Part shown: in pieces, positions 1 to 64,000 of the stretch
How positions within the stretch are numbered: the stretch's first letter is position 1
Layout: the number at the start of each line of letters is the position of its first letter
Origin: Amphritea atlantica
GTDB taxonomy: Bacteria > Pseudomonadota > Gammaproteobacteria > Pseudomonadales > Balneatricaceae
Reading direction: 5' to 3'
DNA length: 64,000 nucleotides
Assembly: GCA_024397875.1 (NCBI GenBank)
Contig: CP073344.1
Location: 611,001 to 675,000 of the forward strand
Notes under the pieces: generated by a model
What the model saw: the letters and a program-made list of their open reading frames with translations, nothing else
Told to the model about the DNA's origin: nothing
The model's database searches: none
Program-made: the position numbers and the translations under genes

Positions 1-355
1 ATTGTGTGCGTGCGCGTTTTGACACCGCAATATTGCGGAGGGGATCGTTGTATCTATTTAAAATGAAAGAGTAATTATGAAGCACGTCGTTTTTCATCCC
101 CTGAAAACACGCCAGCACGGTTTGCTGTGTTTTTTATGGCACGCTTTGTCACTGGCCATATTTCCTATCTGATTGATAATGCACCACTTTACGGCGTTAT
201 GCCAGTGTCAAACCGTGCCTGTTTATCAATCGCCTGATGACAAAGCGTGCCGAACTGCGGAGGTTGTTAAAATAGAGCGTGTTGATATACAAGGTCTAAC
301 CGACTGACCCGTCAGCGTGATATTTCATAACGGGTTACAGGGTGGTTAGTGTCGG
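1..355. other. Gene-free leader region with interleaved inverted repeats
   Basis: No convincing gene is seen. Several inverted repeats can be read directly: GCACGGTTTG at 115-124 with its complement at 209-218, GGCACGCTTTGTC at 138-150 with its complement at 239-251, ACTGGC at 151-156 with GCCAGT at 201-206, and GATTGATAA at 171-179 with its complement at 223-231. The first two pairs interleave instead of nesting, so they could form a pseudoknot or two alternative folds. Whether this is RNA, a recombination site or a decayed element is unknown. Confidence 0.5.
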
Positions 356-2107
356 TCAGTGTTGAAACTCTGTTAATTGTTGCCGGAGCGTTTCGGCCAT
401 CGTATTGAGGGTTTGATTGATCTGGCGGGAGTCAGCCGCATGGCTTTCTACGTTACTCGCCAGTTGGTGCACGGTCTGAACGTTTTCATCGACGCCGAGT
501 GCGGCTCGTTGTTGTTCGTGGGTAATGATGGCGATGCTCTGATTCATCTCTGAGAGGGCTGTGAGTTTATCCAGGATCGTTATAAGGGAGTTCTCTGCCT
601 GTTTTGACAGTTGCACACCGGCGTCAACCTGAGTACGGTTTTGCTCCAGAGAGCTCATGACCACAGTGGAGCTCTTCTGTAAGGCTTCAACCATATTCTG
701 AATTTCGTTGGTGGAGTTGTTGGTATGCTGAGCCAGGGTTCGGACCTCATCGGCGACCACCGCAAACCCTCTGCCTTGTTCGCCCGCACGGGCGGCTTCT
801 ATGGCTGCGTTGAGTGCCAGCAGGTTTGTTTTTCCGGCAATTCCACGAATCACGTCCAGCACGCCACTGATGGCGGCGCTATGTTCCAGCAGTTCAATGA
901 CGGTGGTATCAACGGTATCAAATTGTTGTGCTAATTGCTGAATGGTTGTCGAGGTATTCTGGACATCCTTCTGACTGGCTTCGGCCGCTGCCGAGACATC
1001 ATTGACCAGCTGCAGACTCTGGCCTGTCGTTCTGGATATATCCTCGGCACTGGCTTCAAGCTCAGTGGCTGAGGCGGCGATGCCTTCGCTTTGTTGCTGC
1101 TGCTGGATACTCTGTTCATGCGTCCTGACGCTGATCTGATAACCGTCTTCGGCGGTTTGTTGTAATTCTGTGCTCATCGCGCCGACGTCATCCAGGGTTG
1201 TGCGCAGTTTTGCCAGAAGCTTCTGTATAGCAACCGACATTTCCTGAATCTCATCCCGGCCATCGACAGAGAGTGTGCGTGTTAAGTCACTATTCTCTTC
1301 GATAGAGATAAGTTGTTGCTGCAGCAGTTTCAGAGGGCGGGTAATCGAGCGGATGATAAGCAGTGCAATGATAAATGCAACGGGTACCGAGGCGAGCAAC
1401 ATTAACAGGGTGCTCGATTGAGTGGAGGCGATCTTTTCATCCGATGCTTTGCTGATGCTGGCAACCATGGCGCTGGTTTCAAGGGTTTGTTCCAGTGAAT
1501 TCAGTACGTTGGAGTTCACCGCTTTAAGGCGGTTCTGGAACAGGTTGGTCAGCGCCAGTAATTGCTCATTTATGGTATTGGCAAGCACGTTGGCATCGGT
1601 CACCTCTAAGCTTGCAAGGTTGTCCTTTCCCTGCTGAGAATAGGCCCAGGCGTTAGTCATTAATGCCCGATAGCTGGTCAGATCCGTCAGTATGTTCCGA
1701 ACAATATTTTGGGCTTCTGCGTCGCTGCTCAATGCAACCAGCTGACTTTTTAGCTTATCCGCAGCCGCTTCGGCTTTATTGAGCGATTCGTAGTATTGGG
1801 CGACAGTACCGTCAAAATACCAAAAGATCATATCTGAGAAGGTTTTTTGTATATGCTGCGCCTGCTGTTGCAGTTGCATCGTGTCGGCCTGCAGGTCTAT
1901 TTGCTCGCTCTGTTTTCCAAGCCTCTGACTCTGCTCGCTGATCGATTGCTGCTGTTGTCTGCTTCCCTGTTTGAGTTGTTGCATCTCTTCCAGTAGAAAG
2001 GCGAGCTCTGCTGCCATCACAAGGATAAGGCATATGACTAAGCCCATAATTCTGGTGGTGACCTGGAAACGACGGAGCCAGTTGATCATTGAGTCTCTGA
2101 GCCTCAC
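356..2107 (-). CDS. Methyl-accepting chemotaxis protein
   Basis: This 583-residue transmembrane chemoreceptor should sense a periplasmic signal and control CheA activity at the inner membrane. A membrane segment at about 19-40 is followed by a helical, glutamine-rich periplasmic region (about 41-230), a second membrane segment (about 232-252), a HAMP linker starting with the usual SITRPL proline motif, and a cytoplasmic signalling domain. The conserved hairpin tip, [18 protein letters not shown], lies near residues 428-445. The C-terminus ends in EFQH with no CheR/CheB tethering pentapeptide. It is a single gene; a second in-frame ATG six codons downstream is possible. The ligand cannot be told from the sequence. 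Confidence 0.95.
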
Positions 2108-2414
2108 TTTATAGTGTTTTTATTAGAGATCAGACCAACTTAGATAATCGTTAACTGGACGGGAAGTTTGTCGTCATTAAGTCTATTTTGGGCATTTTGT
2201 TTATTGCAGGCGTGCCGCAAATTGTGGCTGATGAATGCCCGAGCGTTTTTCAGTCAAGTGTCCGGTATCATTAGAGCAGTACATCGCGTTGTGGTGCCTT
2301 ATCTGAGGTTAGTAAGCGATAATAATGGGTTATTACGTCATCTGCTTTAGCCCTTTGGAGATAGTAAGGAGAGTTTTCTCAATGGCCGTTTAGTAGGCGC
2401 CCGTTATCTGAGAT

Positions 2415-2440
2415 TAAAGTTTTTCAATAACCGCCGATAC
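2415..2440 (+). promoter_or_regulatory. Candidate sigma-28 (FliA) promoter
   Basis: TAAAGTTT at 2415-2422 and GCCGATAC at 2433-2440 match the flagellar sigma factor consensus (TAAAGTTT, then GCCGATAA) at 15 of 16 positions. The spacer is 10 nt against the usual 11. It lies 26 nt upstream of the small gene at 2467, which resembles a motility protein. Confidence 0.7.
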
Positions 2441-2466
2441 AGCGGGTATGTTTGAGGGGGACCACT

Positions 2467-2664
2467 ATGGAAATATCAGCAGCATCAGCTTCAGCATATC
2501 AACAGTCTCTGTTGCAACACGAGGTTGCTACAGCGGTTGCCGGTAAGGCAAAAGACAATCTTGAACTGCAGGGTGCAATGGCTTTAGAACTGCTGGAAAG
2601 TGCGGCGATGACGGCAGTCGATCCCTCGTCTTCTCTGGGGCAGAACATCGACATAATGGCGTGA
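2467..2664 (+). CDS. Small YjfB-like putative motility protein
   Basis: This 65-residue alanine-rich protein begins MEISAASASAYQQS and ends in a hydrophobic, methionine-containing tail, as in the short YjfB/putative motility protein family. The start at ATG 2467 is chosen because GAGGGGG lies directly upstream at the right distance; an ATG 15 nt earlier overlaps that ribosome site. A sigma-28-like promoter precedes it and a strong terminator follows, so it is a single-gene unit of the flagellar regulon. No biochemical function is established from the sequence. Confidence 0.7.
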   Translation: MEISAASASAYQQSLLQHEVATAVAGKAKDNLELQGAMALELLESAAMTAVDPSSSLGQNIDIMA

Positions 2665-2694
2665 CACTTAAGCTCTGTTGCCGCCTTTAAAATA

Positions 2695-2717
2695 AAAACC
2701 GCCGATGGGCGGTTTTT
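2695..2717. terminator. Rho-independent terminator
   Basis: AAAACCGCC and GGCGGTTTT form a 9-bp stem around a short loop, with a T run on the plus side and an A run on the minus side. It can end both the small motility gene and the convergent GGDEF-EAL gene. Confidence 0.85.
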
Positions 2718-2727
2718 ACATTTTGAA

Positions 2728-5700
2728 TCAGATTTCGTAGTCAGCGGAGGCCTGTGAAGATAAAGAAAACTCTATCTGTCGGATCACCGCCGGAAGCTGT
2801 TCTGCGGTTACCGGTTTACTGAGCAGAAAACCCTGAATATTGGCACAGCCTGCCTGATGCAGATATTGAAGTTGTTCCTGAGTCTCAACCCCTTCAGTAA
2901 TTAGCTCCAGATTGAGACTGTGTGACATCGCGATAATCGCATTGACAAGGGAGGCATCTTCTTTATTGTCAGGCAGATCCCGAACAAAGGCACGGTCTAT
3001 CTTCAGCTTATCGATAGGGAACTGCTTCAGGTAACTGAGCGATGAATAACCAGTGCCGAAATCATCAATCGCCAGGCTGGCACCGAGCTCTTTAAACTGC
3101 TTAAGCCAGGTTACCGCTTCATCAGAGCTATCGAGAAACATGCTTTCGGTTATCTCAAACACCAGTTTTCGGGGATCAGCGCCAGCGTCGTTAATAATTT
3201 TTTCAGCCATCTGTGCACTGAATCCCAGTTGCCGCTGGTTGCTGGAGACGTTGACTGATAAACAGAGGTCATCGATCCCCTGTTCCTGCCATTGCTGAAG
3301 TTGCTCGCAGCTGCGTTGTAAAACCCACAGGCCGATCGGCTGAATAAGGCCGGTTTCCTCAGCCAGAGGGATAAACGCTCCCGGTCCGATAATCCCGTTG
3401 CCCGGCTGATGCCAGCGAATCAACGCCTCAACCGAGACCACTCTGTGAGTCTCAAGGTTGCAGATGGGCTGGTAGTAGAGTTCAAACTCATCCCGTTCAA
3501 GCGCCTGTCGCAATGCCTGTTCCATATCGGTCCGGTTCTTAACATGCTCGCGCATCTCGGCATTGTAAAACTGGTATTGATTGCGGCCTCTGTCTTTCGC
3601 AAGGTACATCGCCATATCCGCATTACGCAGCATTGAATCACCGTTGCCAGCATCGCTGGGGTAGCAGGAGATACCCACACTGGCGCCGATATAGAGCGTT
3701 CGTCCCGCCAGTTGGAATGGCGGACTCAGGATCTCTATCACCCGTTGTGCTGTCAGTGATGCATCATCCGGCTCAGCAATATTCTGCAGTACGATAACGA
3801 ACTCATCGCCACCGAAGCGGGTCAGCAGGTCGGTATCGCGGATCACTGACGCGAGCCGGATGCTAACCTGTTGCAGCATCTCATCACCAACCGAGTGCCC
3901 CAGGGTATCGTTAACCGCTTTGAAACGGTCAAGGTCGATAAACAGCAGGGCACAATTGCTGCCGGTCTGATCGCAGTGTTGTTGGATCCGTGCCAGTTCC
4001 CGTTTCAGCATCGTCCGGTTTGGCAGGTCGGTGAGGGCATCAAAGTTTGCTTGCTGGCGAATCTTCTCTTCGGCGTCTTTGCGCTGAGTCATATCAGAAA
4101 ATACGGCAACATACTGTTCCAGCGTGCCATCGCTGTTTCTGACAGCGGCGATCGATAGCCACTGAGGATAGACCGAAGCATCGCGGCGTTTATTCCACAC
4201 CTCGCCTGACCAACTGCCTTCTTGTTCCAGTGTTTGCCACATCTCCTGATAAAAGGAGTCTTTCTGCTTGCCTGACTGGAACATCTGGGGCGTTTTGCCG
4301 ATCACCTCTGCTGCTGTATAGCCGGTGATTTCGGTGAACGCGGGATTAACAGAGATAATCCGGGCATCCGGTGTGGTGATAATGATCCCTTCGTTGGTGG
4401 TTTCAAACACTGCCGCATTCATCCTCAGCTGCTCTTCGGTTGAGCGGCGTTCAGTAATGTCCTCTTTCACGGCGACAAAGTGGGTGATTTCGCCACTGGG
4501 GTCCCGGACCGCTGAGATGGTTGCCGATTCCCAATAAAGCGTGCCGTTTTTGCGTCGGTTCAGAAAGGTTCCCTGCCAGGCTTTGCCATCCAGCATCTGT
4601 TGCCACATATCCTGATAGTTGATCGGGGATATATCGCCTGAGCTGAATATGCTGGGGCTCTTGCCGGTCACTTCATCCAGGGTGTAGCCGCTCACCTGTT
4701 CGGCTTTAGGGTTAATGTATTCAATCATGCCGTTGATATCGGTAATAACAACAGCCGCTGGGTTTTGCTCCAGGGCCCGGGAAAGTTTTCTTAACTCCTG
4801 CTCCCTCAGCCGGGTCTCGGTAATGTCGACCCTTACCCAGACCTCGCCGCCTTCATTGGTCGGGCTGTTACTGCACAGGTAGTAGTTGCCATTGTCTATT
4901 TTCTGTACAATCCGCAGGTCAGAATCAACGTCTTGCTGATAGTTGCATTTAGCGTCAATGGCCGTCTGTATTTCATCCTTGTGGATGCCGGGCTTCAGAA
5001 GGTGTGCAATCCAGGGGTAATAGCTGGAAAAGTTTCGATTGCTCAGAATCAGGCGGTTGCCGGCATCGAACAGGGCGAACGCTTCTTTGATGTTATCGAC
5101 ACCATCTTTCAGGCGAATGCGGGCCTGTTCGGTCTGTTGATGTGACCGGGTAAGTCGCAGATATAGAAAGGTCAGTAGCAGTATCAGCGCTGTGGTCAGT
5201 CCGATTAGCATCGAATTGAAAAACTCAGTCTGTTGGGCAACCTTATTACGGTAACTCAGATAGCTGCTATAGAGCTGGTTAAACGCCGTTTTATTAGGGA
5301 CCTGCTTATATTCAGCCAGTAGTTGGGTCAGCTGGGTTTGTGCAATAAGGTTTGCCTGTATATGAAATTTCAGATCGGTGATACTTTCAGAGCCGTTTTC
5401 AACCAAACTATTCAGCTGGTTTTTAATCGCCAGGGCATCCAGATCGCTTCTGAATATATGGTACTGATAAAACAGATTAACGATCTCTTTGGCTCTGGCA
5501 ATACTGGCGCCAGGGTTCTCTTCAATCCGCCTGAGCAGCATTGGCATATAGTTCAAACCGTTACGGACAGTAGCCGCCACGGTTTTAATCCGCTCAGCCA
5601 GCTGCGCCCGTTGATCAAGCGTATGGCGATATTGTCTGAGTTTCTCAGTCAGTTGTGCCGGAAGCTCGACAAAAAGACTGGCAGTATCCGGATCGGTCTC

Positions 5701-5937
5701 CTGCCGTTTCAGTTGTCTGGTCAGTCGTACGATCTCATCATAATTTTGTTGCTGCATCGAACTGATCAGCAGCACTTCCAGATCAAGGGCGTTATCCAGC
5801 ACCTGAAGCTGTAACAGAGCTTCAGAGCGTTGCTGGCCAGACTGAGACTTGTTGTCATGCAGTAGATAAAACAGGAAAGCCAGCAGCATGATTGCCACAG
5901 CCGATGTGAGATAGAGCCGGGTTTTGAACCAGGTCAT
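2728..5937 (-). CDS. Membrane PAS-GGDEF-EAL c-di-GMP protein with helical sensor domain
   Basis: This 1069-residue inner-membrane protein should make and/or break cyclic di-GMP. A membrane segment (about 8-26), an all-helical periplasmic region resembling DAHL-type sensors (about 30-235) and a second membrane segment (about 238-260) precede three PAS-like domains (about 280-625), a GGDEF domain (about 640-800) and an EAL domain (about 815-1060). GGDEF is intact in RFGGDEF, with an RDTD inhibitory site five residues before it. The EAL domain keeps EALIRW, DDFGTGYSS and EGVET, so both activities look possible. Its start overlaps the stop of the upstream cytochrome c peroxidase by 4 nt, which implies a shared signal. 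The DAHL assignment is by general character only. Confidence 0.9.
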   Translation of the reverse strand: MTWFKTRLYLTSAVAIMLLAFLFYLLHDNKSQSGQQRSEALLQLQVLDNALDLEVLLISSMQQQNYDEIVRLTRQLKRQETDPDTASLFVELPAQLTEKLRQYRHTLDQRAQLAERIKTVAATVRNGLNYMPMLLRRIEENPGASIARAKEIVNLFYQYHIFRSDLDALAIKNQLNSLVENGSESITDLKFHIQANLIAQTQLTQLLAEYKQVPNKTAFNQLYSSYLSYRNKVAQQTEFFNSMLIGLTTALILLLTFLYLRLTRSHQQTEQARIRLKDGVDNIKEAFALFDAGNRLILSNRNFSSYYPWIAHLLKPGIHKDEIQTAIDAKCNYQQDVDSDLRIVQKIDNGNYYLCSNSPTNEGGEVWVRVDITETRLREQELRKLSRALEQNPAAVVITDINGMIEYINPKAEQVSGYTLDEVTGKSPSIFSSGDISPINYQDMWQQMLDGKAWQGTFLNRRKNGTLYWESATISAVRDPSGEITHFVAVKEDITERRSTEEQLRMNAAVFETTNEGIIITTPDARIISVNPAFTEITGYTAAEVIGKTPQMFQSGKQKDSFYQEMWQTLEQEGSWSGEVWNKRRDASVYPQWLSIAAVRNSDGTLEQYVAVFSDMTQRKDAEEKIRQQANFDALTDLPNRTMLKRELARIQQHCDQTGSNCALLFIDLDRFKAVNDTLGHSVGDEMLQQVSIRLASVIRDTDLLTRFGGDEFVIVLQNIAEPDDASLTAQRVIEILSPPFQLAGRTLYIGASVGISCYPSDAGNGDSMLRNADMAMYLAKDRGRNQYQFYNAEMREHVKNRTDMEQALRQALERDEFELYYQPICNLETHRVVSVEALIRWHQPGNGIIGPGAFIPLAEETGLIQPIGLWVLQRSCEQLQQWQEQGIDDLCLSVNVSSNQRQLGFSAQMAEKIINDAGADPRKLVFEITESMFLDSSDEAVTWLKQFKELGASLAIDDFGTGYSSLSYLKQFPIDKLKIDRAFVRDLPDNKEDASLVNAIIAMSHSLNLELITEGVETQEQLQYLHQAGCANIQGFLLSKPVTAEQLPAVIRQIEFSLSSQASADYEI

Positions 5938-6944
5938 CGGTTCAGCTCCGGATGATTGCCTTGCAGGGATTCGATAAAGCTGCTGATCGCTGTGATATGT
6001 TCAGCAGGAATCTCGCGGCCTAACTGGAAGCGCCCCATGATTTTTATGGCGCTTTCCAGTTCTTTCACAGAACCATCGTGGAAGTAGGGGGAAGTCAGTG
6101 ATGCCAGGCGAAGACTGGGAACCTTAAACAGGTATCGGTCTGCGGTATCATTGGTTGCGCTGTACCGACCCAGATCGGTCTCGGTCAGTGAGGTGCCCCG
6201 CTCACTGAAATAGTCTGCGATATCTTTTACCGCCCCGAAAGGGGCATACATATTACCACCCACGTTGGTGCCCTGATGACAGCTGATGCAGCCATAGGAT
6301 TTAAACAGGCGGTAGCCAGTTTTCTGTTCATCACTCAGGGCCGATTCTTCACCTCTGAGCCATCGGTCAAACGGCGCATTCAGTGTTAACAAGGAGCGTT
6401 CAAACTCGGTGATGGCATCGCGGATATTAGCCTCATTCACGCCATCAGGGTAGAGCGCTTCAAAGCGTTGTCCCATCGCCGGGTCCTGACTTAAACGACT
6501 CACGATTAACGGCCAGTTGGCGTCCATTTCGACCGGATTGTGAACCGGCCCGTTAACCTGTTCAGTCAGATCGGCTGCGCGCCCGTTCCAGAACTGAACA
6601 AAGTTAAGGCTGCTGTTGAAGACTGTTGGCGTATTTGCAGTGCCCGGTTCACCCCTGACACCCACGGATACCTTGGCATCATCAGCTCCGCCCTGTTTCA
6701 GGTTGTGGCAGCTGGCACAGCTGATGCTGTTATCAGAGGAGAGCCGCGGATCATGAAACAGTGTTCTGCCGAGACTGACTTTATCCGGATTGAATCGGTT
6801 GTCGGTGGGGACTGGGCTGATCGGCTCTGAACTCAGGTTCATCGCGAAGACCGGCGTGCACAGCAGTAAAAGTGACATTACAGCTGTCGGGATAATGTGT
6901 CGATGGAACTTGTGCACCTGATGGCACTGCTTAAAAGCCTGCAC
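5934..6944 (-). CDS. Di-haem cytochrome c peroxidase (MauG/CcpA family)
   Basis: This periplasmic enzyme of the di-haem peroxidase family reduces hydrogen peroxide with electrons from c-type cytochromes, or acts as a MauG-like oxidant. It is 336 residues, the usual length. An N-terminal signal (hydrophobic segment about 18-34, ending PVFA) is followed by two c-haem motifs: CASCH at 76-80 and CISCH at 219-223. The first gene of a two-gene unit, it overlaps the downstream GGDEF-EAL gene by 4 nt. A later ATG (codon 23) would leave a signal peptide without a basic region, so the long start is preferred. Peroxidase and MauG-like roles cannot be separated here. Confidence 0.92.
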   Translation of the reverse strand: MQAFKQCHQVHKFHRHIIPTAVMSLLLLCTPVFAMNLSSEPISPVPTDNRFNPDKVSLGRTLFHDPRLSSDNSISCASCHNLKQGGADDAKVSVGVRGEPGTANTPTVFNSSLNFVQFWNGRAADLTEQVNGPVHNPVEMDANWPLIVSRLSQDPAMGQRFEALYPDGVNEANIRDAITEFERSLLTLNAPFDRWLRGEESALSDEQKTGYRLFKSYGCISCHQGTNVGGNMYAPFGAVKDIADYFSERGTSLTETDLGRYSATNDTADRYLFKVPSLRLASLTSPYFHDGSVKELESAIKIMGRFQLGREIPAEHITAISSFIESLQGNHPELNR

Positions 6945-7095
6945 AAAAGCATTCCTGTAGTATAAGTATGGTTATTAGGCCGGGAGGTATTAGTAACTCA
7001 TTTTTGAGCATTTAACCATTACGTCACTACTCAGATCGGTGTGATGGATCAGTGTTTGCGTCGGTAGCTGGAAGACCGGGGGCGGATCAGGAAAG

Positions 7096-7159
7096 AACAG
7101 GGCGTTCAGAGCGCCCTGTTGTATGGGAGGGGGCGTGCTGACCGCTTTCCGGGTCAGCA
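7096..7159 (-). terminator. Paired hairpins downstream of lutC
   Basis: Two hairpins lie after the lutC stop on the minus strand: GTGCTGACC with its complement (7135-7159), then AACAGGGCG with its complement (7096-7120). Stems are GC-rich but T runs are poor, so this is a probable end of the lut transcript, not a textbook intrinsic terminator. Confidence 0.5.
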
Positions 7160-7169
7160 CATGTTTTTC

Positions 7170-7865
7170 TTAATCGTTAATCAGCAGAATGATCAGTTTT
7201 TTCGGGCCGTGAGCGCCCATCTGCAGTTTTTGCTCAATATCGGCACTGCGCGACGGTCCGGTAATCATATTCACGGTACGTGGCATGGTGTTACCGAATT
7301 TCATCCGGAGTTTTTTCCAGGCCTCTTCGTAGACGCCGACAATGGCCGAACGGTGTAGTACCACCAGGTGATTATCCGGCAGAAAGTTCAGCGTGGTAGG
7401 ACTCTGCTCTGCGGAATGCAGCATCAGGGTTCCGGTCTCCGCGATACCGGCAAAGCTGAGGGTCAGACTGGCGATATCACCGGCCTGTGCCACGCCCTCG
7501 GTACGAATTATCTGCTGTTGTTCCAGCGGGCTCCAGTCCAGCGCAGTCAGTTCTTTATCACTGGCACTGACCAGCTGTTTGAAACCATTACTGGAGAGCC
7601 AGTCAGCACAGGCGCTGGGAACCTGATCAAAATGGTCGAGTTCGATCAGTTCGGCGACCGCTTCCGTTGCCATCGCTTTAAACAGTTCCACCTGTTCAGC
7701 AACGGGCAGTTGGGCCCGCTGTGGAATCAGGTTGTCCGCTCTGGCGGCGAGTCGATTCTCGACGGCTTGACGTCGCTGGCTGTCATTCTCGCTGCCGCTC
7801 AGTCCCCGGCGAATATTGGCAAAAATCTCTGCACGGCTCATGGCTGTGTTGTTCTCTGCGCTCAT
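7170..7865 (-). CDS. lutC: Lactate utilisation protein C (LUD domain)
   Basis: LutC is the third subunit of the LutABC complex, which oxidises L-lactate to pyruvate in the cytoplasm with iron-sulphur clusters. This 231-residue protein is a LUD-domain protein; the characteristic stretch GDIASLTLSFAGIAETGTL lies around residues 128-146, and the C-terminus ends in the family pattern of GPSRSADIEQKLQMGAHGP. The start codon overlaps the stop of lutB by 4 nt, so translation is coupled. It is the last gene of lutABC. Confidence 0.93.
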   Translation of the reverse strand: MSAENNTAMSRAEIFANIRRGLSGSENDSQRRQAVENRLAARADNLIPQRAQLPVAEQVELFKAMATEAVAELIELDHFDQVPSACADWLSSNGFKQLVSASDKELTALDWSPLEQQQIIRTEGVAQAGDIASLTLSFAGIAETGTLMLHSAEQSPTTLNFLPDNHLVVLHRSAIVGVYEEAWKKLRMKFGNTMPRTVNMITGPSRSADIEQKLQMGAHGPKKLIILLIND

Positions 7866-9280
7866 GGCTGCTCTCCGGTTTTCTGTTGTTCTTTCCAGGC
7901 CTGCATAAATGTTTTGCCCTGTGGCGCAGGCATATCACGCCAGTCGGTCCAGCCGCCGGCCAGTGGTAGTTTCTTTATCCGGCCATTTTTGCCTGCCCAG
8001 GTTTTCATAACCCAACTGGCCATGCGGGTGTATGGCTTATAGAGTGCCGGGCGTTTGGCCAGAAATGCCCAGCCAGCCAGGCCGTAACGGGCTGCTTTGG
8101 GTTGCAGGTGTTTCTCGAACTCATCTTCACGCCAGTGGCGCATCAGTTTTGGTAGCGGTATTTTCACCGGGCAGACCGATTCACACTTGCCACAGAAAGT
8201 AGAGGCGTTGGGCAGCATGCCGCCTTTTTCGATACCGATCATCTGCGGTGTCAGTACCGAGCCCATCGGGCCAGGGTAAACCCAGCCGTAGCTGTGACCG
8301 CCGACTGCGCCATAGACCGGGCAGTGGTTCATGCAGGCGGAACAACGGATGCAGCGCAGCATATCCTGAAACTCACTGCCGACCATCTCGCTGCGGCCGT
8401 TATCGACCAGCACTACATGGAAATTCTCCGGTCCGTCCTGATCGCCTTCACGGCGTGGCCCGGTGGACAGGGTGTTATAGACCGAAAACTCCTGACCGGT
8501 GGCTGAGCGTGCCAGCAGACGCAGAAATAGCGTCATATCTTCAAGGGTTGGCACCACTTTTTCAATTGAGGTAACCACGACATGGGTTTTCGGCAGGGTC
8601 TGGGTCAGGTCACCATTGCCCTCGTTGGTGACAATGATGGTCGAACCGGTTTCAGCAACACAGAAGTTGGCGCCGGTAATGCCCACGTCAGCGGCAACAA
8701 ACTTTTCCCGCAACACTTCCCTGGCTTCCTGCATCAGCACCGCCGGATCCATGGATTTTTCCCGGTGATGGTTGGCATGGAACGCTTCAGAGACATCTTC
8801 CAGGTTGAGGTGGATGGCTGGGGCAATAATATGGCTGGGGTGATCGTGGCGCAGCTGCAGGATATATTCACCCAGATCGGTTTCAACCGGTTGCACGCCG
8901 TTGGCTTCGAGAAAATCGTTCAGACCGATCTCCTCTGTCACCATCGATTTACCTTTGGTGACGGTTTTTGCATCCACCTGCTTACAGATATCGAGAATGA
9001 TCCGGTTGGCATCATCGGCGGTCCGGGCCCAGTGGACATGGCCGCCATTCTCGATCACTTTGCGCTCGAACTGCTCCAGATAGAGGTCCAGGTGTTCAAG
9101 AATATGGTTTTTCAGGTCGCGGCCCTGATCCCGGAGCTGTTCAAACTCGGGCATCCGGCTAACGGCAATGGCACGTTTCTCCGGGAAACCGGCTTTCAGG
9201 TTGCCCAGTGCCTTTTGCAGATTTTCATCGGCCAGGGCATCGTGGGCGCGTTGTTTAAAGAACGGGGTATTAATTTGCAT
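7862..9280 (-). CDS. lutB: Lactate utilisation iron-sulphur protein B
   Basis: LutB is the large iron-sulphur subunit of the L-lactate oxidising complex. The 472 residues match the family. An N-terminal LUD domain (about 60-300) is followed by two ferredoxin-type cluster motifs: CIRCSACMNHCPVYG (about 309-323) and CGKCESVCPVKIP (about 359-371), giving ligands for two [4Fe-4S] clusters. A C-terminal LutB-type extension follows. It is 11 nt downstream of lutA and overlaps lutC by 4 nt, so the three genes are one operon. Confidence 0.95.
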   Translation of the reverse strand: MQINTPFFKQRAHDALADENLQKALGNLKAGFPEKRAIAVSRMPEFEQLRDQGRDLKNHILEHLDLYLEQFERKVIENGGHVHWARTADDANRIILDICKQVDAKTVTKGKSMVTEEIGLNDFLEANGVQPVETDLGEYILQLRHDHPSHIIAPAIHLNLEDVSEAFHANHHREKSMDPAVLMQEAREVLREKFVAADVGITGANFCVAETGSTIIVTNEGNGDLTQTLPKTHVVVTSIEKVVPTLEDMTLFLRLLARSATGQEFSVYNTLSTGPRREGDQDGPENFHVVLVDNGRSEMVGSEFQDMLRCIRCSACMNHCPVYGAVGGHSYGWVYPGPMGSVLTPQMIGIEKGGMLPNASTFCGKCESVCPVKIPLPKLMRHWREDEFEKHLQPKAARYGLAGWAFLAKRPALYKPYTRMASWVMKTWAGKNGRIKKLPLAGGWTDWRDMPAPQGKTFMQAWKEQQKTGEQP

Positions 9281-9291
9281 CGTCTCGCTCC

Positions 9292-10107
9292 TTAAAGCTG
9301 TTGCGCCAGATCATAATCGGCTTCGCCAATGGCGGGTGTATCGGTCATACCGGCTAAGACTTCGACAATATGGCGGGCTTCGACCTGTTTGCCTTCGCGT
9401 TTCAGCTTGCCGGCCATATTCAGCAGGCAGCCCAGATCACCCCCCAGTACGGTATGAGCATCGGTGTTGCTGATGAATTCAGTTTTGTTGGAGACCATCC
9501 GGTTGGATATTTCCGGGTATTTAACACAGAAAGTGCCGCCAAAACCGCAGCAGGTTTCAGCTTCCTCCATCTCTTCGAGCTCCACTCCCTGAACCTGCTG
9601 AAGCAGTTGCCGGGGTTGCTGTTTGATGCCCAGTTGTCTCAGGCCGGAGCAGGAGTCGTGATACGTCACCTTATGGTTAAACTGTAACTGTTGCAGTTGT
9701 TCCTGCAGGCTGTCCATGCCGATCACATCGAACAGAAATGAGGTGATCTCAAAACTGCGGCTTTTCAGATCCAGAGCCCGCTGGTAATAGCTGTCAGAGG
9801 GGGCAAATACCTCCGGATAGTAGTGCAGCATACCGATACAGGACCCCGACGGCCCGACGACATACTCATAGCCGTCAAAAGCATCGATGGTCTGGCGGGC
9901 GATATCCGCAGTGGTTTTACGATCACCCGAATTGAAAGCGGGTTGTCCACAGCAGGTCTGTCGTTTCGGAACTTCTGCATGGCAACCTGCCTGCTCCAGT
10001 AGCTTAACCGTTGCGAACGCGACGGAAGGGCGGAACATATCGGCCAGACAGGTGACAAACAGGCCGACTCGTGGCCCGGAGGATATATTTGGCATTGGCT
10101 TTACCAT
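9292..10107 (-). CDS. lutA: Lactate utilisation protein A (CCG-motif oxidoreductase)
   Basis: LutA belongs to the cysteine-rich CCG-domain family seen in GlcF, HdrB and SdhE-type proteins. Both CCG domains are visible: CCGQPAFNSGD in the N-terminal half and CCGFGGTF in the C-terminal half, each with an upstream cysteine, as needed to bind an iron-sulphur centre. At 271 residues it is slightly longer than the usual 240-250 because of extra residues at both ends. MPNISSGPRVGLFVTC suggests that ATG codon 5 is an alternative start. It opens the lutABC operon, transcribed away from the FadR-type regulator. Confidence 0.93.
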   Translation of the reverse strand: MVKPMPNISSGPRVGLFVTCLADMFRPSVAFATVKLLEQAGCHAEVPKRQTCCGQPAFNSGDRKTTADIARQTIDAFDGYEYVVGPSGSCIGMLHYYPEVFAPSDSYYQRALDLKSRSFEITSFLFDVIGMDSLQEQLQQLQFNHKVTYHDSCSGLRQLGIKQQPRQLLQQVQGVELEEMEEAETCCGFGGTFCVKYPEISNRMVSNKTEFISNTDAHTVLGGDLGCLLNMAGKLKREGKQVEARHIVEVLAGMTDTPAIGEADYDLAQQL

Positions 10108-10175
10108 CGTTATTGTTATCGACTCGGTGAGCCGCGTCAGAAACAGATTCTGGCGCTGCTTTTTAACGTTTCATT

Positions 10176-10248
10176 TTGCATTGATGCTATGCAAGATAGT
10201 TAATGAACGCCGGGAAAGAAATGCTACACTGATAACTGGTCTGACCAG
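10176..10248. promoter_or_regulatory. FadR/LldR-type operator region between lutA and its regulator
   Basis: The perfect palindrome CTGGTCTGACCAG at 10236-10248 fits the TGGTNNNACCA core bound by FadR-subfamily GntR regulators such as LldR, GlcC and PdhR. It sits 32 nt before the regulator start. A second dyad, TTGCAT-N7-ATGCAA, lies at 10176-10194. Together they are the likely control region for both divergent units, with lactate as the presumed inducer. Confidence 0.75.
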
Positions 10249-10279
10249 GAGGGCGGTAAAACCGCAGGATTGATACCCG

Positions 10280-10978
10280 ATGAATCAAACTCTGAGCGAA
10301 ATCCTGTTACAGCAACTGAAAGAAAGTTTGTTTACCGGAGAGCTGTTGCCGGGTGGCGAACTGGCGTCGCAGCGGCGGATGTCTGAAGCCCTGAGGGTGT
10401 CCCGTTCAACGGTGCGTGAAGCGGTGGGACAACTGGAAGCGGAAGGCTATATTGAGATTAATCATGGCGGCAAAACCCGGGTGAAAAATCTCTTGGAACC
10501 CTACTTTGATATGCCCGTCGGGGAGGGCGCCGCACTGGGGGATAATCCTGAATTTCAGCGTCAGGTGCTGGATGTCAGGGCGATGCTGGAGGGCGAAGCG
10601 GCATTCTATGCGGCGACCCGAGCCACCGATGCTCAGCTAAAAGCGCTGGATGAAGAATATCGTAAGATGCAGCAGCGGGGGCAGCGGGAAACGACGCTGG
10701 AAAAGGCTAAGGAGGATCTGCGTTTTCACATGATGATCGCTGAATCATCCCATCACCTGCTGATCATCAGTTTTAGTCAGCTGTTTTATACCCGTTTCTT
10801 CAATGCGATCTATGGGGTGCTGACCCGCACCCTGAAAAAGTATGGTCGCTATCCTGACGGTATTCGTTCGCAGCACAGTGCGATTCATCAGGCGATTATG
10901 GCCCGCAATGCTGAAGCTGCACGTACTGCGGCCACCGAACATATTCTCTATACCCGCAGGCATCTGGAAAACGAATGA
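10280..10978 (+). CDS. FadR-family GntR transcriptional regulator, probable lactate regulator
   Basis: This 232-residue repressor or activator has an N-terminal GntR winged helix-turn-helix (about 10-70; LASQRRMSEALRVSRSTVREA is the recognition region) and a C-terminal FCD ligand domain (about 88-215). The metal/ligand residues of FCD appear in DVRAMLEGEAA, DLRFHMMIAESSHH and the later HSAIHQAI histidines. It is divergent from lutABC with a FadR-type operator between, so control of lactate oxidation is the natural reading. LldR and LutR-type names both fit; the effector is not proven by sequence. Confidence 0.88.
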   Translation: MNQTLSEILLQQLKESLFTGELLPGGELASQRRMSEALRVSRSTVREAVGQLEAEGYIEINHGGKTRVKNLLEPYFDMPVGEGAALGDNPEFQRQVLDVRAMLEGEAAFYAATRATDAQLKALDEEYRKMQQRGQRETTLEKAKEDLRFHMMIAESSHHLLIISFSQLFYTRFFNAIYGVLTRTLKKYGRYPDGIRSQHSAIHQAIMARNAEAARTAATEHILYTRRHLENE

Positions 10979-11050
10979 CAGCGTCCGATCTTTAGCTACA
11001 CTTTTTAGCAGATGAGATTTCCTGAATGACGTTTAACGGAGGTGGTCTGC

Positions 11051-11800
11051 GTGCTGAGTGGGATTCGAGCATTACTACTGGATATCAGTGGCGTGATTTA
11101 TCAGGGCCGCCAGCGAATAGAGGGCGTGGCTGAAACGCTGGATAAAGCCCGTCAGAAAGGGCTGACTATTCGCTTTGTCACCAATACTGCGAGCAAGTCT
11201 TCTGAACAGATTATCCGGGAATTACGGGGGATGGGGATCAGTATCGATCCGCAGGAGTTGTTTACGGCGCCGCAGGCTGCCCGCGATCTGATTGTTGAGC
11301 GTGGACTGCACCCCTATTGCCTTCTGCCTGACACTATCGCGGCAATGTTTGATTGCTTTGTGCCGGAACAGGCCGATGCGGTGCTGCTGGGAGATGCCCG
11401 TGAGGGGCTCAATTTTTCGACACTGAATCAGGCCTTCCGGTTATGTCAGTCCGGAGCACCGCTGATCGCTATCGGTATGAACCGCTATTATATGTCGGAT
11501 GACGGGCTACAGCTGGATGCCGGGCCTTTTGTCAAAGCGCTGGAGTGGGCGGCAGGGACAGAAGCACTGGTGATGGGCAAACCGGGCAGGGCGTTTTTTC
11601 TGCAGGCCGTCGCGTCAACCGGCTATCAGCGGCACGAGTGTCTGATGGTCGGGGATGATGTCGATGCGGATGTGCTGGGAGCCCTGAATGCCGGCGTGCC
11701 GGCGGTATTGGTTCGCACCGGCAAATACCGGCCTGAGGATGAAGCAAAGTTAGCCCCGGGTTCCCGGGTGATCGATAGCCTGGCGAATCTGTTTGATTAA
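11051..11800 (+). CDS. HAD-superfamily IIA hydrolase (LHPP/NagD-like)
   Basis: This 249-residue HAD phosphatase has motif I in LLLDISGVIYQG, the threonine of motif II in RFVTNTASKS, the lysine of motif III in VMGKPGRAFF, and the acidic motif IV in CLMVGDDVDADVLGA. In motif I the second aspartate is replaced (DISG instead of DxDG), as in the LHPP-like subfamily TIGR01458. GTG 11051 is chosen because the ribosome site GGAGG (11038-11042) is 8 nt upstream; the earlier GTG at 11042 overlaps that site. It may dephosphorylate a small phosphoester or pyrophosphate; the substrate is unknown. It follows the lut regulator by 72 nt and may share its transcript. Confidence 0.85.
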   Translation: MLSGIRALLLDISGVIYQGRQRIEGVAETLDKARQKGLTIRFVTNTASKSSEQIIRELRGMGISIDPQELFTAPQAARDLIVERGLHPYCLLPDTIAAMFDCFVPEQADAVLLGDAREGLNFSTLNQAFRLCQSGAPLIAIGMNRYYMSDDGLQLDAGPFVKALEWAAGTEALVMGKPGRAFFLQAVASTGYQRHECLMVGDDVDADVLGALNAGVPAVLVRTGKYRPEDEAKLAPGSRVIDSLANLFD

Positions 11801-11956
11801 TCACGCTCTGCCTGAAATTCATCGTATTGAAATAGCTTTATACCCCTGTATCCGGTAAAATATTGCGCCTTTATGCTGTTACCTGGTTTGTAACAGCAAC
11901 AAAACTTTATGTGTGGCCTGTGGTACTGGTCAGCACTGAGCAGATAGGAATAGACA

Positions 11957-13873
11957 ATGCCTGTAGTTACCCTTCCTGATGGCAGCAAACGCGAGTTTGC
12001 CAATGCCGTTACCGTATTTGATGTTGCCGCTGATATTGGCGCCGGGCTGGCTAAAGTAGCCCTGGCCGGCAGAGTGAATGGTGAGCTGGTGGATACATCC
12101 CACACCATTACTGAAGACGCTGAGCTGGCAATTATCACCCCCCGTGATGAGGACGGTCTGGAGGTGATTCGTCACTCCTGTGCTCACCTGATGGCGATGG
12201 CGGTACAGCAACTGTTCCCGACGGCTCAGGTGACTATCGGTCCGGTGATCGAAGACGGTTTCTACTACGACTTTGCTTACGAGCGTCCGTTTACACCCGA
12301 GGATCTGCAAAAGATAGAAGCGCAGATGAAGGAACTGGTAAAAGCCAACTACCCGGTGTCCCGCTCGCTGATGAGTCGCGATGAAGCGGTTAAGTTGTTT
12401 GAAGAAAAGGGTGAGAAATACAAGGTTGAGTTGCTGGAATCGATTCCAGGTGACGAGAACCTGTCATTCTACTCGCAGGGCGACTTTATCGACCTCTGTC
12501 GGGGGCCGCATGTACCTTCCACCGGTCACATTAAAGTCTTTAAGCTGATGAAGCTGGCAGGCGCCTACTGGCGTGGCGACTCCAATAATGAGATGTTGCA
12601 GCGGATCTACGGTACCGCCTGGGGCGATAAGAAAGACCTTAAAGAGTATCTGCACCGTCTGGAAGAAGCTGAAAAGCGCGATCACCGTAAACTGGGTAAG
12701 CAGCTGAACCTGTTCCATCTGCAGGAAGAAGCGCCGGGTATGGTGTTCTGGCATCCGGATGGCTGGAAGCTCTACCAGACGATTGAACAGTACATGCGCG
12801 CTAAGCAGCGTAAGCATGATTATGATGAGATTAAAACGCCACAGGTAGTCGAACGGTCCCTGTGGGAGAAGTCCGGGCACTGGGATAAGTTTTCTGAGGA
12901 GATGTTTACTACTCACTCAGAGAGCCGCGATTTCGCCATTAAACCGATGAACTGCCCATGTCATGTGCAGGTGTTCAATCAGGGGCTGCGTTCCTACCGT
13001 GATCTGCCACTGCGTCTTGCTGAGTTTGGCTGCTGTCACCGGAATGAGCCGTCGGGCGCGCTGCATGGCATTATGCGGGTACGTGGTTTTGTTCAGGATG
13101 ATGCGCATATCTTCTGCGCTGAAGATGATATCCAGAGTGAAGTTGCCCGGTTTATCGACTTCCTGCATGAAGTCTATGCTGACTTTGGTTTCACTGAAGT
13201 GATCTACAAACTCTCTACCCGTCCCGAAAAGCGGGTCGGTTCTGATGAAGTTTGGGATAAGGCTGAGAAAGCTCTGGGCGATGCCCTGGATGCTGCGGGT
13301 CTTGACTGGGCTGAGCTGCCTGGCGAAGGCGCTTTCTACGGGCCTAAAGTTGAGTTCTCACTGAAGGATTGTCTCGGCCGTGTATGGCAGTGCGGTACCA
13401 TTCAGGTCGATTTCTCCATGCCGGGTCGTCTGGGTGCCCAGTTTGTTAATGAATCCGGTGATCGTGAAACACCGGTTATGCTGCACCGGGCTATTCTGGG
13501 TTCATTTGAGCGCTTTATCGGTATTCTGATTGAGAACTTTGCTGGTGCTTTGCCGACCTGGCTGGCACCCAAACAAGTGGCAATTTTGAATATTACCGAT
13601 AAACAGGCGGATTATTGTCGCGAACTTGAAGAAAAACTCACAGAACTTGGATTCTTTGCATCTGCGGACTTGAGAAATGAGAAGATCGGCTTTAAAATCC
13701 GCGAGCACACAATTCATAAAGTTCCTTATCTGCTGGTAGTCGGCGATAAGGAAGTTGAAACCGGTGCTGTGGCAGTACGTACCCGCACCGGTGAAGATCT
13801 CGGCACATTGTCGATTGAAGAGTTTTGCGAGCATCTGAGGCAGGATGTTGCCCAGAAAGGCCGCAAAGAATAA
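11957..13873 (+). CDS. thrS: Threonyl-tRNA synthetase
   Basis: ThrRS charges tRNA-Thr in the cytoplasm. The 638 residues include an N-terminal TGS domain (1-60), the editing domain with [11 protein letters not shown] (around 72-82) and [13 protein letters not shown], the class II catalytic core with motif 2 [16 protein letters not shown] and motif 3 [13 protein letters not shown], zinc ligands in NCPCHVQ, and a C-terminal anticodon-binding domain. It heads the conserved thrS-infC-rpmI-rplT-pheST-ihfA block. In E. coli thrS is autoregulated through its leader; the 156 nt upstream here were not folded. Confidence 0.98.
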
Positions 13874-13895
13874 TTAATAGATTGGAGATATAGCT

Positions 13896-14438
13896 ATCAA
13901 GCGAGATAACAGAAGAGGGCGTAATGAGCGGAATAAGCCGCCTATAAATGAGAATATCAGCGCCCGCGAGTGTCGGTTGATTGGTCCAGATGGAACACAG
14001 ATAGGTGTAGTACCTATTAAAGACGCCCTAGAGGCGGCACAAGAAGTTGGCCTTGACCTGGTCCAAATTTCTGATTCTGATCCTATCGTCTGTAAAGTGA
14101 TGGATTACGGTAAGTTCCTTTACGAGAAGAAGAAAGAAGCGAATGCTGCGAAGAAGAAGCAAACGCAGATGCAGGTTAAGGAAGTAAAATTCCGTCCTAA
14201 TACGGAAGTAGGGGATTATCAGGTAAAACTACGCAACCTGGTACGTTTCCTAGAAGGTGGCGATAAGGTCAAGGTAACACTACGTTACCGCGGCCGTGAA
14301 ATGGCACACCAGGAGTTAGGCATGCAGCTATTAAACCGGATTGAAAAGGATCTGGAAGAGCTGGGTGTCGTTGAGCAGCGTCCGAAAATGGAAGGCCGCC
14401 AATTGATCATGGTCATAGCTCCGAAAAAGAAAAAGTAG
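13896..14438 (+). CDS. infC: Translation initiation factor IF-3 with ATC start codon
   Basis: IF-3 binds the 30S subunit and discriminates against non-standard start codons. The product is 180 residues, the same length as E. coli IF-3, when read from the ATC codon at 13896. GGAG at 13884-13887 is 8 nt upstream, and the early sequence [20 protein letters not shown] has the expected basic N-terminus. No ATG or GTG is available in frame near this position, and the first TTG (13977) would remove 27 residues of the N-domain. An AUH-type start at infC is the known basis of IF-3 autoregulation. The C-domain ([12 protein letters not shown]) is intact. It lies 22 nt after thrS. Confidence 0.95.
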
Positions 14439-14452
14439 TCTGACATAAGCGT

Positions 14453-14497
14453 AAAACCCGTGCTGACTCACTGCGAGTTAAGTACGGGTTTTGTTGT
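14453..14497 (+). terminator. Hairpin with T-rich tail between infC and rpmI
   Basis: AAAACCCGT at 14453-14461 pairs with ACGGGTTTT at 14484-14492, with an inner ACTC/GAGT stem and a T-rich tail. It lies inside the operon, so it may be an attenuator or partial terminator. In E. coli this same gap carries the L20 translational operator, which is another possibility. Confidence 0.6.
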
Positions 14498-14541
14498 TTA
14501 TCCGGATGAAAGATAATTAACGAATGCGTGGGGATTTAGTA

Positions 14542-14736
14542 ATGCCTAAAATGAAATCTTGCAGCGGTGCTGCGAAACGTTTTAAAAAGACTGCTAATGG
14601 CTTTAAGCACAAACAGTCTTACACAAGCCACATCCTGACTAAGAAAACGACTAAGCGTAAGCGTCAGTTGCGTCCAATGCTGCAAGTTGCAGCTGCAGAT
14701 CAGAAACTGATCCGCCGTATGCTGCCTTACATCTAA
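14542..14736 (+). CDS. rpmI: Ribosomal protein L35
   Basis: L35 is a 64-residue basic protein of the large subunit. The sequence starts [17 protein letters not shown] and contains [16 protein letters not shown], both family hallmarks. ATG 14542 is chosen because it gives the standard MPK start; an earlier in-frame ATG at 14524 would add six residues not seen in the family. It sits between infC and rplT as usual, under expected L20 feedback control. Confidence 0.97.
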
Positions 14737-14776
14737 GTCGTAGTAACCACAAATTCTAAGTTAGGAAGAAAGAAAT

Positions 14777-15130
14777 ATGGCACGTGTAAAACGTGGTGTT
14801 ATCGCACACCGTCGTCACAAGAAGATCCTGAAAAAAGCTAAAGGTTACTACGGCGCTCGCAGCCGTGTATTCCGTGTAGCAAAACAGGCTGTAATTAAAG
14901 CTGGTCAGTATGCATACCGCGACCGTCGTCAGCGTAAGCGTCAGTTCCGCGCGCTGTGGATTGCTCGTATCAACGCTGCTGCCCGCATCAATGGTCTGTC
15001 CTACAGCCGCTTTATTGCTGGTCTGAAGAAAGCATCTATCGAGATCGATCGTAAGGTGCTGGCTGATCTGGCTGTTCACGAAGCAAATGTATTTGCTGCT
15101 ATCGTTGAAAAAGCTAAAGCTGCACTGTAA
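14777..15130 (+). CDS. rplT: Ribosomal protein L20
   Basis: L20 binds 23S rRNA early in 50S assembly and is the autogenous repressor of rpmI-rplT in E. coli. The 117 residues match the family exactly: [19 protein letters not shown] at the N-terminus, [18 protein letters not shown] in the long helix, and a globular C-terminal domain. It follows rpmI by 40 nt with an AGGAAG ribosome site. Confidence 0.98.
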
Positions 15131-15168
15131 GACACCTTTACCTATAACAGGGTAATAACTGATCGTTT

Positions 15169-15203
15169 AATAGGGGAAGGGTGCAAACTCTTCCCCTATT
15201 TTT
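15169..15203 (+). terminator. Terminator-like hairpin between rplT and pheS
   Basis: AATAGGGGAAG pairs with CTTCCCCTATT around a short loop and is followed by a T run. It ends only 14 nt before pheS, so it probably acts as an attenuator or a partial stop to the ribosomal protein transcript. No phenylalanine-rich leader peptide like E. coli pheM is visible before it. Confidence 0.75.
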
Positions 15204-15217
15204 ATCTGGAGCGGTAA

Positions 15218-16201
<984 letters not shown>

Positions 16202-16272
16202 TTAACCGGTTGAACTGATCAGAAGCGGAAACGTCGTTTAAAAGTTGTTAAGAATTTTCGGAAAACAGAATT

Positions 16273-18663
16273 ATGAAATTCAGTGAAAAGTGGTTACGTG
16301 AACTGGTAGACCCTGCCACAGATACTCAGGGAATTGCTGATCAGATTACCATGGCCGGTCTTGAGGTCGATGAGATTGTACCGGTTGCCGGTCAGTTCAG
16401 TGGCGTTGTTGTCGGTGAAATCCTCTCTGCCGAACCGCACCCTAATGCCGACAAGTTGCAGGTCTGTCAGGTTACCGATGGCAGCGAAACCTTTCAGGTT
16501 GTCTGCGGAGCACCGAACGCCCGGGGCGGTCTGAAAACCGCCTTTGCTAAAGTGGGTGCAGTACTCAGTGGCGCAGATGGCAGTGATTTTAAGATTAAAA
16601 AAGCAAAACTGCGTCAGGTCGAATCCTACGGCATGCTCTGTGCCGATGACGAGCTGGGGATTTCCGATGATCATGGCGGCATTATGGAGCTGGCTGGCGA
16701 TGCGCCGGTAGGAACCTGTCTGCGTGAATACCTGAGCCTCGATGATGCGGTTATTGACGTAGATCTGACCCCTAACCGCGGTGATTGTCTGTCGATTACC
16801 GGTCTGGCCCGCGAAGTCGGTGTACTCAATAAAGCATCGGTTAGTTTTGTCGAGGCTGAGGTTGTGGCTCCGACAATCGACGATACCTTCCCGATTACGC
16901 TGGAGGATCCCGAAGGGTGTCCTCGCTATCAGGGACGGGTGATCCGTAATGTAAATATGGCCGCTGAGACTCCGCTGTGGATGGTTGAGAAGCTGCGCCG
17001 TTGCGGCATCCGCTCTATTGATCCGGTTGTCGACGTAACAAACTACGTGTTGCTGGAGCTGGGTCAGCCGATGCATGCCTTTGATCTGAATAAACTCAGT
17101 GGCGGTATTGTAGTGCGTAAGGCTGCTCCGGGTGAGAAGCTGATGTTGCTGGATGGCAATGAGGCACAACTGAACGACAATACCCTGGTGATTGCGGATA
17201 ACAAAAAAGCAGTGGCAATGGCGGGCATCTTCGGTGGTGAAGAGACTGGCGTAACTGCTGATTCTAAGGATATTTTCCTGGAATGCGCTTATTTCAATCC
17301 AATCAGTATCGCTGGCCGTGCCCGTTCATATGGTCTGCACACCGATGCGTCTCATCGCTATGAGCGTGGTGTGGACTGGCAGTTGCAGCGCAAGGCGACT
17401 GAGCGGGCGACCCGGTTGTTGCTGGATATCGTTGGCGGTGAAGCCGGCCCGGTAATCGAGGCGGTGTCTGAAGCGTATCTGCCTGCGGCTGCGACCGTGA
17501 CACTGCGTCAGAGCAAGGTGAATCAGGTACTGGCATTTGAGATGCCGGCGCTGGAGATCGAAGAGATTCTGACCCGTCTGGGTATGACGCTTGAGCGTAG
17601 CGGTGACGGTGAGTGGACCGTGGCGGTTCCCTCATACCGTTTTGATATCAGTATCGAAATCGATCTGATCGAAGAGCTGGCACGGGTCTATGGTTACAAC
17701 AACCTGCCGGTTAAGGTGCCGACCGCTGAACTGAATATGATCGCTGACGATGAGTCTGAAGTAAGCCTTAAAAGCGTACGCGCTCAGTTAGTGGGGCGGG
17801 GCTATCAGGAAGCGGTGACTTACAGCTTTATTGAGAAAGGTCTGGCGGCGCAGTTTGATGACAAGCATGAAGCTAAGGCGCTGGCGAACCCGATCTCTGC
17901 TGAGATGGCGGTGATGCGCACGACGATCTGGCCGGGGCTGGTTAAGGCATTGCAGTATAACCAGAATCGTCAGCAGTCTCGTGTCCGTCTGTTTGAAACC
18001 GGTCAGCGTTTCCTGCCGGAAGGCGAGCAGCTGATTCAGGAAAACGTGGTTGCAGGCCTGATCTGCGGTCCGCGTCAGTCTGAAGGCTGGAGCGCTGACG
18101 CCGCCTCTGTTGATTTCTACGACCTGAAAGGTGACGTGGAGTCTCTGTTGGCGCTGGGCGGCTGTTCAGAGCAGTTCAGCTTTGTCGCCGAGCGGCATGT
18201 GGCGCTGCATCCGGGTCAGTCGGCTGCGATTAAACGTAATGGTGACACGGTTGGCTACATGGGCGCGCTGCACCCTGAGCTGATTAAGAGTCTGGGGCTG
18301 AGCGGTCCGGTATTCCTGTTTGAGATCGTACAGGCAGTTTTACTGGATGGTGGTTTGCCACGTTTCACCAGCCTGTCTAAGTTCCCTGAGAGCCGTCGTG
18401 ACCTGGCACTGCTGGTAGATGAGTCCGTTGCCTTTGCCGATATTCGTGCAATTGCACAGCAGCAGGGAGGGGAATACCTCAAGGCTGTGACCCTGTTTGA
18501 CGTTTATCAGGGAAAAGGTGTCGAACCTGGTCAAAAAAGCATCGCTCTGGGCTTGACCTGGCAGCATCCTTCGCGCACTCTTAACGATGAAGAGATCAAC
18601 GAAGTCATTGATTTTGTTGTGTCTGCACTGAAAAATGAGTTTGGTGCTACATTAAGAGTTTAA
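16273..18663 (+). CDS. pheT: Phenylalanyl-tRNA synthetase beta subunit
   Basis: PheT is the large, editing and tRNA-binding subunit of PheRS. The 796 residues are typical in length: an N-terminal tRNA-binding OB domain (about 40-150), B3/B4 editing domain (about 210-385), B5 helix-turn-helix domain, a catalytic-like core, and the C-terminal ferredoxin-fold anticodon-binding domain (SKFPESRRDLALLV to the end). It lies 18 nt upstream of ihfA, so the three genes are co-transcribed. Confidence 0.98.
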   Translation: MKFSEKWLRELVDPATDTQGIADQITMAGLEVDEIVPVAGQFSGVVVGEILSAEPHPNADKLQVCQVTDGSETFQVVCGAPNARGGLKTAFAKVGAVLSGADGSDFKIKKAKLRQVESYGMLCADDELGISDDHGGIMELAGDAPVGTCLREYLSLDDAVIDVDLTPNRGDCLSITGLAREVGVLNKASVSFVEAEVVAPTIDDTFPITLEDPEGCPRYQGRVIRNVNMAAETPLWMVEKLRRCGIRSIDPVVDVTNYVLLELGQPMHAFDLNKLSGGIVVRKAAPGEKLMLLDGNEAQLNDNTLVIADNKKAVAMAGIFGGEETGVTADSKDIFLECAYFNPISIAGRARSYGLHTDASHRYERGVDWQLQRKATERATRLLLDIVGGEAGPVIEAVSEAYLPAAATVTLRQSKVNQVLAFEMPALEIEEILTRLGMTLERSGDGEWTVAVPSYRFDISIEIDLIEELARVYGYNNLPVKVPTAELNMIADDESEVSLKSVRAQLVGRGYQEAVTYSFIEKGLAAQFDDKHEAKALANPISAEMAVMRTTIWPGLVKALQYNQNRQQSRVRLFETGQRFLPEGEQLIQENVVAGLICGPRQSEGWSADAASVDFYDLKGDVESLLALGGCSEQFSFVAERHVALHPGQSAAIKRNGDTVGYMGALHPELIKSLGLSGPVFLFEIVQAVLLDGGLPRFTSLSKFPESRRDLALLVDESVAFADIRAIAQQQGGEYLKAVTLFDVYQGKGVEPGQKSIALGLTWQHPSRTLNDEEINEVIDFVVSALKNEFGATLRV

Positions 18664-18681
18664 TCGACAGGGGTGATTCTG

Positions 18682-18978
18682 ATGGGCTCTTTGACTAAAG
18701 CGGATATGGCTGAGCGCCTGTATGAAGATCTGGGGCTGAACAAACGGGAAGCAAAAGAGATGGTGGAAGCCTTCTTTGATGAGATCCGAATGAGCCTGGC
18801 TGAGAATGAGCAGGTAAAGCTCTCAGGGTTTGGCAACTTCGACCTGCGTGATAAGCGCGAGCGTCCGGGGCGCAACCCTAAAACCGGCGAAGAGGTACCG
18901 ATCTCTGCACGCAGAGTGGTAACCTTCCGTCCGGGGCAGAAACTGAAAGAACGTGTTGAGGCTTATGACGGAGACTGA
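18682..18978 (+). CDS. ihfA: Integration host factor alpha subunit
   Basis: IHF-alpha pairs with IHF-beta to bend DNA at transcription, replication and recombination sites; it also assists sigma-54 promoters, two of which are proposed in this window. The 98 residues start [13 protein letters not shown] and contain [20 protein letters not shown], the beta-arm with its DNA-intercalating proline. ATG 18682 is chosen over the GTG at 18673 because AGGGG is correctly spaced before it. Confidence 0.97.
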
Positions 18979-19327
18979 TCTGGTCTCGGATGATCTGCCT
19001 GCTATACCCACAAAGCGCTACTTCACCATTGGTGAGGTGGCGCGTTTGTGTGACCTCAAGGCGCATGTCCTGAGGTATTGGGAGCAGGAGTTTGAACAGA
19101 TATCTCCGGTAAAACGTAGCGGGCGTCGTTATTATCAGCGTCAGGATGTGCTGATTATTCGGCAGATTCAGGGGCTTCTGCATGATCAGGGCTATACCAT
19201 CAGTGGTGCCCGGCAGTGGCTTAATGGCGATCAGGCGGTGGACGATACTGCCCGCTATAAGCAATTGATTCGACAGACGATTACGGAACTGGAAGATATT
19301 CGTAAGCTGCTGAAATCAGTGAAATAA
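18965..19327 (+). CDS. MerR-family transcriptional regulator
   Basis: This 120-residue protein has an N-terminal MerR helix-turn-helix: [25 protein letters not shown] places the recognition helix at about 18-42, followed by the wing ([13 protein letters not shown]). A short C-terminal helix supports dimerisation, with no obvious metal or ligand-binding domain. It overlaps the end of ihfA by 14 nt. A MerR-like gene directly after ihfA is common in gammaproteobacteria, but its targets are not known to me. Confidence 0.9.
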
Positions 19328-19417
19328 AGTTGTAAGAAACTTCACAATAGCCCTTTTCAGAAGGGTTTGGTTGGCGTAATATAGCCACCTCCTAAAGAGA
19401 CCTCGGTCTCACAGTGT

Positions 19418-19494
19418 CGGGATGTAGCGCAGCCTGGTAGCGCACTTGCATGGGGTGCAAGGGGTCGTGGGTTCAAATCCCGCTATCCCGACCA
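19418..19494 (+). tRNA. tRNA-Pro(GGG)
   Basis: This 77-nt cloverleaf has acceptor stem CGGGATG paired with TATCCCG, D-arm GCGCAGCCTGGTAGCGC, anticodon stem CTTGC/GCAAG with loop ATGGGGT (anticodon GGG), T-arm GTGGGTTCAAATCCCGC, and an encoded CCA. A partial, decayed copy of its 3' end lies about 180 bp downstream. Confidence 0.97.
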
Positions 19495-19506
19495 TTTATT
19501 CAACTT

Positions 19507-19533
19507 AAAAGCCTGCTTACTGCAGGCTTTTTT
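19507..19533 (+). terminator. Terminator of tRNA-Pro
   Basis: AAAAGCCTGC and GCAGGCTTTT form a stem followed by T residues, 12 nt after the tRNA. A near-copy of this hairpin recurs at about 19708-19730 beside the degraded tRNA copy. Confidence 0.85.
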
Positions 19534-19648
19534 GTGCCTGTTATATGCATTGCTGAAGCGGGATTTATTCGCAACGCTGTTGCTCCCCTTCGGGCCGTTG
19601 TACCAGTACAACGTTGTCTCGTTTCACTTGCCTGACTCAGCCGAGCGA

Positions 19649-19740
19649 AGCGACGAGTCAATCTCGCTATCCCAACCAATTATTCAACTTATATTATTGA
19701 ACATAGAAGCCTGCTTGCTGCAGGCTTTATTGTGTCTGTT
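19649..19740 (+). repeat. Degenerate duplicate of the tRNA-Pro 3' end and its terminator
   Basis: The stretch TCTCGCTATCCCAACCA (19662-19678) matches the tRNA-Pro 3' end with a few changes, and the following ATTATTCAACTTA and GCCTGCTTGCTGCAGGC match the sequence after tRNA-Pro. The 5' part of the tRNA is missing or unrecognisable. It may be the remains of a tandem tRNA gene or an att-like repeat left by an integrated element. It adjoins the integrase remnant. Confidence 0.75.
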
Positions 19741-19873
19741 TTTCTGCCATAAAGACTGATATTTTCAAAGTCTGTTCTGTTCGATAGGCCAGGCCATTGA
19801 TGCGGATATGGTGGCGAAGTTGCTCAATAAAGCGAGTGGGTTTGTTGGGTATCTTGTGTCTAATGTCATCCAT
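19727..19873 (-). pseudogene. Integron integrase, N-terminal remnant only
   Basis: Read on the minus strand from ATG 19873, the 48-codon frame gives TRFIEQLRHHIRINGLAYRT at residues 13-32. This is the N-terminal core-binding (SAM-like) helix pattern of integron integrases, with the typical AYRTEQT after it. The similarity stops at residue 35; the rest is unrelated sequence from the tRNA-Pro duplicate. The catalytic domain with its R-H-R-Y residues and the IntI-specific insert are therefore deleted. It faces away from the cassette array, as intI genes do. The identification rests on about 25 residues, but the cassette array beside it supports it strongly. Confidence 0.8.
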
Positions 19874-20053
19874 GACTGAATCTCTTTTAACTGTTTTTAT
19901 ATACAGTAGTTTGCAGGTCCTTATATGTCAATTATCCCAATTCAGGGGACCCCCTTTCCCTTGAACACTGAAAATAATGAACTAACTCTTTGATTTAATG
20001 GGGTATGGATATTATGATTCAGGCAAGTTTATGGCAGGGACGCAGCCACAACA

Positions 20054-20199
20054 GGCACTATAATTCTGTAAACTGCCTCTCGTAATTCTTGCTAACCTGC
20101 TGATATATAAAATGAATTTGAATTTTGGCCTGCCGAATTCTCAGGCTTATAGTGCCTGGGAGTTATAGTGCCAAACGGCACTATAACTAGCTGTTAACG
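20054..20199 (+). other. Candidate attI region with repeated GGCACTATAA motif
   Basis: This stretch lies between the integrase remnant and the first cassette, where attI belongs. GGCACTATAA occurs four times: plus orientation at 20054-20063 and 20177-20186, minus orientation at 20147-20156 and 20163-20172. The last two form a 12-bp perfect inverted repeat (20161-20188) with a 4-nt loop. The junction core GTTAACG at 20193-20199 is the exact complement of the CGTTAAC that ends the first cassette. The repeats may be integrase-binding sites or a regulator's operator. Confidence 0.65.
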
Positions 20200-20212
20200 A
20201 TAAGGAGAAATC

Positions 20213-20791
20213 ATGAAATGGATGCCAGCTATTCCTACCGACAATTTATATAAATTTTGTGCTATATCTGGGATGTGGATGTTTTTCGGTCTGGTTGTTT
20301 TATATACGTGGATTGTTGCCATAACCATACAAATAGAAAAAGAAGGAAGTGCATCAACCTCTTACTATTCTTCACTTATTACTGTAAGCGATATAGAGAG
20401 AAGGCTTGATTCAATCGAAAAGGGCTTGGAAAAAGAGAATAAACTTGACTGGACTTCAACAGAATGGGACATCGATCAGGAAAAGAATTTTCTTGAACAC
20501 GCTCTTAAAAATCACAGAAAGAGCATGAAGCTCAATGAGTATGCGATTAACTCTGATACTGGTGAGCAATTAAATCTGATTAAGCGCCCAGCAGTATATA
20601 TACCTGGACTACTTTATCTAGCTCTGATGTCTTTTCTTTTAGTTATTGGATTTTTCCGTTGGAAAACCAAGATCCAAGACATCGACTTAGAAATCAGAAA
20701 GGTTGAGTTAGAGACCAAGAAGAGAGCACTAGTAAAGTTAGATCTGGAGATTCGGAATCTGAATAGTAAGCGACGACACTGGTCTCGTTAA
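20213..20791 (+). CDS. Cassette 1: two-membrane-segment protein of unknown function
   Basis: I do not recognise this 192-residue protein. It has a membrane segment at about 19-42, a charged loop of about 80 residues with many Glu and Lys, a second membrane segment at about 125-147 and a C-terminal amphipathic coiled coil (about 150-190, rich in LEIRKVELETKKR). AAGGAG lies upstream of the ATG, only 14 nt after the cassette junction core, which is typical for a cassette gene. It is AT-rich compared with flanking host genes, and its stop codon lies inside the attC start. Confidence 0.8.
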   Translation: MKWMPAIPTDNLYKFCAISGMWMFFGLVVLYTWIVAITIQIEKEGSASTSYYSSLITVSDIERRLDSIEKGLEKENKLDWTSTEWDIDQEKNFLEHALKNHRKSMKLNEYAINSDTGEQLNLIKRPAVYIPGLLYLALMSFLLVIGFFRWKTKIQDIDLEIRKVELETKKRALVKLDLEIRNLNSKRRHWSR

Positions 20792-20884
20792 CAAACGCAT
20801 GAAATATCGCGCGCTTAAATTCACCGCTTCGCGGTGCGCGCTGGACTCGCAACAAGTTGCTCGCCATTTATGCGGGCGTTAGGT
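20786..20884 (+). repeat. attC site of cassette 1
   Basis: CGTTAAC (20786-20792) opens the site and GTTAGGT (20878-20884, a perfect GTTRRRY core) closes it. The outer arms TAACAAACGCAT and ATGCGGGCGTTA pair, and inner imperfect repeats around the CCGCTTCGCGG centre fill the 99 nt, as expected for an attC recombined as a folded single strand. Confidence 0.9.
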
Positions 20885-20889
20885 GATAA

Positions 20890-21375
20890 ATGAGCCTCAA
20901 GAAAATATTCGTAATAAATTTGGTGCTGGGCATTTTTGTTTGTTTGGCACATATTCCAGTAGTTGCTTTGAAGCTCAGCGGGGCTAGTGGTTTTGAGTCT
21001 GTAAATCTTTGGCAGGTTTTACCCCTAATCCCTTTTGATCTAGTACTCTTATTGGGTGCAATCGCGGCTCTAGCTGGTTCTGATGAGCGTAAGTCCAAAA
21101 TATTGCCAGTGCACGCCGTAATTTTTGGGTTACTTTCTGCCCTTATTGTAGGCATGTTGCTTTGGTTCGTTTTGCTCGGCTTTCCAGAGGGTAACTTCAG
21201 TTGGTCTCCGGGCTTTGGGGCTGCACTGGTAGGTTATTCAGTGCACGTATGTAAGCGAGCCTTTTATCAGGGCACTAGTAAACTTATGGCTAATGCAGGC
21301 TGGTACTCAGCAGGCATAGTCTTCTTTTTTGAGCTGGTTTTAATGTACAAGTTCTATGTTGTGCACTTCACCTAA
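20890..21375 (+). CDS. Cassette 2: four-membrane-segment protein of unknown function
   Basis: I do not recognise this 161-residue integral membrane protein. Hydrophobic segments are at about 7-28, 40-60, 75-100 and 130-153. It starts 6 nt after the attC core of the previous cassette with a weak AGGTG ribosome site, which suggests translation depends on upstream transcription or the cassette junction. It has no cysteine or histidine motifs that would hint at catalysis. Confidence 0.75.
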   Translation: MSLKKIFVINLVLGIFVCLAHIPVVALKLSGASGFESVNLWQVLPLIPFDLVLLLGAIAALAGSDERKSKILPVHAVIFGLLSALIVGMLLWFVLLGFPEGNFSWSPGFGAALVGYSVHVCKRAFYQGTSKLMANAGWYSAGIVFFFELVLMYKFYVVHFT

Positions 21376-21442
21376 CAAGCAAAGGCAGCATCGCCCTGCG
21401 GGCTGGACGCGCTAACGCGCGCCGCTGCTTTGGGCGTTAGCT
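21370..21442 (+). repeat. attC site of cassette 2
   Basis: ACCTAAC (21370-21376) is a perfect RYYYAAC core and is the exact complement of the GTTAGGT at the start of this cassette. The other end is GTTAGCT (21436-21442), one base off consensus. AAGCAAAGGCAGC pairs with GCTGCTTTGGGCGTT across a GC-rich centre. The whole is 73 nt. Confidence 0.92.
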
Positions 21443-21461
21443 GTCAATTGAGGTATCGAAG

Positions 21462-21644
21462 TTGAACTTAAAGGAAATGTCACCTCTAGAACTTGTGGAA
21501 TCACTACAGAAGTATCCTGTAGATGAGAACCCTGAGACGCATCAAAGTATTAAGGCTGAAATTGAATCGAGAAAAAAGCAGCTTGATAATAAAGCTAAAA
21601 CTGGCGTATCAAACGGTGCTGGTAAGGAATGCCTTGTCTCTTGA
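21462..21644 (+). CDS. Cassette 3, first frame: small unknown protein
   Basis: This 60-residue, soluble, highly charged protein (SPLELVESLQKYPVDENPE) has no recognised domain. It starts at TTG with GAGG nine nt upstream; ATG 21477 is an alternative with a poorer ribosome site. Its end overlaps the next frame by 16 nt, suggesting a coupled pair within one cassette. It may be a small toxin-antitoxin-like or accessory pair, but nothing in the sequence proves this. Confidence 0.5.
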   Translation: MNLKEMSPLELVESLQKYPVDENPETHQSIKAEIESRKKQLDNKAKTGVSNGAGKECLVS

Positions 21645-21946
21645 AGAAAAGAAGGCTAATTGGTACAGGGATTACCCTTGCCCTTTCTCTCATGTTTGGT
21701 TGGCAAATACTATCTGGCCTACGTGATCCTGTTCAAGCCTCCGCAATTCTTGGTGTTGTTCTTACGAGCTATATCTACTCAACCCTTAGAATTGAGTTGC
21801 TCCTTAAAGACCAGAAGACTTTAGAAAGTTTAGAGGCCGCGCAAACAAATGATGAAGTTAAGTGCATTACTAAAAGCTCAGTATTGCAAAAGGTAATAGT
21901 TACTTGTGCATATGTAGGTTTAGGCGCTCTGTATGTTTTCGCATAG
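21629..21946 (+). CDS. Cassette 3, second frame: small membrane protein of unknown function
   Basis: This 105-residue protein has membrane segments at about 10-28, 37-55 and 87-104. It is not recognised. AAGGA directly abuts the ATG, so TTG 21641 could also be the start. The frame overlaps the previous one and ends 3 nt before the attC core, so both lie in one cassette. Confidence 0.6.
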   Translation: MPCLLKKRRLIGTGITLALSLMFGWQILSGLRDPVQASAILGVVLTSYIYSTLRIELLLKDQKTLESLEAAQTNDEVKCITKSSVLQKVIVTCAYVGLGALYVFA

Positions 21947-21948
21947 CC

Positions 21949-22006
21949 AGCTAACAAGAAAAGCCATTTCGACGCGCCCTGCGCGCAACTGCTTTAAGCG
22001 TTAAGT
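21949..22006 (+). repeat. attC site of cassette 3
   Basis: AGCTAAC (21949-21955) is the exact complement of GTTAGCT at the start of this cassette. The far end GTTAAGT (22000-22006) is a perfect GTTRRRY core. The 58-nt site has paired arms around a short GCGCCCTGCGCGC centre and is close in size to the classical 59-base elements. Confidence 0.9.
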
Positions 22007-22019
22007 GCATGAGAGAGCG

Positions 22020-22334
22020 ATGAGAAAGTTTCTATTGCTGTTCATGGGTATAGTCTTGGTCCATTTTGTCGTAACGTATGGGCTATTGATTTTTCGTACT
22101 TATGAAGAAGTAAGTGTGATAAGGGGAGAGGCGCTCCATATGAGCACTTCGGGCGATTTGGCTGCAAATGTTGCTAAATTTTTATCACAACCTCTAATTA
22201 ACATTCAGGCTGTCCAACCTGATCCTACAGATGCGCTGCAAACATTTTCATTTATGTTAGGTAATTCAGCGATCTGGGCGGCAGCTATTTCGATGATGTG
22301 CTTATGTCGTATAAAGCGCTTAACAAACCGCTGA
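22020..22334 (+). CDS. Cassette 4: small two-membrane-segment protein of unknown function
   Basis: This 104-residue protein has an N-terminal membrane segment or uncleaved signal (about 4-24), a polar middle and a second membrane segment (about 78-95). ATG 22020 with a GAGAG ribosome site is preferred to the upstream GTG at 22005, which lies in the junction core. The frame runs past the attC core, so its last three or four residues are attC-encoded. It is not recognised. Confidence 0.6.
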   Translation: MRKFLLLFMGIVLVHFVVTYGLLIFRTYEEVSVIRGEALHMSTSGDLAANVAKFLSQPLINIQAVQPDPTDALQTFSFMLGNSAIWAAAISMMCLCRIKRLTNR

Positions 22335-22407
22335 AATTCGTTACGGCCACAGAAAGCGTGGCCTTCACTAGGACTCGCTTCGCTTGCCTTCTAGCGGGGC
22401 GTTATGT
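22318..22407 (+). repeat. attC site of cassette 4
   Basis: GCTTAAC (22318-22324) is a perfect RYYYAAC core. GTTATGT (22401-22407) closes the site with one base off consensus. AACCGCT pairs with AGCGGGGCGTT. The 90-nt site has GGCCAC/GTGGCC inner pairing. Confidence 0.88.
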
Positions 22408-22431
22408 GCTAACTAAGAACGACTTTCGATC

Positions 22432-22800
22432 ATGAAATTTAGATATTTAGGATGGTTTTTTCTGTTTCCTGCTCTAGCCGGGGCCACCTATGAATACTTC
22501 AACTTAGTCCGGTCTATAGATTCTGAGAAATTACAATTTGTAAGTGGGGAAGTTTCAGCTCTTCGCACATACAACGGATTTTCATCCTTTGAGGTTGAGG
22601 GTGTGGTATTTCGAATGCAGTCTTTTACTCCCTGCATTGATCAGCGCAAAAATATTCGAGATGATTTAGAAGTGAACATTAAATTTAAGTTGATACCAAG
22701 GTGGCCAGGAACTTTTGAAAGCTATGGCTGTATTGTAGAAATCGAGTATATTGGTGAAGTACAGAGTAAGCGCACTGGTCAGATGTCCCGTGGCACATAA
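22432..22800 (+). CDS. Cassette 5: small exported or membrane-anchored protein of unknown function
   Basis: This 122-residue protein has an N-terminal hydrophobic segment (about 5-22) and then a beta-rich domain with an SGEVSALRTYNGFSSFEVEG stretch. The pattern is loosely like small DUF3592-type proteins, but I cannot assign it. It contains two cysteines (about 62 and 100) in the presumed external domain. Its stop codon overlaps the attC core. Confidence 0.65.
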   Translation: MKFRYLGWFFLFPALAGATYEYFNLVRSIDSEKLQFVSGEVSALRTYNGFSSFEVEGVVFRMQSFTPCIDQRKNIRDDLEVNIKFKLIPRWPGTFESYGCIVEIEYIGEVQSKRTGQMSRGT

Positions 22801-22815
22801 CACATATGAGCCTTC

Positions 22816-23258
22816 CCGAAGTCAATAAACAATAACGCTCTTATCTGGCCGCGAAGCGGCCAGTGCTTTTCAATAAATCAGTCAGCCAGTTGTCTTCGTC
22901 TGTCATCGTGGTTGCCAAAACGAATTTGCAACAAACACATATTGAGACTCTCTTACCCCGTGCTCAACGGGTGCCAGCCTATTTATCGTCCCTGAAGCAG
23001 GCGGGGGTACTAGACATTCATCGGTTAACCTGAGAAAGGCGCTATTCAAAACTGTGGAATAGATTTCCAGTTAGTATCAGGCTCAGTTCAGGTGCAAACC
23101 GCTTTACTGATTATTCATGCACGCCAGTGAAGCGTCTAATCAAGGCCAGGGGCTAATGTGCCCGGACCAGAAGATCGATACTTCTGTTTAGTGATTACCC
23201 GATCTTCGACGGTCTCTGATATTTCCAGTTAGGTCTTCAGCTCACTCCACTGCGTGAC
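22816..23258 (-). ncRNA. Candidate bridge-RNA region downstream of the IS transposase
   Basis: About 440 nt of non-coding DNA lie between the transposase stop and the right end of the element. In IS1111-group elements the guide (bridge) RNA is made from this position. I cannot fold it here, and one frame (NLQQTHIETLLPRAQ) is open for about 60 codons and could be a decayed coding fragment instead. Confidence 0.35.
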
Positions 23259-24302
23259 TCACCCGGTTAAAAATTTTTGTTCATCAAATACCTGCTGGTT
23301 TTTAAGCATAAAATAAACACAACGCCCCAGTTTATGGGCCAGGGCGGTGAGCGCCTTCGCTTTACCCATACGTTTATGTAAGCGGGCCAGATATGACTGT
23401 GCTTTCTCATTTCCTCTTAGATAACCCACGGCGACTTCGCCAAAAGCCCATCTCAGGTGTGCGTTACCGATCTTATTACCCTGAGTACCGTAAATCTTCC
23501 CGGCGGACTCAGCCCGGCATTTGATCAATCGGCTGTAAGAGGCAAACTTCTGAACACTGTCAAAGCGGGTAATATCTCCAATCTCATACAGGATCGTGAG
23601 TGCCAGTATGCGTCCCATGCCGGGTAAGCTGGTTAAAATATGATAATCCCGGCCATTGTGATGTTTGGCGTGTTTTTCGATATAGCACTCGATAGAGCTG
23701 AGCTGCCGATGGTAAAAATCGATAATGTTAAGATCCAGATCGATACTTTTCTGCACGGACTCATCAGAGAACGTATGCCTCATCTGCTCTCGAGCACTGG
23801 GATAGCGTAGATTCAGGTTGTTCGGTGGCAGGTTGTACTGGCTGGTCGTGTTTTTAACATGGGCTTTCAGATCGGCACCGTGTTGTACAACCCGAGTTCG
23901 TCGGCGGAGCAGGTCGCGGGTTGCCCTCATCTCAGCAGGATAGACATAGGCTAAGGGGAAGTTTCCTCCCCGGATAAGATGTGCAATTTTGTAGGAATCG
24001 ATCCGATCGTTCTTGGCTTTACCCCCATGGATCGCTTTCATATACAGGGCGTGACCCAGGATAAAATCGATGTTATGTTCATGGCAGAAATCTGAAATCC
24101 AGTACCAGCAATGCATGCATTCGACACCGACAACCACATTACCGAGGTAGGGTGTCAGCAGGTCTAACAGGGGTTCTGGTCTGGCTTTGATCTCTTTATG
24201 AAGCGCAGTTTGCCCATCATCATCTAAAATACAGACGTACAGGGAACGTGCATGCAGGTCGATACCGCAGTAAAAAGGATGATTATCAGTGTAAAATCTC
24301 AT
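23259..24302 (-). CDS. IS110-family transposase (DEDD recombinase)
   Basis: This 347-residue recombinase has the RuvC-like N-terminal DEDD domain: FYCGIDLHARSLYVCILD with the first aspartate, GVECMHCW with the glutamate, and KNDRIDSYKIAHL with the next acids. The C-terminal Transposase_20 domain follows (LPGMGRILALTILYEIGD) with the serine region CRAESAGKIYGTQGN. The length is normal, with no frameshift, so it may be active. IS110 enzymes are now known to be guided by an RNA encoded in the element's own ends. Confidence 0.95.
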   Translation of the reverse strand: MRFYTDNHPFYCGIDLHARSLYVCILDDDGQTALHKEIKARPEPLLDLLTPYLGNVVVGVECMHCWYWISDFCHEHNIDFILGHALYMKAIHGGKAKNDRIDSYKIAHLIRGGNFPLAYVYPAEMRATRDLLRRRTRVVQHGADLKAHVKNTTSQYNLPPNNLNLRYPSAREQMRHTFSDESVQKSIDLDLNIIDFYHRQLSSIECYIEKHAKHHNGRDYHILTSLPGMGRILALTILYEIGDITRFDSVQKFASYSRLIKCRAESAGKIYGTQGNKIGNAHLRWAFGEVAVGYLRGNEKAQSYLARLHKRMGKAKALTALAHKLGRCVYFMLKNQQVFDEQKFLTG

Positions 24303-24433
24303 GGGTCTTCTCCTTTTGGTTTGGTCGCCTTCCAGCTTAGTGTGAAAACGGTAAGCTGGGGGGAGAAGGCTCTATGAGTATCAAGTAGCGGCAGAGCGAC
24401 AGCCAACGCTTCGCACCTTTAGTGTTACTCGGT

Positions 24434-24497
24434 GGCGCTCCAACATTAATACAAAAGGCGCTTCGCGCTGGCTGCGCCTGCGCTGAGCATTAGGGCT
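24434..24497 (+). repeat. Degenerate attC remnant before the acetyltransferase cassette
   Basis: AGGCGC and GCGCCT form an inner stem, and the site ends with ATTAGGGC (24489-24496), a GTTRRRY-type core whose first G has become A. That core is complementary to GCCCTAAC at the end of the next cassette, which shows the boundary. The left arm is poorly matched, so this attC is probably decayed. Confidence 0.5.
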
Positions 24498-24500
24498 ACT

Positions 24501-25007
24501 ATGGAAATACAAACATATTCTGCAGATAAAGCTAAGGAAATTGCTGACTTGTTTCATCAATCTGTTCATGCGATTTCCCCCTTGCTGTATTCATCTGAGC
24601 AAAAGGAAGCTTGGGCACCTACCCCTGTCGATTATGAGCGCTGGTCTGAGCGACTGAATGCGAAAAAACCATTTATAGCTTTAATTGAAGGTCGTATAGC
24701 GGGCTTTATCGAATTAGATGATGATGGTCATATTGACTGTACTTATACTCACCCGGACTTCCAGAGAAGAGGAGTCGCATCCGGCCTGTATGAACGTTTG
24801 CTCAATGAAGCAAGGGCCAAAAATATCATGCGCTTACACGTCGAGGCATCACTTGTTGCTAAGTCGTTCTTTGAGCATCGTGGCTTCACTACGGTTAAGA
24901 AGAATGAAGTTCAAAGAAACGGGGTTACCTTAGTCAATTTTTCAATGGAAAAGTATTTAAGCCCTAACAATCAAATGCAGCCGACCGCTAACGTGTCGGC
25001 TGATTAG
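24501..25007 (+). CDS. Cassette 6: GNAT-family N-acetyltransferase
   Basis: This 168-residue acyltransferase uses acetyl-CoA to modify an unknown amine. The GNAT fold is clear: an N-terminal YSADKAKEIADLFHQSVH helix pair, GFIELDDDGHIDCTYTHPDFQRRGVASGLY (motif A with the Q/RRGVAS pyrophosphate loop, about residues 88-100), and the FFEHRGF segment of motif B. The last dozen residues (NQMQPTANVSAD) are encoded by the attC itself, since the frame reads through the site. The substrate may be an antibiotic, a polyamine or a protein; the sequence does not tell. Confidence 0.9.
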   Translation: MEIQTYSADKAKEIADLFHQSVHAISPLLYSSEQKEAWAPTPVDYERWSERLNAKKPFIALIEGRIAGFIELDDDGHIDCTYTHPDFQRRGVASGLYERLLNEARAKNIMRLHVEASLVAKSFFEHRGFTTVKKNEVQRNGVTLVNFSMEKYLSPNNQMQPTANVSAD

Positions 25008-25017
25008 GGCGTTACAA
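24961..25017 (+). repeat. attC site of the acetyltransferase cassette (last in array)
   Basis: GCCCTAAC (24961-24968) complements the ATTAGGGC start of the cassette. The centre AGCCGAC/GTCGGCT is a perfect 7-bp stem. The other end is GTTACAA (25011-25017), which departs from consensus, as expected for the last core of a decaying array. The site is about 57 nt. Confidence 0.85.
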
Positions 25018-25127
25018 ATTGTAATATTCATCTCGCAATCCCCCCCTTTACTAATGTAACTGTCAAAAAAGTACAATCCTTCGATCTGATAATCTATTCT
25101 TTAAGTCGGCTGATCCTTGCACTATAG

Positions 25128-26396
<1,269 letters not shown>

Positions 26397-26427
26397 TTGC
26401 GGCTGAGTCAGTTCCGTCTTTGGTTAT

Positions 26428-26459
26428 AAAAAACACCGGCTTTTGCCGGTGTTTTTTTA
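26428..26459. terminator. Bidirectional terminator between pobA and rarD
   Basis: AAACACCGGC and GCCGGTGTTT form a 10-bp stem around TTTT, with A and T tracts on either side. It serves both convergent genes and overlaps the rarD stop codon. Confidence 0.9.
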
Positions 26460-27371
26460 TACTGCTTCGAGTGGTTTGACCGATATTTTTTTACTCTGCC
26501 AGAGGCCTTCCGCGGTAAACAGAATTAACCCTGTCCAGATCAGTGCAAAAGTCACCAGTCGATTAGCATCCAGCGGTTCGTGGTAGACAGCAATGGCCAG
26601 AATAAAGGTGATCGTTGGGGCGGTGTACTGTAACAGTCCGATCAGTGTCAGCGTCAGTCGCCGGGCGCCTGCAGCAAAACAGATGAGTGGCAGACTGGTA
26701 ATAATGCCTGCTGCTACCAGCAACCAGGATGTTGCGACGCTCCCCGAGAGAAAGGTCAGTTGGCTCTGCTGTTCCAGCCAGAGCAGGTAGAGCAGGGCAA
26801 ACGGGGTGAGCAGCAGGGTCTCGATTAAGAGACCCGAGAACGGGTCTACCACTATCTGTTTACGTAACAGGCCATACATGCCAAAACTGCAGGCCAGAAA
26901 CAGGGCGACCCAGGGCAGGCTGCCGAGCAGAACAAGTTGATAGCCCACACCGGCGACCGCCATCAAGATCGCAATCCACTGTGCTCTGCGCAGCCGTTCA
27001 CCGAGAAACACCATTCCCAGCAACAGGCTGATAAGGGGGTTAATGAAATAGCCCAGTGAGGTTTCCAGAATACGGCCCTGGCCGACAGCCCAGATAAATA
27101 CCAGCCAGTTGAGGGATACAAACACAGCCGAAGCGGTCAGGTTTAGCAGTAACCTTTTCTGGCGGATGCTGCGCATCAGTTCCGGCCACCGTCCGGAAGC
27201 GGCGATGAACAGTGCCAGGAATACGAAGGACCAGATAATCCGGTGGCACAGCACTTCAAAAGGGCTGACATCCGCAACGCTTTTGAAATAGATGGGAAAC
27301 AGCCCCCACATGCTGTAGGCGGCCAGGGCAAACAACATGCCCTGTTTCTGATCCTGCAGATTAGTGTGCAT
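26457..27371 (-). CDS. rarD: EamA-family transporter, RarD type
   Basis: This 304-residue inner-membrane protein has ten hydrophobic segments in two EamA repeats. It begins with the RarD signature GMLFALAAYSMWGLFPIYFK and contains ETSLGYFINPLISLLLGMVFLGERLRRAQW. RarD was named for chloramphenicol sensitivity but its natural substrate is unknown. Its start overlaps the upstream membrane gene by 11 nt, so they are co-transcribed. Confidence 0.93.
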   Translation of the reverse strand: MHTNLQDQKQGMLFALAAYSMWGLFPIYFKSVADVSPFEVLCHRIIWSFVFLALFIAASGRWPELMRSIRQKRLLLNLTASAVFVSLNWLVFIWAVGQGRILETSLGYFINPLISLLLGMVFLGERLRRAQWIAILMAVAGVGYQLVLLGSLPWVALFLACSFGMYGLLRKQIVVDPFSGLLIETLLLTPFALLYLLWLEQQSQLTFLSGSVATSWLLVAAGIITSLPLICFAAGARRLTLTLIGLLQYTAPTITFILAIAVYHEPLDANRLVTFALIWTGLILFTAEGLWQSKKISVKPLEAV

Positions 27372-28371
27372 TTACGCTTTCCTTGCTGTTGTCGGAGGTG
27401 TTGAACAGCCAGCGCCGCTGAAAAGCATCTGATGTGCGGTTCAGCCAGCGGGTCATAATGGCAACAAATATCAGGCTGAAAGCGAGCCGGGCCCAGAGAA
27501 CCCCGGACAGATCGGCCCCCAGCGTCATCACCAGCAGGGTGTCTTCGATGACGCTGTGGCACAGGCTTAACAGGCAGAGTGAGGAAAAGCAGTCCTTGGC
27601 GCTGATATGGCCGTTTTGTGCTTCCCGGATCAGCAGTCCACCGCCGAAAGAGAGTCCCAGAGTGACGCCAATAATCGTCAGAGAGGTGGCCTGAGTGCCG
27701 ATTCCCAGCAGCTTTAATAAAGGCTGCAAAAGCCAGATCATCAGTCGCTCAATATGTATCCAGCGTAAAAACCGTAACAGGCTCATCAGTGCGGTAATGA
27801 TGAGAATAATCATGGCAAAGCTTTTCAGCTGACTGACCCCCCAACTGAGCAGGCTGTTATCGGTGACCGGCGTCTGCCAGATCAGTTCGACCGGTTGCTG
27901 TAGCCAGCCTCCCCACTGATAACTCAGGTGCAGTATCCCTCCGAGCATCAGGGCAGCGCAGATGCGTAAGCCAAACGCGACCAGAATCCGGACACCGGCT
28001 TTCTGGACGATACGCAGCTCAATCGGCAGGCTATGGGCGATCAGCAGCATACTGCTTAACACGGTGACCTGTGCCACCGTCAGGTTTTCCTGTGGTGCCA
28101 GTTGAAAGAAGATCAGCATGCCGCCGTAGATATTGGTGAGCAGGGTGGTGGTCCATACCAGTCCCATCGATTCCGGTAATCCAACCAGATGCATGACTGG
28201 CTCGAGGGCTCGACTGATATAGGGAATGGCACCCAACTCTTCGAGTGCTTTGACAACGATTAATACCGGAATCATCAGTTTAAACAACAATAGACAAACC
28301 GCGGTGATCTCTCGTGCCAGGCTCGGCAGGGTGTGATAAATAAACTGACTCAGTAAAGGTTGCTGCATGGG
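27361..28371 (-). CDS. Nucleoside-recognition (Gate domain) membrane protein
   Basis: This 336-residue protein has eight or nine hydrophobic segments. It shows the Gate-domain pattern twice, with a repeated fold around ALEPVMHLVGLPESMGLVWTT and LGIGTQATSLTIIGVTLGLS. Such domains occur in nucleoside transporters and spore maturation proteins; the substrate here is unknown. ATG 28371 (MQQP) is preferred over the upstream ATG at 28392. It overlaps rarD by 11 nt and is divergent from the Lrp-type regulator. Confidence 0.8.
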   Translation of the reverse strand, partial: PMQQPLLSQFIYHTLPSLAREITAVCLLLFKLMIPVLIVVKALEELGAIPYISRALEPVMHLVGLPESMGLVWTTTLLTNIYGGMLIFFQLAPQENLTVAQVTVLSSMLLIAHSLPIELRIVQKAGVRILVAFGLRICAALMLGGILHLSYQWGGWLQQPVELIWQTPVTDNSLLSWGVSQLKSFAMIILIITALMSLLRFLRWIHIERLMIWLLQPLLKLLGIGTQATSLTIIGVTLGLSFGGGLLIREAQNGHISAKDCFSSLCLLSLCHSVIEDTLLVMTLGADLSGVLWARLAFSLIFVAIMTRWLNRTSDAFQRRWLFNTSDNSKESVNAH

Positions 28372-28555
28372 TAATTCTTTCCTGGAAATCATTGCCTGAA
28401 AAAGCGGTCTGGGTGGTTATCTGTTGTCGTGTTGGCACGAATTGCTAGTGTAATTAAGAATTCTGTTTTAATGTTTCGTATATGAGCTGTATGCGAAATA
28501 AAATTACATTTTAATGGTAATAATGTTTTGTAAAATTAACTTATTGGGCACTGAT

Positions 28556-29020
28556 ATGTCATTTGAGCTTGATCGTATCGACCGTAATATTCTCAACATC
28601 CTGCAAAAGGATAGCCGGATCAGTAATCAGGATCTGGCAGAGCGGATAGGCCTTTCGCCGCCTGCTTGTCTTCGCCGGGTTCGAAGGCTGCGGGAGAGTG
28701 GGGTCATAATGGCGGAAGTAGCGCTTATCAATCCGCGGCTGGTAGGCCGTCATATCAATATTATTGTTGAAGTTGAGATGGTCAGGGATCAACTGGATAT
28801 CTATGATGCTTTCAAGCGGAAAATGGATGCTGCCCCTGAGGTGACCCAGTGTTATCAGGTGACCGGTGAGGTTGATTTTCTGTTGATGCTGCTGGTGGCG
28901 GATATGGAAAGCTATGAAGCCTTTACCCGTAAGTATCTTGCAACCGATGCTAATCTGGCAAAGTTTCGCACCCTTATCTCGCTGCGACGGGATAAGTTCA
29001 GCACCGCGATCCCCCTGTAG
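28556..29020 (+). CDS. Lrp/AsnC-family transcriptional regulator
   Basis: This 154-residue protein has the AsnC helix-turn-helix (RNILNILQKDSRISNQDLAERIGLSPPACLRRVRRL, about 6-45) and a C-terminal RAM ligand-binding domain (about 70-145). It usually binds an amino acid and controls nearby transport or catabolic genes. ATG 28556 gives the standard MSFELDRIDRNIL start; the upstream frame from 28514 adds 14 atypical residues. It is divergent from the Gate-domain gene and rarD, which are plausible targets. Confidence 0.92.
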   Translation: MSFELDRIDRNILNILQKDSRISNQDLAERIGLSPPACLRRVRRLRESGVIMAEVALINPRLVGRHINIIVEVEMVRDQLDIYDAFKRKMDAAPEVTQCYQVTGEVDFLLMLLVADMESYEAFTRKYLATDANLAKFRTLISLRRDKFSTAIPL

Positions 29021-29106
29021 TGCAGGTGATGAACCTGTTGCTGCTCAGACGGATTGTCAGGTACGGGAAATGATGAAATAAATGCTACAAAATCGTGTCA
29101 AAGGGG

Positions 29107-29135
29107 TTGACCGAAACGGGTCATATCAATAAGAT
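29107..29135 (+). promoter_or_regulatory. Promoter of the tRNA cluster
   Basis: TTGACC at 29107-29112 and TAAGAT at 29130-29135 are separated by 17 nt and lie about 35 nt before the first tRNA. Confidence 0.75.
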
Positions 29136-29168
29136 ACGCACCGTCTTCCGGAAACGGAGTCACTCAGC

Positions 29169-29244
29169 GTCCCATTCGTCTAGTGGCCTAGGACACCGCC
29201 CTTTCACGGCGGTAACAGGGGTTCGAACCCCCTATGGGACGCCA
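29169..29244 (+). tRNA. tRNA-Glu(TTC), copy 1
   Basis: The 76-nt cloverleaf begins GTCCCATTCG and ends in GGGACGCCA. The anticodon stem CCGCC/GGCGG encloses CTTTCAC with anticodon TTC. CCA is encoded. Three copies in this cluster look identical. Confidence 0.97.
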
Positions 29245-29255
29245 TCTTTTGCGAC

Positions 29256-29331
29256 GCGGAATTAGCTCAGTTGGTAGAGCGGAACCTTGCCAAGGTTCAG
29301 GTCGTCGGTTCGAGCCCGATATTCCGCTCCA
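29256..29331 (+). tRNA. tRNA-Gly(GCC), copy 1
   Basis: The 76-nt cloverleaf begins GCGGAATTAGC and ends TTCCGCTCCA. The anticodon stem GAACC/GGTTC encloses TTGCCAA with anticodon GCC. Two copies in this cluster look identical. Confidence 0.97.
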
Positions 29332-29383
29332 TTCTTTCAGATACACCTCCTTTATATTTATACTCCCTGATTCATACTGATGA

Positions 29384-29551
29384 CGTTGCTCGTTGCTCGT
29401 TGCTCGTTGCTCGTTGCTCGTTGCTCGTTGCTCGTTGCTCGTTGCTCGTTGCTCGTTGCTCGTTGCTCGTTGCTCGTTGCTCGTTGCTCGTTGCTCGTTG
29501 CTCGTTGCTCGTTGCTCGTTGCTCGTTGCTCGTTGCTCGTTGCTCGTTGCT
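29384..29551 (+). repeat. Perfect 7-bp tandem repeat, 24 copies
   Basis: The unit CGTTGCT is repeated 24 times without a mismatch (168 bp), followed by a partial unit CGT. It lies between two tRNA blocks. Because 7 is not a multiple of 3, all plus frames through it read the same cycled peptide (LVARCSL), which is an artefact and not a gene. Copy number is likely to vary between strains. Confidence 0.97.
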
Positions 29552-29622
29552 CGTCGTTTTTTCAGTGTTTTTTCTGCGTGCCGCAGATCTTTTATTTCAG
29601 TGTTTTTTTTGATGTTTTTCTC

Positions 29623-29651
29623 TTGACGAAGGGTAGGTTAGTCATTAATAT
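29623..29651 (+). promoter_or_regulatory. Second tRNA promoter with stringent-type discriminator
   Basis: TTGACG at 29623-29628 and TAATAT at 29646-29651 are 17 nt apart. The following ACGCGCCTCC is a GC-rich discriminator of the kind that makes stable RNA promoters sensitive to ppGpp. It precedes the second tRNA block. Confidence 0.85.
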
Positions 29652-29691
29652 ACGCGCCTCCTCTGACGAGGAAGTTACAAAAAGTGACTGT

Positions 29692-29767
29692 GTCCCATTC
29701 GTCTAGTGGCCTAGGACACCGCCCTTTCACGGCGGTAACAGGGGTTCGAACCCCCTATGGGACGCCA
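29692..29767 (+). tRNA. tRNA-Glu(TTC), copy 2
   Basis: It is identical by eye to the first copy over 76 nt, with anticodon TTC and encoded CCA. It opens the second block, 41 nt after the strong promoter. Confidence 0.97.
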
Positions 29768-29778
29768 TCTTTTGTAAA

Positions 29779-29854
29779 GCGGAATTAGCTCAGTTGGTAG
29801 AGCGGAACCTTGCCAAGGTTCAGGTCGTCGGTTCGAGCCCGATATTCCGCTCCA
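29779..29854 (+). tRNA. tRNA-Gly(GCC), copy 2
   Basis: It is identical by eye to the first tRNA-Gly copy, with anticodon GCC and encoded CCA. Confidence 0.97.
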
Positions 29855-29875
29855 AATTACAGCCTGTCTGTATGC

Positions 29876-29951
29876 GTCCCATTCGTCTAGTGGCCTAGGA
29901 CACCGCCCTTTCACGGCGGTAACAGGGGTTCGAACCCCCTATGGGACGCCA
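29876..29951 (+). tRNA. tRNA-Glu(TTC), copy 3
   Basis: It is the third identical copy of tRNA-Glu and closes the cluster. Confidence 0.97.
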
Positions 29952-30090
29952 CTTTTTTCCTCTCCTGCACAATCTGACTCCTCATTCTGAACTGATTTCT
30001 ACTGTATTTCGTATTCTGTTTGCAATGCATCGTATATACTGACTATTCAAGGTTTATAAAACTCAATGTTTTCATGGGTTAATCATTTTA

Positions 30091-30519
30091 ATGATTTCGC
30101 TGATAAGGATGTCGTTGCTCTTTGTTTTGCTGGGAGTGTCTTCAGGACAGGTTCTGGCTGATTCAGTTATTGTTTCTCTGGATGTAAAAGAGCACGCGAT
30201 CAACAAAAACTATCTTCTCGCTGCATTTTCAATGCGAATCACCCGTTGGCCTGATGGACGACGCATAAGGGTATTTGTGTTGCCTGACCGCGCGCCTCTG
30301 CATCAGCGGTTTGTAAAGCAGCATCTGCAAGTCTTCCCTTATCAGCTGCGAAATAATTGGGATCGTCAGGTATTTACCGGGACAGGATCGTTTCCGGTAA
30401 CCGTTAAAAACATGGAGGAGATGTATCGTATGGTCAGCCAAACGGAGGGATCAATTGGTTACATTGCGGAATCTTTTAAGTTGAATCTTGAGAAGGTGAG
30501 GGTTGTCGATGAATTTTAA
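30091..30519 (+). CDS. Small periplasmic phosphate-binding-like protein
   Basis: This 142-residue exported protein has a signal peptide (about 1-23, ending VLA) and then a short PBP-like fold: SFPVTVKNMEEMYRMVSQTEGSIGYIAE resembles the C-terminal part of PstS-like binding proteins, where GSIGY is a common motif. It is much shorter than a full PstS (about 330 residues). It overlaps the next gene by 11 nt. It probably acts as a sensor partner of the porin and GGDEF-EAL genes; the ligand is unknown. Confidence 0.75.
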   Translation: MISLIRMSLLFVLLGVSSGQVLADSVIVSLDVKEHAINKNYLLAAFSMRITRWPDGRRIRVFVLPDRAPLHQRFVKQHLQVFPYQLRNNWDRQVFTGTGSFPVTVKNMEEMYRMVSQTEGSIGYIAESFKLNLEKVRVVDEF

Positions 30520-31714
30520 ATACTTCGCGACCCTGCTGTTACCTGCTGTCAGTGGTCTGAGTTTTTCGTCCTCTTTGTCGGCGGCAGAGGAGGCCTTTTC
30601 GGTCAATGGTTTCATTACCCAGGGCGTTTTTTACACAGATAATAACAATGTCTATGGTGCCAGCGATGATAAGCCGAGTTTCGATTTTCACGAAATCGGT
30701 TTAAATACAGCCTACCGCTTCACCCCGAAGTTACGGGGGGCAGTGCAGGTGATGTCCCGTCAGGCGGGTCGGGTGGATAATGGTGAACCGCAGCTGGATT
30801 ATGCGCTGCTGGATTATCGCGTTAGTGATTTACCGGGCGCGACCTATGGTCTTCGGGCTGGACGTCTCAAAGTGCCTTTTGGCTTCTATAATGAAACCCG
30901 GGATGTGGCATTTACCCGTCCGAGTATCATGCTGCCTCAGTCGCTGTACTTTGATCAGGCACGGGATCTGGAGCTCTCCATTGATGGCGCTATCCTCTAT
31001 GGTTCTGTCGATGTTCCCGGTGGTTGGCTGGATCTCGATCTGCTCTATGGCAGTCCGCAAACGGATACTAATGTTGAATACGCTTATCTGGCGATGGACG
31101 CCGCCGGTAAGTTTGACGGCTCCGAAGGATATATGGCCCGGATGATCTACAATGCCGATGCCGGGCGGATACGCATCGGGACAACGGTGGCTGAATACCG
31201 GCTGCATTATCAGCCGGGTGCTCCAGGCGCGCCAGCCTGGAATGAGTTCAATGACGGTGATCTGAAACTGAATGTGGCGATGCTGTCGGCCCAGTACAAT
31301 ACGGAAAACTGGAGCCTGACCGGCGAGTATATGGTGCATGATATCGACTGGACTGAGTTGGGTGGCATCTATTCAGTTCGTCCGAAAACCCCTCTGACCT
31401 CATACTATCTTCAGCTGCAATACCGTCTTAATTACAACTGGGATCTGTTACTTCGTTATGATGACCTGGTACTGGATGGAAACGATCCCCGGGGAAAGCG
31501 CAACAGCCTGCTGTTTCCTAAGCAGGCGCATGGCTTTTATGCACAGGATGTTACGTTGGGAGTAGGCTGGCAGCCAAACCCCGCCTGGTTATTCCGGGCT
31601 GAAATTCACAATGTCAAAGGCACCGGCTGGGCGGCGGAGCAGGATAACCCTGATCTGGCAAGCTTAAAAAAATACTGGAATATATTTGCCCTGCAGGCGA
31701 CCTACCGTTTTTGA
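30509..31714 (+). CDS. Outer-membrane porin-like beta-barrel protein
   Basis: This 401-residue protein has a signal peptide (about 1-26, ending AAEE) and a series of alternating hydrophobic beta-strands with aromatic residues, ending in the outer-membrane signature LQATYRF (C-terminal phenylalanine). It probably forms a substrate-specific channel. ATG 30509 is preferred over the TTG at 30503. It overlaps the binding-protein gene before it, and the following GGDEF-EAL gene starts close to its stop, so the three are one operon. Confidence 0.85.
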   Translation: MNFKYFATLLLPAVSGLSFSSSLSAAEEAFSVNGFITQGVFYTDNNNVYGASDDKPSFDFHEIGLNTAYRFTPKLRGAVQVMSRQAGRVDNGEPQLDYALLDYRVSDLPGATYGLRAGRLKVPFGFYNETRDVAFTRPSIMLPQSLYFDQARDLELSIDGAILYGSVDVPGGWLDLDLLYGSPQTDTNVEYAYLAMDAAGKFDGSEGYMARMIYNADAGRIRIGTTVAEYRLHYQPGAPGAPAWNEFNDGDLKLNVAMLSAQYNTENWSLTGEYMVHDIDWTELGGIYSVRPKTPLTSYYLQLQYRLNYNWDLLLRYDDLVLDGNDPRGKRNSLLFPKQAHGFYAQDVTLGVGWQPNPAWLFRAEIHNVKGTGWAAEQDNPDLASLKKYWNIFALQATYRF

Positions 31715-31740
31715 ACAATGAAGTCGTGAGATTACGCATT

Positions 31741-34614
31741 ATGGATGGCACTCACAGAAAATTTTTAAGTCTCAGGTGGAAGATCTTTATCCTGCTGGTC
31801 GTGGTGCTGGTTGGGGTGCAGGGGATGTATGCCTTTTTCTCACTGACGCATCTGAATGAGCAGTTCAGGCAGCAGCGTCAGCAGATCAATGAATCTGAGC
31901 TTGCCCGACTGGATGGCTCGGTGGAAGCCTCTTACCAGCGCTTGCTTGAAGTAGCAGAGCTGCTCCCCCTTATCGATACCAGTCAGGAAGATAATTATAT
32001 TTCTCCACTGGCGCGTCTGAGCCAGACGATCAGTCTCAAATTTGATGCTTTTCAGCTGACCGGTTCCGTCAATGCGGCCTACCTCTATGACAGTGAGGCC
32101 CGTATGGTCGGCTTCTGGGGGGATAAGATACACATCAGCGAAGCGGATATTCAGCAGGTGTTCGATAGCGAACGACCGCTGCGAAAGCTGATCTGCACAT
32201 CGATATGCCTGCGCTACGTGGCAATACCGATCCAGCTTGATGGCAAGAAGCAGGGCGTGTTGATGGTCGGGCGTTTTCTCTATGATGTTATCTATGAAAT
32301 TAAACAGCAGACGGCCCTGGATATTGGTCTGGTTCTTCAGGCGCCGAAAGGTGCCGGCGAGCTGGGAAGCTGGGGACTGATGATCAACTCGCTGACAAAT
32401 CGGGCACAAAACCAGGCGTTGTTAGAACAGGTCAGCCTGCGTAATACCTTCAAGCCTGAGGGGGGCAGTTATGTCCTCGAACATAATGACCATTACTATG
32501 AAGTGCTTTTTTCTCCACTGCGAGGGGTTGCAGAGGGGAGTGCTTACTGGGTGGTTCTGGATGATATCTCCGGCCACCTGTTAAGTATCCGGCATAGCCT
32601 GATGAATTATCTGCTGCTGGGGGCCGGAGGGATTCTGACGGCGCTGATATTGTTATCGCTGCTGTTACAAAAGCCGATCCGGTTTTTTACCCTGTTGTCG
32701 AAAGAGCTGTCCCTTCTCAGTCGGAGTGAGTTTGGTGAGTTTCGTCAAACCCTGGAACAGTTTCGTAATCGGGATAAAACGTTTGGAGAGGATGAACGGG
32801 ATCTGTTAGTCCACAGCGCCTTGCTGCTGAGTGACCAGTTGGAAAGGCTGGAAGATGAGGTTGATGAACGCACCGATAGCCTGGAGAAGAGTCGTCAGGC
32901 GCTGACTAAAGAACGTGATTTTCTCTTTGGTCTGCTGGAAACCGCACCGCTGGTTATTATTACCCAGAATAGCAAGGGGCAGTTGCGCAGCGTTAACCAT
33001 TTTGGTCTGCAGTTGATGGATCTGGAAGGCAAGTCTTTGCGAAAAGCGAGCTTCATTGACACTCTGCAGCGGGAAGAAGAGCGACTGGAGTTTCTCGCGA
33101 ATACCCATCGTTTGATGGAGGGGCTTGAATATGAGGTGCGCACCGATAGTGTGCTTCTCGACACGGTTGGTAACCGGCACGACCTTTCCTGGCTGCATGT
33201 GCGATTACGAAACTCTCAGGGGGATGAACCGCTGATATTGAGTATCGGTATGGATATCAGTGATCGCAAGCGTGCAGAACGCCGCCTGCATTGGCTGGCG
33301 AACCATGACCCTCTCACCGAACGTCCAAATCGTCTGTTCTTTATGAGTTGCATGAATGATGCGATCGAGAAGAGCCGTGGGACGCATAGCCATGTCGCGG
33401 TGCTATTTATAGATCTTGACCGTTTCAAAGAGGTGAATGACTCATTGGGGCATAGCGTTGGGGATAAGCTTCTCAAAGTCGCCACCCGGCGGATCAGTGA
33501 TTGTATCCGTGACCGTGATCTGCTGGCCCGGCAGGGCGGCGATGAGTTCAGTGTGCTGCTGACCAGTGTCCGGGATCTGGAAGGTGCTGAAGTTGCTGCC
33601 AGTAAAATACTTCAGGCGTTTCAACAACCGTTCTGGATTGGTGAATATGAGATTGTGGTGACTGTGAGTATCGGGATCAGTCTGTTTCCTGATCATGGTA
33701 TCGATGGGGCCACACTGATCAAACATGCCGATGTAGCGATGTTCCAGGCAAAAGATTCCGGTAAAAACTGCTATTTTATCTACGATGTGGAGAAGGATCA
33801 TCAGCGTTTTGAACGCTTCTCTCTGGGGGCGGATCTGCGTAAAGCGATTCAGAATGATGAGCTGCTGCTCTATTACCAGCCTCAGGTGGATGCCATGTCA
33901 AACCGGGTTGTCGGTGTTGAGGCGCTGGTGCGCTGGCAGCATCCGACCGCCGGACTGCTGCCTCCGGACCGGTTTATCCCACTGGCAGAAGAGCTGGATC
34001 TGATTATTCCGCTGGGTGAATGGGTGTTGCGGGAGGCCTGTCAGCAGATGCAGGCATGGATACGGGTTGGTGTGCCGCAGATGAAGGTGGCGGTGAATCT
34101 GTCGGTTCAGCAGATCGCCCATGAGCGTCTGATCAAAAGCGTTGAGGAAGCTCTGAGTGACTCTGGATTAAGTGCCGATTGCCTGGAGCTTGAGGTCACA
34201 GAGAACTTTGTGATCCAGCAGCCGGAAGTGAGCGTGGGGAAATTAACCTATCTGCGCGAGCAGGGCGTTACCCTGGCGATGGATGATTTTGGTACCGGTT
34301 ATTCATCGCTCAGTTATCTGAAGAAGCTTCCGATTGACCGGCTGAAGATTGACCGCAGCTTTGTCAAAGATATCGGAATTGATCGCAGTGACGAATCGAT
34401 TATCAAGGCGACACTGGCAATGTGCCACTCGCTTGGCCTTGAGGTAGTGGCTGAAGGGGTTGAAACGACTGAGCAGCTGAACTTCATGAAGGAGAATGGC
34501 TGTCAGATTATTCAGGGCTATTACTACAGCAAGCCCCTGCCGCCGGAGGAACTGATGAGCTACATCTGCAACCTGCAGGCGGATGAGGCGAAAAACGAGC
34601 CTGTGAAGAGTTGA
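31741..34614 (+). CDS. Membrane CHASE-type PAS-GGDEF-EAL c-di-GMP protein
   Basis: This 957-residue inner-membrane protein has a membrane segment (about 14-35), a periplasmic sensor of about 240 residues resembling CHASE4, a second segment (about 285-308), a PAS-like domain (about 395-510), a GGDEF domain (about 525-685) and an EAL domain (about 700-945). The GGDEF motif is intact with RDRD as inhibitory site, and EALVRW, DDFGTGYSS and EGVET are intact. ATG 31741 is chosen; a TTG at 31711 overlaps the porin stop and a GTG at 31726 is also possible. It is the last gene of an operon with a binding-like protein and porin, so it should sense their ligand. Confidence 0.9.
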   Translation: MDGTHRKFLSLRWKIFILLVVVLVGVQGMYAFFSLTHLNEQFRQQRQQINESELARLDGSVEASYQRLLEVAELLPLIDTSQEDNYISPLARLSQTISLKFDAFQLTGSVNAAYLYDSEARMVGFWGDKIHISEADIQQVFDSERPLRKLICTSICLRYVAIPIQLDGKKQGVLMVGRFLYDVIYEIKQQTALDIGLVLQAPKGAGELGSWGLMINSLTNRAQNQALLEQVSLRNTFKPEGGSYVLEHNDHYYEVLFSPLRGVAEGSAYWVVLDDISGHLLSIRHSLMNYLLLGAGGILTALILLSLLLQKPIRFFTLLSKELSLLSRSEFGEFRQTLEQFRNRDKTFGEDERDLLVHSALLLSDQLERLEDEVDERTDSLEKSRQALTKERDFLFGLLETAPLVIITQNSKGQLRSVNHFGLQLMDLEGKSLRKASFIDTLQREEERLEFLANTHRLMEGLEYEVRTDSVLLDTVGNRHDLSWLHVRLRNSQGDEPLILSIGMDISDRKRAERRLHWLANHDPLTERPNRLFFMSCMNDAIEKSRGTHSHVAVLFIDLDRFKEVNDSLGHSVGDKLLKVATRRISDCIRDRDLLARQGGDEFSVLLTSVRDLEGAEVAASKILQAFQQPFWIGEYEIVVTVSIGISLFPDHGIDGATLIKHADVAMFQAKDSGKNCYFIYDVEKDHQRFERFSLGADLRKAIQNDELLLYYQPQVDAMSNRVVGVEALVRWQHPTAGLLPPDRFIPLAEELDLIIPLGEWVLREACQQMQAWIRVGVPQMKVAVNLSVQQIAHERLIKSVEEALSDSGLSADCLELEVTENFVIQQPEVSVGKLTYLREQGVTLAMDDFGTGYSSLSYLKKLPIDRLKIDRSFVKDIGIDRSDESIIKATLAMCHSLGLEVVAEGVETTEQLNFMKENGCQIIQGYYYSKPLPPEELMSYICNLQADEAKNEPVKS

Positions 34615-34660
34615 GACTTATGCGCAGAGGGGGCAGAGTCCCCCTCCCTCAGGCCATCTT

Positions 34661-35056
34661 TTAGTTTTGTCCGAAAACGCTGGCACGGGTGTTGATGTAA
34701 TCAAATGCTTCACCACGCTCCTCGACTTCAAACCGCAGTTCATCGAGGTGCTGAAACTTTTCGATTTCGTCATCGGGCATATTGTGCAGGCAGCTACCGC
34801 CAAAAAACCACAGCAGGTCTCTGGCAATCAGGTGCGCCAGTTGAGGGTACATGCGGAACGCCCGCTCTATAAAAATCTCACCCTCTTCATAGGCTTGCTC
34901 TGATCCGTTTTCGAAATCATGAATCAGTTGCTGAAAATCAAGAATGAACTGCTCCTCTTCTGGAGTGATATCGTCCAGTGTGAACGGTTCCTGCCGGATA
35001 AAGTTGTTATAGGCGATTTTCAGGAAATTAAGGTGGTGAAGCTGATAAGGAGTCAT
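34661..35056 (-). CDS. Conserved protein of the PA2817 type
   Basis: This 131-residue acidic, helical, soluble protein lacks a signal peptide or catalytic motif. It resembles the PA2817 family of uncharacterised gammaproteobacterial proteins (PYQLHHLNFLKIAYNNFIRQ; PQLAHLIARDLLWFFGG). The function is unknown. It is convergent with the preceding GGDEF-EAL gene and divergent from the ABC exporter. Confidence 0.75.
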   Translation of the reverse strand: MTPYQLHHLNFLKIAYNNFIRQEPFTLDDITPEEEQFILDFQQLIHDFENGSEQAYEEGEIFIERAFRMYPQLAHLIARDLLWFFGGSCLHNMPDDEIEKFQHLDELRFEVEERGEAFDYINTRASVFGQN

Positions 35057-35218
35057 AGGGTTCCGAAGCGGTTGCGGTGTTCAGGAAAAGGTCATTTTAG
35101 CGTAGAATTTAAGCGGCGGTAACCGTTGAAAAAAAGGCTTTTTGCCCCAATCTATCTTTTCTGGTCGCTATTTTGCTCTCATTTTTAGTATTTCCCACAG
35201 GATCCAACAGGAAACTGC

Positions 35219-36169
35219 ATGACAACTGCGCTCTCCATAAAAGACCTGCGCAAGGTCTACAATAATGGCTTCGAAGCCCTGAAAGGTATCTCCTTCGATG
35301 TTGAAGAGGGCGACTTTTTTGCCCTGCTGGGACCTAACGGTGCCGGTAAATCCACAACGCTGGGGATCGTCTCATCACTGGTCAATAAGAGTTCGGGTCA
35401 GGTCGAAGTGTTTGGCTATAACCTGGATAGCGATGCCAGCAAGGCGAAGTGTGAGCTGGGCGTGGTGCCTCAGGAATTCAACTTCAACATGTTTGAGAAG
35501 GTTGAGGATATTCTTATTACTCAGGCGGGTTTTTACGGTATTCCGGCGAAAGAAGCCAGAAAACGCAGTGAGTTTTATCTGCGTAAACTGGGCTTATGGG
35601 ATAAACGGGATGGCCCTTCACGCAGCCTTTCCGGGGGGATGAAACGGCGCCTGATGATTGCCAGAGCGATGATGCATGAGCCCCGTTTGTTGATTCTGGA
35701 TGAGCCGACCGCCGGTGTTGATATTGAGTTGCGCCGTTCTATGTGGGAGTTTCTGCGGGAGATTAACGCCCGGGGCACAACGATTATTCTCACCACGCAC
35801 TATCTGGAAGAGGCTGAGAGCCTGTGCCGTCATATCGGCATTATCGATCGCGGTACGATTATCACCAATACCAGTATGCGAGAACTGTTGCAGCAGCTGA
35901 ATACTGAAACGTTTATTCTCGATATCAGCCCGAGCCAGAGTGAATGCCCGAAACTGGACGGTTATCAGGTAACGATGCAGGGAGATCATACGCTACAGGT
36001 GGATGTGGAAAAATCTCAGGGTCTGACCCGGCTATTTTCCAAGCTGTCTGAGCGGGGCATTGAGGTGAGCAGTATGCGCAACAAGAGTAACCGGCTGGAG
36101 GAGCTGTTTGTCTCCCTTGTCGATAAGACCCTTGAGGATCCGGCGAAGGGAGGTGCTGAGCATGAATAA
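35219..36169 (+). CDS. yadG: ABC exporter ATP-binding protein (YadG-like)
   Basis: This 316-residue ATPase has Walker A GPNGAGKST (about 38-46), Q-loop VVPQEFNF, signature LSGGMKRR, Walker B LLILDEPTAGVD and the H-loop histidine in TTHYLEEAE. The C-terminal tail (SMRNKSNRLEELFVSLVD) closely follows E. coli YadG. It pairs with the YadH-like permease, whose start lies inside its last codons. The exported substrate is unknown. Confidence 0.95.
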   Translation: MTTALSIKDLRKVYNNGFEALKGISFDVEEGDFFALLGPNGAGKSTTLGIVSSLVNKSSGQVEVFGYNLDSDASKAKCELGVVPQEFNFNMFEKVEDILITQAGFYGIPAKEARKRSEFYLRKLGLWDKRDGPSRSLSGGMKRRLMIARAMMHEPRLLILDEPTAGVDIELRRSMWEFLREINARGTTIILTTHYLEEAESLCRHIGIIDRGTIITNTSMRELLQQLNTETFILDISPSQSECPKLDGYQVTMQGDHTLQVDVEKSQGLTRLFSKLSERGIEVSSMRNKSNRLEELFVSLVDKTLEDPAKGGAEHE

Positions 36170-36935
36170 CAGAGAACTGTTCATCGCCTTCTGGACCATT
36201 CTGGTAAAAGAGATCCGCCGCTTTACCCGGATCTGGGCACAGACCCTGCTGCCGCCAGCAATCACCATGACACTTTATTTTATTATTTTCGGTAATCTGA
36301 TTGGTTCCCGGATCGGGCAGATGGGAGGCTTCAATTATATGGAGTTTATCGTCCCCGGCCTGATTATGATGTCGGTGATCACCAACTCCTATGGCAATGT
36401 GGTTTCCTCCTTTTACAGCACTAAGTTTCAACGGCATATAGAAGAGTTGCTGGTGTCACCGACACCTAACTGGATTATTCTCAGTGGTTATGTGATTGGT
36501 GGCTCGGTGCGCGGTCTGCTGGTCGGCCTGATCGTAACCCTGCTCTCGCTGTTCTTTACTGATCTCTATATCCATAACTTCTGGGTGATTGTGTCGGTCG
36601 TCTTCCTCACCGCTATTCTGTTTTCGCTGGGGGGCTTTATTAATGCGGTGTTTGCCAACAGTTTTGATCATATATCGATTATTCCGACCTTCGTGCTGAC
36701 ACCGCTGACCTATCTGGGGGGCGTGTTCTACTCGATAACGCTGTTGCCGGAATTCTGGCAGAATGTGTCGCAGATCAACCCGATACTCTACATGGTCAAC
36801 ACTTTCCGTTACGGTATTCTGGGTGTCAGTGATATTAATATCGGTGTTGCTTATGCCATGATCATTGGTGTAATTGTGATACTGTTCAGTTATTCAATGT
36901 ACCTCCTGAATACAGGAAAAGGGATCAGGCAGTAA
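36162..36935 (+). CDS. yadH: ABC-2 type permease (YadH-like)
   Basis: This 257-residue membrane protein has six hydrophobic segments and the ABC-2 domain, with FWTILVKEIRRFTRIWAQTLLPP at the start, GLIMMSVITNSYGNVVSSFYSTKF in the centre and the NPILYMVNTFRYGILG motif near the end. ATG 36162 overlaps yadG by 8 nt. The two together form an exporter. It is followed after 14 nt by queF. Confidence 0.94.
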   Translation: MNNRELFIAFWTILVKEIRRFTRIWAQTLLPPAITMTLYFIIFGNLIGSRIGQMGGFNYMEFIVPGLIMMSVITNSYGNVVSSFYSTKFQRHIEELLVSPTPNWIILSGYVIGGSVRGLLVGLIVTLLSLFFTDLYIHNFWVIVSVVFLTAILFSLGGFINAVFANSFDHISIIPTFVLTPLTYLGGVFYSITLLPEFWQNVSQINPILYMVNTFRYGILGVSDINIGVAYAMIIGVIVILFSYSMYLLNTGKGIRQ

Positions 36936-36949
36936 GCGAGGCGGTTGCT

Positions 36950-37777
36950 ATGAAAGATCATCAGACAGGCTTAGAGCATGCACCACTGGGTGCAGATACT
37001 CAGTATATCAATCAGTACGATGCAACCCTGCTGTATCCGATTGCCCGGCACCTTAACTGGAAAGCGCAGGGAGTTGAGCGTGTTGAACTGCCTTTTCACG
37101 GCTGCGATATCTGGAATGCGTATGAGGTTTCCTGGCTCAACAGTCGGGGCAAGCCGGTGGTGCGGCTGGCCGAGTTCCGCATTCCCGCCGACAGCGACAA
37201 TATTATCGAGTCTAAGTCTTTTAAACTCTATCTCAACTCATTCAACCTGACCCGGTTTGATTCTGAGGCACAGGTGCAACTGCGTATGGCAGCGGATCTG
37301 TCAGCAGCCGCCGGAGGTGAGGTTGAGGTATTCCTGAAGCCTTTGGATAACGCTGACTCAATCGGTCAGTTTAAGGGGGAGTGCCTCGATGAACTGGACG
37401 TTGAAATTACTGACTATAGTCCCGCCCCGCAGCGTCTGGTTGCCGCCGGTGAGGTGGTGTCCGAAGCGCTTTACAGTCATCTGCTGAAATCCAACTGTCC
37501 GGTCACCGGACAGCCGGACTGGGCCAGTATTGCGATTGAATATCGTGGTGCGGCGATCGATCGTGAGGGACTGCTGCAATATCTGATCTCTTACCGCGAG
37601 CATGGTGACTTCCATGAGCAGTGTGTGGAATCGATCTTTATGGATATCTGGAATCACTGTAAACCTGAAGCGTTGACCGTCTATGCCCGTTATCTGCGGC
37701 GCGGAGGACTGGATATTAACCCATGGCGCAGCAGCCAGGCGGGACAGCCTGATAATCTGCGTTTAAGCCGTCAGTAA
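36950..37777 (+). CDS. queF: NADPH-dependent 7-cyano-7-deazaguanine reductase (long QueF)
   Basis: QueF reduces preQ0 to preQ1 in queuosine synthesis, the only known nitrile-to-amine enzyme class. The 275 residues are the long, two-domain type. The QueF motif ESKSFKLYLNSFN is in the N-terminal half, and the catalytic Cys in the LLKSNCPVTGQPDWASIAI segment is about residue 183. The SYREHGDFHEQCVESIF and final NPWRS blocks are standard. A GCGAGG ribosome site precedes it. Confidence 0.97.
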   Translation: MKDHQTGLEHAPLGADTQYINQYDATLLYPIARHLNWKAQGVERVELPFHGCDIWNAYEVSWLNSRGKPVVRLAEFRIPADSDNIIESKSFKLYLNSFNLTRFDSEAQVQLRMAADLSAAAGGEVEVFLKPLDNADSIGQFKGECLDELDVEITDYSPAPQRLVAAGEVVSEALYSHLLKSNCPVTGQPDWASIAIEYRGAAIDREGLLQYLISYREHGDFHEQCVESIFMDIWNHCKPEALTVYARYLRRGGLDINPWRSSQAGQPDNLRLSRQ

Positions 37778-37788
37778 CAGGAGTGAAA

Positions 37789-38340
37789 ATGGACGCACTG
37801 GAAAATCTTCACCAGCGGGTATCAATGCCTGCTCTGGAAGGACCGGCACCCACTGCAGAGCAACTGGAGAATATGTATCGCGCCGCGCTACGGGCGCCTG
37901 ATCATGGGGCCATTCAGCCCTGGCGGTTTCTCAATGTTCAGGGGACGGCGCGCAACCGCTTAGGCGAGCTGTTTCTGCAGGCGGCTGGCGAGGGGCAGAC
38001 GCTGTCTCCGGAGCAGCAGAGCAAATACTGCAATATGCCGTTACGGGCGCCGCTGATTATCGTTGCTATCGCAGCGACCCGGGAGCATCCGAAGGTACCA
38101 CACTCTGAACAGGTAATCGCTGCCGGTTGTGCGGTACAGAATATGCTGCTGGCGGCTCATGCTCAGGGGTTGGGGGCGATCTGGCGCACCGGTGAGTTTG
38201 CCTATAACACCACGGTGATGGCTGGCTTGGGACTGCAGGCCGGCGAAGAGATTGTTGGCTTCCTCTATGTGGGTACGCCGATGCGTAAACGCACCCCGCC
38301 TGAGGTCGATATCAGCGCATTTGTCAGCGACTGGGGCTGA
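37789..38340 (+). CDS. Nitroreductase family protein (YdjA-like)
   Basis: This 183-residue single-domain nitroreductase should use FMN to reduce an unknown substrate. It has the YdjA-like short fold with RAPDHGAIQPWRF at the N-terminus (about 26-40), which forms the FMN phosphate site, and GLGAIWRTGEF in the later half. ATG 37789 is chosen since AGGAG is five nt away; the GTG at 37783 touches that ribosome site. It is linked to queF by 11 nt. Confidence 0.9.
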   Translation: MDALENLHQRVSMPALEGPAPTAEQLENMYRAALRAPDHGAIQPWRFLNVQGTARNRLGELFLQAAGEGQTLSPEQQSKYCNMPLRAPLIIVAIAATREHPKVPHSEQVIAAGCAVQNMLLAAHAQGLGAIWRTGEFAYNTTVMAGLGLQAGEEIVGFLYVGTPMRKRTPPEVDISAFVSDWG

Positions 38341-38379
38341 TTCCCGGGTTGCATCCACGGTTCAGGCGACAGAGGTCAG

Positions 38380-38844
38380 ATGATGAGCAATTATCAGCAA
38401 ACATCCGAACAGTTTCTGGACTGGCTTAAAGGCCAGATTCCGCTGATCAGTCATATGGGGTTGGGAAAACCGGCCTACGATGGCGCATCTCTGACGCTGT
38501 CAGCCGCCCTGGCGCCAAACGTCAATGATAAAGGCACCGGCTTTGGTGGTTCACTGGCGACTCTCGCGACCCTGTGTGGCTGGGCGATGGTGACCCTCTA
38601 TCTGCGGGAGCAGGGGCGTGACTGCGATGTGATGATCCGCGACAGCCAGTTGAAATACGTGTCACCCGTCACCGGCGATTTTACCGCGATAACCCGGCTA
38701 CCTGAGCAGGCTGAACTGGATACCTTTATGACCTTCATGGACAGTAAAGGCCGTGGCCGGCTCAATCTTAATGTGGAGATCCGCCAGGGGGATACGGTTG
38801 CCATGACCCTCAGCGGGGCCTATGTGGCGGTGGAAAGGCGGTAA
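38380..38844 (+). CDS. Thioesterase, YiiD C-terminal domain type
   Basis: This 154-residue hotdog-fold protein belongs to the YiiD_C/TIGR02447 thioesterase family. GTGFGGSLATLATLCGWAMVTLYL is the characteristic central helix, with the following IRDSQLKYVSPVTGDFTA strand. It should hydrolyse a CoA or ACP thioester; the substrate is unknown. ATG 38383, three nt later, is equally possible. The gene ends the run from yadG. Confidence 0.88.
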   Translation: MMSNYQQTSEQFLDWLKGQIPLISHMGLGKPAYDGASLTLSAALAPNVNDKGTGFGGSLATLATLCGWAMVTLYLREQGRDCDVMIRDSQLKYVSPVTGDFTAITRLPEQAELDTFMTFMDSKGRGRLNLNVEIRQGDTVAMTLSGAYVAVERR

Positions 38845-38876
38845 GAGCGGAGGTCTGAGGTTCGAACGCTTTGCTT

Positions 38877-38956
38877 GTCCGAGGTCCGAAAAAGCGATAA
38901 TCAGTTTTTACAGACATCGGACAAGTCACGCTTTTTGTGATGTTCGGACCTCGGAC
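38877..38956. repeat. Long-loop inverted repeat between convergent genes
   Basis: GTCCGAGGTCCGAA at 38877-38890 is perfectly complementary to 38943-38956. A third segment, ATCGGACAAG (about 38916-38925), can also pair with CTTGTCCGA at 38874-38882, giving two competing folds. It lies between two convergent genes and could act as a terminator or be a REP-like repeat. Confidence 0.7.
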
Positions 38957-38964
38957 TACGTCTT

Positions 38965-39525
38965 TTATTTCAACACAACACTCTGAATCACAATCGGTTC
39001 AACCGGTACATCTTTGTAAGGTCCCTGACGACCGGTCTGCACATGGCCTATCTGGGTGATTACATCCATACCGTTGACCACTTTACCAAATACAGCGTAG
39101 CCCGGGCGTGAGCCATTAGCATTCAGAAAATCGTTGTTTTTCAGATTGATAAAGAACTGTGATGTTGCACTGTCCGGATCATTGGTGCGCGCCATGGCGA
39201 TGGTGCCGCGCATATTCGGCAGTCCGTTGATGGATTCGTTACGCACCGCTGGCAGGGTATCTTTGCGTTCCAGATCAACAGTAAAACCACCGCCCTGGAT
39301 CATAAAATTGTCGATTACCCGGTGGAAAATTGTATCGGTGAAAAAGCCGTTTTCAACATAGCGCAGAAAGTTTGCCACGGTCAGCGGGGCCTGTTCCGGC
39401 ATCAGTTCAAGCTCTATAACACCGGCGCTGGTGGTCATTACCACAACCGGTTTAACTTCGTCGGCAAACGCCGGACTGAACAGCGTTACACTCAGTAAAA
39501 GCGAGAGCAGATATTTCTTAAGCAT
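38965..39525 (-). CDS. ppiA: Periplasmic peptidyl-prolyl cis-trans isomerase, cyclophilin type
   Basis: This 186-residue cyclophilin has a signal peptide (about 1-22, ending FADE) and the catalytic core: FHRVIDNFMIQGGGF (about 67-81), ATSQFFINLKNND and YAVFGKVVNGMDVI. The W of the E. coli active site is absent, as is common in PpiA. It should speed proline isomerisation in the periplasm. It is 10 nt downstream of the DUF4197 gene. Confidence 0.94.
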   Translation of the reverse strand: MLKKYLLSLLLSVTLFSPAFADEVKPVVVMTTSAGVIELELMPEQAPLTVANFLRYVENGFFTDTIFHRVIDNFMIQGGGFTVDLERKDTLPAVRNESINGLPNMRGTIAMARTNDPDSATSQFFINLKNNDFLNANGSRPGYAVFGKVVNGMDVITQIGHVQTGRQGPYKDVPVEPIVIQSVVLK

Positions 39526-39534
39526 GGTTTTTCC

Positions 39535-40317
39535 TTAAAAGTTGAATACTTGTTTCAGCAGATCGGTGGTACGTGCAACAGGGTTTTCACGGATCTTTTT
39601 CTCTTCCGCTGCCAGCATCGTGAACAGACCGTCCAATGCTCCCTGGGTGACATAATCTTCGAGATTATAGTTCTGTGCCAGATCTCCGACCATAGGGACT
39701 TGAGCTGCTTCCTGAGTCAGCTCTCCATAGTACTTTGTCACGCCAACCTGATCCATCGAGGTTTTCACCGAGGGACGGAACAACTCAGTCAGGTGGGTTG
39801 AGGTTTTTTCGCGAAAATATTCTGTGGCCGCGTTATCGGAACCATTGAGAATGGTACGGGCATCGTCAATGCTCATATCCTTAATCGCACTTACCAGAAT
39901 CTCAGTGGCTTCGGGGGCAGCCTGTTCGGCAGCACGGTTCATACTCAGCTCAAACTGATCAACCTGAGACCCCAGGCCAAACTTTCTCAGCAGACCGCTG
40001 GCCTGTTGCAGCTGATCCGGCAGCGGGATTTTTATCTGAGCGTTACTGAAGTATCCATCTTTCTGACTAACCGTTTCAATCGCCTGACGGCTGCCGACCT
40101 CCAGCGCTTCTTTGAGTCCGGCAATCACGGTGTCGTAATCAAGATTGCTATTCGCTGCGCTGTCAGTGGTGGATGAGGTACTGCTTTCCTGTTCGATCAG
40201 CTGTTTGCCGCTCTCTTCAACCTTCTTCAGCAGATCACCGAAGCCTGCAAAAGCGGTTGCTGTGATCGTTAAGGAGAGCAGGGCGATACCTGCTTTCCCG
40301 AGTGTTACTTTGCGCAT
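39535..40317 (-). CDS. DUF4197-type exported protein
   Basis: This 260-residue protein has a signal peptide (about 1-24, AFA), a low-complexity serine stretch and a helical DUF4197 domain: [29 protein letters not shown] and [32 protein letters not shown] are characteristic. Its function is unknown. It lies 10 nt upstream of ppiA and is probably periplasmic; cotranscription is likely. Confidence 0.9.
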
Positions 40318-40527
40318 ACTGTATTCTCCCTGAGATCTGCGGATAGATTTTCTTCAGTCTAAGCATTAATGCTGAAAATAACCTTAACAATTGTTGATGA
40401 CTGTATAAATCGTTGCCTCTTTTATGCCTACAGATCAGAACTTTACCTTTCTTTACGTCTGCAGCGGTTAATTTTTTAATTAATACAATTTAAAGTACTC
40501 GCATCAAAATTTATCACGGAGATCATC

Positions 40528-41067
40528 ATGGATAGTCGCTCTCAATTCACCAAAACAACCGTGGCGTTACATTGGATTATTGCGCTTGCAGTCATCGGCA
40601 GTCTGATATTGGGTATGTATGTTGAGGACCTGCCGCGGGGGGCTGAAAAATTTGAGCTGATCGGCCTGCATAAGTCTGTCGGTGTGCTGGTGTTAGTTGT
40701 TGCGCTCTATCGTCTGATCTGGCGTATCCGCAACCGCATGCCTGAGCGTTTGTCTCCAGTGGCAGCATGGCAGGAAAAGGTGACCACGCTTGTACATCTT
40801 ATCTTGCTGGCAGGCACCTTGCTGATGCCACTTTCCGGTATTCTGATGTCGATGGGGGGTGGTCATCCGGTTGCCCTGTTTGGCGTCGAACTGATCGCCG
40901 GCGGCGATGAAAATGAGTTACTCGAAGTCATGGGCGAAAGTATGCATGGTCTGGGCGGAAATGTGATGATTGCAGCGATAGCACTGCATGTCGTGGCTTC
41001 TGTGAAACATCATCTACTCACCCGGGATGGTACCTTGCAACGGATGCTGGGCCGCCGGGTCGCGTGA
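40528..41067 (+). CDS. Cytochrome b561
   Basis: This 179-residue inner-membrane di-haem cytochrome has four membrane segments with the haem histidines in KTTVALHWIIALAV (first helix), LHKSVGVLVLV (second), EKVTTLVHLILL and MIAAIALHVVASVKHH (third and fourth). It belongs to the CybB family that oxidises quinols. Its terminator stem GCCGC/GCGGC (41100-41116) is directly followed by the IS1111-type element. Confidence 0.93.
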   Translation: MDSRSQFTKTTVALHWIIALAVIGSLILGMYVEDLPRGAEKFELIGLHKSVGVLVLVVALYRLIWRIRNRMPERLSPVAAWQEKVTTLVHLILLAGTLLMPLSGILMSMGGGHPVALFGVELIAGGDENELLEVMGESMHGLGGNVMIAAIALHVVASVKHHLLTRDGTLQRMLGRRVA

Positions 41068-41188
41068 TTTTCCTGAACAGGTTTTGAAGGGGATCAAAAG
41101 CCGCGTAATGCGGCTTAATGAGATGGTTCCCCTCGCTTTTAACCAGCTATGCTGGAAAGGCGACGAAACCAACAAGGAGAACCATCTC

Positions 41189-42205
41189 ATGTCTATCAAA
41201 GTCCTTGGAATCGATTTAGGCAAGTCTTCTTTTCATTTAATTGGTCGTGATTCTCACGATAAGCAAGTCTGCAAAAAGAAACTCTCTCGTCATCAGCTCA
41301 TTACTTTTATAGCACAACTACCGCCATGCATTATTGCGTTTGAAGCATGCGGTGGCGCGCACTGGTTAGGCCGTCTCTGCATGAGTTATGGTCACGACGT
41401 CCGATTAATCCCGCCTCAATATGTTAAACCTTTTGTTAAAGGTAATAAAAACGACTTCATTGATGCGCAAGCGATTACTGAGGCGGCAGGTCGTCCGGAT
41501 ATGCGGTTTGTCGCAGTGAAGTCAGTTGACGCACAAAGTCAGGTAGTCGTACATCGAGTACGTGAAGGCTTCGTAGCGGAGCGCACAGCTTGTATGTCAC
41601 GTATTGGCGCGCTGTTATTGGAATTCGGTTTATCCCTTCCACGTGGTCACTCAGCGATGAAAAAGCTGTTTTCATGGCTAAGCACACAAAAAGTTACACT
41701 ATGCCCAGCCATCATAGGTGAGCTTCAAGTGATGCATGATCACTACCGCTACTTAAATGAGCAAATAGCCGAACAAGATATAAAAATCGTTAGGCAGGTT
41801 AAGCAAAGCAGTCGTTGCCAGCTACTAAAAACCGTTCCTGGTATTGGTGATATGACTGCAAGCCAATTAGCAGCAGAAGTGGGCAATGCTCATCAGTTTA
41901 AAAGCGGTCGAGAAATGGCTGCTTGGTTAGGGTTGGTGCCGCGGCAATATTCGACAGGAGGGAGGTCGAAGTTATTAGGTATTAGTAAGCGTGGAAATAA
42001 ACGCCTTAGATGCTTATTAGTGCACGGAGCCAGAGCGATCCTATCACGATTGGATAACTATCGGGGGCCGATGTATGACTGGCTAAGAAAGCTGAGAGCA
42101 AGTAAATCATTTAATACGGTCTGTATTGCTCTGGCAAACAAGCTGTCACGAATAGCGTATGCTGTTTTAAGCAAGAATGAGCCTTACCAGTCACAGCAGG
42201 TTTAA
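41189..42205 (+). CDS. IS110-family (IS1111 group) transposase
   Basis: This 338-residue DEDD recombinase has VLGIDLGKSSFHLIG with the first acid, IIAFEACGGAHWLGR with the Glu, KNDFIDAQAI with the next acids, and the C-terminal Transposase_20 core LKTVPGIGDMTASQLAAEVG followed by PRQYSTGGRSKLLGISKRGN, where the catalytic serine lies. ATG 41189 with the AAGGAGA ribosome site is chosen; upstream in-frame codons belong to the flank. The gene is intact. Confidence 0.95.
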   Translation: MSIKVLGIDLGKSSFHLIGRDSHDKQVCKKKLSRHQLITFIAQLPPCIIAFEACGGAHWLGRLCMSYGHDVRLIPPQYVKPFVKGNKNDFIDAQAITEAAGRPDMRFVAVKSVDAQSQVVVHRVREGFVAERTACMSRIGALLLEFGLSLPRGHSAMKKLFSWLSTQKVTLCPAIIGELQVMHDHYRYLNEQIAEQDIKIVRQVKQSSRCQLLKTVPGIGDMTASQLAAEVGNAHQFKSGREMAAWLGLVPRQYSTGGRSKLLGISKRGNKRLRCLLVHGARAILSRLDNYRGPMYDWLRKLRASKSFNTVCIALANKLSRIAYAVLSKNEPYQSQQV

Positions 42206-42418
42206 TCAGGTTTGCAATAACAGAGCGTGATGATGAAAAGGGTTGACCGTCCGGGTAGTAAACCTGTCACAAAAAACAGCTGTTATAAGCTGTCGGTTTT
42301 TTAAGGGCTATCTGGCGCGGATGCTCATCGTGGAGCAGGAATGAAACATTCCTAATTAAAGACTCCGAATACATTAGCGCAAAACCACCTCATGATCACA
42401 AATCTGTGTTGCAATCAT
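42206..42418 (+). ncRNA. Candidate bridge-RNA region of the IS1111-type element
   Basis: This 213-nt non-coding stretch lies between transposase stop and right repeat, where IS1111-group guide RNA is made. Visible hairpins include ACAGCT/AGCTGT at about 42277-42295 and AGGAATG/CATTCCT at about 42338-42354. No fold was computed. Confidence 0.4.
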
Positions 42419-42578
42419 GAGGGGAACCATACATTTTTATTGTCTTACAGAACACGAGTGTCGTTATCAATTAAGCCCGATGACCTGTCTATTGGCTGGT
42501 TAAGCCAATATATCGGGTCAGGCGCTTAATCGATATAGATCACAGGATAAGCCCCATGAATGACGGAAATTCCATCAA

Positions 42579-43190
42579 TTATAAAGCGTTATAGTCGTGC
42601 AGCAGGGATTTGATGCGTTGCGCTAAGGCGTTATATCCCCGGTTATTGAAGTGCACCGGATCAGACTTGTACTGACTGTTGTGTAGCAGGCTGGCAATGA
42701 TCTCAGATTCGATAACAACCTGATGCTCATCCGCTAACTCCTGGTATAAAGGAGCGCTGTCCGAGAACAGTTTTTTCTCCGGTACCGCCACCAGAATAAC
42801 ATCCGTATTATGCTGCCGGGCCAGCGCTATCATTTGGGCAAGGTTCTGCTTTAGCTGGTTTCTATCCTGGTTCCGCAGAATATCGTTGCCGCCTTCGAGG
42901 AGCACCAACAGGTCGGGCTGGTATTGGCTGAGTAGAGCGGGTAAACGTTGTAAACCGTCGGCGCTGAGTTCCCCGGAAATACCCGCATTGATCACCTGAC
43001 GCCCGATGAGTTGCTGCAGTTGGCTGGGGTAATCGCCGCCGGCAGAACTGCCAACGCCCCGAGTGAGGCTGTCGCCAAACGCCAGAATCACGCCTTCCGG
43101 GGGAATGTAACGCAGTTCTGCCCGGTCGCTGCAACCGCCAACTGAGATCAGCAGTATCAGTAAAAGCGCCCTAGCGATTATTCCACGCAA
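42579..43190 (-). CDS. SGNH-family esterase/lipoprotein (TesA-like)
   Basis: This 203-residue protein has a lipoprotein signal (ALLLILLISVGGC, Cys near residue 20) and an SGNH hydrolase domain: block I AFGDSLTRG, block II GISGE, block III GGNDI, and block V DPVHFNNRGY with the catalytic Asp and His. It resembles multifunctional arylesterase/thioesterase I, but as a membrane-anchored form. TTG 43190 is chosen because GGAG lies 7 nt upstream and it yields the short signal peptide. It overlaps the HisA-like gene by 20 nt, so translation is coupled. Confidence 0.85.
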   Translation of the reverse strand: MRGIIARALLLILLISVGGCSDRAELRYIPPEGVILAFGDSLTRGVGSSAGGDYPSQLQQLIGRQVINAGISGELSADGLQRLPALLSQYQPDLLVLLEGGNDILRNQDRNQLKQNLAQMIALARQHNTDVILVAVPEKKLFSDSAPLYQELADEHQVVIESEIIASLLHNSQYKSDPVHFNNRGYNALAQRIKSLLHDYNAL

Positions 43191-43926
43191 TGCATTGCTC
43201 CAGAGTGACACCGCTGCCACCGAAGATATCCAGGGCACTGCCGATCGTGAGATCAACCTTGCCACCTGATAAACGATCAACCAGCTTGAGATCATCCAGC
43301 GAGCGGGCTCCGCCGGCATAGGTTACCGGTATCGGGCAGGCTTCACCCAGCAGCTTAACCAGTTCTTCATCGATACCGGATTGCAGACCTTCGACATCCG
43401 CTGCATGGATCAGGAACTCAGCACAATGCTGGCTCAGCTCTGCCAGTGTTGCAGCATTCACCTGCATTTCGGTCACCGTTTGCCAGCGGTCGGTAGCGAT
43501 GTTCCAGCCGCTCCCGGTACGGCGACAACTCAGGTCGAGAATCAGGCGGTCAGCACCGGTTTCCGTTTTGATTTTTGCCAGTTTATCCCAGCTGAACTGT
43601 CCGCCATCGAACAGGTAGGAGGTGACAATCACATGGGACGCACCGGCCTGAAGAAATTCGGCAGCATTGGTGTTATTGACACCGCCACCAAACTGTAGAC
43701 CGTCGGGCCAGGCCGCCAGGGCTTTGAGTGCCTGTTCTTTATTGCCAGGCCCCAGAGCGATGACGTGGCCGCCGGTCAGGTTGTGTTGACGGTAGAGACT
43801 GGCGTAATACTCAGCATCATACTGACTGACAAAATTGGTTTGGGCACCCTGATCATTCAGGCTGCCCCCCACAATCTGTTTTACCTGACCCTGGTGCAGG
43901 TCGATACAGGGACGAAACTGGGTCAA
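43171..43926 (-). CDS. HisA-like isomerase of eukaryotic type
   Basis: This 251-residue TIM barrel resembles the eukaryotic branch of phosphoribosylformimino-AICAR ribotide isomerase (yeast His6 type): RPCIDLHQGQVKQIVGG at the N-terminus, HVIALGPGNKEQAL, LQFGGGVNNTNAAEFLQAGASHVIVTSYLF and VTYAGGARSLDDLKLVDRL with both phosphate-binding loops. The bacterial HisA length is about 245. No other his genes are nearby. TTG 43926 with GGAG is chosen; the upstream extension has no family match. The role may be histidine biosynthesis or something related, and it shares a transcript with the SGNH gene. Confidence 0.8.
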   Translation of the reverse strand: MTQFRPCIDLHQGQVKQIVGGSLNDQGAQTNFVSQYDAEYYASLYRQHNLTGGHVIALGPGNKEQALKALAAWPDGLQFGGGVNNTNAAEFLQAGASHVIVTSYLFDGGQFSWDKLAKIKTETGADRLILDLSCRRTGSGWNIATDRWQTVTEMQVNAATLAELSQHCAEFLIHAADVEGLQSGIDEELVKLLGEACPIPVTYAGGARSLDDLKLVDRLSGGKVDLTIGSALDIFGGSGVTLEQCIAWNNR

Positions 43927-44402
43927 CGTAAGGCTCTCCGTTAATAGGCTATCAGCGGCGCATTGTAGCAGAAAATAGCGCTGGCTGGCGTTGATATAAG
44001 CGGATAGCAACAGGCATAAGATCATGCTGCATAAGGCGGCGGCAAGCAATTCCCAGAGAGCAGATAACCGCCTCTGTTAACCCATTTCGCGGAACCGAAA
44101 ACCGTTGGTGTTGCTGTTCTGCCTCCCTGTTCTGGCTCCGGCGCTGACAGATAGTTATGCATCCCCGTCAACCGGGTGTCACTGAGTCAGCGTGCAGTCA
44201 TGGAAAGTTTCATTAAATCATTAAGTTAACGTTTTGATCAGCCCCATATTGAGCAAATCATCAAAGCGGTTGGCAGCAGTGATAATACTCAGTTGTGTTT
44301 GGCTTGGCGCAAATGCCGTGCCACGGGTTTTTTAGCTCAGGTTTGTGTATTGGACAGCTTTTTTTCATGGCTGGCCCGTTTTCTGCTTCTTAAGTCCGGC
44401 TG
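43927..44402. other. Gene-free stretch
   Basis: No gene is recognised in the 476 nt between the divergent HisA-like gene and the chemoreceptor. It presumably holds promoters for both, but I see no confident sigma-70 or sigma-28 element. Confidence 0.5.
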
Positions 44403-46001
44403 ATGTATAAAAATAATGATGACAGTGATGGGATTTCAATGAATAGCAGCAACAGAAGCAACGAGTTTCAGCAGAATGATGTACTGGTACTGATTACCGA
44501 TCCGAAAGCGGTTATCAGTTATGTCAGTGATGACCTGTGCCGGGTGACTGGTTATTCAAGGACCGAACTGACAGGACAGAATATTAATATACTGCGCCAC
44601 CCACAGATGCCTGCCGGCCCGTTTAAGCAGTTGTGGGAAACCATACAGGAGGGCATGCCGTGGATGGGGATGATCCTCAACCGCAGTCGTAGCAATCAGG
44701 ATCTCTGGTTCGATACCTACATCATTCCAACGATCGAGGACGGTGAGATCACTGAATATCAGTGTATCTACCGTAAGCCCACAGCAGAGACCGTTGCCCG
44801 TGCCGCAGATGTGTATGAGCAGCGCCGGTTGGGGAAAATGCCTAAGGCCCTGAGTCGCAAGCAACCCGATCTGGATAACCGTCTCTGCCTTGTCATGCTG
44901 ATCAGTCTTGTGCCCAGCGTGGGCTGGATGCTGTGGCATTCACTTTCAGCCGCTTCGGTAGTGGCCGCGAGTGCCAGTGCTCTGTTGGCCATCCTGGGCT
45001 GTAAATGGCTGACCCATCGGTTCAAAAAGCTTGTGAATAGCAGCCGTCAGATTGTCAGTCACCCGATTAAACAGCTGATCTATACCGGTACTGCAGATGA
45101 TATTGGCCAGTTGGAGTTGGTGCAGTGCATGCTGCTATCCCAGCTGGACGCGATCCTTAGGCGTATCCAGAATGCCTCGGGTGAGGTGGAAAAAAGTTCG
45201 CAAAGCTCGGCCCGGGTGATGGCTTCAACCTTTGGCAATATCCAGTCGCAACAGGCTGCGCTGGTGCAAATTGCCGCTGCTGTTGAACAGATGACGGCCA
45301 CCACAAGTGATGTTGCGAATAACACGGTAAAAGCCCGGGATCAGTCAGAGCAGGCACAACAGAATGCCCGCCAGGGTAATAATATTGTCGTTAATGCGGT
45401 CGCTGCAATCAGGTCTCTGGATCAGGCCATCGACCGGATAGGTGAAAACCTCAAGGGTCTTGAGCAACGCAGTACTCAGATCGATAAAGTGGTTGATGTG
45501 ATTCACGATATTGCCGACAAGACCAACCTGCTGGCGTTGAATGCCGCTATTGAAGCCGCCCGAGCCGGTGAAAATGGCCGCGGTTTTGCGGTGGTCGCCG
45601 ATGAAGTCCGCTCGTTGGCGCAACGCACCCGGGTATCCACCAGTGAAATCAGCACCATTATCCAGGAGCTGCAGGAGGCGACCAGTGGCACGTCGGAAAC
45701 CATGAAGGAGGTGCAGTCGCTGGCTGATACGACGGTCACCCGGATTGAGGAAGCGGGCGCTAACCTGACATCGATTATTGGCGCAGTCGAATCGATCAAC
45801 AGTATGACCATTCAGATTGCCAGCGCCAGCGAACAGCAAAACACCGCGACACAGGAGGTTAATAAACAGATCCATATGATCAGCAATGCTGCCACCGAGG
45901 CCGCAGATCAGGCAGAGGAAACCCTGCAGCTGAACAATATGACCGTCCGGCTGGCACGGCAACAGAGCAATATGGTGGAAATTATCATTGCCAATCAATA
46001 G
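44403..46001 (+). CDS. PAS-domain chemoreceptor (Aer-like)
   Basis: This 532-residue receptor has an N-terminal PAS domain (about 20-130: [43 protein letters not shown]), two adjoining membrane segments (about 158-200) without a periplasmic domain, and a methyl-accepting signalling domain with [20 protein letters not shown]. It resembles Aer, which senses redox through FAD. It has no C-terminal pentapeptide. ATG 44439 is an alternative start with a better ribosome site (GGGA). It stands alone. Confidence 0.92.
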
Positions 46002-46165
46002 CCGGATCAGCAGGATGGATGCGGGGAGATTTAGTTTTATTGCAGGCTCTCTCCGTACTTTGTCATACTGGCGGACAGTATAAAGAGTGCCGGCACCGGT
46101 CAGTGAAGTCTGACGCGGTGAATGCATAGCCTGTTTTATTAACAATGATTACCAAGGAGTCTGAT

Positions 46166-46690
46166 ATGGCCGTTTACGCGCTGGGGAGTAAAACACCGCT
46201 CATTGATGACAGCTGTTTTATTGCAGAAGAGGCGACACTGATTGGTGACGTCATTCTGAAGGAAAACGCTTCTGTATGGCCGCAAGCGGTACTGCGGGGT
46301 GACAGTGAACCGATCACTATTGGTGTCGGCAGTAACGTTCAGGATGGCGCAGTGCTGCACACGGACCCGGGTTTTCCTCTGACCGTTGCCGATCACGTTA
46401 CCATCGGCCATCAGGCGATGCTGCACGGCTGCACGGTTGGAGAGGGTTCTCTTATCGGTATTCAGGCGGTTATTCTCAACGGTGCCGTTATCGGGAAAAA
46501 CTGTCTGGTAGGCGCGGGTGCGCTGGTAACCGAGGGGGCAATATTTGCGGACAACTCGCTGATCCTCGGTGTACCGGCAAAGGTTGTGAAAACCCTGCCT
46601 GATGAGGCCCGTGCCGGTCTTTATGCCAATACACAAACCTATATCGATAAAGCGGCGTTGTATAAAACAGAGCTGAAAAAGATTGGCTAA
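46166..46690 (+). CDS. Gamma-carbonic anhydrase family protein (YrdA-like)
   Basis: This 174-residue left-handed beta-helix protein resembles YrdA/CaiE-type gamma-class carbonic anhydrases. The metal-ligand His residues appear in VLHTDPG and HVTIGHQAMLHGC (about 64, 81 and 86); the hexapeptide repeats run from about 15 to 150. ATG 46166 with the AAGGAG ribosome site gives the standard MAVYALG start. Activity as true carbonic anhydrase is not certain from sequence. Confidence 0.93.
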   Translation: MAVYALGSKTPLIDDSCFIAEEATLIGDVILKENASVWPQAVLRGDSEPITIGVGSNVQDGAVLHTDPGFPLTVADHVTIGHQAMLHGCTVGEGSLIGIQAVILNGAVIGKNCLVGAGALVTEGAIFADNSLILGVPAKVVKTLPDEARAGLYANTQTYIDKAALYKTELKKIG

Positions 46691-46828
46691 CAGCCATTTT
46701 TATACACCACTATTGGCGGAGGCTGTCGTAGTGGGGGGATCTTTTGTCGCATACAAAGGTTTCCCCGGGGTGCTTTGACAGGAAATTCCATCCCACTTCA
46801 GGCATAATTCACTGAACAATCGTCCCGG

Positions 46829-48244
46829 ATGGTGGTCACAGCATCAGCTATGGGAGCAAAGATTAAAGTTGAACAGTATCAGGCAGAGTGGCAACGTTTG
46901 AAAACCGGGAATCTTACTTCACGACTGAAGTCGTCTTTTAGTACAGCCATGACTTTGCTGAGTCATCTGCCAACCCCGCATCGTATTGTGCTTGGCTGTG
47001 CTTCGCTTATTCTGATCGTTTCCCTGATGGTCGCGGATAACTCCTCTGCGGTGCCGGTAGCACCGGGGCAGTTTCGCAGTAACCTCGCGCTCGATCTTGA
47101 GGAAAGTGATTCCGGTGCTGCCGATGAGCTTTCTGAAACGAGTACCGATCCGCTCAGCGATCCGGACCCGGAGATCAGCTATGTGGTGCAAAAAGGCGAT
47201 ACCCTGAGTACCATTTTTGATCTTTTGCATCTCTCACAGACAACCCTCTATAAGCTGATGGAAGCGGATCTTAACGTGTTAGCGCTGGATACTATTCAGC
47301 CGGGCCATCAGTTGGGGTTTAACCTCGATACTGAGGGTGATCTGAAACAGTTTATCTTCCGTTCAGGGCTGACCTACAAGGTGGTTTTTGATCGCAGAGA
47401 AAAAGGCGATTTCGAGTTCAGGGAGTTTATCGAAAAGGGGGGCTACCGTCGGGAAATCTTCGCGGGTGAGGTGCAGGGGGATCTGCCCCGTTCAATGCAA
47501 AGGATAGGCGTGAGAATCGCTGAAGCTTACCAGGTGACCAGTCTGTTGAAAGAACGGATGAACTTCAGAAGCCATCTGCGCGCAGGGGATCGGTTTCAGC
47601 TAGCCGTTTCCCGGCAGTATGTAAACGGCGAGTACACCGGTAACAGTGTTATCGAGGGCTTCGTTTACGATGGCGCTATTCGTAAACAGTCGGCTTTTCT
47701 GTTTGACGATAACTATTTCGATGCCGACGGTGAGAGTCTGGAAAAAGCGTTTCAGCGAATTCCATTGACGAAGCGTTACCGCATTTCCTCCAGTTTTAAC
47801 CCCAAGCGTAAACATCCGGTCACCGGCCTGATTCGCCCTCATAACGGCACAGACTTTTCGGTGCGTATTGGTACGCCGGTGCTGGCGGCGGGGGATGGTG
47901 TGGTTTCCCGGGTGATCAAGCATCGTTATGCCGGGCTGTATATTGAAATTCAGCACAATCGGAAATATAAAACCCGCTATCTGCACCTGAGTAAAGCCTA
48001 TGTTCGCAAAGGCCAGAAGGTGTCCCGTGGGCAGAAGATCGCCGCTTCCGGTAACTCAGGTCGATCTACCGGCGCTCATCTGCATTATGAACTGCATGTC
48101 AATGGCCGTCCGGTGAATGCGATGACCGCACCGATTCCCGTGGTGCAGACGATCGCCAGGAAAAAACGCAGCGCGTTCAAACAGCAGGTGGCTGAGCTGA
48201 AATCTCAGATGGCAGAACAGCTGGCTTTGGCACAAAAGCAGTAA
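46829..48244 (+). CDS. M23-family murein endopeptidase with LysM/OapA-like region
   Basis: This 471-residue envelope protein has one membrane segment (about 52-70), a LysM/OapA-like region (about 115-165: SYVVQKGDTLSTIFDLLHL), and a C-terminal M23 LytM domain (about 330-435) with zinc ligands in RPHNGTDFS (HxxxD) and HLHYELH (HxH). It should cut peptide crosslinks in murein during growth or division, as MepM/YebA does. The start is uncertain between ATG 46829 and ATG 46850. A strong terminator follows. Confidence 0.93.
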   Translation: MVVTASAMGAKIKVEQYQAEWQRLKTGNLTSRLKSSFSTAMTLLSHLPTPHRIVLGCASLILIVSLMVADNSSAVPVAPGQFRSNLALDLEESDSGAADELSETSTDPLSDPDPEISYVVQKGDTLSTIFDLLHLSQTTLYKLMEADLNVLALDTIQPGHQLGFNLDTEGDLKQFIFRSGLTYKVVFDRREKGDFEFREFIEKGGYRREIFAGEVQGDLPRSMQRIGVRIAEAYQVTSLLKERMNFRSHLRAGDRFQLAVSRQYVNGEYTGNSVIEGFVYDGAIRKQSAFLFDDNYFDADGESLEKAFQRIPLTKRYRISSSFNPKRKHPVTGLIRPHNGTDFSVRIGTPVLAAGDGVVSRVIKHRYAGLYIEIQHNRKYKTRYLHLSKAYVRKGQKVSRGQKIAASGNSGRSTGAHLHYELHVNGRPVNAMTAPIPVVQTIARKKRSAFKQQVAELKSQMAEQLALAQKQ

Positions 48245-48328
48245 TGATGCCCCTGTTTTCAGAGAACAGCGTTTATAACCAAGGCTGATTAATGAACTCG
48301 ATTAACAAATTTGGTTAAAAAGTTCGCT

Positions 48329-48363
48329 TAAAAAGCCCGGCTCAGATGAGCCGGGCTTTTTAT
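48329..48363 (+). terminator. Terminator after the M23 peptidase
   Basis: AAAAAGCCCGGCTC pairs with GAGCCGGGCTTTTT around a 2-nt centre, a long GC-rich stem with a T run. Confidence 0.93.
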
Positions 48364-48517
48364 TACCTTTCATTTGGCACTGTGGCCATCATTAAACCGC
48401 TGCTCCGACCCTCTATCTTCCCCTGTTGCTGTTATAGCGATTTCCACCTGTTATCGGTCTGAAAAACGATCCGTCTGTTGTGTCGTACCTCCATTTTTTC
48501 CGGGGGGTGGAACAGAG

Positions 48518-48536
48518 TGTCGCATGGGGTGCGTCA
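48518..48536. promoter_or_regulatory. Candidate activator site upstream of the 2-oxoacid dehydrogenase operon
   Basis: TGTCGCA-N5-TGCGTCA at 48518-48536 is a near-dyad located about 84 nt upstream of the sigma-54-type promoter. A related half-site TGTCG occurs at 48481. A perfect relative of this dyad is seen before the porin (56945-56964), so one regulator may act on both. No regulator gene is in the window. Confidence 0.6.
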
Positions 48537-48619
48537 CCCTGATTTAAAAAGCGGAGCAATTCTCGGTTGGAAAAGAATTAATTTATAAAAAACGTATTTA
48601 AATCAATCTCTTATGTTTG

Positions 48620-48635
48620 TGGCATAGGGTTTGCT
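48620..48635 (+). promoter_or_regulatory. Sigma-54-type (-24/-12) promoter
   Basis: TGGCATAGGGTTTGCT fits TGGCACG-N4-TTGCW, with GG and GC at the required spacing. It lies 48 nt upstream of the E1 alpha start. Acetoin dehydrogenase operons in pseudomonads and Cupriavidus are known to be sigma-54-dependent under AcoR, which agrees. Confidence 0.8.
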
Positions 48636-48682
48636 TTTTCAGTGGTATAGAAAAAATAACAACTGATATTTTGGAGCATGAT

Positions 48683-49669
48683 ATGAAACCGAGCCAGGAA
48701 CAACAGGTATGGATGTACAGGCACATGCTTATTAGTCGCTTCTTTGAGGAAGCGATTGAAAAGATATATATGGAAGGTAAAACGCCGGCATTCAATATGG
48801 CTAATGGCCCAATCCCCGGTGAGATGCATCTTTCTAATGGTCAGGAGCCTTGTGCCGTAGGGGTTTGTGCCCATCTGACCGCAGAAGATGTAGTGACCTC
48901 TACTCACCGTCCTCATCATGTTGCTATCGCTAAAGGGGTTGATCTTAAAGCGATGGCTGCGGAGATTTTCGGTAAGAAGACCGGCCTCAGTGGGGGTCGT
49001 GGCGGGCATATGCACATCTTTGATGCCAACGTTAACTTCTCCTGTTCAGGGATCATCGGTCAGAGTGTCGGCCCTGCGGTTGGTGCCGCTTTGTCCCGGG
49101 TAATGCAGAAGAAGAGTGGTGTCGCAGTGGCTTATCTGGGGGAAGGCGCCGCCAATCAGGGAGCGTTTCACGAAGCGCTGAACATGGCGGGTGTCTGGAA
49201 TCTGCCGGTGATCTTCGTTATTGAGGATAACTCCTGGGGGATCTCTGTTTCCAAGCGTGCCAGTACTGCAATTGAGCGGAACTCTGACCGTGCCGTTTCC
49301 TATGGTATGCCGGGAGAGTTTATTGAGGGCAACGATCCGGTCGCCATCTTTGATGTGGTGGGAGAAGCGATCGCCCGTGCCCGCAAGGGTCAGGGACCAA
49401 CCCTGATTGAAATAGAAACCTCACGGCTTGCCGGTCACTTTATGGGTGATGGTGAAACCTATCGCCCGGCGGGTGAAAAAGAGGCCCTTCAGAAGATAGA
49501 CCCCATTCCTGTTATGAAACAACGCCTGATGGCCGAGGGTATTCTGACTGATGCCGCAGATGCTGCATTTATCGCAGAGGCGCATGCAAAGGTTGACGAA
49601 GCAATTCAGTTTGCCCGTGACAGTGAATATGCCGCGCCTGAAGAGGCGATGGAAAAAGTCTTTGTCTAA
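48683..49669 (+). CDS. 2-oxoacid/acetoin dehydrogenase E1 alpha subunit
   Basis: This 328-residue thiamine-diphosphate enzyme subunit pairs with the next gene. The TPP-binding motif runs from GEGAANQG (about 151) to EDNSWGIS (about 185), and GGRGGHMHIFD is conserved in E1 alpha of acetoin and pyruvate dehydrogenases. ATG 48683 with a GGAG ribosome site is chosen; upstream in-frame codons overlap the promoter. Acetoin is inferred from operon layout, short E1 alpha and sigma-54 control, but pyruvate or another 2-oxoacid is possible. Confidence 0.92.
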   Translation: MKPSQEQQVWMYRHMLISRFFEEAIEKIYMEGKTPAFNMANGPIPGEMHLSNGQEPCAVGVCAHLTAEDVVTSTHRPHHVAIAKGVDLKAMAAEIFGKKTGLSGGRGGHMHIFDANVNFSCSGIIGQSVGPAVGAALSRVMQKKSGVAVAYLGEGAANQGAFHEALNMAGVWNLPVIFVIEDNSWGISVSKRASTAIERNSDRAVSYGMPGEFIEGNDPVAIFDVVGEAIARARKGQGPTLIEIETSRLAGHFMGDGETYRPAGEKEALQKIDPIPVMKQRLMAEGILTDAADAAFIAEAHAKVDEAIQFARDSEYAAPEEAMEKVFV

Positions 49670-49710
49670 TCGGTAAGGCGAAATCAGGTCAGGATCCAGG
49701 AGATATAAAA

Positions 49711-50733
49711 ATGACTCAAGTAAAAGAAAAAGAACGCAAGTTGACGATCGCCCGGGCGATGGCTGAAGCGATTGCTCAGGAGATGCGCACTGATGACAAA
49801 GTGTTTGTTATGGGCGAAGACATTGGCGAGCTGGGCGGCGTATTTGGTAATACCCGGGGCTTGCATGAAGAGTTTGGTAGTGAGCGTGTCCGCGATACGC
49901 CGATCTCAGAAACCGCATTTATCGGTGCCGCAGTGGGCGCTGCTTCGGATGGTATGAAACCGGTTGTCGAGCTGATGTTTGTCGATTTCTTCGGTGTTTG
50001 CTTCGATGCGATCTATAACATGATGGCGAAGAATACCTATTTCTCAGGCGGTAACGTCACCGTGCCAATGGTGCTGATGACCTCAACCGGTGGTGGTTAC
50101 TCCGATGGTGGTCAGCACTCTCAGTGTGTCCATGCCACCTTTGCCCATCTGCCCGGTATGAAAGTGGTTGCGCCATCCAATGCGTACGATGCCAAGGGGA
50201 TGATGATTGCGGCGATTCGTGATCCTAACCCGGTGGTGTTTATGTTCCATAAGGCGCTTCAGGGGATGGGCTGGCTGGGTACTGAAAAAGAGGCGATTGT
50301 GCATGTGCCTGAAGCCGCCTATGAGGTTGAGCTGGGCAAAGCGGTTGTCACCCGTCCGGGTACCGATGTGACTATCGTGGGTATCACCTCCGGGGTGCAC
50401 TTCGGTTTGAAAGCCGCACGGATTCTTGAAGAACAGGGTGTAAGTGCCGAAGTCGTTGATCTGCGTTCACTGGCACCGCTGGACCGTGACACAGTGATTG
50501 AATCAGTTAAGAAGACCGGCCGCCTGATTGTCGTGGATGAGGATTATCACAGCTATGGGATGACAGCTGAGATTATTGCCAGTGTGGTCGAGGCCGGAGT
50601 TCCCTTGAAAGCGGCGCCTCAGCGAGTGGCATACCCGGATATTCCAATTCCGTTTGCCCGTCCTATGGAACAATGGGCGCTACCAAGCCCGGAAAAAATT
50701 ATCGCAGCTTTTAACAAAATGAAGGAAGACTAA
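49711..50733 (+). CDS. 2-oxoacid/acetoin dehydrogenase E1 beta subunit
   Basis: This 340-residue subunit completes the heterotetrameric E1. It has FVMGEDIGELGGVFGNTRGL (about 31-50), EFGSERVRDTPISETAFIGAAVG and the transketolase C-terminal domain (about 205-325) with VDLRSLAPLDRDTVIESVKKTGR. It follows E1 alpha by 41 nt with AGGAGA as ribosome site. Confidence 0.94.
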   Translation: MTQVKEKERKLTIARAMAEAIAQEMRTDDKVFVMGEDIGELGGVFGNTRGLHEEFGSERVRDTPISETAFIGAAVGAASDGMKPVVELMFVDFFGVCFDAIYNMMAKNTYFSGGNVTVPMVLMTSTGGGYSDGGQHSQCVHATFAHLPGMKVVAPSNAYDAKGMMIAAIRDPNPVVFMFHKALQGMGWLGTEKEAIVHVPEAAYEVELGKAVVTRPGTDVTIVGITSGVHFGLKAARILEEQGVSAEVVDLRSLAPLDRDTVIESVKKTGRLIVVDEDYHSYGMTAEIIASVVEAGVPLKAAPQRVAYPDIPIPFARPMEQWALPSPEKIIAAFNKMKED

Positions 50734-50735
50734 AA

Positions 50736-50972
50736 ATGACAACTGACGTAATTGTACCCGTGGATATGTGGGAAGAGGACTCTGAGGGCGTTATCACATC
50801 CTGGCTGGCCAGTGATGGTGGTGAGGTTGCAGAGGGTGATGTAATCGCAGAACTGATGGTTGAGAAGATTCAGTATGAACTTGAAGCGACCGCTTCCGGA
50901 GTCTTAAAGATCATCAACGATGTGGATGAAATTGTCGAAAAAGGCCAGAAAGTTGCCACCATTGGTAGTTGA
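50736..50972 (+). CDS. Free-standing lipoyl-domain protein
   Basis: This 78-residue protein is a single lipoyl (biotinyl-like) domain, with the modifiable lysine in VEKIQYELEA (about residue 44). Normally this domain is the N-terminal part of E2; here it is a separate polypeptide, 2 nt after the E1 beta stop and 13 nt before the E2 catalytic gene. It should carry the acyl group between E1 and the E2 core. Confidence 0.92.
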   Translation: MTTDVIVPVDMWEEDSEGVITSWLASDGGEVAEGDVIAELMVEKIQYELEATASGVLKIINDVDEIVEKGQKVATIGS

Positions 50973-50985
50973 TCGGGAGATACAG

Positions 50986-51663
50986 ATGACAGCCTCAGAC
51001 ACAATCAGGGTAACGCCTCTCAAGGGCTTGAGAGGCATGATTGCCAACAATATGAGACGCAGCCTTGATGAGGCTGCACAGCTGACTCACCATGCGGTCT
51101 GTTGCGTCGATAATATGTGGCGCCGCAAAGAAAAAATGGCAGAGCAGGGGATTAACATCTCGGTTGAGGATCTGCTTGCCGATTATGTGGTGAACGTCCT
51201 GGGTAAGCATCCGGTGCTAAACGGACGTATTGAAAACAACGAGATCTCTATCTATCGCAATATCGATCTGTGTTACGCCATCGGATTACCCGGTGGAAAA
51301 CTGATGGCTCCAGCGCTGTTTTCAGCTGAACAGAAAGATATTCAGGAGCGAGCGAATGCCCGTCGCGAGCTGCTTAACCGGGCAAAAGATGGTCAGTTGA
51401 CGGTGCCTGAGATGAAGGGCGGTACGTTTACCCTGACCAATATCGGTCGCAGCCGGGTCAGGTTTTTTACGCCTCTTATCAACCTTCCCCAACTGGCTAT
51501 TTTGGGTATTGGTGAAACCTACAATGAAGTGGCTATTGAGGATGGTCAGTTGGTGACTAAACGGATGATGGGATTGTCCCTGACATTCGATCATCGCGGT
51601 GTCGACGGTGGCCCGGCTGCCGATTTTCTGACCGACCTGTGTCGGGAGATTGAAAGTGAATAG
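50986..51663 (+). CDS. E2 acyltransferase catalytic domain protein
   Basis: This 225-residue protein is the catalytic core of a dihydrolipoamide acyltransferase, with no lipoyl domain and no clear peripheral-subunit-binding domain. The active-site motif is FDHRGVDGGPAADFL near residue 205-218; LRGMIANNMRRSLDEAAQLTHH is the N-terminal core start, and FTLTNIGR is conserved. ATG 50986 is chosen for its GGAGA ribosome site. Together with the preceding gene it forms a split E2. Confidence 0.92.
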   Translation: MTASDTIRVTPLKGLRGMIANNMRRSLDEAAQLTHHAVCCVDNMWRRKEKMAEQGINISVEDLLADYVVNVLGKHPVLNGRIENNEISIYRNIDLCYAIGLPGGKLMAPALFSAEQKDIQERANARRELLNRAKDGQLTVPEMKGGTFTLTNIGRSRVRFFTPLINLPQLAILGIGETYNEVAIEDGQLVTKRMMGLSLTFDHRGVDGGPAADFLTDLCREIESE

Positions 51664-52417
51664 CCTGGCAATCAACGGGCGCCGCCAAATCGCTAAGATA
51701 AAGCGCAATACCCCTGTTGATATCACAGAAGGTCTTGAGCTTGAACAGCACCTGTTTGATCAGGTGCTGACGGGGCAGGTGCAATGTGGTTATGCTTTGT
51801 GGCGGAGTAAACAGGCGCTGGTCGTGCCTAAGAGTGCTACCAACCGGAGTAACTTTCAGCAGGCCAGTGACTATTGTGCTGAACAGGGCTGGCCGGTGGT
51901 TGTGCGAAGTACGGGTGGCGAGTTAACCCCTCAGAATGATGGCTTCATTAACCTGTCTCTGGTGATCAAGTGCAAAAAAGGCCAGATGAGTATCCGGGAT
52001 AGCTATCTGGTTATCTGTAATGCAATTTTAGGCTGGCTTGCTGAGAACGGCATTAAAGGAGAGTGTTCTGCAATTGATGGTGCATTCTGCGATGGTGATT
52101 TTAATGTTGTGATTGATGGCCGGAAAATAGCAGGCACCGCACAGCGTTGGAAAAAAATTATCAGCCCTGTGGCCAGTACGGATGGCCGGGATATGGCGCT
52201 ATTAATGCATGCGGTTATTTTATGTGATGGCGATCTGCCGGTTATGTGGAATATCTCGAATGCATTTTATGAAAAGTGTCAGTTGAATCCATTTATTATT
52301 GAAGGTAAGCATACTTCATTAGCTAAGTTGATGAATCAGTCCGGTGATCATTTTGTTTTGAAATCACTCGCGGGTTTTGATTCTTATCTTAATAACTATA
52401 TAGAACGTTATATTTAG
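51656..52417 (+). CDS. Lipoate-protein ligase A-like protein
   Basis: This 253-residue protein belongs to the LplA/BirA-like fold. The lipoyl-AMP loop appears as VVVRSTGGELTPQNDGFINLS (the family's RRxxGGG in modified form), and the catalytic lysine in GRKIAGTAQRWKK. It should lipoylate the stand-alone lipoyl domain upstream. GTG 51656 with a GGGAG ribosome site overlaps the E2 gene by 8 nt. No LplA C-terminal accessory domain is clear. Confidence 0.85.
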   Translation: MNSLAINGRRQIAKIKRNTPVDITEGLELEQHLFDQVLTGQVQCGYALWRSKQALVVPKSATNRSNFQQASDYCAEQGWPVVVRSTGGELTPQNDGFINLSLVIKCKKGQMSIRDSYLVICNAILGWLAENGIKGECSAIDGAFCDGDFNVVIDGRKIAGTAQRWKKIISPVASTDGRDMALLMHAVILCDGDLPVMWNISNAFYEKCQLNPFIIEGKHTSLAKLMNQSGDHFVLKSLAGFDSYLNNYIERYI

Positions 52418-52497
52418 TGTATTTGAGTGTGGAGTTTTAATTCTTTAATCTGTTCATTATTCAGATTAAAAAAATAGTGTTAATCCTGGAGATTATT

Positions 52498-53076
52498 ATG
52501 AATAAAAATAAGAAGGAATTATCACCATCTGTTAGCGCCACTAAGGGCAAAGCAGATGAGGTCTGTATGAATCGCAGACGCTTCCTGTCCAAAACCGGTT
52601 CATATGCAGTAGCCGCATCCGCCGTTGTTATTGGCGGAGGCCTGTTTTCACCTGATTCATATGCCGCTAAAAAAATTGGCGAGAAGGCAAACGTTTCGCT
52701 TTTGAAAATGGCCCGGGATATTTATCCACACGATACATTAGAGGATAAATATTACACTCAGGTTTTATCGCCGATGATTGATGCCGCAGCAACTGATGAT
52801 AAAAAATTATCAGAACTTTCTGCAGGTGTTAAGTCGCTGGATCAAATTGCTTCACAGAAGTTCGGTATGAACTATATCGACATTAAGTCAGAAAAAGATC
52901 GTGCTTCAGTGTTGAAGCATATTGAGTCTGATCCTTTCTTTCAGAATATTAAAGGTGCATTGATGATGGGCATCTATAACAACCCCGATCTGTGGCCTCG
53001 CTTTGGCTATGGTGGCTCTGCCTGGGAAAAAGGCGGCTATATCAACCGTGGTTATAACGATATTGACTGGATCTGA
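52498..53076 (+). CDS. Tat-exported gluconate 2-dehydrogenase subunit 3-like protein
   Basis: This 192-residue protein carries a twin-arginine signal: CMNRRRFLSKTGSYAVAAS (about 22-40), followed by a hydrophobic core and a cleavage region SYAAKK. The rest matches the small subunit of membrane-bound GMC dehydrogenases (gluconate 2-dehydrogenase subunit 3 family; FQNIKGALMMGIYNNPDLWPRFGYGG). ATG 52498 is chosen with a CTGGAG ribosome site. It is 14 nt upstream of its GMC partner and probably chaperones its export, since the partner lacks its own signal. Confidence 0.92.
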   Translation: MNKNKKELSPSVSATKGKADEVCMNRRRFLSKTGSYAVAASAVVIGGGLFSPDSYAAKKIGEKANVSLLKMARDIYPHDTLEDKYYTQVLSPMIDAAATDDKKLSELSAGVKSLDQIASQKFGMNYIDIKSEKDRASVLKHIESDPFFQNIKGALMMGIYNNPDLWPRFGYGGSAWEKGGYINRGYNDIDWI

Positions 53077-53090
53077 AGAGAGGAATAACG

Positions 53091-54671
53091 ATGTCTACTA
53101 AATTTGATTTAAATGATGACAGCCTGGTGGTAATCATTGGTTCCGGTGCGGGTGGCGGTACATTGGCAAATGAACTGGCGCAAAAGGGTATCCGATCCGT
53201 TGTTTTGGAGGCGGGTAAACGCTTCAAACTGGATGATATCGAAAATGATGAATGGAAAATGTTCGGAAAAATTTCCTGGCTGGATAAGCGGTATGTCGTT
53301 GGCCCTGCCCGGATTGCAGAAGACTTTCCGAACCTGCCCGCGTGGATTGTAAAAGGTGTTGGTGGTGCGACGATGCACTGGGCTGGCGTGGCGATGCGTT
53401 TTCAGGAACATGAATTTAAGATGAAAACCACCAACGGCACTGTGCCTGGTGCCAATGTGCTTGACTGGCCGGTGACGCTGAAAGAGATGGAGCCTTACTA
53501 CGTAAAGGCTGAAAAGAAGATGGGTGTCTGTGGAACAAAAGCCACCGGTATGCCTTTCCATGGTGAGAGTAGCCACTATAAAGTGGTCAAAGAGGGTGCC
53601 AACCGTATCGGTGCTAAATGCGAGCAGGCGACTCTGGCGATTAATACCGAAACCCGTGATGGCCGTCCATCCTGTCAGGTAAACGGGTTCTGTATGCAGG
53701 GTTGCCGCATCGGTGCTAAGTGGTCAACCATGTACACTGAGATTCCTAAAGCGGAGGCGACTGGTAAAACTGAGGTTCGTCCGCAATCCATGGTACTGCG
53801 GATCGAGCATGATAACAGCGGTAAGGTAACCGGCGTACTCTATGCCGATAAAGATGGTAATCAGCATCTGCAAAAAGCGCGGGTGGTTGCTGTCGCGGGT
53901 AACTCTATCGAGTCTCCTCGTATGTTGTTGAACTCTGCTTCATCAATGTTCCCCGATGGTCTGGCGAACTCCTCGGGTCAGGTCGGTCAGAACTATATGA
54001 CCCACACCACCGGTGGTGTCTATGCTGAGTTCGAAAAACCTGTGCATATGTATAAGAGTACGGTTGTGCCCGGTATTGTGCATGAGTGGAAAAACAACGA
54101 TCCAGGTCGCGGACATGTTGCCGGTTATGAGCTGGAAATTCTGCACCTGGGTCTGCCATTTATGTCTGCTTTCCTCAATCCGGGTAAGGGGGGCTGGGGA
54201 CGCGAATTAGCGGACTCATTGGCTAACTACGATAAAATGGCCGGCTTCTGGATCTGTGGTGAAGACATGCCGGTAGAATCTAACAACATCACCCTGCATC
54301 CGACTGAAAAAGATCAGTACGGTCTGCCGGTTCCGGTTGTTTACAAAACCGATCATATCAATGATACCCGAATGCGTAATCATGCCTATGATCGCTCTAA
54401 AGAGCTGTTCGATGCGGTGGGTGCGCTGAAGGTGAATAATCTGCCACCTTATCCGGCCAGTCACAATATGGGTACCAACCGGATGAGTGAGCATGCCAGA
54501 GATGGTGTGGTTAACCGTTGGGGGCAGGCGCATGATATCAACAACCTGTTTGTTTCTGACGGTAGTCAGTTTACCACCAGTGGTACTGAGAACCCGACGC
54601 TGACGATTGTAGCTCTGGCGATTCGTCAGGCCGACTACATCGCTGATCAAATGAAGAAAAAGGCGATCTGA
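53091..54671 (+). CDS. GMC-family FAD oxidoreductase, probable periplasmic dehydrogenase
   Basis: This 526-residue flavoprotein has the FAD dinucleotide motif VVIIGSGAGGGTLANELAQKG (about 11-31), the GMC signature region VGGATMHWAGVAMRF, and the C-terminal active-site region with SHNMGTNRMS and NNLFVSDGSQFTTSGTENPTLT. It has no export signal, so the preceding Tat subunit should carry it. The usual cytochrome c subunit is not present in the window. The substrate is probably a sugar acid or alcohol; it cannot be told. Confidence 0.93.
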   Translation: MSTKFDLNDDSLVVIIGSGAGGGTLANELAQKGIRSVVLEAGKRFKLDDIENDEWKMFGKISWLDKRYVVGPARIAEDFPNLPAWIVKGVGGATMHWAGVAMRFQEHEFKMKTTNGTVPGANVLDWPVTLKEMEPYYVKAEKKMGVCGTKATGMPFHGESSHYKVVKEGANRIGAKCEQATLAINTETRDGRPSCQVNGFCMQGCRIGAKWSTMYTEIPKAEATGKTEVRPQSMVLRIEHDNSGKVTGVLYADKDGNQHLQKARVVAVAGNSIESPRMLLNSASSMFPDGLANSSGQVGQNYMTHTTGGVYAEFEKPVHMYKSTVVPGIVHEWKNNDPGRGHVAGYELEILHLGLPFMSAFLNPGKGGWGRELADSLANYDKMAGFWICGEDMPVESNNITLHPTEKDQYGLPVPVVYKTDHINDTRMRNHAYDRSKELFDAVGALKVNNLPPYPASHNMGTNRMSEHARDGVVNRWGQAHDINNLFVSDGSQFTTSGTENPTLTIVALAIRQADYIADQMKKKAI

Positions 54672-54705
54672 CCGCTTCAACCTGTTTCACTCGGTGTAAC
54701 TCTTT

Positions 54706-54733
54706 GGCACGCTTTCGGGCGTGCCTTTTTTGT
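54706..54733 (+). terminator. Terminator after the GMC oxidoreductase
   Basis: GGCACGC and GCGTGCC pair around TTTCGG with a T run, closing the operon that began at 48683. Confidence 0.92.
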
Positions 54734-55242
54734 TTTAGCGGAGCAGATTAACCACGGCTGTTACCCGGTTAGACTGGGAAACCGCTTTTATACAACACAG
54801 AGACTGAGTACCGATCTATCACGGTGGTTGTCTTCACTGTTACGCTGTCATTATTTTTCCGTCCGGCTTTAGCCATTCACTTGCCAATATTTTTTGCTTC
54901 CTAAGCTTAAACCAACGCGCTTCGTAAAGCGGGCTTAATCACCAGAGTCAGGCTGCCTGCGTGTGATCGGGTATTGTAGATAGATACAGCCAACACTGTT
55001 GCTGCGATCACCGAACCTGAATCAATCCATTATTCACTGAGTCACCAGCGGGTCGCTAGTGCCGGGCATTTTACTTGCTCTGTTGTGTCTTCTGTGTAAA
55101 GAACTACTGGCTCGGGAGATTTACAGACGGTTGTAGCGGTGAAGAAGGTAGTGTTGAATAAGGTGGTGTTAGGGGGGCGAGGTTAGAGGAGACGAAGGTG
55201 CGATGAAGGTTATGCACAGATTAATTTGTTAGTGCGGCAAAA
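54734..55242. other. Gene-free stretch
   Basis: I see no convincing gene, RNA or repeat in this 0.5-kb stretch. It has no start codon with a good ribosome site and no conserved protein pattern. Confidence 0.5.
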
Positions 55243-55277
55243 GAAAAAGCCCCAGGGAAGTAAACTTCCGAGGGGCG
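55243..55277 (-). terminator. Terminator of the porin gene
   Basis: On the minus strand GCCCCTCGGAAG pairs with CTTCCCTGGGGC, followed by TTTTTC. The stem is about 12 bp. Confidence 0.88.
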
Positions 55278-55294
55278 TGCAGGATTAAGGAGCG

Positions 55295-56500
55295 TTAGAA
55301 CGCGAAGTTAAAACCGACGTTGATCAGTGTGGTTGTTTCGCCTGCAGGAGCAGGGCTGGCAACGATTGAGGTGGCGTACTGTGAAATAAGTCCCATATCA
55401 TCTGCGTCTACATGGGCTAACTGAGCGTAAACAGTCGTGGATTCACCAATGGTGTATTCATTACTCAACACCAGAGATTTAGTTTCTACACTCTTGCTTG
55501 GCGCTTTATCCTTATTGATGTAATACGCGAGAGTTGCGCTGTTTTTCTCATTCCACTGCCAGTCGACACCCGCACTGACAGATTCCAGATCCAGTACCAG
55601 AACGCCGTTAGCATCATTGTTTTCGGTAGCTAAATAGTTTGTTTTAAAGTTCAGATCCCCGGCGTTATAGGCGGCTCCGACTCCCCAGCTGGTAATAATA
55701 TCTTCAGCAGTTTGTTGGTCTCGCATATTCTGATAAGAACCGGACAGCGTTACTGGGCCGGTGTTATAGGCCGCACCGATGGCAATAACATCTCCCTCTT
55801 TTTGAGAACCTTCCTGACCACCGAAAGAGTACATGACACCAAAGTCCAGACCGTTAATATTGTTGCGGTACTGGACGGCATTTTTGAAGAAGATGCCCAC
55901 ATCATTATTGGCATTACGGCCATCGGTGGTAGTCGCGGCATTGATGCTTGAGAAATACTGACTATAGGCCCAGGCGAATACATTAGAGAACTGCTCCTTA
56001 AACGCGCGGGGCTCTGTACCCAGATGAGCCAGTAAACCAGGGCCATATTGGCGGCCGATAATGACGGTACCCCAATCTCCGTTTACGCCCAGATTGGCTT
56101 GTCGGCGGAAGAGTAGAGTGCCGCTACCATCATCGCTGTCTGTCGACGCATCGCCGCTACCATGAAACATACCCGTATCCAGGTCGAAATGAGCTTCAAG
56201 ATTAAAAAAGGCATTCATGCCGTTATCTAACGAGCGGGAGCCTTTAAAACCCAGAATGGTGGGAGTCAGGCCGCTGGATTCCAGGCCGACCTTTTCTTCA
56301 CCGTCAGCAGATACTTTATCCTGATAGAGGATACCCGCATCCAGCAGGCCATACATAGATAGTTTCGTACTATCGGTTTCACCGATCAGAATATCGGCTG
56401 ATGCAGTAGTCGCTATTCCTGACAGAATAATCATGGCGCTCAGTGATTTAACCGGGCTGACCATTGTCAGTTTTTTTTTGGATGGATTTTTGAAACTCAT
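55295..56500 (-). CDS. Outer-membrane porin (OmpC/Porin_4-type)
   Basis: This 401-residue general porin has a basic N-terminus, signal peptide (about 1-37, ending TASA), alternating beta-strands, the LLFRRQANLGVNGDWGTVIIGRQYGPG motif of loop-3-type porins and a final FNFAF phenylalanine. ATG 56500 with GGGGAG (7 nt away) is chosen over an upstream TTG. It has its own sigma-54-like promoter. It probably imports the substrate for the nearby oxidation genes. Confidence 0.9.
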   Translation of the reverse strand: MSFKNPSKKKLTMVSPVKSLSAMIILSGIATTASADILIGETDSTKLSMYGLLDAGILYQDKVSADGEEKVGLESSGLTPTILGFKGSRSLDNGMNAFFNLEAHFDLDTGMFHGSGDASTDSDDGSGTLLFRRQANLGVNGDWGTVIIGRQYGPGLLAHLGTEPRAFKEQFSNVFAWAYSQYFSSINAATTTDGRNANNDVGIFFKNAVQYRNNINGLDFGVMYSFGGQEGSQKEGDVIAIGAAYNTGPVTLSGSYQNMRDQQTAEDIITSWGVGAAYNAGDLNFKTNYLATENNDANGVLVLDLESVSAGVDWQWNEKNSATLAYYINKDKAPSKSVETKSLVLSNEYTIGESTTVYAQLAHVDADDMGLISQYATSIVASPAPAGETTTLINVGFNFAF

Positions 56501-56614
56501 ATATTTACTCCCCAACGGAATTTATAGTTAGATTTATTAACGGGGTTTTCACTTTTTTGTTCTGATCAATACAGACGCGTGAAAGTTGATTTAACATCGA
56601 CCCGGTGGGATAAG

Positions 56615-56630
56615 AGCAGGGAGTATGCCA
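56615..56630 (-). promoter_or_regulatory. Sigma-54-like promoter of the porin
   Basis: On the minus strand TGGCATACTCCCTGCT fits the -24/-12 pattern with a C in place of T in TTGC. It lies about 115 nt upstream of the porin start. Confidence 0.65.
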
Positions 56631-56944
56631 ATCTATGTTTTATTTTGTTATTGTTGATACGTTTATTTGTTTAATTTCTTATGTTAATCAATGGGTTGTT
56701 ATTTGATTGTGATTCTTTTAATAAGCATTGTCCTGACGTTGTTTATAAAATGTTGAGTGGCATGTGAAACAGATTGTTTCAATCCGGTGACTCATAGTGT
56801 GGCGTAACTATAAAATATACTTATTAACAGGATTTTTATAACAGAGATCTGTTTTTGTGCTTTTTTATACTGAATGACTAAATGTTAATTCTGTTTTTTT
56901 ATAATTAACTTCCGCTAAAGCGTATTGGTTTTATTAAGACTCTG

Positions 56945-56964
56945 TGTCGCACACACTTGCGACA
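56945..56964. promoter_or_regulatory. Perfect dyad TGTCGCA-N6-TGCGACA
   Basis: The arms are 7 bp and perfect with a 6-bp spacer, a typical operator for a dimeric activator. It lies about 315 nt upstream of the porin's sigma-54-like promoter and about 280 nt before the ABC gene cluster, and it is related to the site at 48518-48536. Confidence 0.7.
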
Positions 56965-57129
56965 GTCTGTTGCTCAAGGATAGTGTCTGATGATTATTTT
57001 TATATAAAAATTAGTTATTTCGTACAGTTATCAATAGTTTATGATTTTGGTACTGTTATTGCTGTAATTACGAGTGTTAGTTGTGAGATGTATATCAGCT
57101 TATTCATTGTAATTTCGTAAGCTATTTGT

Positions 57130-57203
57130 CCGGCATGTTGTATCCGATACCTCATTTACCCTTTCCCCTTCAGGGTGTTTTGTACAATATGCCGGGCTTT
57201 TTT
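57130..57203 (+). terminator. Terminator-like leader structure before the ABC operon
   Basis: CCGGCATGTTGTA at 57130-57142 pairs with TACAATATGCCGG at 57183-57195 (12 of 13 with one G-T), enclosing an inner ACCCT/AGGGT hairpin, and is followed by GCTTTTTT. It ends 43 nt before the first gene of the ABC cluster, so it may be an attenuator, part of a riboswitch, or the end of a small RNA. Confidence 0.6.
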
Positions 57204-57246
57204 ATCTCATAGGGTGGCTGATGAACTAAGGTTCAGGAGAGAGTGA

Positions 57247-58392
57247 ATGTTGTTAGCTGCCCGTCATCTGATATCTGGGAGTGCTGTTTTGAAAATCCTA
57301 TTTTCTGCTTTTTGTTCAGTAAGTTTTATCCTGGTTAAGATTGAGCGGATCAGACGTGCTCTGATTAAAGCAGGCAAAACCGGTGTAGTAACCTTGTCTC
57401 TTGTCACTGTTGGACTGCTGCCTTGCGCGCTCTCTTTTGCAGAATCACTACCCGTCGTGCGTGTTGCTGTATTGCAGTTCGGTACAGTCAATTGGGAGAT
57501 GGATGTGATACGCCATCATAAGCTTGATGAGAAATACCAATTTTCCCTTGAAGTGACCCCTGTTGCGGGCAAAAACGCCAGTTCGGTTGCACTGCAAAGC
57601 GATGCCGTCGATCTTATCTACAGTGACTGGGTATGGGTTAACCGGCAGCGGCTTAATCAGAGGATGTTTGGCTTCTCGCCGGTCTCAGCGGCAACCGGGG
57701 GACTTTATGCCCAGCCGGATAGTCCAGTTTCATCCCTTAACGATATTCAGGATACACGCCTGGGCGTCGCTGGTGGCTCGGTTGATAAAAGCTGGTTACT
57801 GTTGCAGGCCTATAGTAAACAGGCAACGGGAAGAGATCTGTTAGAGGTTGTCGAGCCTGTTTTCGCCGCGCCACCCCTGTTGAATCAGTTAATGTATGAC
57901 GGAAAACTGCCATTGAGTCTTAATTTCTGGCACTACAGTGCCAGGCTCCAAGCGAAAGGGTTTAAACCGATTATCAGTGTGGATGAGATGATCCGTGGGC
58001 TGGGGGTTAACTATCAGATTCCACTGTTGGGCTGGGTTTTCACTGAGGCATTGATAGAGGATAAAAGCGAGCAGCTAGGTAACTTTTTAAGGGCGTCCCG
58101 GGAAGCCAGACAGATACTGTTGGCGTCAGATGCGGAATGGCAGCGTATTCGACCGCTGACCCGGGCTGAAAATGACCAGATTTTTGCAGCGCTTAAAGCG
58201 GGTTATCGCTCAGGTGTTCAGCTGCAGTTTGGTATTGAAGAGTTGGATTCGCTGGAAACGCTCTACGCCATTATGGCTCGGGAGGGGGGCGAAAAGCTCA
58301 CCGGCGGCGCTGTAAAACTGGATAGATCTCTGTTCTGGGTGCCTGGCACTGACAAGGGTGTGGTGCAGGTCGATTCAGGAGGGAGTAAGTGA
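57247..58392 (+). CDS. ABC transporter substrate-binding protein (NMT1/TauA type)
   Basis: This 381-residue periplasmic binding protein has a long basic N-terminal region and a signal segment (about 50-72, ending SFAES), then an NMT1/SsuA-like fold: VRVAVLQFGTVNWEMDVI at the start and VDLIYSDWVWVNRQRL in the middle. ATG 57247 with AGGAGAG is chosen; a TTG at 57289 is possible. It begins the seven-gene cluster, overlapping the permease gene by 4 nt. Confidence 0.9.
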   Translation: MLLAARHLISGSAVLKILFSAFCSVSFILVKIERIRRALIKAGKTGVVTLSLVTVGLLPCALSFAESLPVVRVAVLQFGTVNWEMDVIRHHKLDEKYQFSLEVTPVAGKNASSVALQSDAVDLIYSDWVWVNRQRLNQRMFGFSPVSAATGGLYAQPDSPVSSLNDIQDTRLGVAGGSVDKSWLLLQAYSKQATGRDLLEVVEPVFAAPPLLNQLMYDGKLPLSLNFWHYSARLQAKGFKPIISVDEMIRGLGVNYQIPLLGWVFTEALIEDKSEQLGNFLRASREARQILLASDAEWQRIRPLTRAENDQIFAALKAGYRSGVQLQFGIEELDSLETLYAIMAREGGEKLTGGAVKLDRSLFWVPGTDKGVVQVDSGGSK

Positions 58393-59156
58393 TTGTTCCC
58401 GGAATACAACGCCTGGTGCTGGCGGCGCTGCCTCTGGTAATACTGTTTTCCGTATGGCAGTTTGCAGCGATGCTATTGGATGACAGCAGCTTGCCCAGTG
58501 TGCTGCAAGTGTTTGCCAGTTTTCGCACCCACCTGTTTGAGGGGGATATGTTGCATCATCTGATGGTGACCATGGTGCGGGTGCTGCTTAGTTTTGCCAT
58601 TGCGATGGCGCTGGGTGTGATGATCGGTATCATGATGGGAGCGTTTCCCCGGTTGAACGTGGCGGGCGACTCTATTCTGGTCATCGCCCTTAATGTACCG
58701 GCCTTAGTCACTATTATGCTCTGTTATGTCTGGTTTGGTCTGGTGGAAGCGGCAGCCATTGCCGCGGTGGCGATTAATAAAATCCCGACCGTTGTGGTGA
58801 TGGTGCGGGAAGGTGCCCGGGTAGTTGACCAGGATCTGCTGGACGTGGCGAAGGTATTTCAAGTCTCTCCACTTCGTTATTTCTTTAAAGTATACCTGCC
58901 CCAACTTTACCCCTTCATCATGGCATCAGCCCGTTCGGGTCTGTCGCTGATCTGGAAAATAGTGTTAGTGGTTGAACTATTGGGTCGCAGTGATGGGGTA
59001 GGTTTTCAGTTGGGCACCTATTTCCAGTTTTTTGATATCTCCAGCATTCTGGCTTATACCCTGGCGTTTGCAGCCATCATACTGGTGATTGAGGGACTGA
59101 TTATGCGTCCGTTGGATCGTTACATCGCGCGGGGGGGATATCATGGTCAGTCTTGA
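58389..59156 (+). CDS. ABC transporter permease (TauC/SsuC type)
   Basis: This 255-residue permease has six hydrophobic segments. The EAA-type loop with its conserved glycine appears in VVDQDLLDVAKVFQVSPLRYFFKVYLPQLYP (about 140-175), and LVVELLGRSDGVGFQLG is typical of the TauC/SsuC family. GTG 58389 overlaps the preceding stop and it overlaps the ATPase gene by 14 nt. It should import the NMT1-type ligand. Confidence 0.94.
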   Translation: MIVPGIQRLVLAALPLVILFSVWQFAAMLLDDSSLPSVLQVFASFRTHLFEGDMLHHLMVTMVRVLLSFAIAMALGVMIGIMMGAFPRLNVAGDSILVIALNVPALVTIMLCYVWFGLVEAAAIAAVAINKIPTVVVMVREGARVVDQDLLDVAKVFQVSPLRYFFKVYLPQLYPFIMASARSGLSLIWKIVLVVELLGRSDGVGFQLGTYFQFFDISSILAYTLAFAAIILVIEGLIMRPLDRYIARGGYHGQS

Positions 59157-59919
59157 TATTGCCCTCCAGAGTAAGTTCTATGCCAACAGTCCGGACAAAG
59201 TGCTGGGACCGCTGTCCTTCAGCGTATCGCCGGGTGAGTTTGTCGCGCTGGTTGGCCCTTCAGGTGCGGGTAAAACGACTCTGCTGAATATGATCGCGGC
59301 ATTGCAAAACTGTGCACCCGGCGAGATTAAGTTTAATGGCAGGCCTCTGACCGGTAAGCCCGGCTGTAAGATCGGCTATATATTCCAGCAGCCGAGATTG
59401 ATGTCCTGGTTAACGGTGGCTGATAACCTGCGTCTGGTGAAGCCTGACACCACTGAGTCTGACATCGAGGCGATACTGACAAAGGTTGGGCTGGCGGGAA
59501 AATCCGATCTCTATCCAAAACACCTCTCGGGCGGGATGCAGCGCAGAGTCAGTATCGCCCGGGCTTTTCTGACCGAACCGGATCTGTTGCTGCTGGATGA
59601 GCCCTTTGTATCACTGGACGCCCCCAATGCGGATAACCTGCGTTCACTGTTAAGTGAGTTATGGGTGGAGCAGCAACCGACGGTTATCTTTGTCACCCAT
59701 GATCTGAATGAAGCGATTCAGTTGGCGGACCGGATTCTGTTCCTCTCCTCAGCACCGGGGATGGTGATTCTGGATAAACCGGTTGATATAGCGCGCCCTC
59801 GTTTGCCTGATGATAGCAGGCTACAACGCTGGAAAATCGATCTGCTTTGCGAGTATTCCGGCTTGTTAGAAGGGGCGCTCTCTGGTCCTGGGCTGAAGTC
59901 GGTCGCCGGGGGACAATAA
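59143..59919 (+). CDS. ABC transporter ATP-binding protein (TauB/SsuB type)
   Basis: This 258-residue ATPase has Walker A GPSGAGKTT (about 37-45), Q-loop FQQPRLMSW, signature LSGGMQRRV, Walker B LLLLDEPFVSLD and H-loop VTHDLNEAI. It is the ATPase for the preceding permease. Its stop overlaps the start of the next ATPase. Confidence 0.95.
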   Translation: MVSLDIALQSKFYANSPDKVLGPLSFSVSPGEFVALVGPSGAGKTTLLNMIAALQNCAPGEIKFNGRPLTGKPGCKIGYIFQQPRLMSWLTVADNLRLVKPDTTESDIEAILTKVGLAGKSDLYPKHLSGGMQRRVSIARAFLTEPDLLLLDEPFVSLDAPNADNLRSLLSELWVEQQPTVIFVTHDLNEAIQLADRILFLSSAPGMVILDKPVDIARPRLPDDSRLQRWKIDLLCEYSGLLEGALSGPGLKSVAGGQ

Positions 59920-60689
59920 TGCAATCAGAAGCCGCACTGGAGCTGACCGATGTCAGTAAAACCTACGGGGCTGTTAAAGCACTGAATGAGATTAGTCTGG
60001 CGATTCAGTCATCACAGTTTGTGGGGCTGCTGGGGCAAAATGGTGCGGGCAAAACGACGCTGTTTCAGCTGTTAACCGGTCTGTTCAACAGTGATAGTGG
60101 CCAGATACAAGTGTGTGGTCATGATATCCGCTGTCATCCGATTGCGGCACTTGCCTCTATCGGCGTGGTATTTCAGCAGTCGACCCTGGACCTCGATCTG
60201 ACGGTTCAGGGCAACCTTAAATTTCACTGCCTGTTACATGGGCTCAGCCGATCAGAGGCAGAACAGCGTATTGCCAGTGAGTTAGAGCGCTTTGATATGA
60301 GTGCAGTGCGACACCAGCCAGTGCGCCGTCTCAGTGGCGGCAACCGGCGCAAGGTTGAGCTGATCCGCAGCCTGCTACACCGGCCCCGGCTGTTATTGAT
60401 GGATGAAGCCACCGTTGGGTTGGATCCGGAATCCAGAAAGTCGCTGGTTAATCATGTCATCTCCCTGTGTAAAGAGCGGGATCTGGCGGTGCTTTGGAGC
60501 ACCCATATAGTCGAAGAGATTCAGCAGGCTGATCGGGTCGTGGTGCTCGACAAAGGTAAGATTCTGGCTGACTCATCCCCCGACAAATTACTGGCTGGAG
60601 AGGATAGCGGAGTCTCTCTTTCAGACGCATTTTTACACCTGATCAATCTCAATAAAACGGCTGGAGTCGTGCATGAACATGCTTGTTAA
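59919..60689 (+). CDS. ABC ATP-binding protein of the PQQ-alcohol dehydrogenase system
   Basis: This 256-residue ATPase has Walker A GQNGAGKTT (about 38-46), signature LSGGNRRKV, Walker B LLLMDEATVGLD and H-loop WSTHIVEEI. It matches the subfamily TIGR03864 found beside PQQ-dependent alcohol dehydrogenases and pairs with the ABC-2 permease at the end of the cluster. ATG 59919 overlaps the previous stop and the ATG of the following gene lies inside its end. Confidence 0.93.
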   Translation: MQSEAALELTDVSKTYGAVKALNEISLAIQSSQFVGLLGQNGAGKTTLFQLLTGLFNSDSGQIQVCGHDIRCHPIAALASIGVVFQQSTLDLDLTVQGNLKFHCLLHGLSRSEAEQRIASELERFDMSAVRHQPVRRLSGGNRRKVELIRSLLHRPRLLLMDEATVGLDPESRKSLVNHVISLCKERDLAVLWSTHIVEEIQQADRVVVLDKGKILADSSPDKLLAGEDSGVSLSDAFLHLINLNKTAGVVHEHAC

Positions 60690-61656
60690 AACCTTTAAAT
60701 CGGTGGCGCTGGTATCGCTGTTGTTAGTGGCACATCAGAGTCAGGCAAAAAGTGGATATGTTTTTGTCAGCAGTGAAAAAGATGACCGGGTCACCGTATT
60801 TGAAGCAAAAAGTATGGATAAAGTAACGGCGATTAAAACCAGTGAACGCCCAAGGGCGATGAAGCTGAGTAAAGATGGCGCACTGCTCTATGTTGCCTGT
60901 GGTGATGCGGATGCGATCGATGTGATCGATGTGGCGACGCTTAAAGTCCAAAAGAGTATTGAGATCGGTGAAGACCCTGACCGCTTCGATCTGTCACCGG
61001 ATGAGAAATACCTCTATGCCTCTAACGAAGATGATGGACTGGTCACCGTTTACTCATTAGAAGATGACAGGAAAGTGGCCGAGATTGAAGTGGGTGAAGA
61101 ACCGGAAGGGGTGTTGGTCTCTGCGGATAATCGCCGGGTCTACGTGACCTCTGAGGTCGCTAACATGGTCCATGTAATTGATGTAGAGAGTCGTGAACTG
61201 ATTGAGAATATTGTGGTGGGCAACCGCCCCCGACGGATGCTGCTGACCCCCGATCAGAAGCAGCTCTGGGTCAGTAACGAGGTGGGCGGTACCATTTCGA
61301 TTCTGGATACGGAGTCTTATCAGCCCGTCGCTGAGCTGACTTTTTCTCTGCGAGGCGTGCGTGCGGAAAGTATCTCTCCGGTTGGTATGGTGATGACCAA
61401 AGATGGTCAACGAGCCTACATCACACTGGGTGGGGCTAATCATGTGGCGGTGGTTGATATAGCGGCTAACAAAGTGATCGATTATATTCTGGTGGGCAAA
61501 CGGGCCTGGGGAATTACCCTTAACCATGACGAGAGCCGGCTCTATGTCACCAATGGCAAGAGTGATGATCTGGCGGTGATTGATACGCAGCGTCTGAAAG
61601 TGATCAGGTCGGTACCCGCAGGGCGGGTGCCCCACGATGTTGTGGTAGATGACTGA
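60673..61656 (+). CDS. YVTN beta-propeller protein of the PQQ-linked ABC system
   Basis: This 327-residue exported protein has a signal peptide (about 1-25) and about seven YVTN-type repeats, such as RVYVTSEVANMVHVID, QLWVSNEVGGTISIL and RLYVTNGKSDDLAVID, forming a propeller. It matches TIGR03866. It may bind a c-type cytochrome or PQQ protein in the periplasm, but its exact role is unknown. It overlaps the ATPase and ends next to the following binding protein. Confidence 0.93.
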   Translation: MNMLVKTFKSVALVSLLLVAHQSQAKSGYVFVSSEKDDRVTVFEAKSMDKVTAIKTSERPRAMKLSKDGALLYVACGDADAIDVIDVATLKVQKSIEIGEDPDRFDLSPDEKYLYASNEDDGLVTVYSLEDDRKVAEIEVGEEPEGVLVSADNRRVYVTSEVANMVHVIDVESRELIENIVVGNRPRRMLLTPDQKQLWVSNEVGGTISILDTESYQPVAELTFSLRGVRAESISPVGMVMTKDGQRAYITLGGANHVAVVDIAANKVIDYILVGKRAWGITLNHDESRLYVTNGKSDDLAVIDTQRLKVIRSVPAGRVPHDVVVDD

Positions 61657-62909
61657 TGTTGTGTTTTACGCCGACTTGTACCCAGATAAGCCTCGGGTCG
61701 ATGAGTCTCAGGCGGGCTGTCTTATTGCTGGCATTGCTTTTGTCATCCTCGGTATCGGCAGCGGAGCTTCAGACAGTCAGCATCGCCCTGATTGAATACG
61801 CAAACGATCCCCGTTACCGGGAAGACGTCATCGATGCCCGTTATCAGGCTCAACCCTGGGGTCGACTCGATACGGCCGTTGAGCTGGCGATGAAAGAGTC
61901 CCGCTTTGCAGCGCAGAAAAACGGTGTGAAGTTTGAGCTGGCTAAATATGATGTCGATGAACTTAGCCGCCTGCCTGCGCTTATGCGGCGTTTGCAGGCT
62001 GAAGGCACGCAGTTTTTATTACTGGATCTTCCAGCTGAGGGGGTAAAACTGGCCGCTGATGCTGCACAGGGTAGCGGTACTGTTCTGTTTAACCTTAGTG
62101 CCCTTGAAAACAACCTGCGGGATGCAGACTGTTACGCTAATTTGCTGCATATAGCACCTAGCCGTCGGATGCTGACTGATGCGATGGCGCAGTACCTGAT
62201 CTCTAAAAAATGGAAAGAGGTGCTGGTGCTGCACAGTGATACGGAAGCCGATCAGCGCTATCTCGATTCATTACAGGCGTCCGCCAAAAAGTTTGGTCTC
62301 GATCTGGTCGCCCTTAAGTCATACACGCTGGGGAATGACCCCCGCCAGCGCTACCAGAACAATATCGCCCTGTTAACCGCTAAGTATGATTATGATGTGG
62401 TCTATGTTGTCGATAGCAGGGGAGAGTTTGCCGTCGATGTGCCGTACTCCATCATTAAACCACGACCAGTGGTCGGTGCATCCGGGCTGGTGGCAGACTG
62501 GTGGCACTGGGCCTGGGAGCGTAATGGTGCTCCTCAGGTCAACAAACGTTTTAAAAAGAAAGCGAAGCGGCAGATGACCGGCTTCGATTGGTCAGCCTGG
62601 TTAGCGGTGAAGGTGATTGCCCAGGCAATGCTCGATCTGCCTACGTCTGATAACCGCGCTGTCACCGCTGAATCACTGTTTCATACGATACGTTCTGAAT
62701 CGTTTAAGCTGGATGGTGCCAAAGGCTATCCGCTGAACTTCCGCCCCTGGAACAATCAGCTCAGACAACCCGTTTTCCTCACCTCGCTGAACCGTGTCAT
62801 CGGGCGTGCGCCCATTGATGGTTTCCTGCATCCGATGAATAACCTCGATGTGCTCGGCAGTGATCATGATGAGGGGCGCTGCCAACTGAATCCGGGAGGC
62901 AGTCTGTGA
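61656..62909 (+). CDS. ABC substrate-binding protein of the PQQ-linked system
   Basis: This 417-residue periplasmic protein resembles branched-chain-amino-acid-type binding proteins, subfamily TIGR03863: VSIALIEYANDPRYREDVIDARYQAQPWGR is its typical early sequence. A signal peptide is visible near residues 16-37 (SLRRAVLLLALLLSSSVSA), so ATG 61701 is an alternative start. It ends inside the permease gene. Its ligand is unknown and is presumably an alcohol or its oxidation product. Confidence 0.93.
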   Translation: MLCFTPTCTQISLGSMSLRRAVLLLALLLSSSVSAAELQTVSIALIEYANDPRYREDVIDARYQAQPWGRLDTAVELAMKESRFAAQKNGVKFELAKYDVDELSRLPALMRRLQAEGTQFLLLDLPAEGVKLAADAAQGSGTVLFNLSALENNLRDADCYANLLHIAPSRRMLTDAMAQYLISKKWKEVLVLHSDTEADQRYLDSLQASAKKFGLDLVALKSYTLGNDPRQRYQNNIALLTAKYDYDVVYVVDSRGEFAVDVPYSIIKPRPVVGASGLVADWWHWAWERNGAPQVNKRFKKKAKRQMTGFDWSAWLAVKVIAQAMLDLPTSDNRAVTAESLFHTIRSESFKLDGAKGYPLNFRPWNNQLRQPVFLTSLNRVIGRAPIDGFLHPMNNLDVLGSDHDEGRCQLNPGGSL

Positions 62910-63715
62910 ATTCCATGCATGCGATCAATGCATTCAGCGCACTGTCCGCCCGCGAGACCAGCAAGTTCATGCGTCAGAAAGGGCGTCTGTTTTCAGCACT
63001 GGTGAGGCCCGCCTTATGGCTTCTGGTGTTTGCCGCCGGTTTTCAGAATGTCTTCGGGGTAGCGGTTATCCCCCCGTATGAATCTTATATCGAGTATGAG
63101 GTGTACATCACGCCGGGTCTGTTGTGTATGGTGATGCTGTTCAACGGTATGCAGTCATCTTTGTCGATGGTGTATGACCGGGAGATGGGGCTGATGCGTC
63201 TGTTACTGACAGCGCCACTGCCGCGCTGGTATATCCTGTTTAGTAAACTGATGGCCGGGACACTGTTATCGCTGTTGCAGGTGTACAGCTTTATGATTAT
63301 CTGCTGGCTGTTTGATGTGGATATCCCGCTCTATGGTGCGCTCACCGCACTGCCTGCGTTTATCCTCGCCGCGCTGATGCTGGGGGCGCTGGGGTTGTTA
63401 CTTTCGGTATCGGTGAAACAGCTGGAGAATTTCGCCGGGATGATGAACTTTGTAATCTTCCCCATGTTCTTTATCTCGCCGGCGCTCTACCCGCTGTGGA
63501 AACTGGAAGAGGCGGGTGCAGAGCTGGTGTATCAGGTCGCGCAGTACAACCCCTTTAGTCACGCCGTAGAGCTGGTGCGTTTTGCCCTGTATGGCCAGTT
63601 TAACTGGCTATCACTTGGGGTCGTCAGCGGGGCCTTTATACTATTTTTTAGTCTGGCGGTGTGGGGCTATGATCCTCAGAAAGGCTTGGTAGGGCGGTCA
63701 AAGTCAGGCGGGTAG
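62906..63715 (+). CDS. ABC-2 type permease (PedC-like)
   Basis: This 269-residue membrane protein has six hydrophobic segments and the ABC-2 domain: RETSKFMRQKGRLFSALVRPALWLLVF at the start, ITPGLLCMVMLFNGMQSSLSMVYDREMGLMRLLL in the centre. It matches the TIGR03861 PedC-type alcohol ABC permease. GTG 62906 overlaps the preceding stop. It completes the seven-gene cluster in this window. Confidence 0.94.
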   Translation: MNSMHAINAFSALSARETSKFMRQKGRLFSALVRPALWLLVFAAGFQNVFGVAVIPPYESYIEYEVYITPGLLCMVMLFNGMQSSLSMVYDREMGLMRLLLTAPLPRWYILFSKLMAGTLLSLLQVYSFMIICWLFDVDIPLYGALTALPAFILAALMLGALGLLLSVSVKQLENFAGMMNFVIFPMFFISPALYPLWKLEEAGAELVYQVAQYNPFSHAVELVRFALYGQFNWLSLGVVSGAFILFFSLAVWGYDPQKGLVGRSKSGG

Positions 63716-64000
63716 ACTTTATTTAGGCCTGGCTAAGGAGCTGACAACCCTGAGGAGCCAGCCCTGACTTGCGGAGTTTGAGTAACTTGTATGGCAACAC
63801 ACTCCGCTTTCCCATTTGTTCAGATTATATCCCAATAGCAGCCAGTATTTTTACACATAATCTCTGTGTTCTCTGTGTTTAAACGGTTGTTGTGCTTTTT
63901 ATTTTATTATCGCTCTCTGTAAACGGATGCCTCTCAGATTTGCATTGTTTCAATCAGTGGAATTGAACGGGTCACTATCCAGTAGGCCGACACCACCAGG
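63716..64000. other. Gene-free window end
   Basis: No gene is recognised in these 285 nt, which contain only AT-rich sequence. Confidence 0.5.

Follow-up and report, generated by a model that had tools for sequence, protein, structure and literature searches.

An integron in its textbook layout has one integrase adjoining one attI site, and cassettes are also known to insert at attG sites. Sedentary chromosomal integrons have one array beside one integrase gene (intI). The locus described here lies in the genome of Amphritea atlantica, within a 64,000-nucleotide stretch of contig CP073344.1 referred to as the window. It shares its parts with sedentary chromosomal integrons (attI, a Pc-like promoter, attC cassettes, and a genome-encoded integrase of the 2a3v kind), but in this genome a single integrase goes with about ten attI sites.

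CALINs (clusters of attC sites lacking an integron-integrase) have cassettes with attC sites and no local integrase, as at the window locus. Those of Xanthomonas occupy loci conserved across species, and their mobilisation by IntI in trans has been proposed (PMC12444791, in excerpt). In the arrays described here, a copy of the attI native to the genome, together with a promoter-like pair, marks the start, whereas in that excerpt attI goes unmentioned for the Xanthomonas loci. Insertion at attG, covered by the same excerpt (PMC12444791), resembles the system proposed here in placing cassettes outside the main array through a trans-acting IntI. However, an attG is a different kind of site from both attI and attC, while the window system would insert at a conserved attI block of more than 200 bases. 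The Delta-attI-type cassettes of mobile integrons also have attI away from its usual place (PMC12901181, in excerpt). There it lies downstream of the cassette gene, replacing attC; here it lies upstream of entire arrays found at different places in the chromosome. No description of dispersed attI docks with one integrase was found in the open-access literature searched.

Structure of the Locus

The window locus is an orphan integron platform. An attI is followed by cassettes and accompanied by a Pc-like promoter, and of intI a 35-codon stub is left. The features are as follows.

1..251 (-) portion of another orphan attI (type C) reaching the window edge; unrelated to the main locus; crossover just outside the window
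19418..19494 (+) tRNA-Pro, neighbor on the left of the locus
19768-25017 integron locus as a whole: intI remnant of 35 codons, attI with promoter-like pair, six cassettes
19768..19873 (-) intI remnant, first 35 codons (tblastn and DNA homology)
19891..19906 (.) LexA-box-like sequence CTGTTTTTATATACAG, upstream of intI
19983..20196 (+) attI platform block, the dispersed repeat, with promoter-like pair, inverted repeats, and crossover
19990..20018 (+) putative Pc-like promoter, TTGATT-17-TATGAT (sequence pattern)
20213..20791 (+) cassette 1 ORF, 192 aa; no family match above cut-off (Pfam, NCBIfam)
20786..20884 (+) attC 1 (model R2, E 1.8e-11)
20890..21375 (+) cassette 2 ORF, 161 aa
21370..21442 (+) attC 2 (model R2, E 2.7e-18)
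21462..21946 (+) cassette 3, two short overlapping ORFs (21462-21644 and 21629-21946)
21949..22006 (+) attC 3 (model R2, E 8.1e-9)
22005..22334 (+) cassette 4 ORF, 109 aa, GTG start
22318..22407 (+) attC 4 (model R2, E 1.1e-7)
22432..22800 (+) cassette 5 ORF, 122 aa
22798..22802 (+) split attC 5, left end, TAACA (recognised by eye and from five compared IS copies)
22803..24383 (-) IS110-family element, IS1111-attC-like, 1.58 kb, ends approximate, in the expected place of the cassette 5 attC
23259..24302 (-) IS transposase, 347 aa (NF033542, 217.5 bits, cut-off 140; Pfam DEDD_Tnp_IS110 and Transposase_20)
24384..24495 (+) split attC 5, portion to the right of the IS (by eye; models give no match here in the window)
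24501..25007 (+) cassette 6 ORF, GNAT acetyltransferase, 168 aa (PF13673, 82.8 bits)
24962..25017 (+) attC 6 (model R2, E 4.4e-6)
25158..26396 (+) 4-hydroxybenzoate 3-monooxygenase gene, right flank (TIGR02360, 642.9 bits)

An initial annotation of this DNA had counted at least six cassettes separated by intact attC sites. The number of cassettes is six; five of the attC sites are intact, but the sixth appears by eye to be split by the IS110-family element. The attI, the promoter-like pair, and the IS element were not part of that annotation, and all three are present.

As in a complete integron, the locus has an attI and attC-bounded cassettes (five attC), but the intI beside attI is 35 codons long and not of functional length. 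With at least two attC and no intact intI adjoining, it is a CALIN. It is not an array without attI, a trait outside the strict CALIN definition, since attI lies at 19983-20196.

Integrase Remnant and Intact Integrase

The 35 codons of the stub are 88.6% identical to the N-terminus of the intact IntI that this genome encodes, and DNA homology to the intact intI region ends at 19768. A 48-codon integrase stub had been annotated (ORF 19727-19873, minus strand); codons 1-35 are integrase, but the remaining 13 are unrelated flank. Similarity of this frame to an integrase is found with tblastn (E 5e-16) but not with HMMs. The 48-aa frame has no match in Pfam or NCBIfam at E ≤ 1, and an HMM search alone would therefore miss the stub.

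Elsewhere in this genome lies one intact integron integrase gene, uninterrupted by a stop (C1:2028104-2029045, 425 bits), at 2.03 Mb and about 1.4 Mb from the window locus. Over residues 14-328 its product aligns with 2a3v, an integron integrase of known structure (E 5.5e-87). The attI-intI region of this locus is 89% identical to window positions 19768-20196. The earlier statements that the catalytic part of the integrase is lost from an array with sound attC, and that only another integrase could move this array, agree with the 35 remaining codons, the five attC, and the intact IntI at 2.03 Mb.

A LexA-box-like sequence of the CTGTTTTTATATACAG type, named for its resemblance to the LexA-box consensus, is also present at both intact intI loci (L089 and L158). 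Genome G001 retains a DNA-level remnant of the window region (query 3-306), and the junction beside the stub, judged by eye, is apparently common to both.

attC Sites

Covariance model R2 was built from 32 attC, none of them from the window. Over the 64 kb it finds exactly five intact attC, all on the plus strand (E 2.7e-18 to 4.4e-6), and nothing further at E ≤ 1. The covariance-model check that the initial annotation had proposed thus gives five sites in the window and none in control DNA (874 kb, 43 of 80 loci; 0 matches at E ≤ 1). Matches of model R1 in the window are self-matches because its training set contains the window sites. An Rfam scan at the gathering threshold returned only tRNAs in the window. 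The whole genome has at least 25 attC at E ≤ 1 (150 of 1306 candidates scored; L145 sites are absent from the count).

A pairing-score finder was dropped in favor of the covariance models. Its first version found nothing and a later one was unspecific: it gave 16 matches in the window, while shuffled DNA gave 2, 4, and 5 and reversed DNA gave 9.

The folded arms described earlier are supported by the alignment of the first 15 attC sites, where 94.3% of cells are paired versus 65.9% when shuffled, and helix covariation is 0.692 versus 0.164. Single DNA folds of the bottom strands support them less fully: for two of the five attC the fold clearly exceeds the stability of shuffled sequences (z −2.4 and −4.7), but for the other three it does not (z −1.5, −0.2, and −1.4). 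The arms therefore rest on the alignment and not on single folds.

IS110-Family Element

The IS element in attC 5 is 99.9% identical over 1592 bases to a copy inside the intact integron array, and its best plasmid relative is 75.7% identical. Five copies were compared, four from this genome and one from G010, and all come after TAACA. The attC continues beyond the element in three copies (L089, L225, and L145; model-detected), and no model match lies beyond it in the window or in L144.

The element resembles IS1111-attC elements, of which ISKpn4 and ISPst6 are examples, as described in excerpts of PMC11187229, and no difference in kind from that description was seen. Shared traits are an IS110-type DEDD transposase, a long noncoding stretch downstream of the transposase (22803-23258 in the window), and insertion at one attC end. 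IS1111-attC elements have subterminal inverted repeats of 11-13 bp; in the window copy GAGCCTTC is seen near both ends, by eye only.

Dispersed attI Platforms

The window locus is one member of a platform network, with seven platforms of one attI family and about ten in all. The predicted crossover, GCTG^TTA, falls between 20193 and 20194. The window attI is 89% identical to the attI adjoining the intact intI, and homology stops at the crossover. The query of the attI family search extends 4 bases past the crossover, and the statement that homology ends there rests on other alignments.

Seven copies of the window-type block occur at separate loci in this genome. Three further attI sites are of other types, for about ten docks of all types. 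The window-type family has 37 matches in 8 of the 17 genomes of the genus, and 13 of the 37 stop short of the crossover. Most docks of the family have no detectable intI remnant. Among 26 upstream flanks searched for one, only the window gave a significant match; at L223 in G008 a few intI codons are inferred from the match start.

Type-A platforms without intI number 22, and at 13 of them an attC lies no more than 6 kb away on the strand of the cassettes, compared with none in the 874 kb of control DNA. The other nine have no attC in reach at E ≤ 0.1, two of them having only 1-1.5 kb of sequence; all 22 were kept in the count. Platforms persist in G002, G007, and G013, which have no IntI match, and survival of a platform therefore needs no integrase.

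Sequences occupying the attI position beside other integrases show the same behavior as the window-type block. The type C attI and the attI side of the G014 integrase share 86.3% identity across 262 bases; a single weak attC (21.2-22.8 bits) lies about 2.7 kb beyond this attI. For the array at 3.6 Mb, no upstream attI was recognised. Outside the genus, further attI copies were found in three of eight hand-picked genomes; from this set L229 and L235 (cut by contig ends) and L231 (coding-looking flank) had been dropped before the search and replaced by L236, L241, and L249.

Locus E carries three different attI types across three genomes. Its copy in G000 clusters with locus C (100/99) and is 95% identical. 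Locus C is empty, without attI, in G007 and G002. The left ends of the repeat vary among loci, fading towards intI, and palindromic repeats adjoin several copies. A mechanism of attI arrival was sought at loci without attI; none emerged, and the left ends differ between loci.

Cassette Replacement

Platforms at the same locus in different species were compared in 11 pairs, one of them the intact intI locus. The attI identity is 0.68-0.96, and in 10 of the 11 pairs the first cassette has changed, the following 200 bases being at chance (0.47-0.52). Identity drops at the crossover from about 0.8 to chance, defined as 0.505 ± 0.019 from 242 different-locus pairs. The one conserved pair, locus F, belongs to two genomes in which IntI has no match.

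Loci A, B, and C have no detectable intI remnant in either species compared, and the stub junction is apparently shared with G001; for these reasons the turnovers most simply postdate the loss of the local integrase. The action of an integrase that has since been lost, or transfer of whole loci, could also account for them.

The intact array of G004 has a first cassette that recurs in a second array about 0.8 Mb away, with 98.3% identity across 460 bases; no matching attI was found at that second array. In this genome, no cassette (at least 120 bases, at least 75% identity) is common to two platforms, which share only attI and IS sequences.

Discussion

The anatomy of the locus, the attI family, the platforms at the same loci across species, and the exchange of first cassettes at the crossover are observed. 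They probably reflect a distributed integron, in which many attI docks would be served in trans by one integrase. Most likely, the seven related platforms at least are served by the intact integrase at 2.03 Mb, which would insert and excise circular cassettes at each attI, and the promoter of every platform would be active. The intact IntI, the attC at 13 of 22 platforms, and the recurring G004 cassette favor this reading; the lack of shared cassettes in this genome, the nine platforms with no attC in reach, the persistence of platforms in genomes with no IntI match, and the absence of a matching attI at the G004 recipient array weigh against it. The initial description of the integron as decayed suits the integrase gene, but not necessarily the dock, because the locus is one of a dispersed family of attI docks whose first cassettes differ between species at the same locus.

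How the docks arose is a separate matter. The chances are about even that complete integrons inserted separately, that most intI were then deleted since one suffices, and that attI and promoter were kept by selection. The stub in the window, the few codons at L223, the left ends that differ by locus and fade towards intI, and the three attI types at locus E are consistent with this. On the other hand, an intI of about 1 kb should often leave pieces, and a significant remnant was found in 1 of 26 flanks. The G000 copy of locus E also groups with locus C, which shows no trace of intI; this points to the copying of an attI that was already orphan. It is conceivable, though doubtful, that the attI-promoter block was copied from place to place without an integrase, multiplying the docks into a distributed integron in which one trans-acting integrase would place captured genes at many sites, and likewise for several mutually unmatched attI types in Amphritea-like genomes and other genera of the order.

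It is improbable that the locus is an ordinary CALIN after intI loss, with the other attI as dead remains of integrons that once had an integrase and with species differences that predate the losses. The stub, the G001 remnant, the absence of shared cassettes among platforms of this genome, and the persistence of platforms in genomes without IntI would all fit such a relic, but the five attC in the window are sound, and close species differ in the first cassette at the same locus and attI with no intI remnant in either. A MITE- or REP-like element would be multicopy and intergenic with inverted repeats, as here, and could explain the adjoining palindromic repeats and the 13 matches that stop before the crossover, but this reading is very unlikely, as the block sits between an intact intI and the first cassette in two genomes, homology stops at the crossover motif with attC-bounded cassettes following at 13 of 22 platforms, and the attI-position sequences of other integrases behave likewise.

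If one integrase serves many attI docks in the distributed integron, gene capture would reach beyond one array, and every dock would be its own first-position expression slot. The CALINs at conserved loci of the Xanthomonas type, as excerpts of PMC12444791 present them, might then have a simple cause in overlooked orphan attI sites.

The tRNA-Pro Locus

The integron locus of the window lies downstream of a tRNA-Pro gene. The features of the locus and the integron integrases of the genome (coordinates with prefix C1) are as follows.

19418-19494: tRNA-Pro gene, upstream of the integron locus
Minus strand, downstream of tRNA-Pro: 48-codon ORF holding an IntI remnant (stub)
20193/20194: crossover GCTG^TTA, ending the attI-promoter block that follows the stub
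Flank past the cassettes: 4-hydroxybenzoate 3-monooxygenase gene (TIGR02360)
C1:2028104-2029045: intact IntI (TIGR02249, 425 bits)
C1:1514670-1515608: another integron integrase, distinct from the first and carrying a single in-frame TGA (TIGR02249, over cut-off)

Six cassettes and five intact attC sites follow the window attI, and the local observation of the initial annotation, a stub with a cassette array, is borne out. The first 35 codons of the ORF share 88.6% identity with the N-terminus of the intact IntI (tblastn, E 5e-16), but DNA homology to the intact integron stops at 19768, short of the full frame.

Two attC covariance models were used. The R1 training set contains the window sites. 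R2 was trained on 32 attC, all outside the window, of which 22 had previously been found by R1; its alignment has 97.1% of cells paired, with covariation of 0.648 versus 0.171 when shuffled. The five proposed window attC were all recovered by R2 and are exactly its matches at E≤1 in the 64 kb. Control DNA surrounding the same regulator gene in other genomes (874 kb, 43 of 80 loci) gave no R2 match at E≤1.

The expected attC position of cassette 5 is occupied by an IS110-family element (NF033542, 217.5 bits). A long noncoding stretch lies downstream of its transposase, a feature that PMC11187229 describes for the IS1111 group. Four copies exist in the genome, and TAACA precedes all five copies compared (these four and one in G010). 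The models detect attC resuming beyond the IS in three of the five (L089, L225, and L145), and none beyond the window copy or L144; the split attC of cassette 5 in the window is therefore a reading by eye. Insertion of an IS at attC is already known IS1111-attC behavior.

The 3’ end of the tRNA-Pro gene is doubled (19476-19507 and 19660-19691, 91%), as is the terminator after it (19496-19542 and 19694-19740, 87%), in each case about 190 bases apart. A. pacifica (L010 and L009) has similar second copies at the corresponding position. The repeat may be a scar left by a former element that made use of this tRNA gene. Five tRNA genes, with a repeated pattern of tRNA-Glu and tRNA-Gly, lie at 29169-29951.

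Dispersed attI Copies

The genome has two TIGR02249 matches over cut-off. The solved structure 2a3v, an integron integrase, aligns with residues 14-328 of the intact IntI (E 5.5e-87). The adjacent array contains 11 attC, ten of which belong to the R1 training set, and the intI-attI region there matches window 19768-20196 at 89% identity. The second integrase adjoins its own attI and attC array.

Window 19760-20200, with the crossover end at query position 437, was searched in 17 genomes of the genus. This attI family (type A) has 37 matches in eight genomes: G000 (own genome) 7, G001 6, G002 3, G006 2, G007 9, G010 4, G013 4, and G014 2. Position 435 or beyond is reached by 24 matches and not by 13. 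The 23 aligned copies have the promoter-like pair, inverted repeats, and crossover motif in common and diverge past the crossover. Over 253 pairs, identity in ten-base steps falls from 0.82, 0.82, and 0.80 across the 30 bases ahead of the crossover to 0.33, 0.28, and 0.30 across the 30 beyond it. The best promoter-like match is TTGATT/TTGAAT, 16-17 bases, and TATGAT in 16 of 23 copies.

An intact intI adjoins two of the 24 crossover-bearing copies (L089 and L158). Among 26 upstream flanks, only that of the window has a significant IntI tblastn match. In G001, the tRNA-Pro locus (L156) still shows a remnant at the DNA level (query 3-306); the 3’ half of attI has been lost there, and by eye the junction letters beside the stub recur at the same place. 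For 13 of the 22 crossover-bearing copies that do not adjoin an intact intI, R1 or R2 detects attC at E≤0.1 no more than 6 kb away on the cassette strand (window, L148, L150, L151, L153, L154, L155, L157, L161, L162, L164, L179, and L185). By the same search, nine have none (L118, L149, L152, L160, L163, L166, L167, L181, and L184), the sequence searched being shorter at L118 (1.5 kb) and L163 (contig end after 1 kb).

At locus A, what by eye looks like a group II intron splits an attC (L148 from about 5335; C1:563 kb). Also by eye, the first cassette after attI at L151 (C1:2790 kb) encodes an IS91-type transposase-like product. A 1100-base stretch beside attC is 100% identical between L285 (5760-6859) and L225 (4301-5400).

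Conservation at Orthologous Loci

Orthologous loci were assigned by flank comparison.

Genomes sharing each locus
Locus A: G000, G001, G014
Locus B: G000, G001, G010, G014
Locus C: G000, G001
Locus D: G000, G010
Locus F: G007, G002
tRNA-Pro locus: G000, G001, G007
Intact locus: G000, G001

Identity of attI ranges from 0.68 to 0.956 across 11 same-locus pairs. The 200 bases past attI are at chance level in ten pairs (0.472-0.524; chance 0.505 ± 0.019 from 242 different-locus pairs) and conserved only at locus F (0.917), both genomes of which lack an IntI match at E≤1e-20. In the tree of 23 attI copies, B, C, D, F, and the intact locus group by locus, with bootstrap not fully settled; no such grouping is resolved for A and tRNA-Pro copies. 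The own-genome copy at locus E nests inside C (100/99; 95% identity). Locus E carries type C in G010 and another type in G001, so that three different attI types (L151, L188, and L189) occupy the same intergenic place in three genomes. This suggests a hot spot of platform insertion or replacement.

Other attI Types and Cassette Sharing

Type B is the attI side of the second integrase, with three further copies in G006. Type C is the attI side of the G014 integrase, with copies in G008 (two), G010, and the own genome (window edge) and a shorter match in G003. The own attI of G003 recurs at L203. A further type, from G001 (L188), recurs at C1:1614 kb, in G006, and in G008. The own genome thus combines one intact integrase with about ten attI sites: seven of type A, one each of types B and C, and one of the further type. 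G003 is another genome with dispersed arrays, having 34 attC matches on many contigs (L187, L201-L209) and one intact IntI.

At 75% over at least 120 bases, own-genome platforms have only attI and IS in common, and no cassette is common to separate platforms. Separate arrays share sequence in G004 (98.3% over 460 bases, the first cassette of the intact array; also 90.8% over 358), G003 (96.6% over 355), and G007 (87.5% over 336).

Beyond the genus, IntI is present at E≤1e-90 in 86 of 195 genomes of the order. Eight genomes, a small, non-random sample hand-picked among 30 loci listed, were each searched with 240 bases beside their intI. Further attI copies starting at the crossover were found in G050 (two), G112 (one), and G019 (14 rows, five at contig ends; nine copies inspected by reading). 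This search found no further copies in G100, G106, G024, or G018 and only a 26-base match in G071. R1 detects attC at seven of ten G019 loci examined (E≤0.01 each) and at both G050 copies.

Interpretation

No description of dispersed attI was found in titles and abstract starts of open-access PubMed Central papers, subscription journals being mostly missing. For Xanthomonas, PMC12444791 describes CALINs at conserved loci and possible mobilization in trans.

The window locus is one of several attI platforms distributed over the genome, which has a single intact integrase. Sequence comparison supports the view that these platforms are homologous and older than the species, and that their cassettes change. 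We infer that the distant intact IntI performs these cassette changes.
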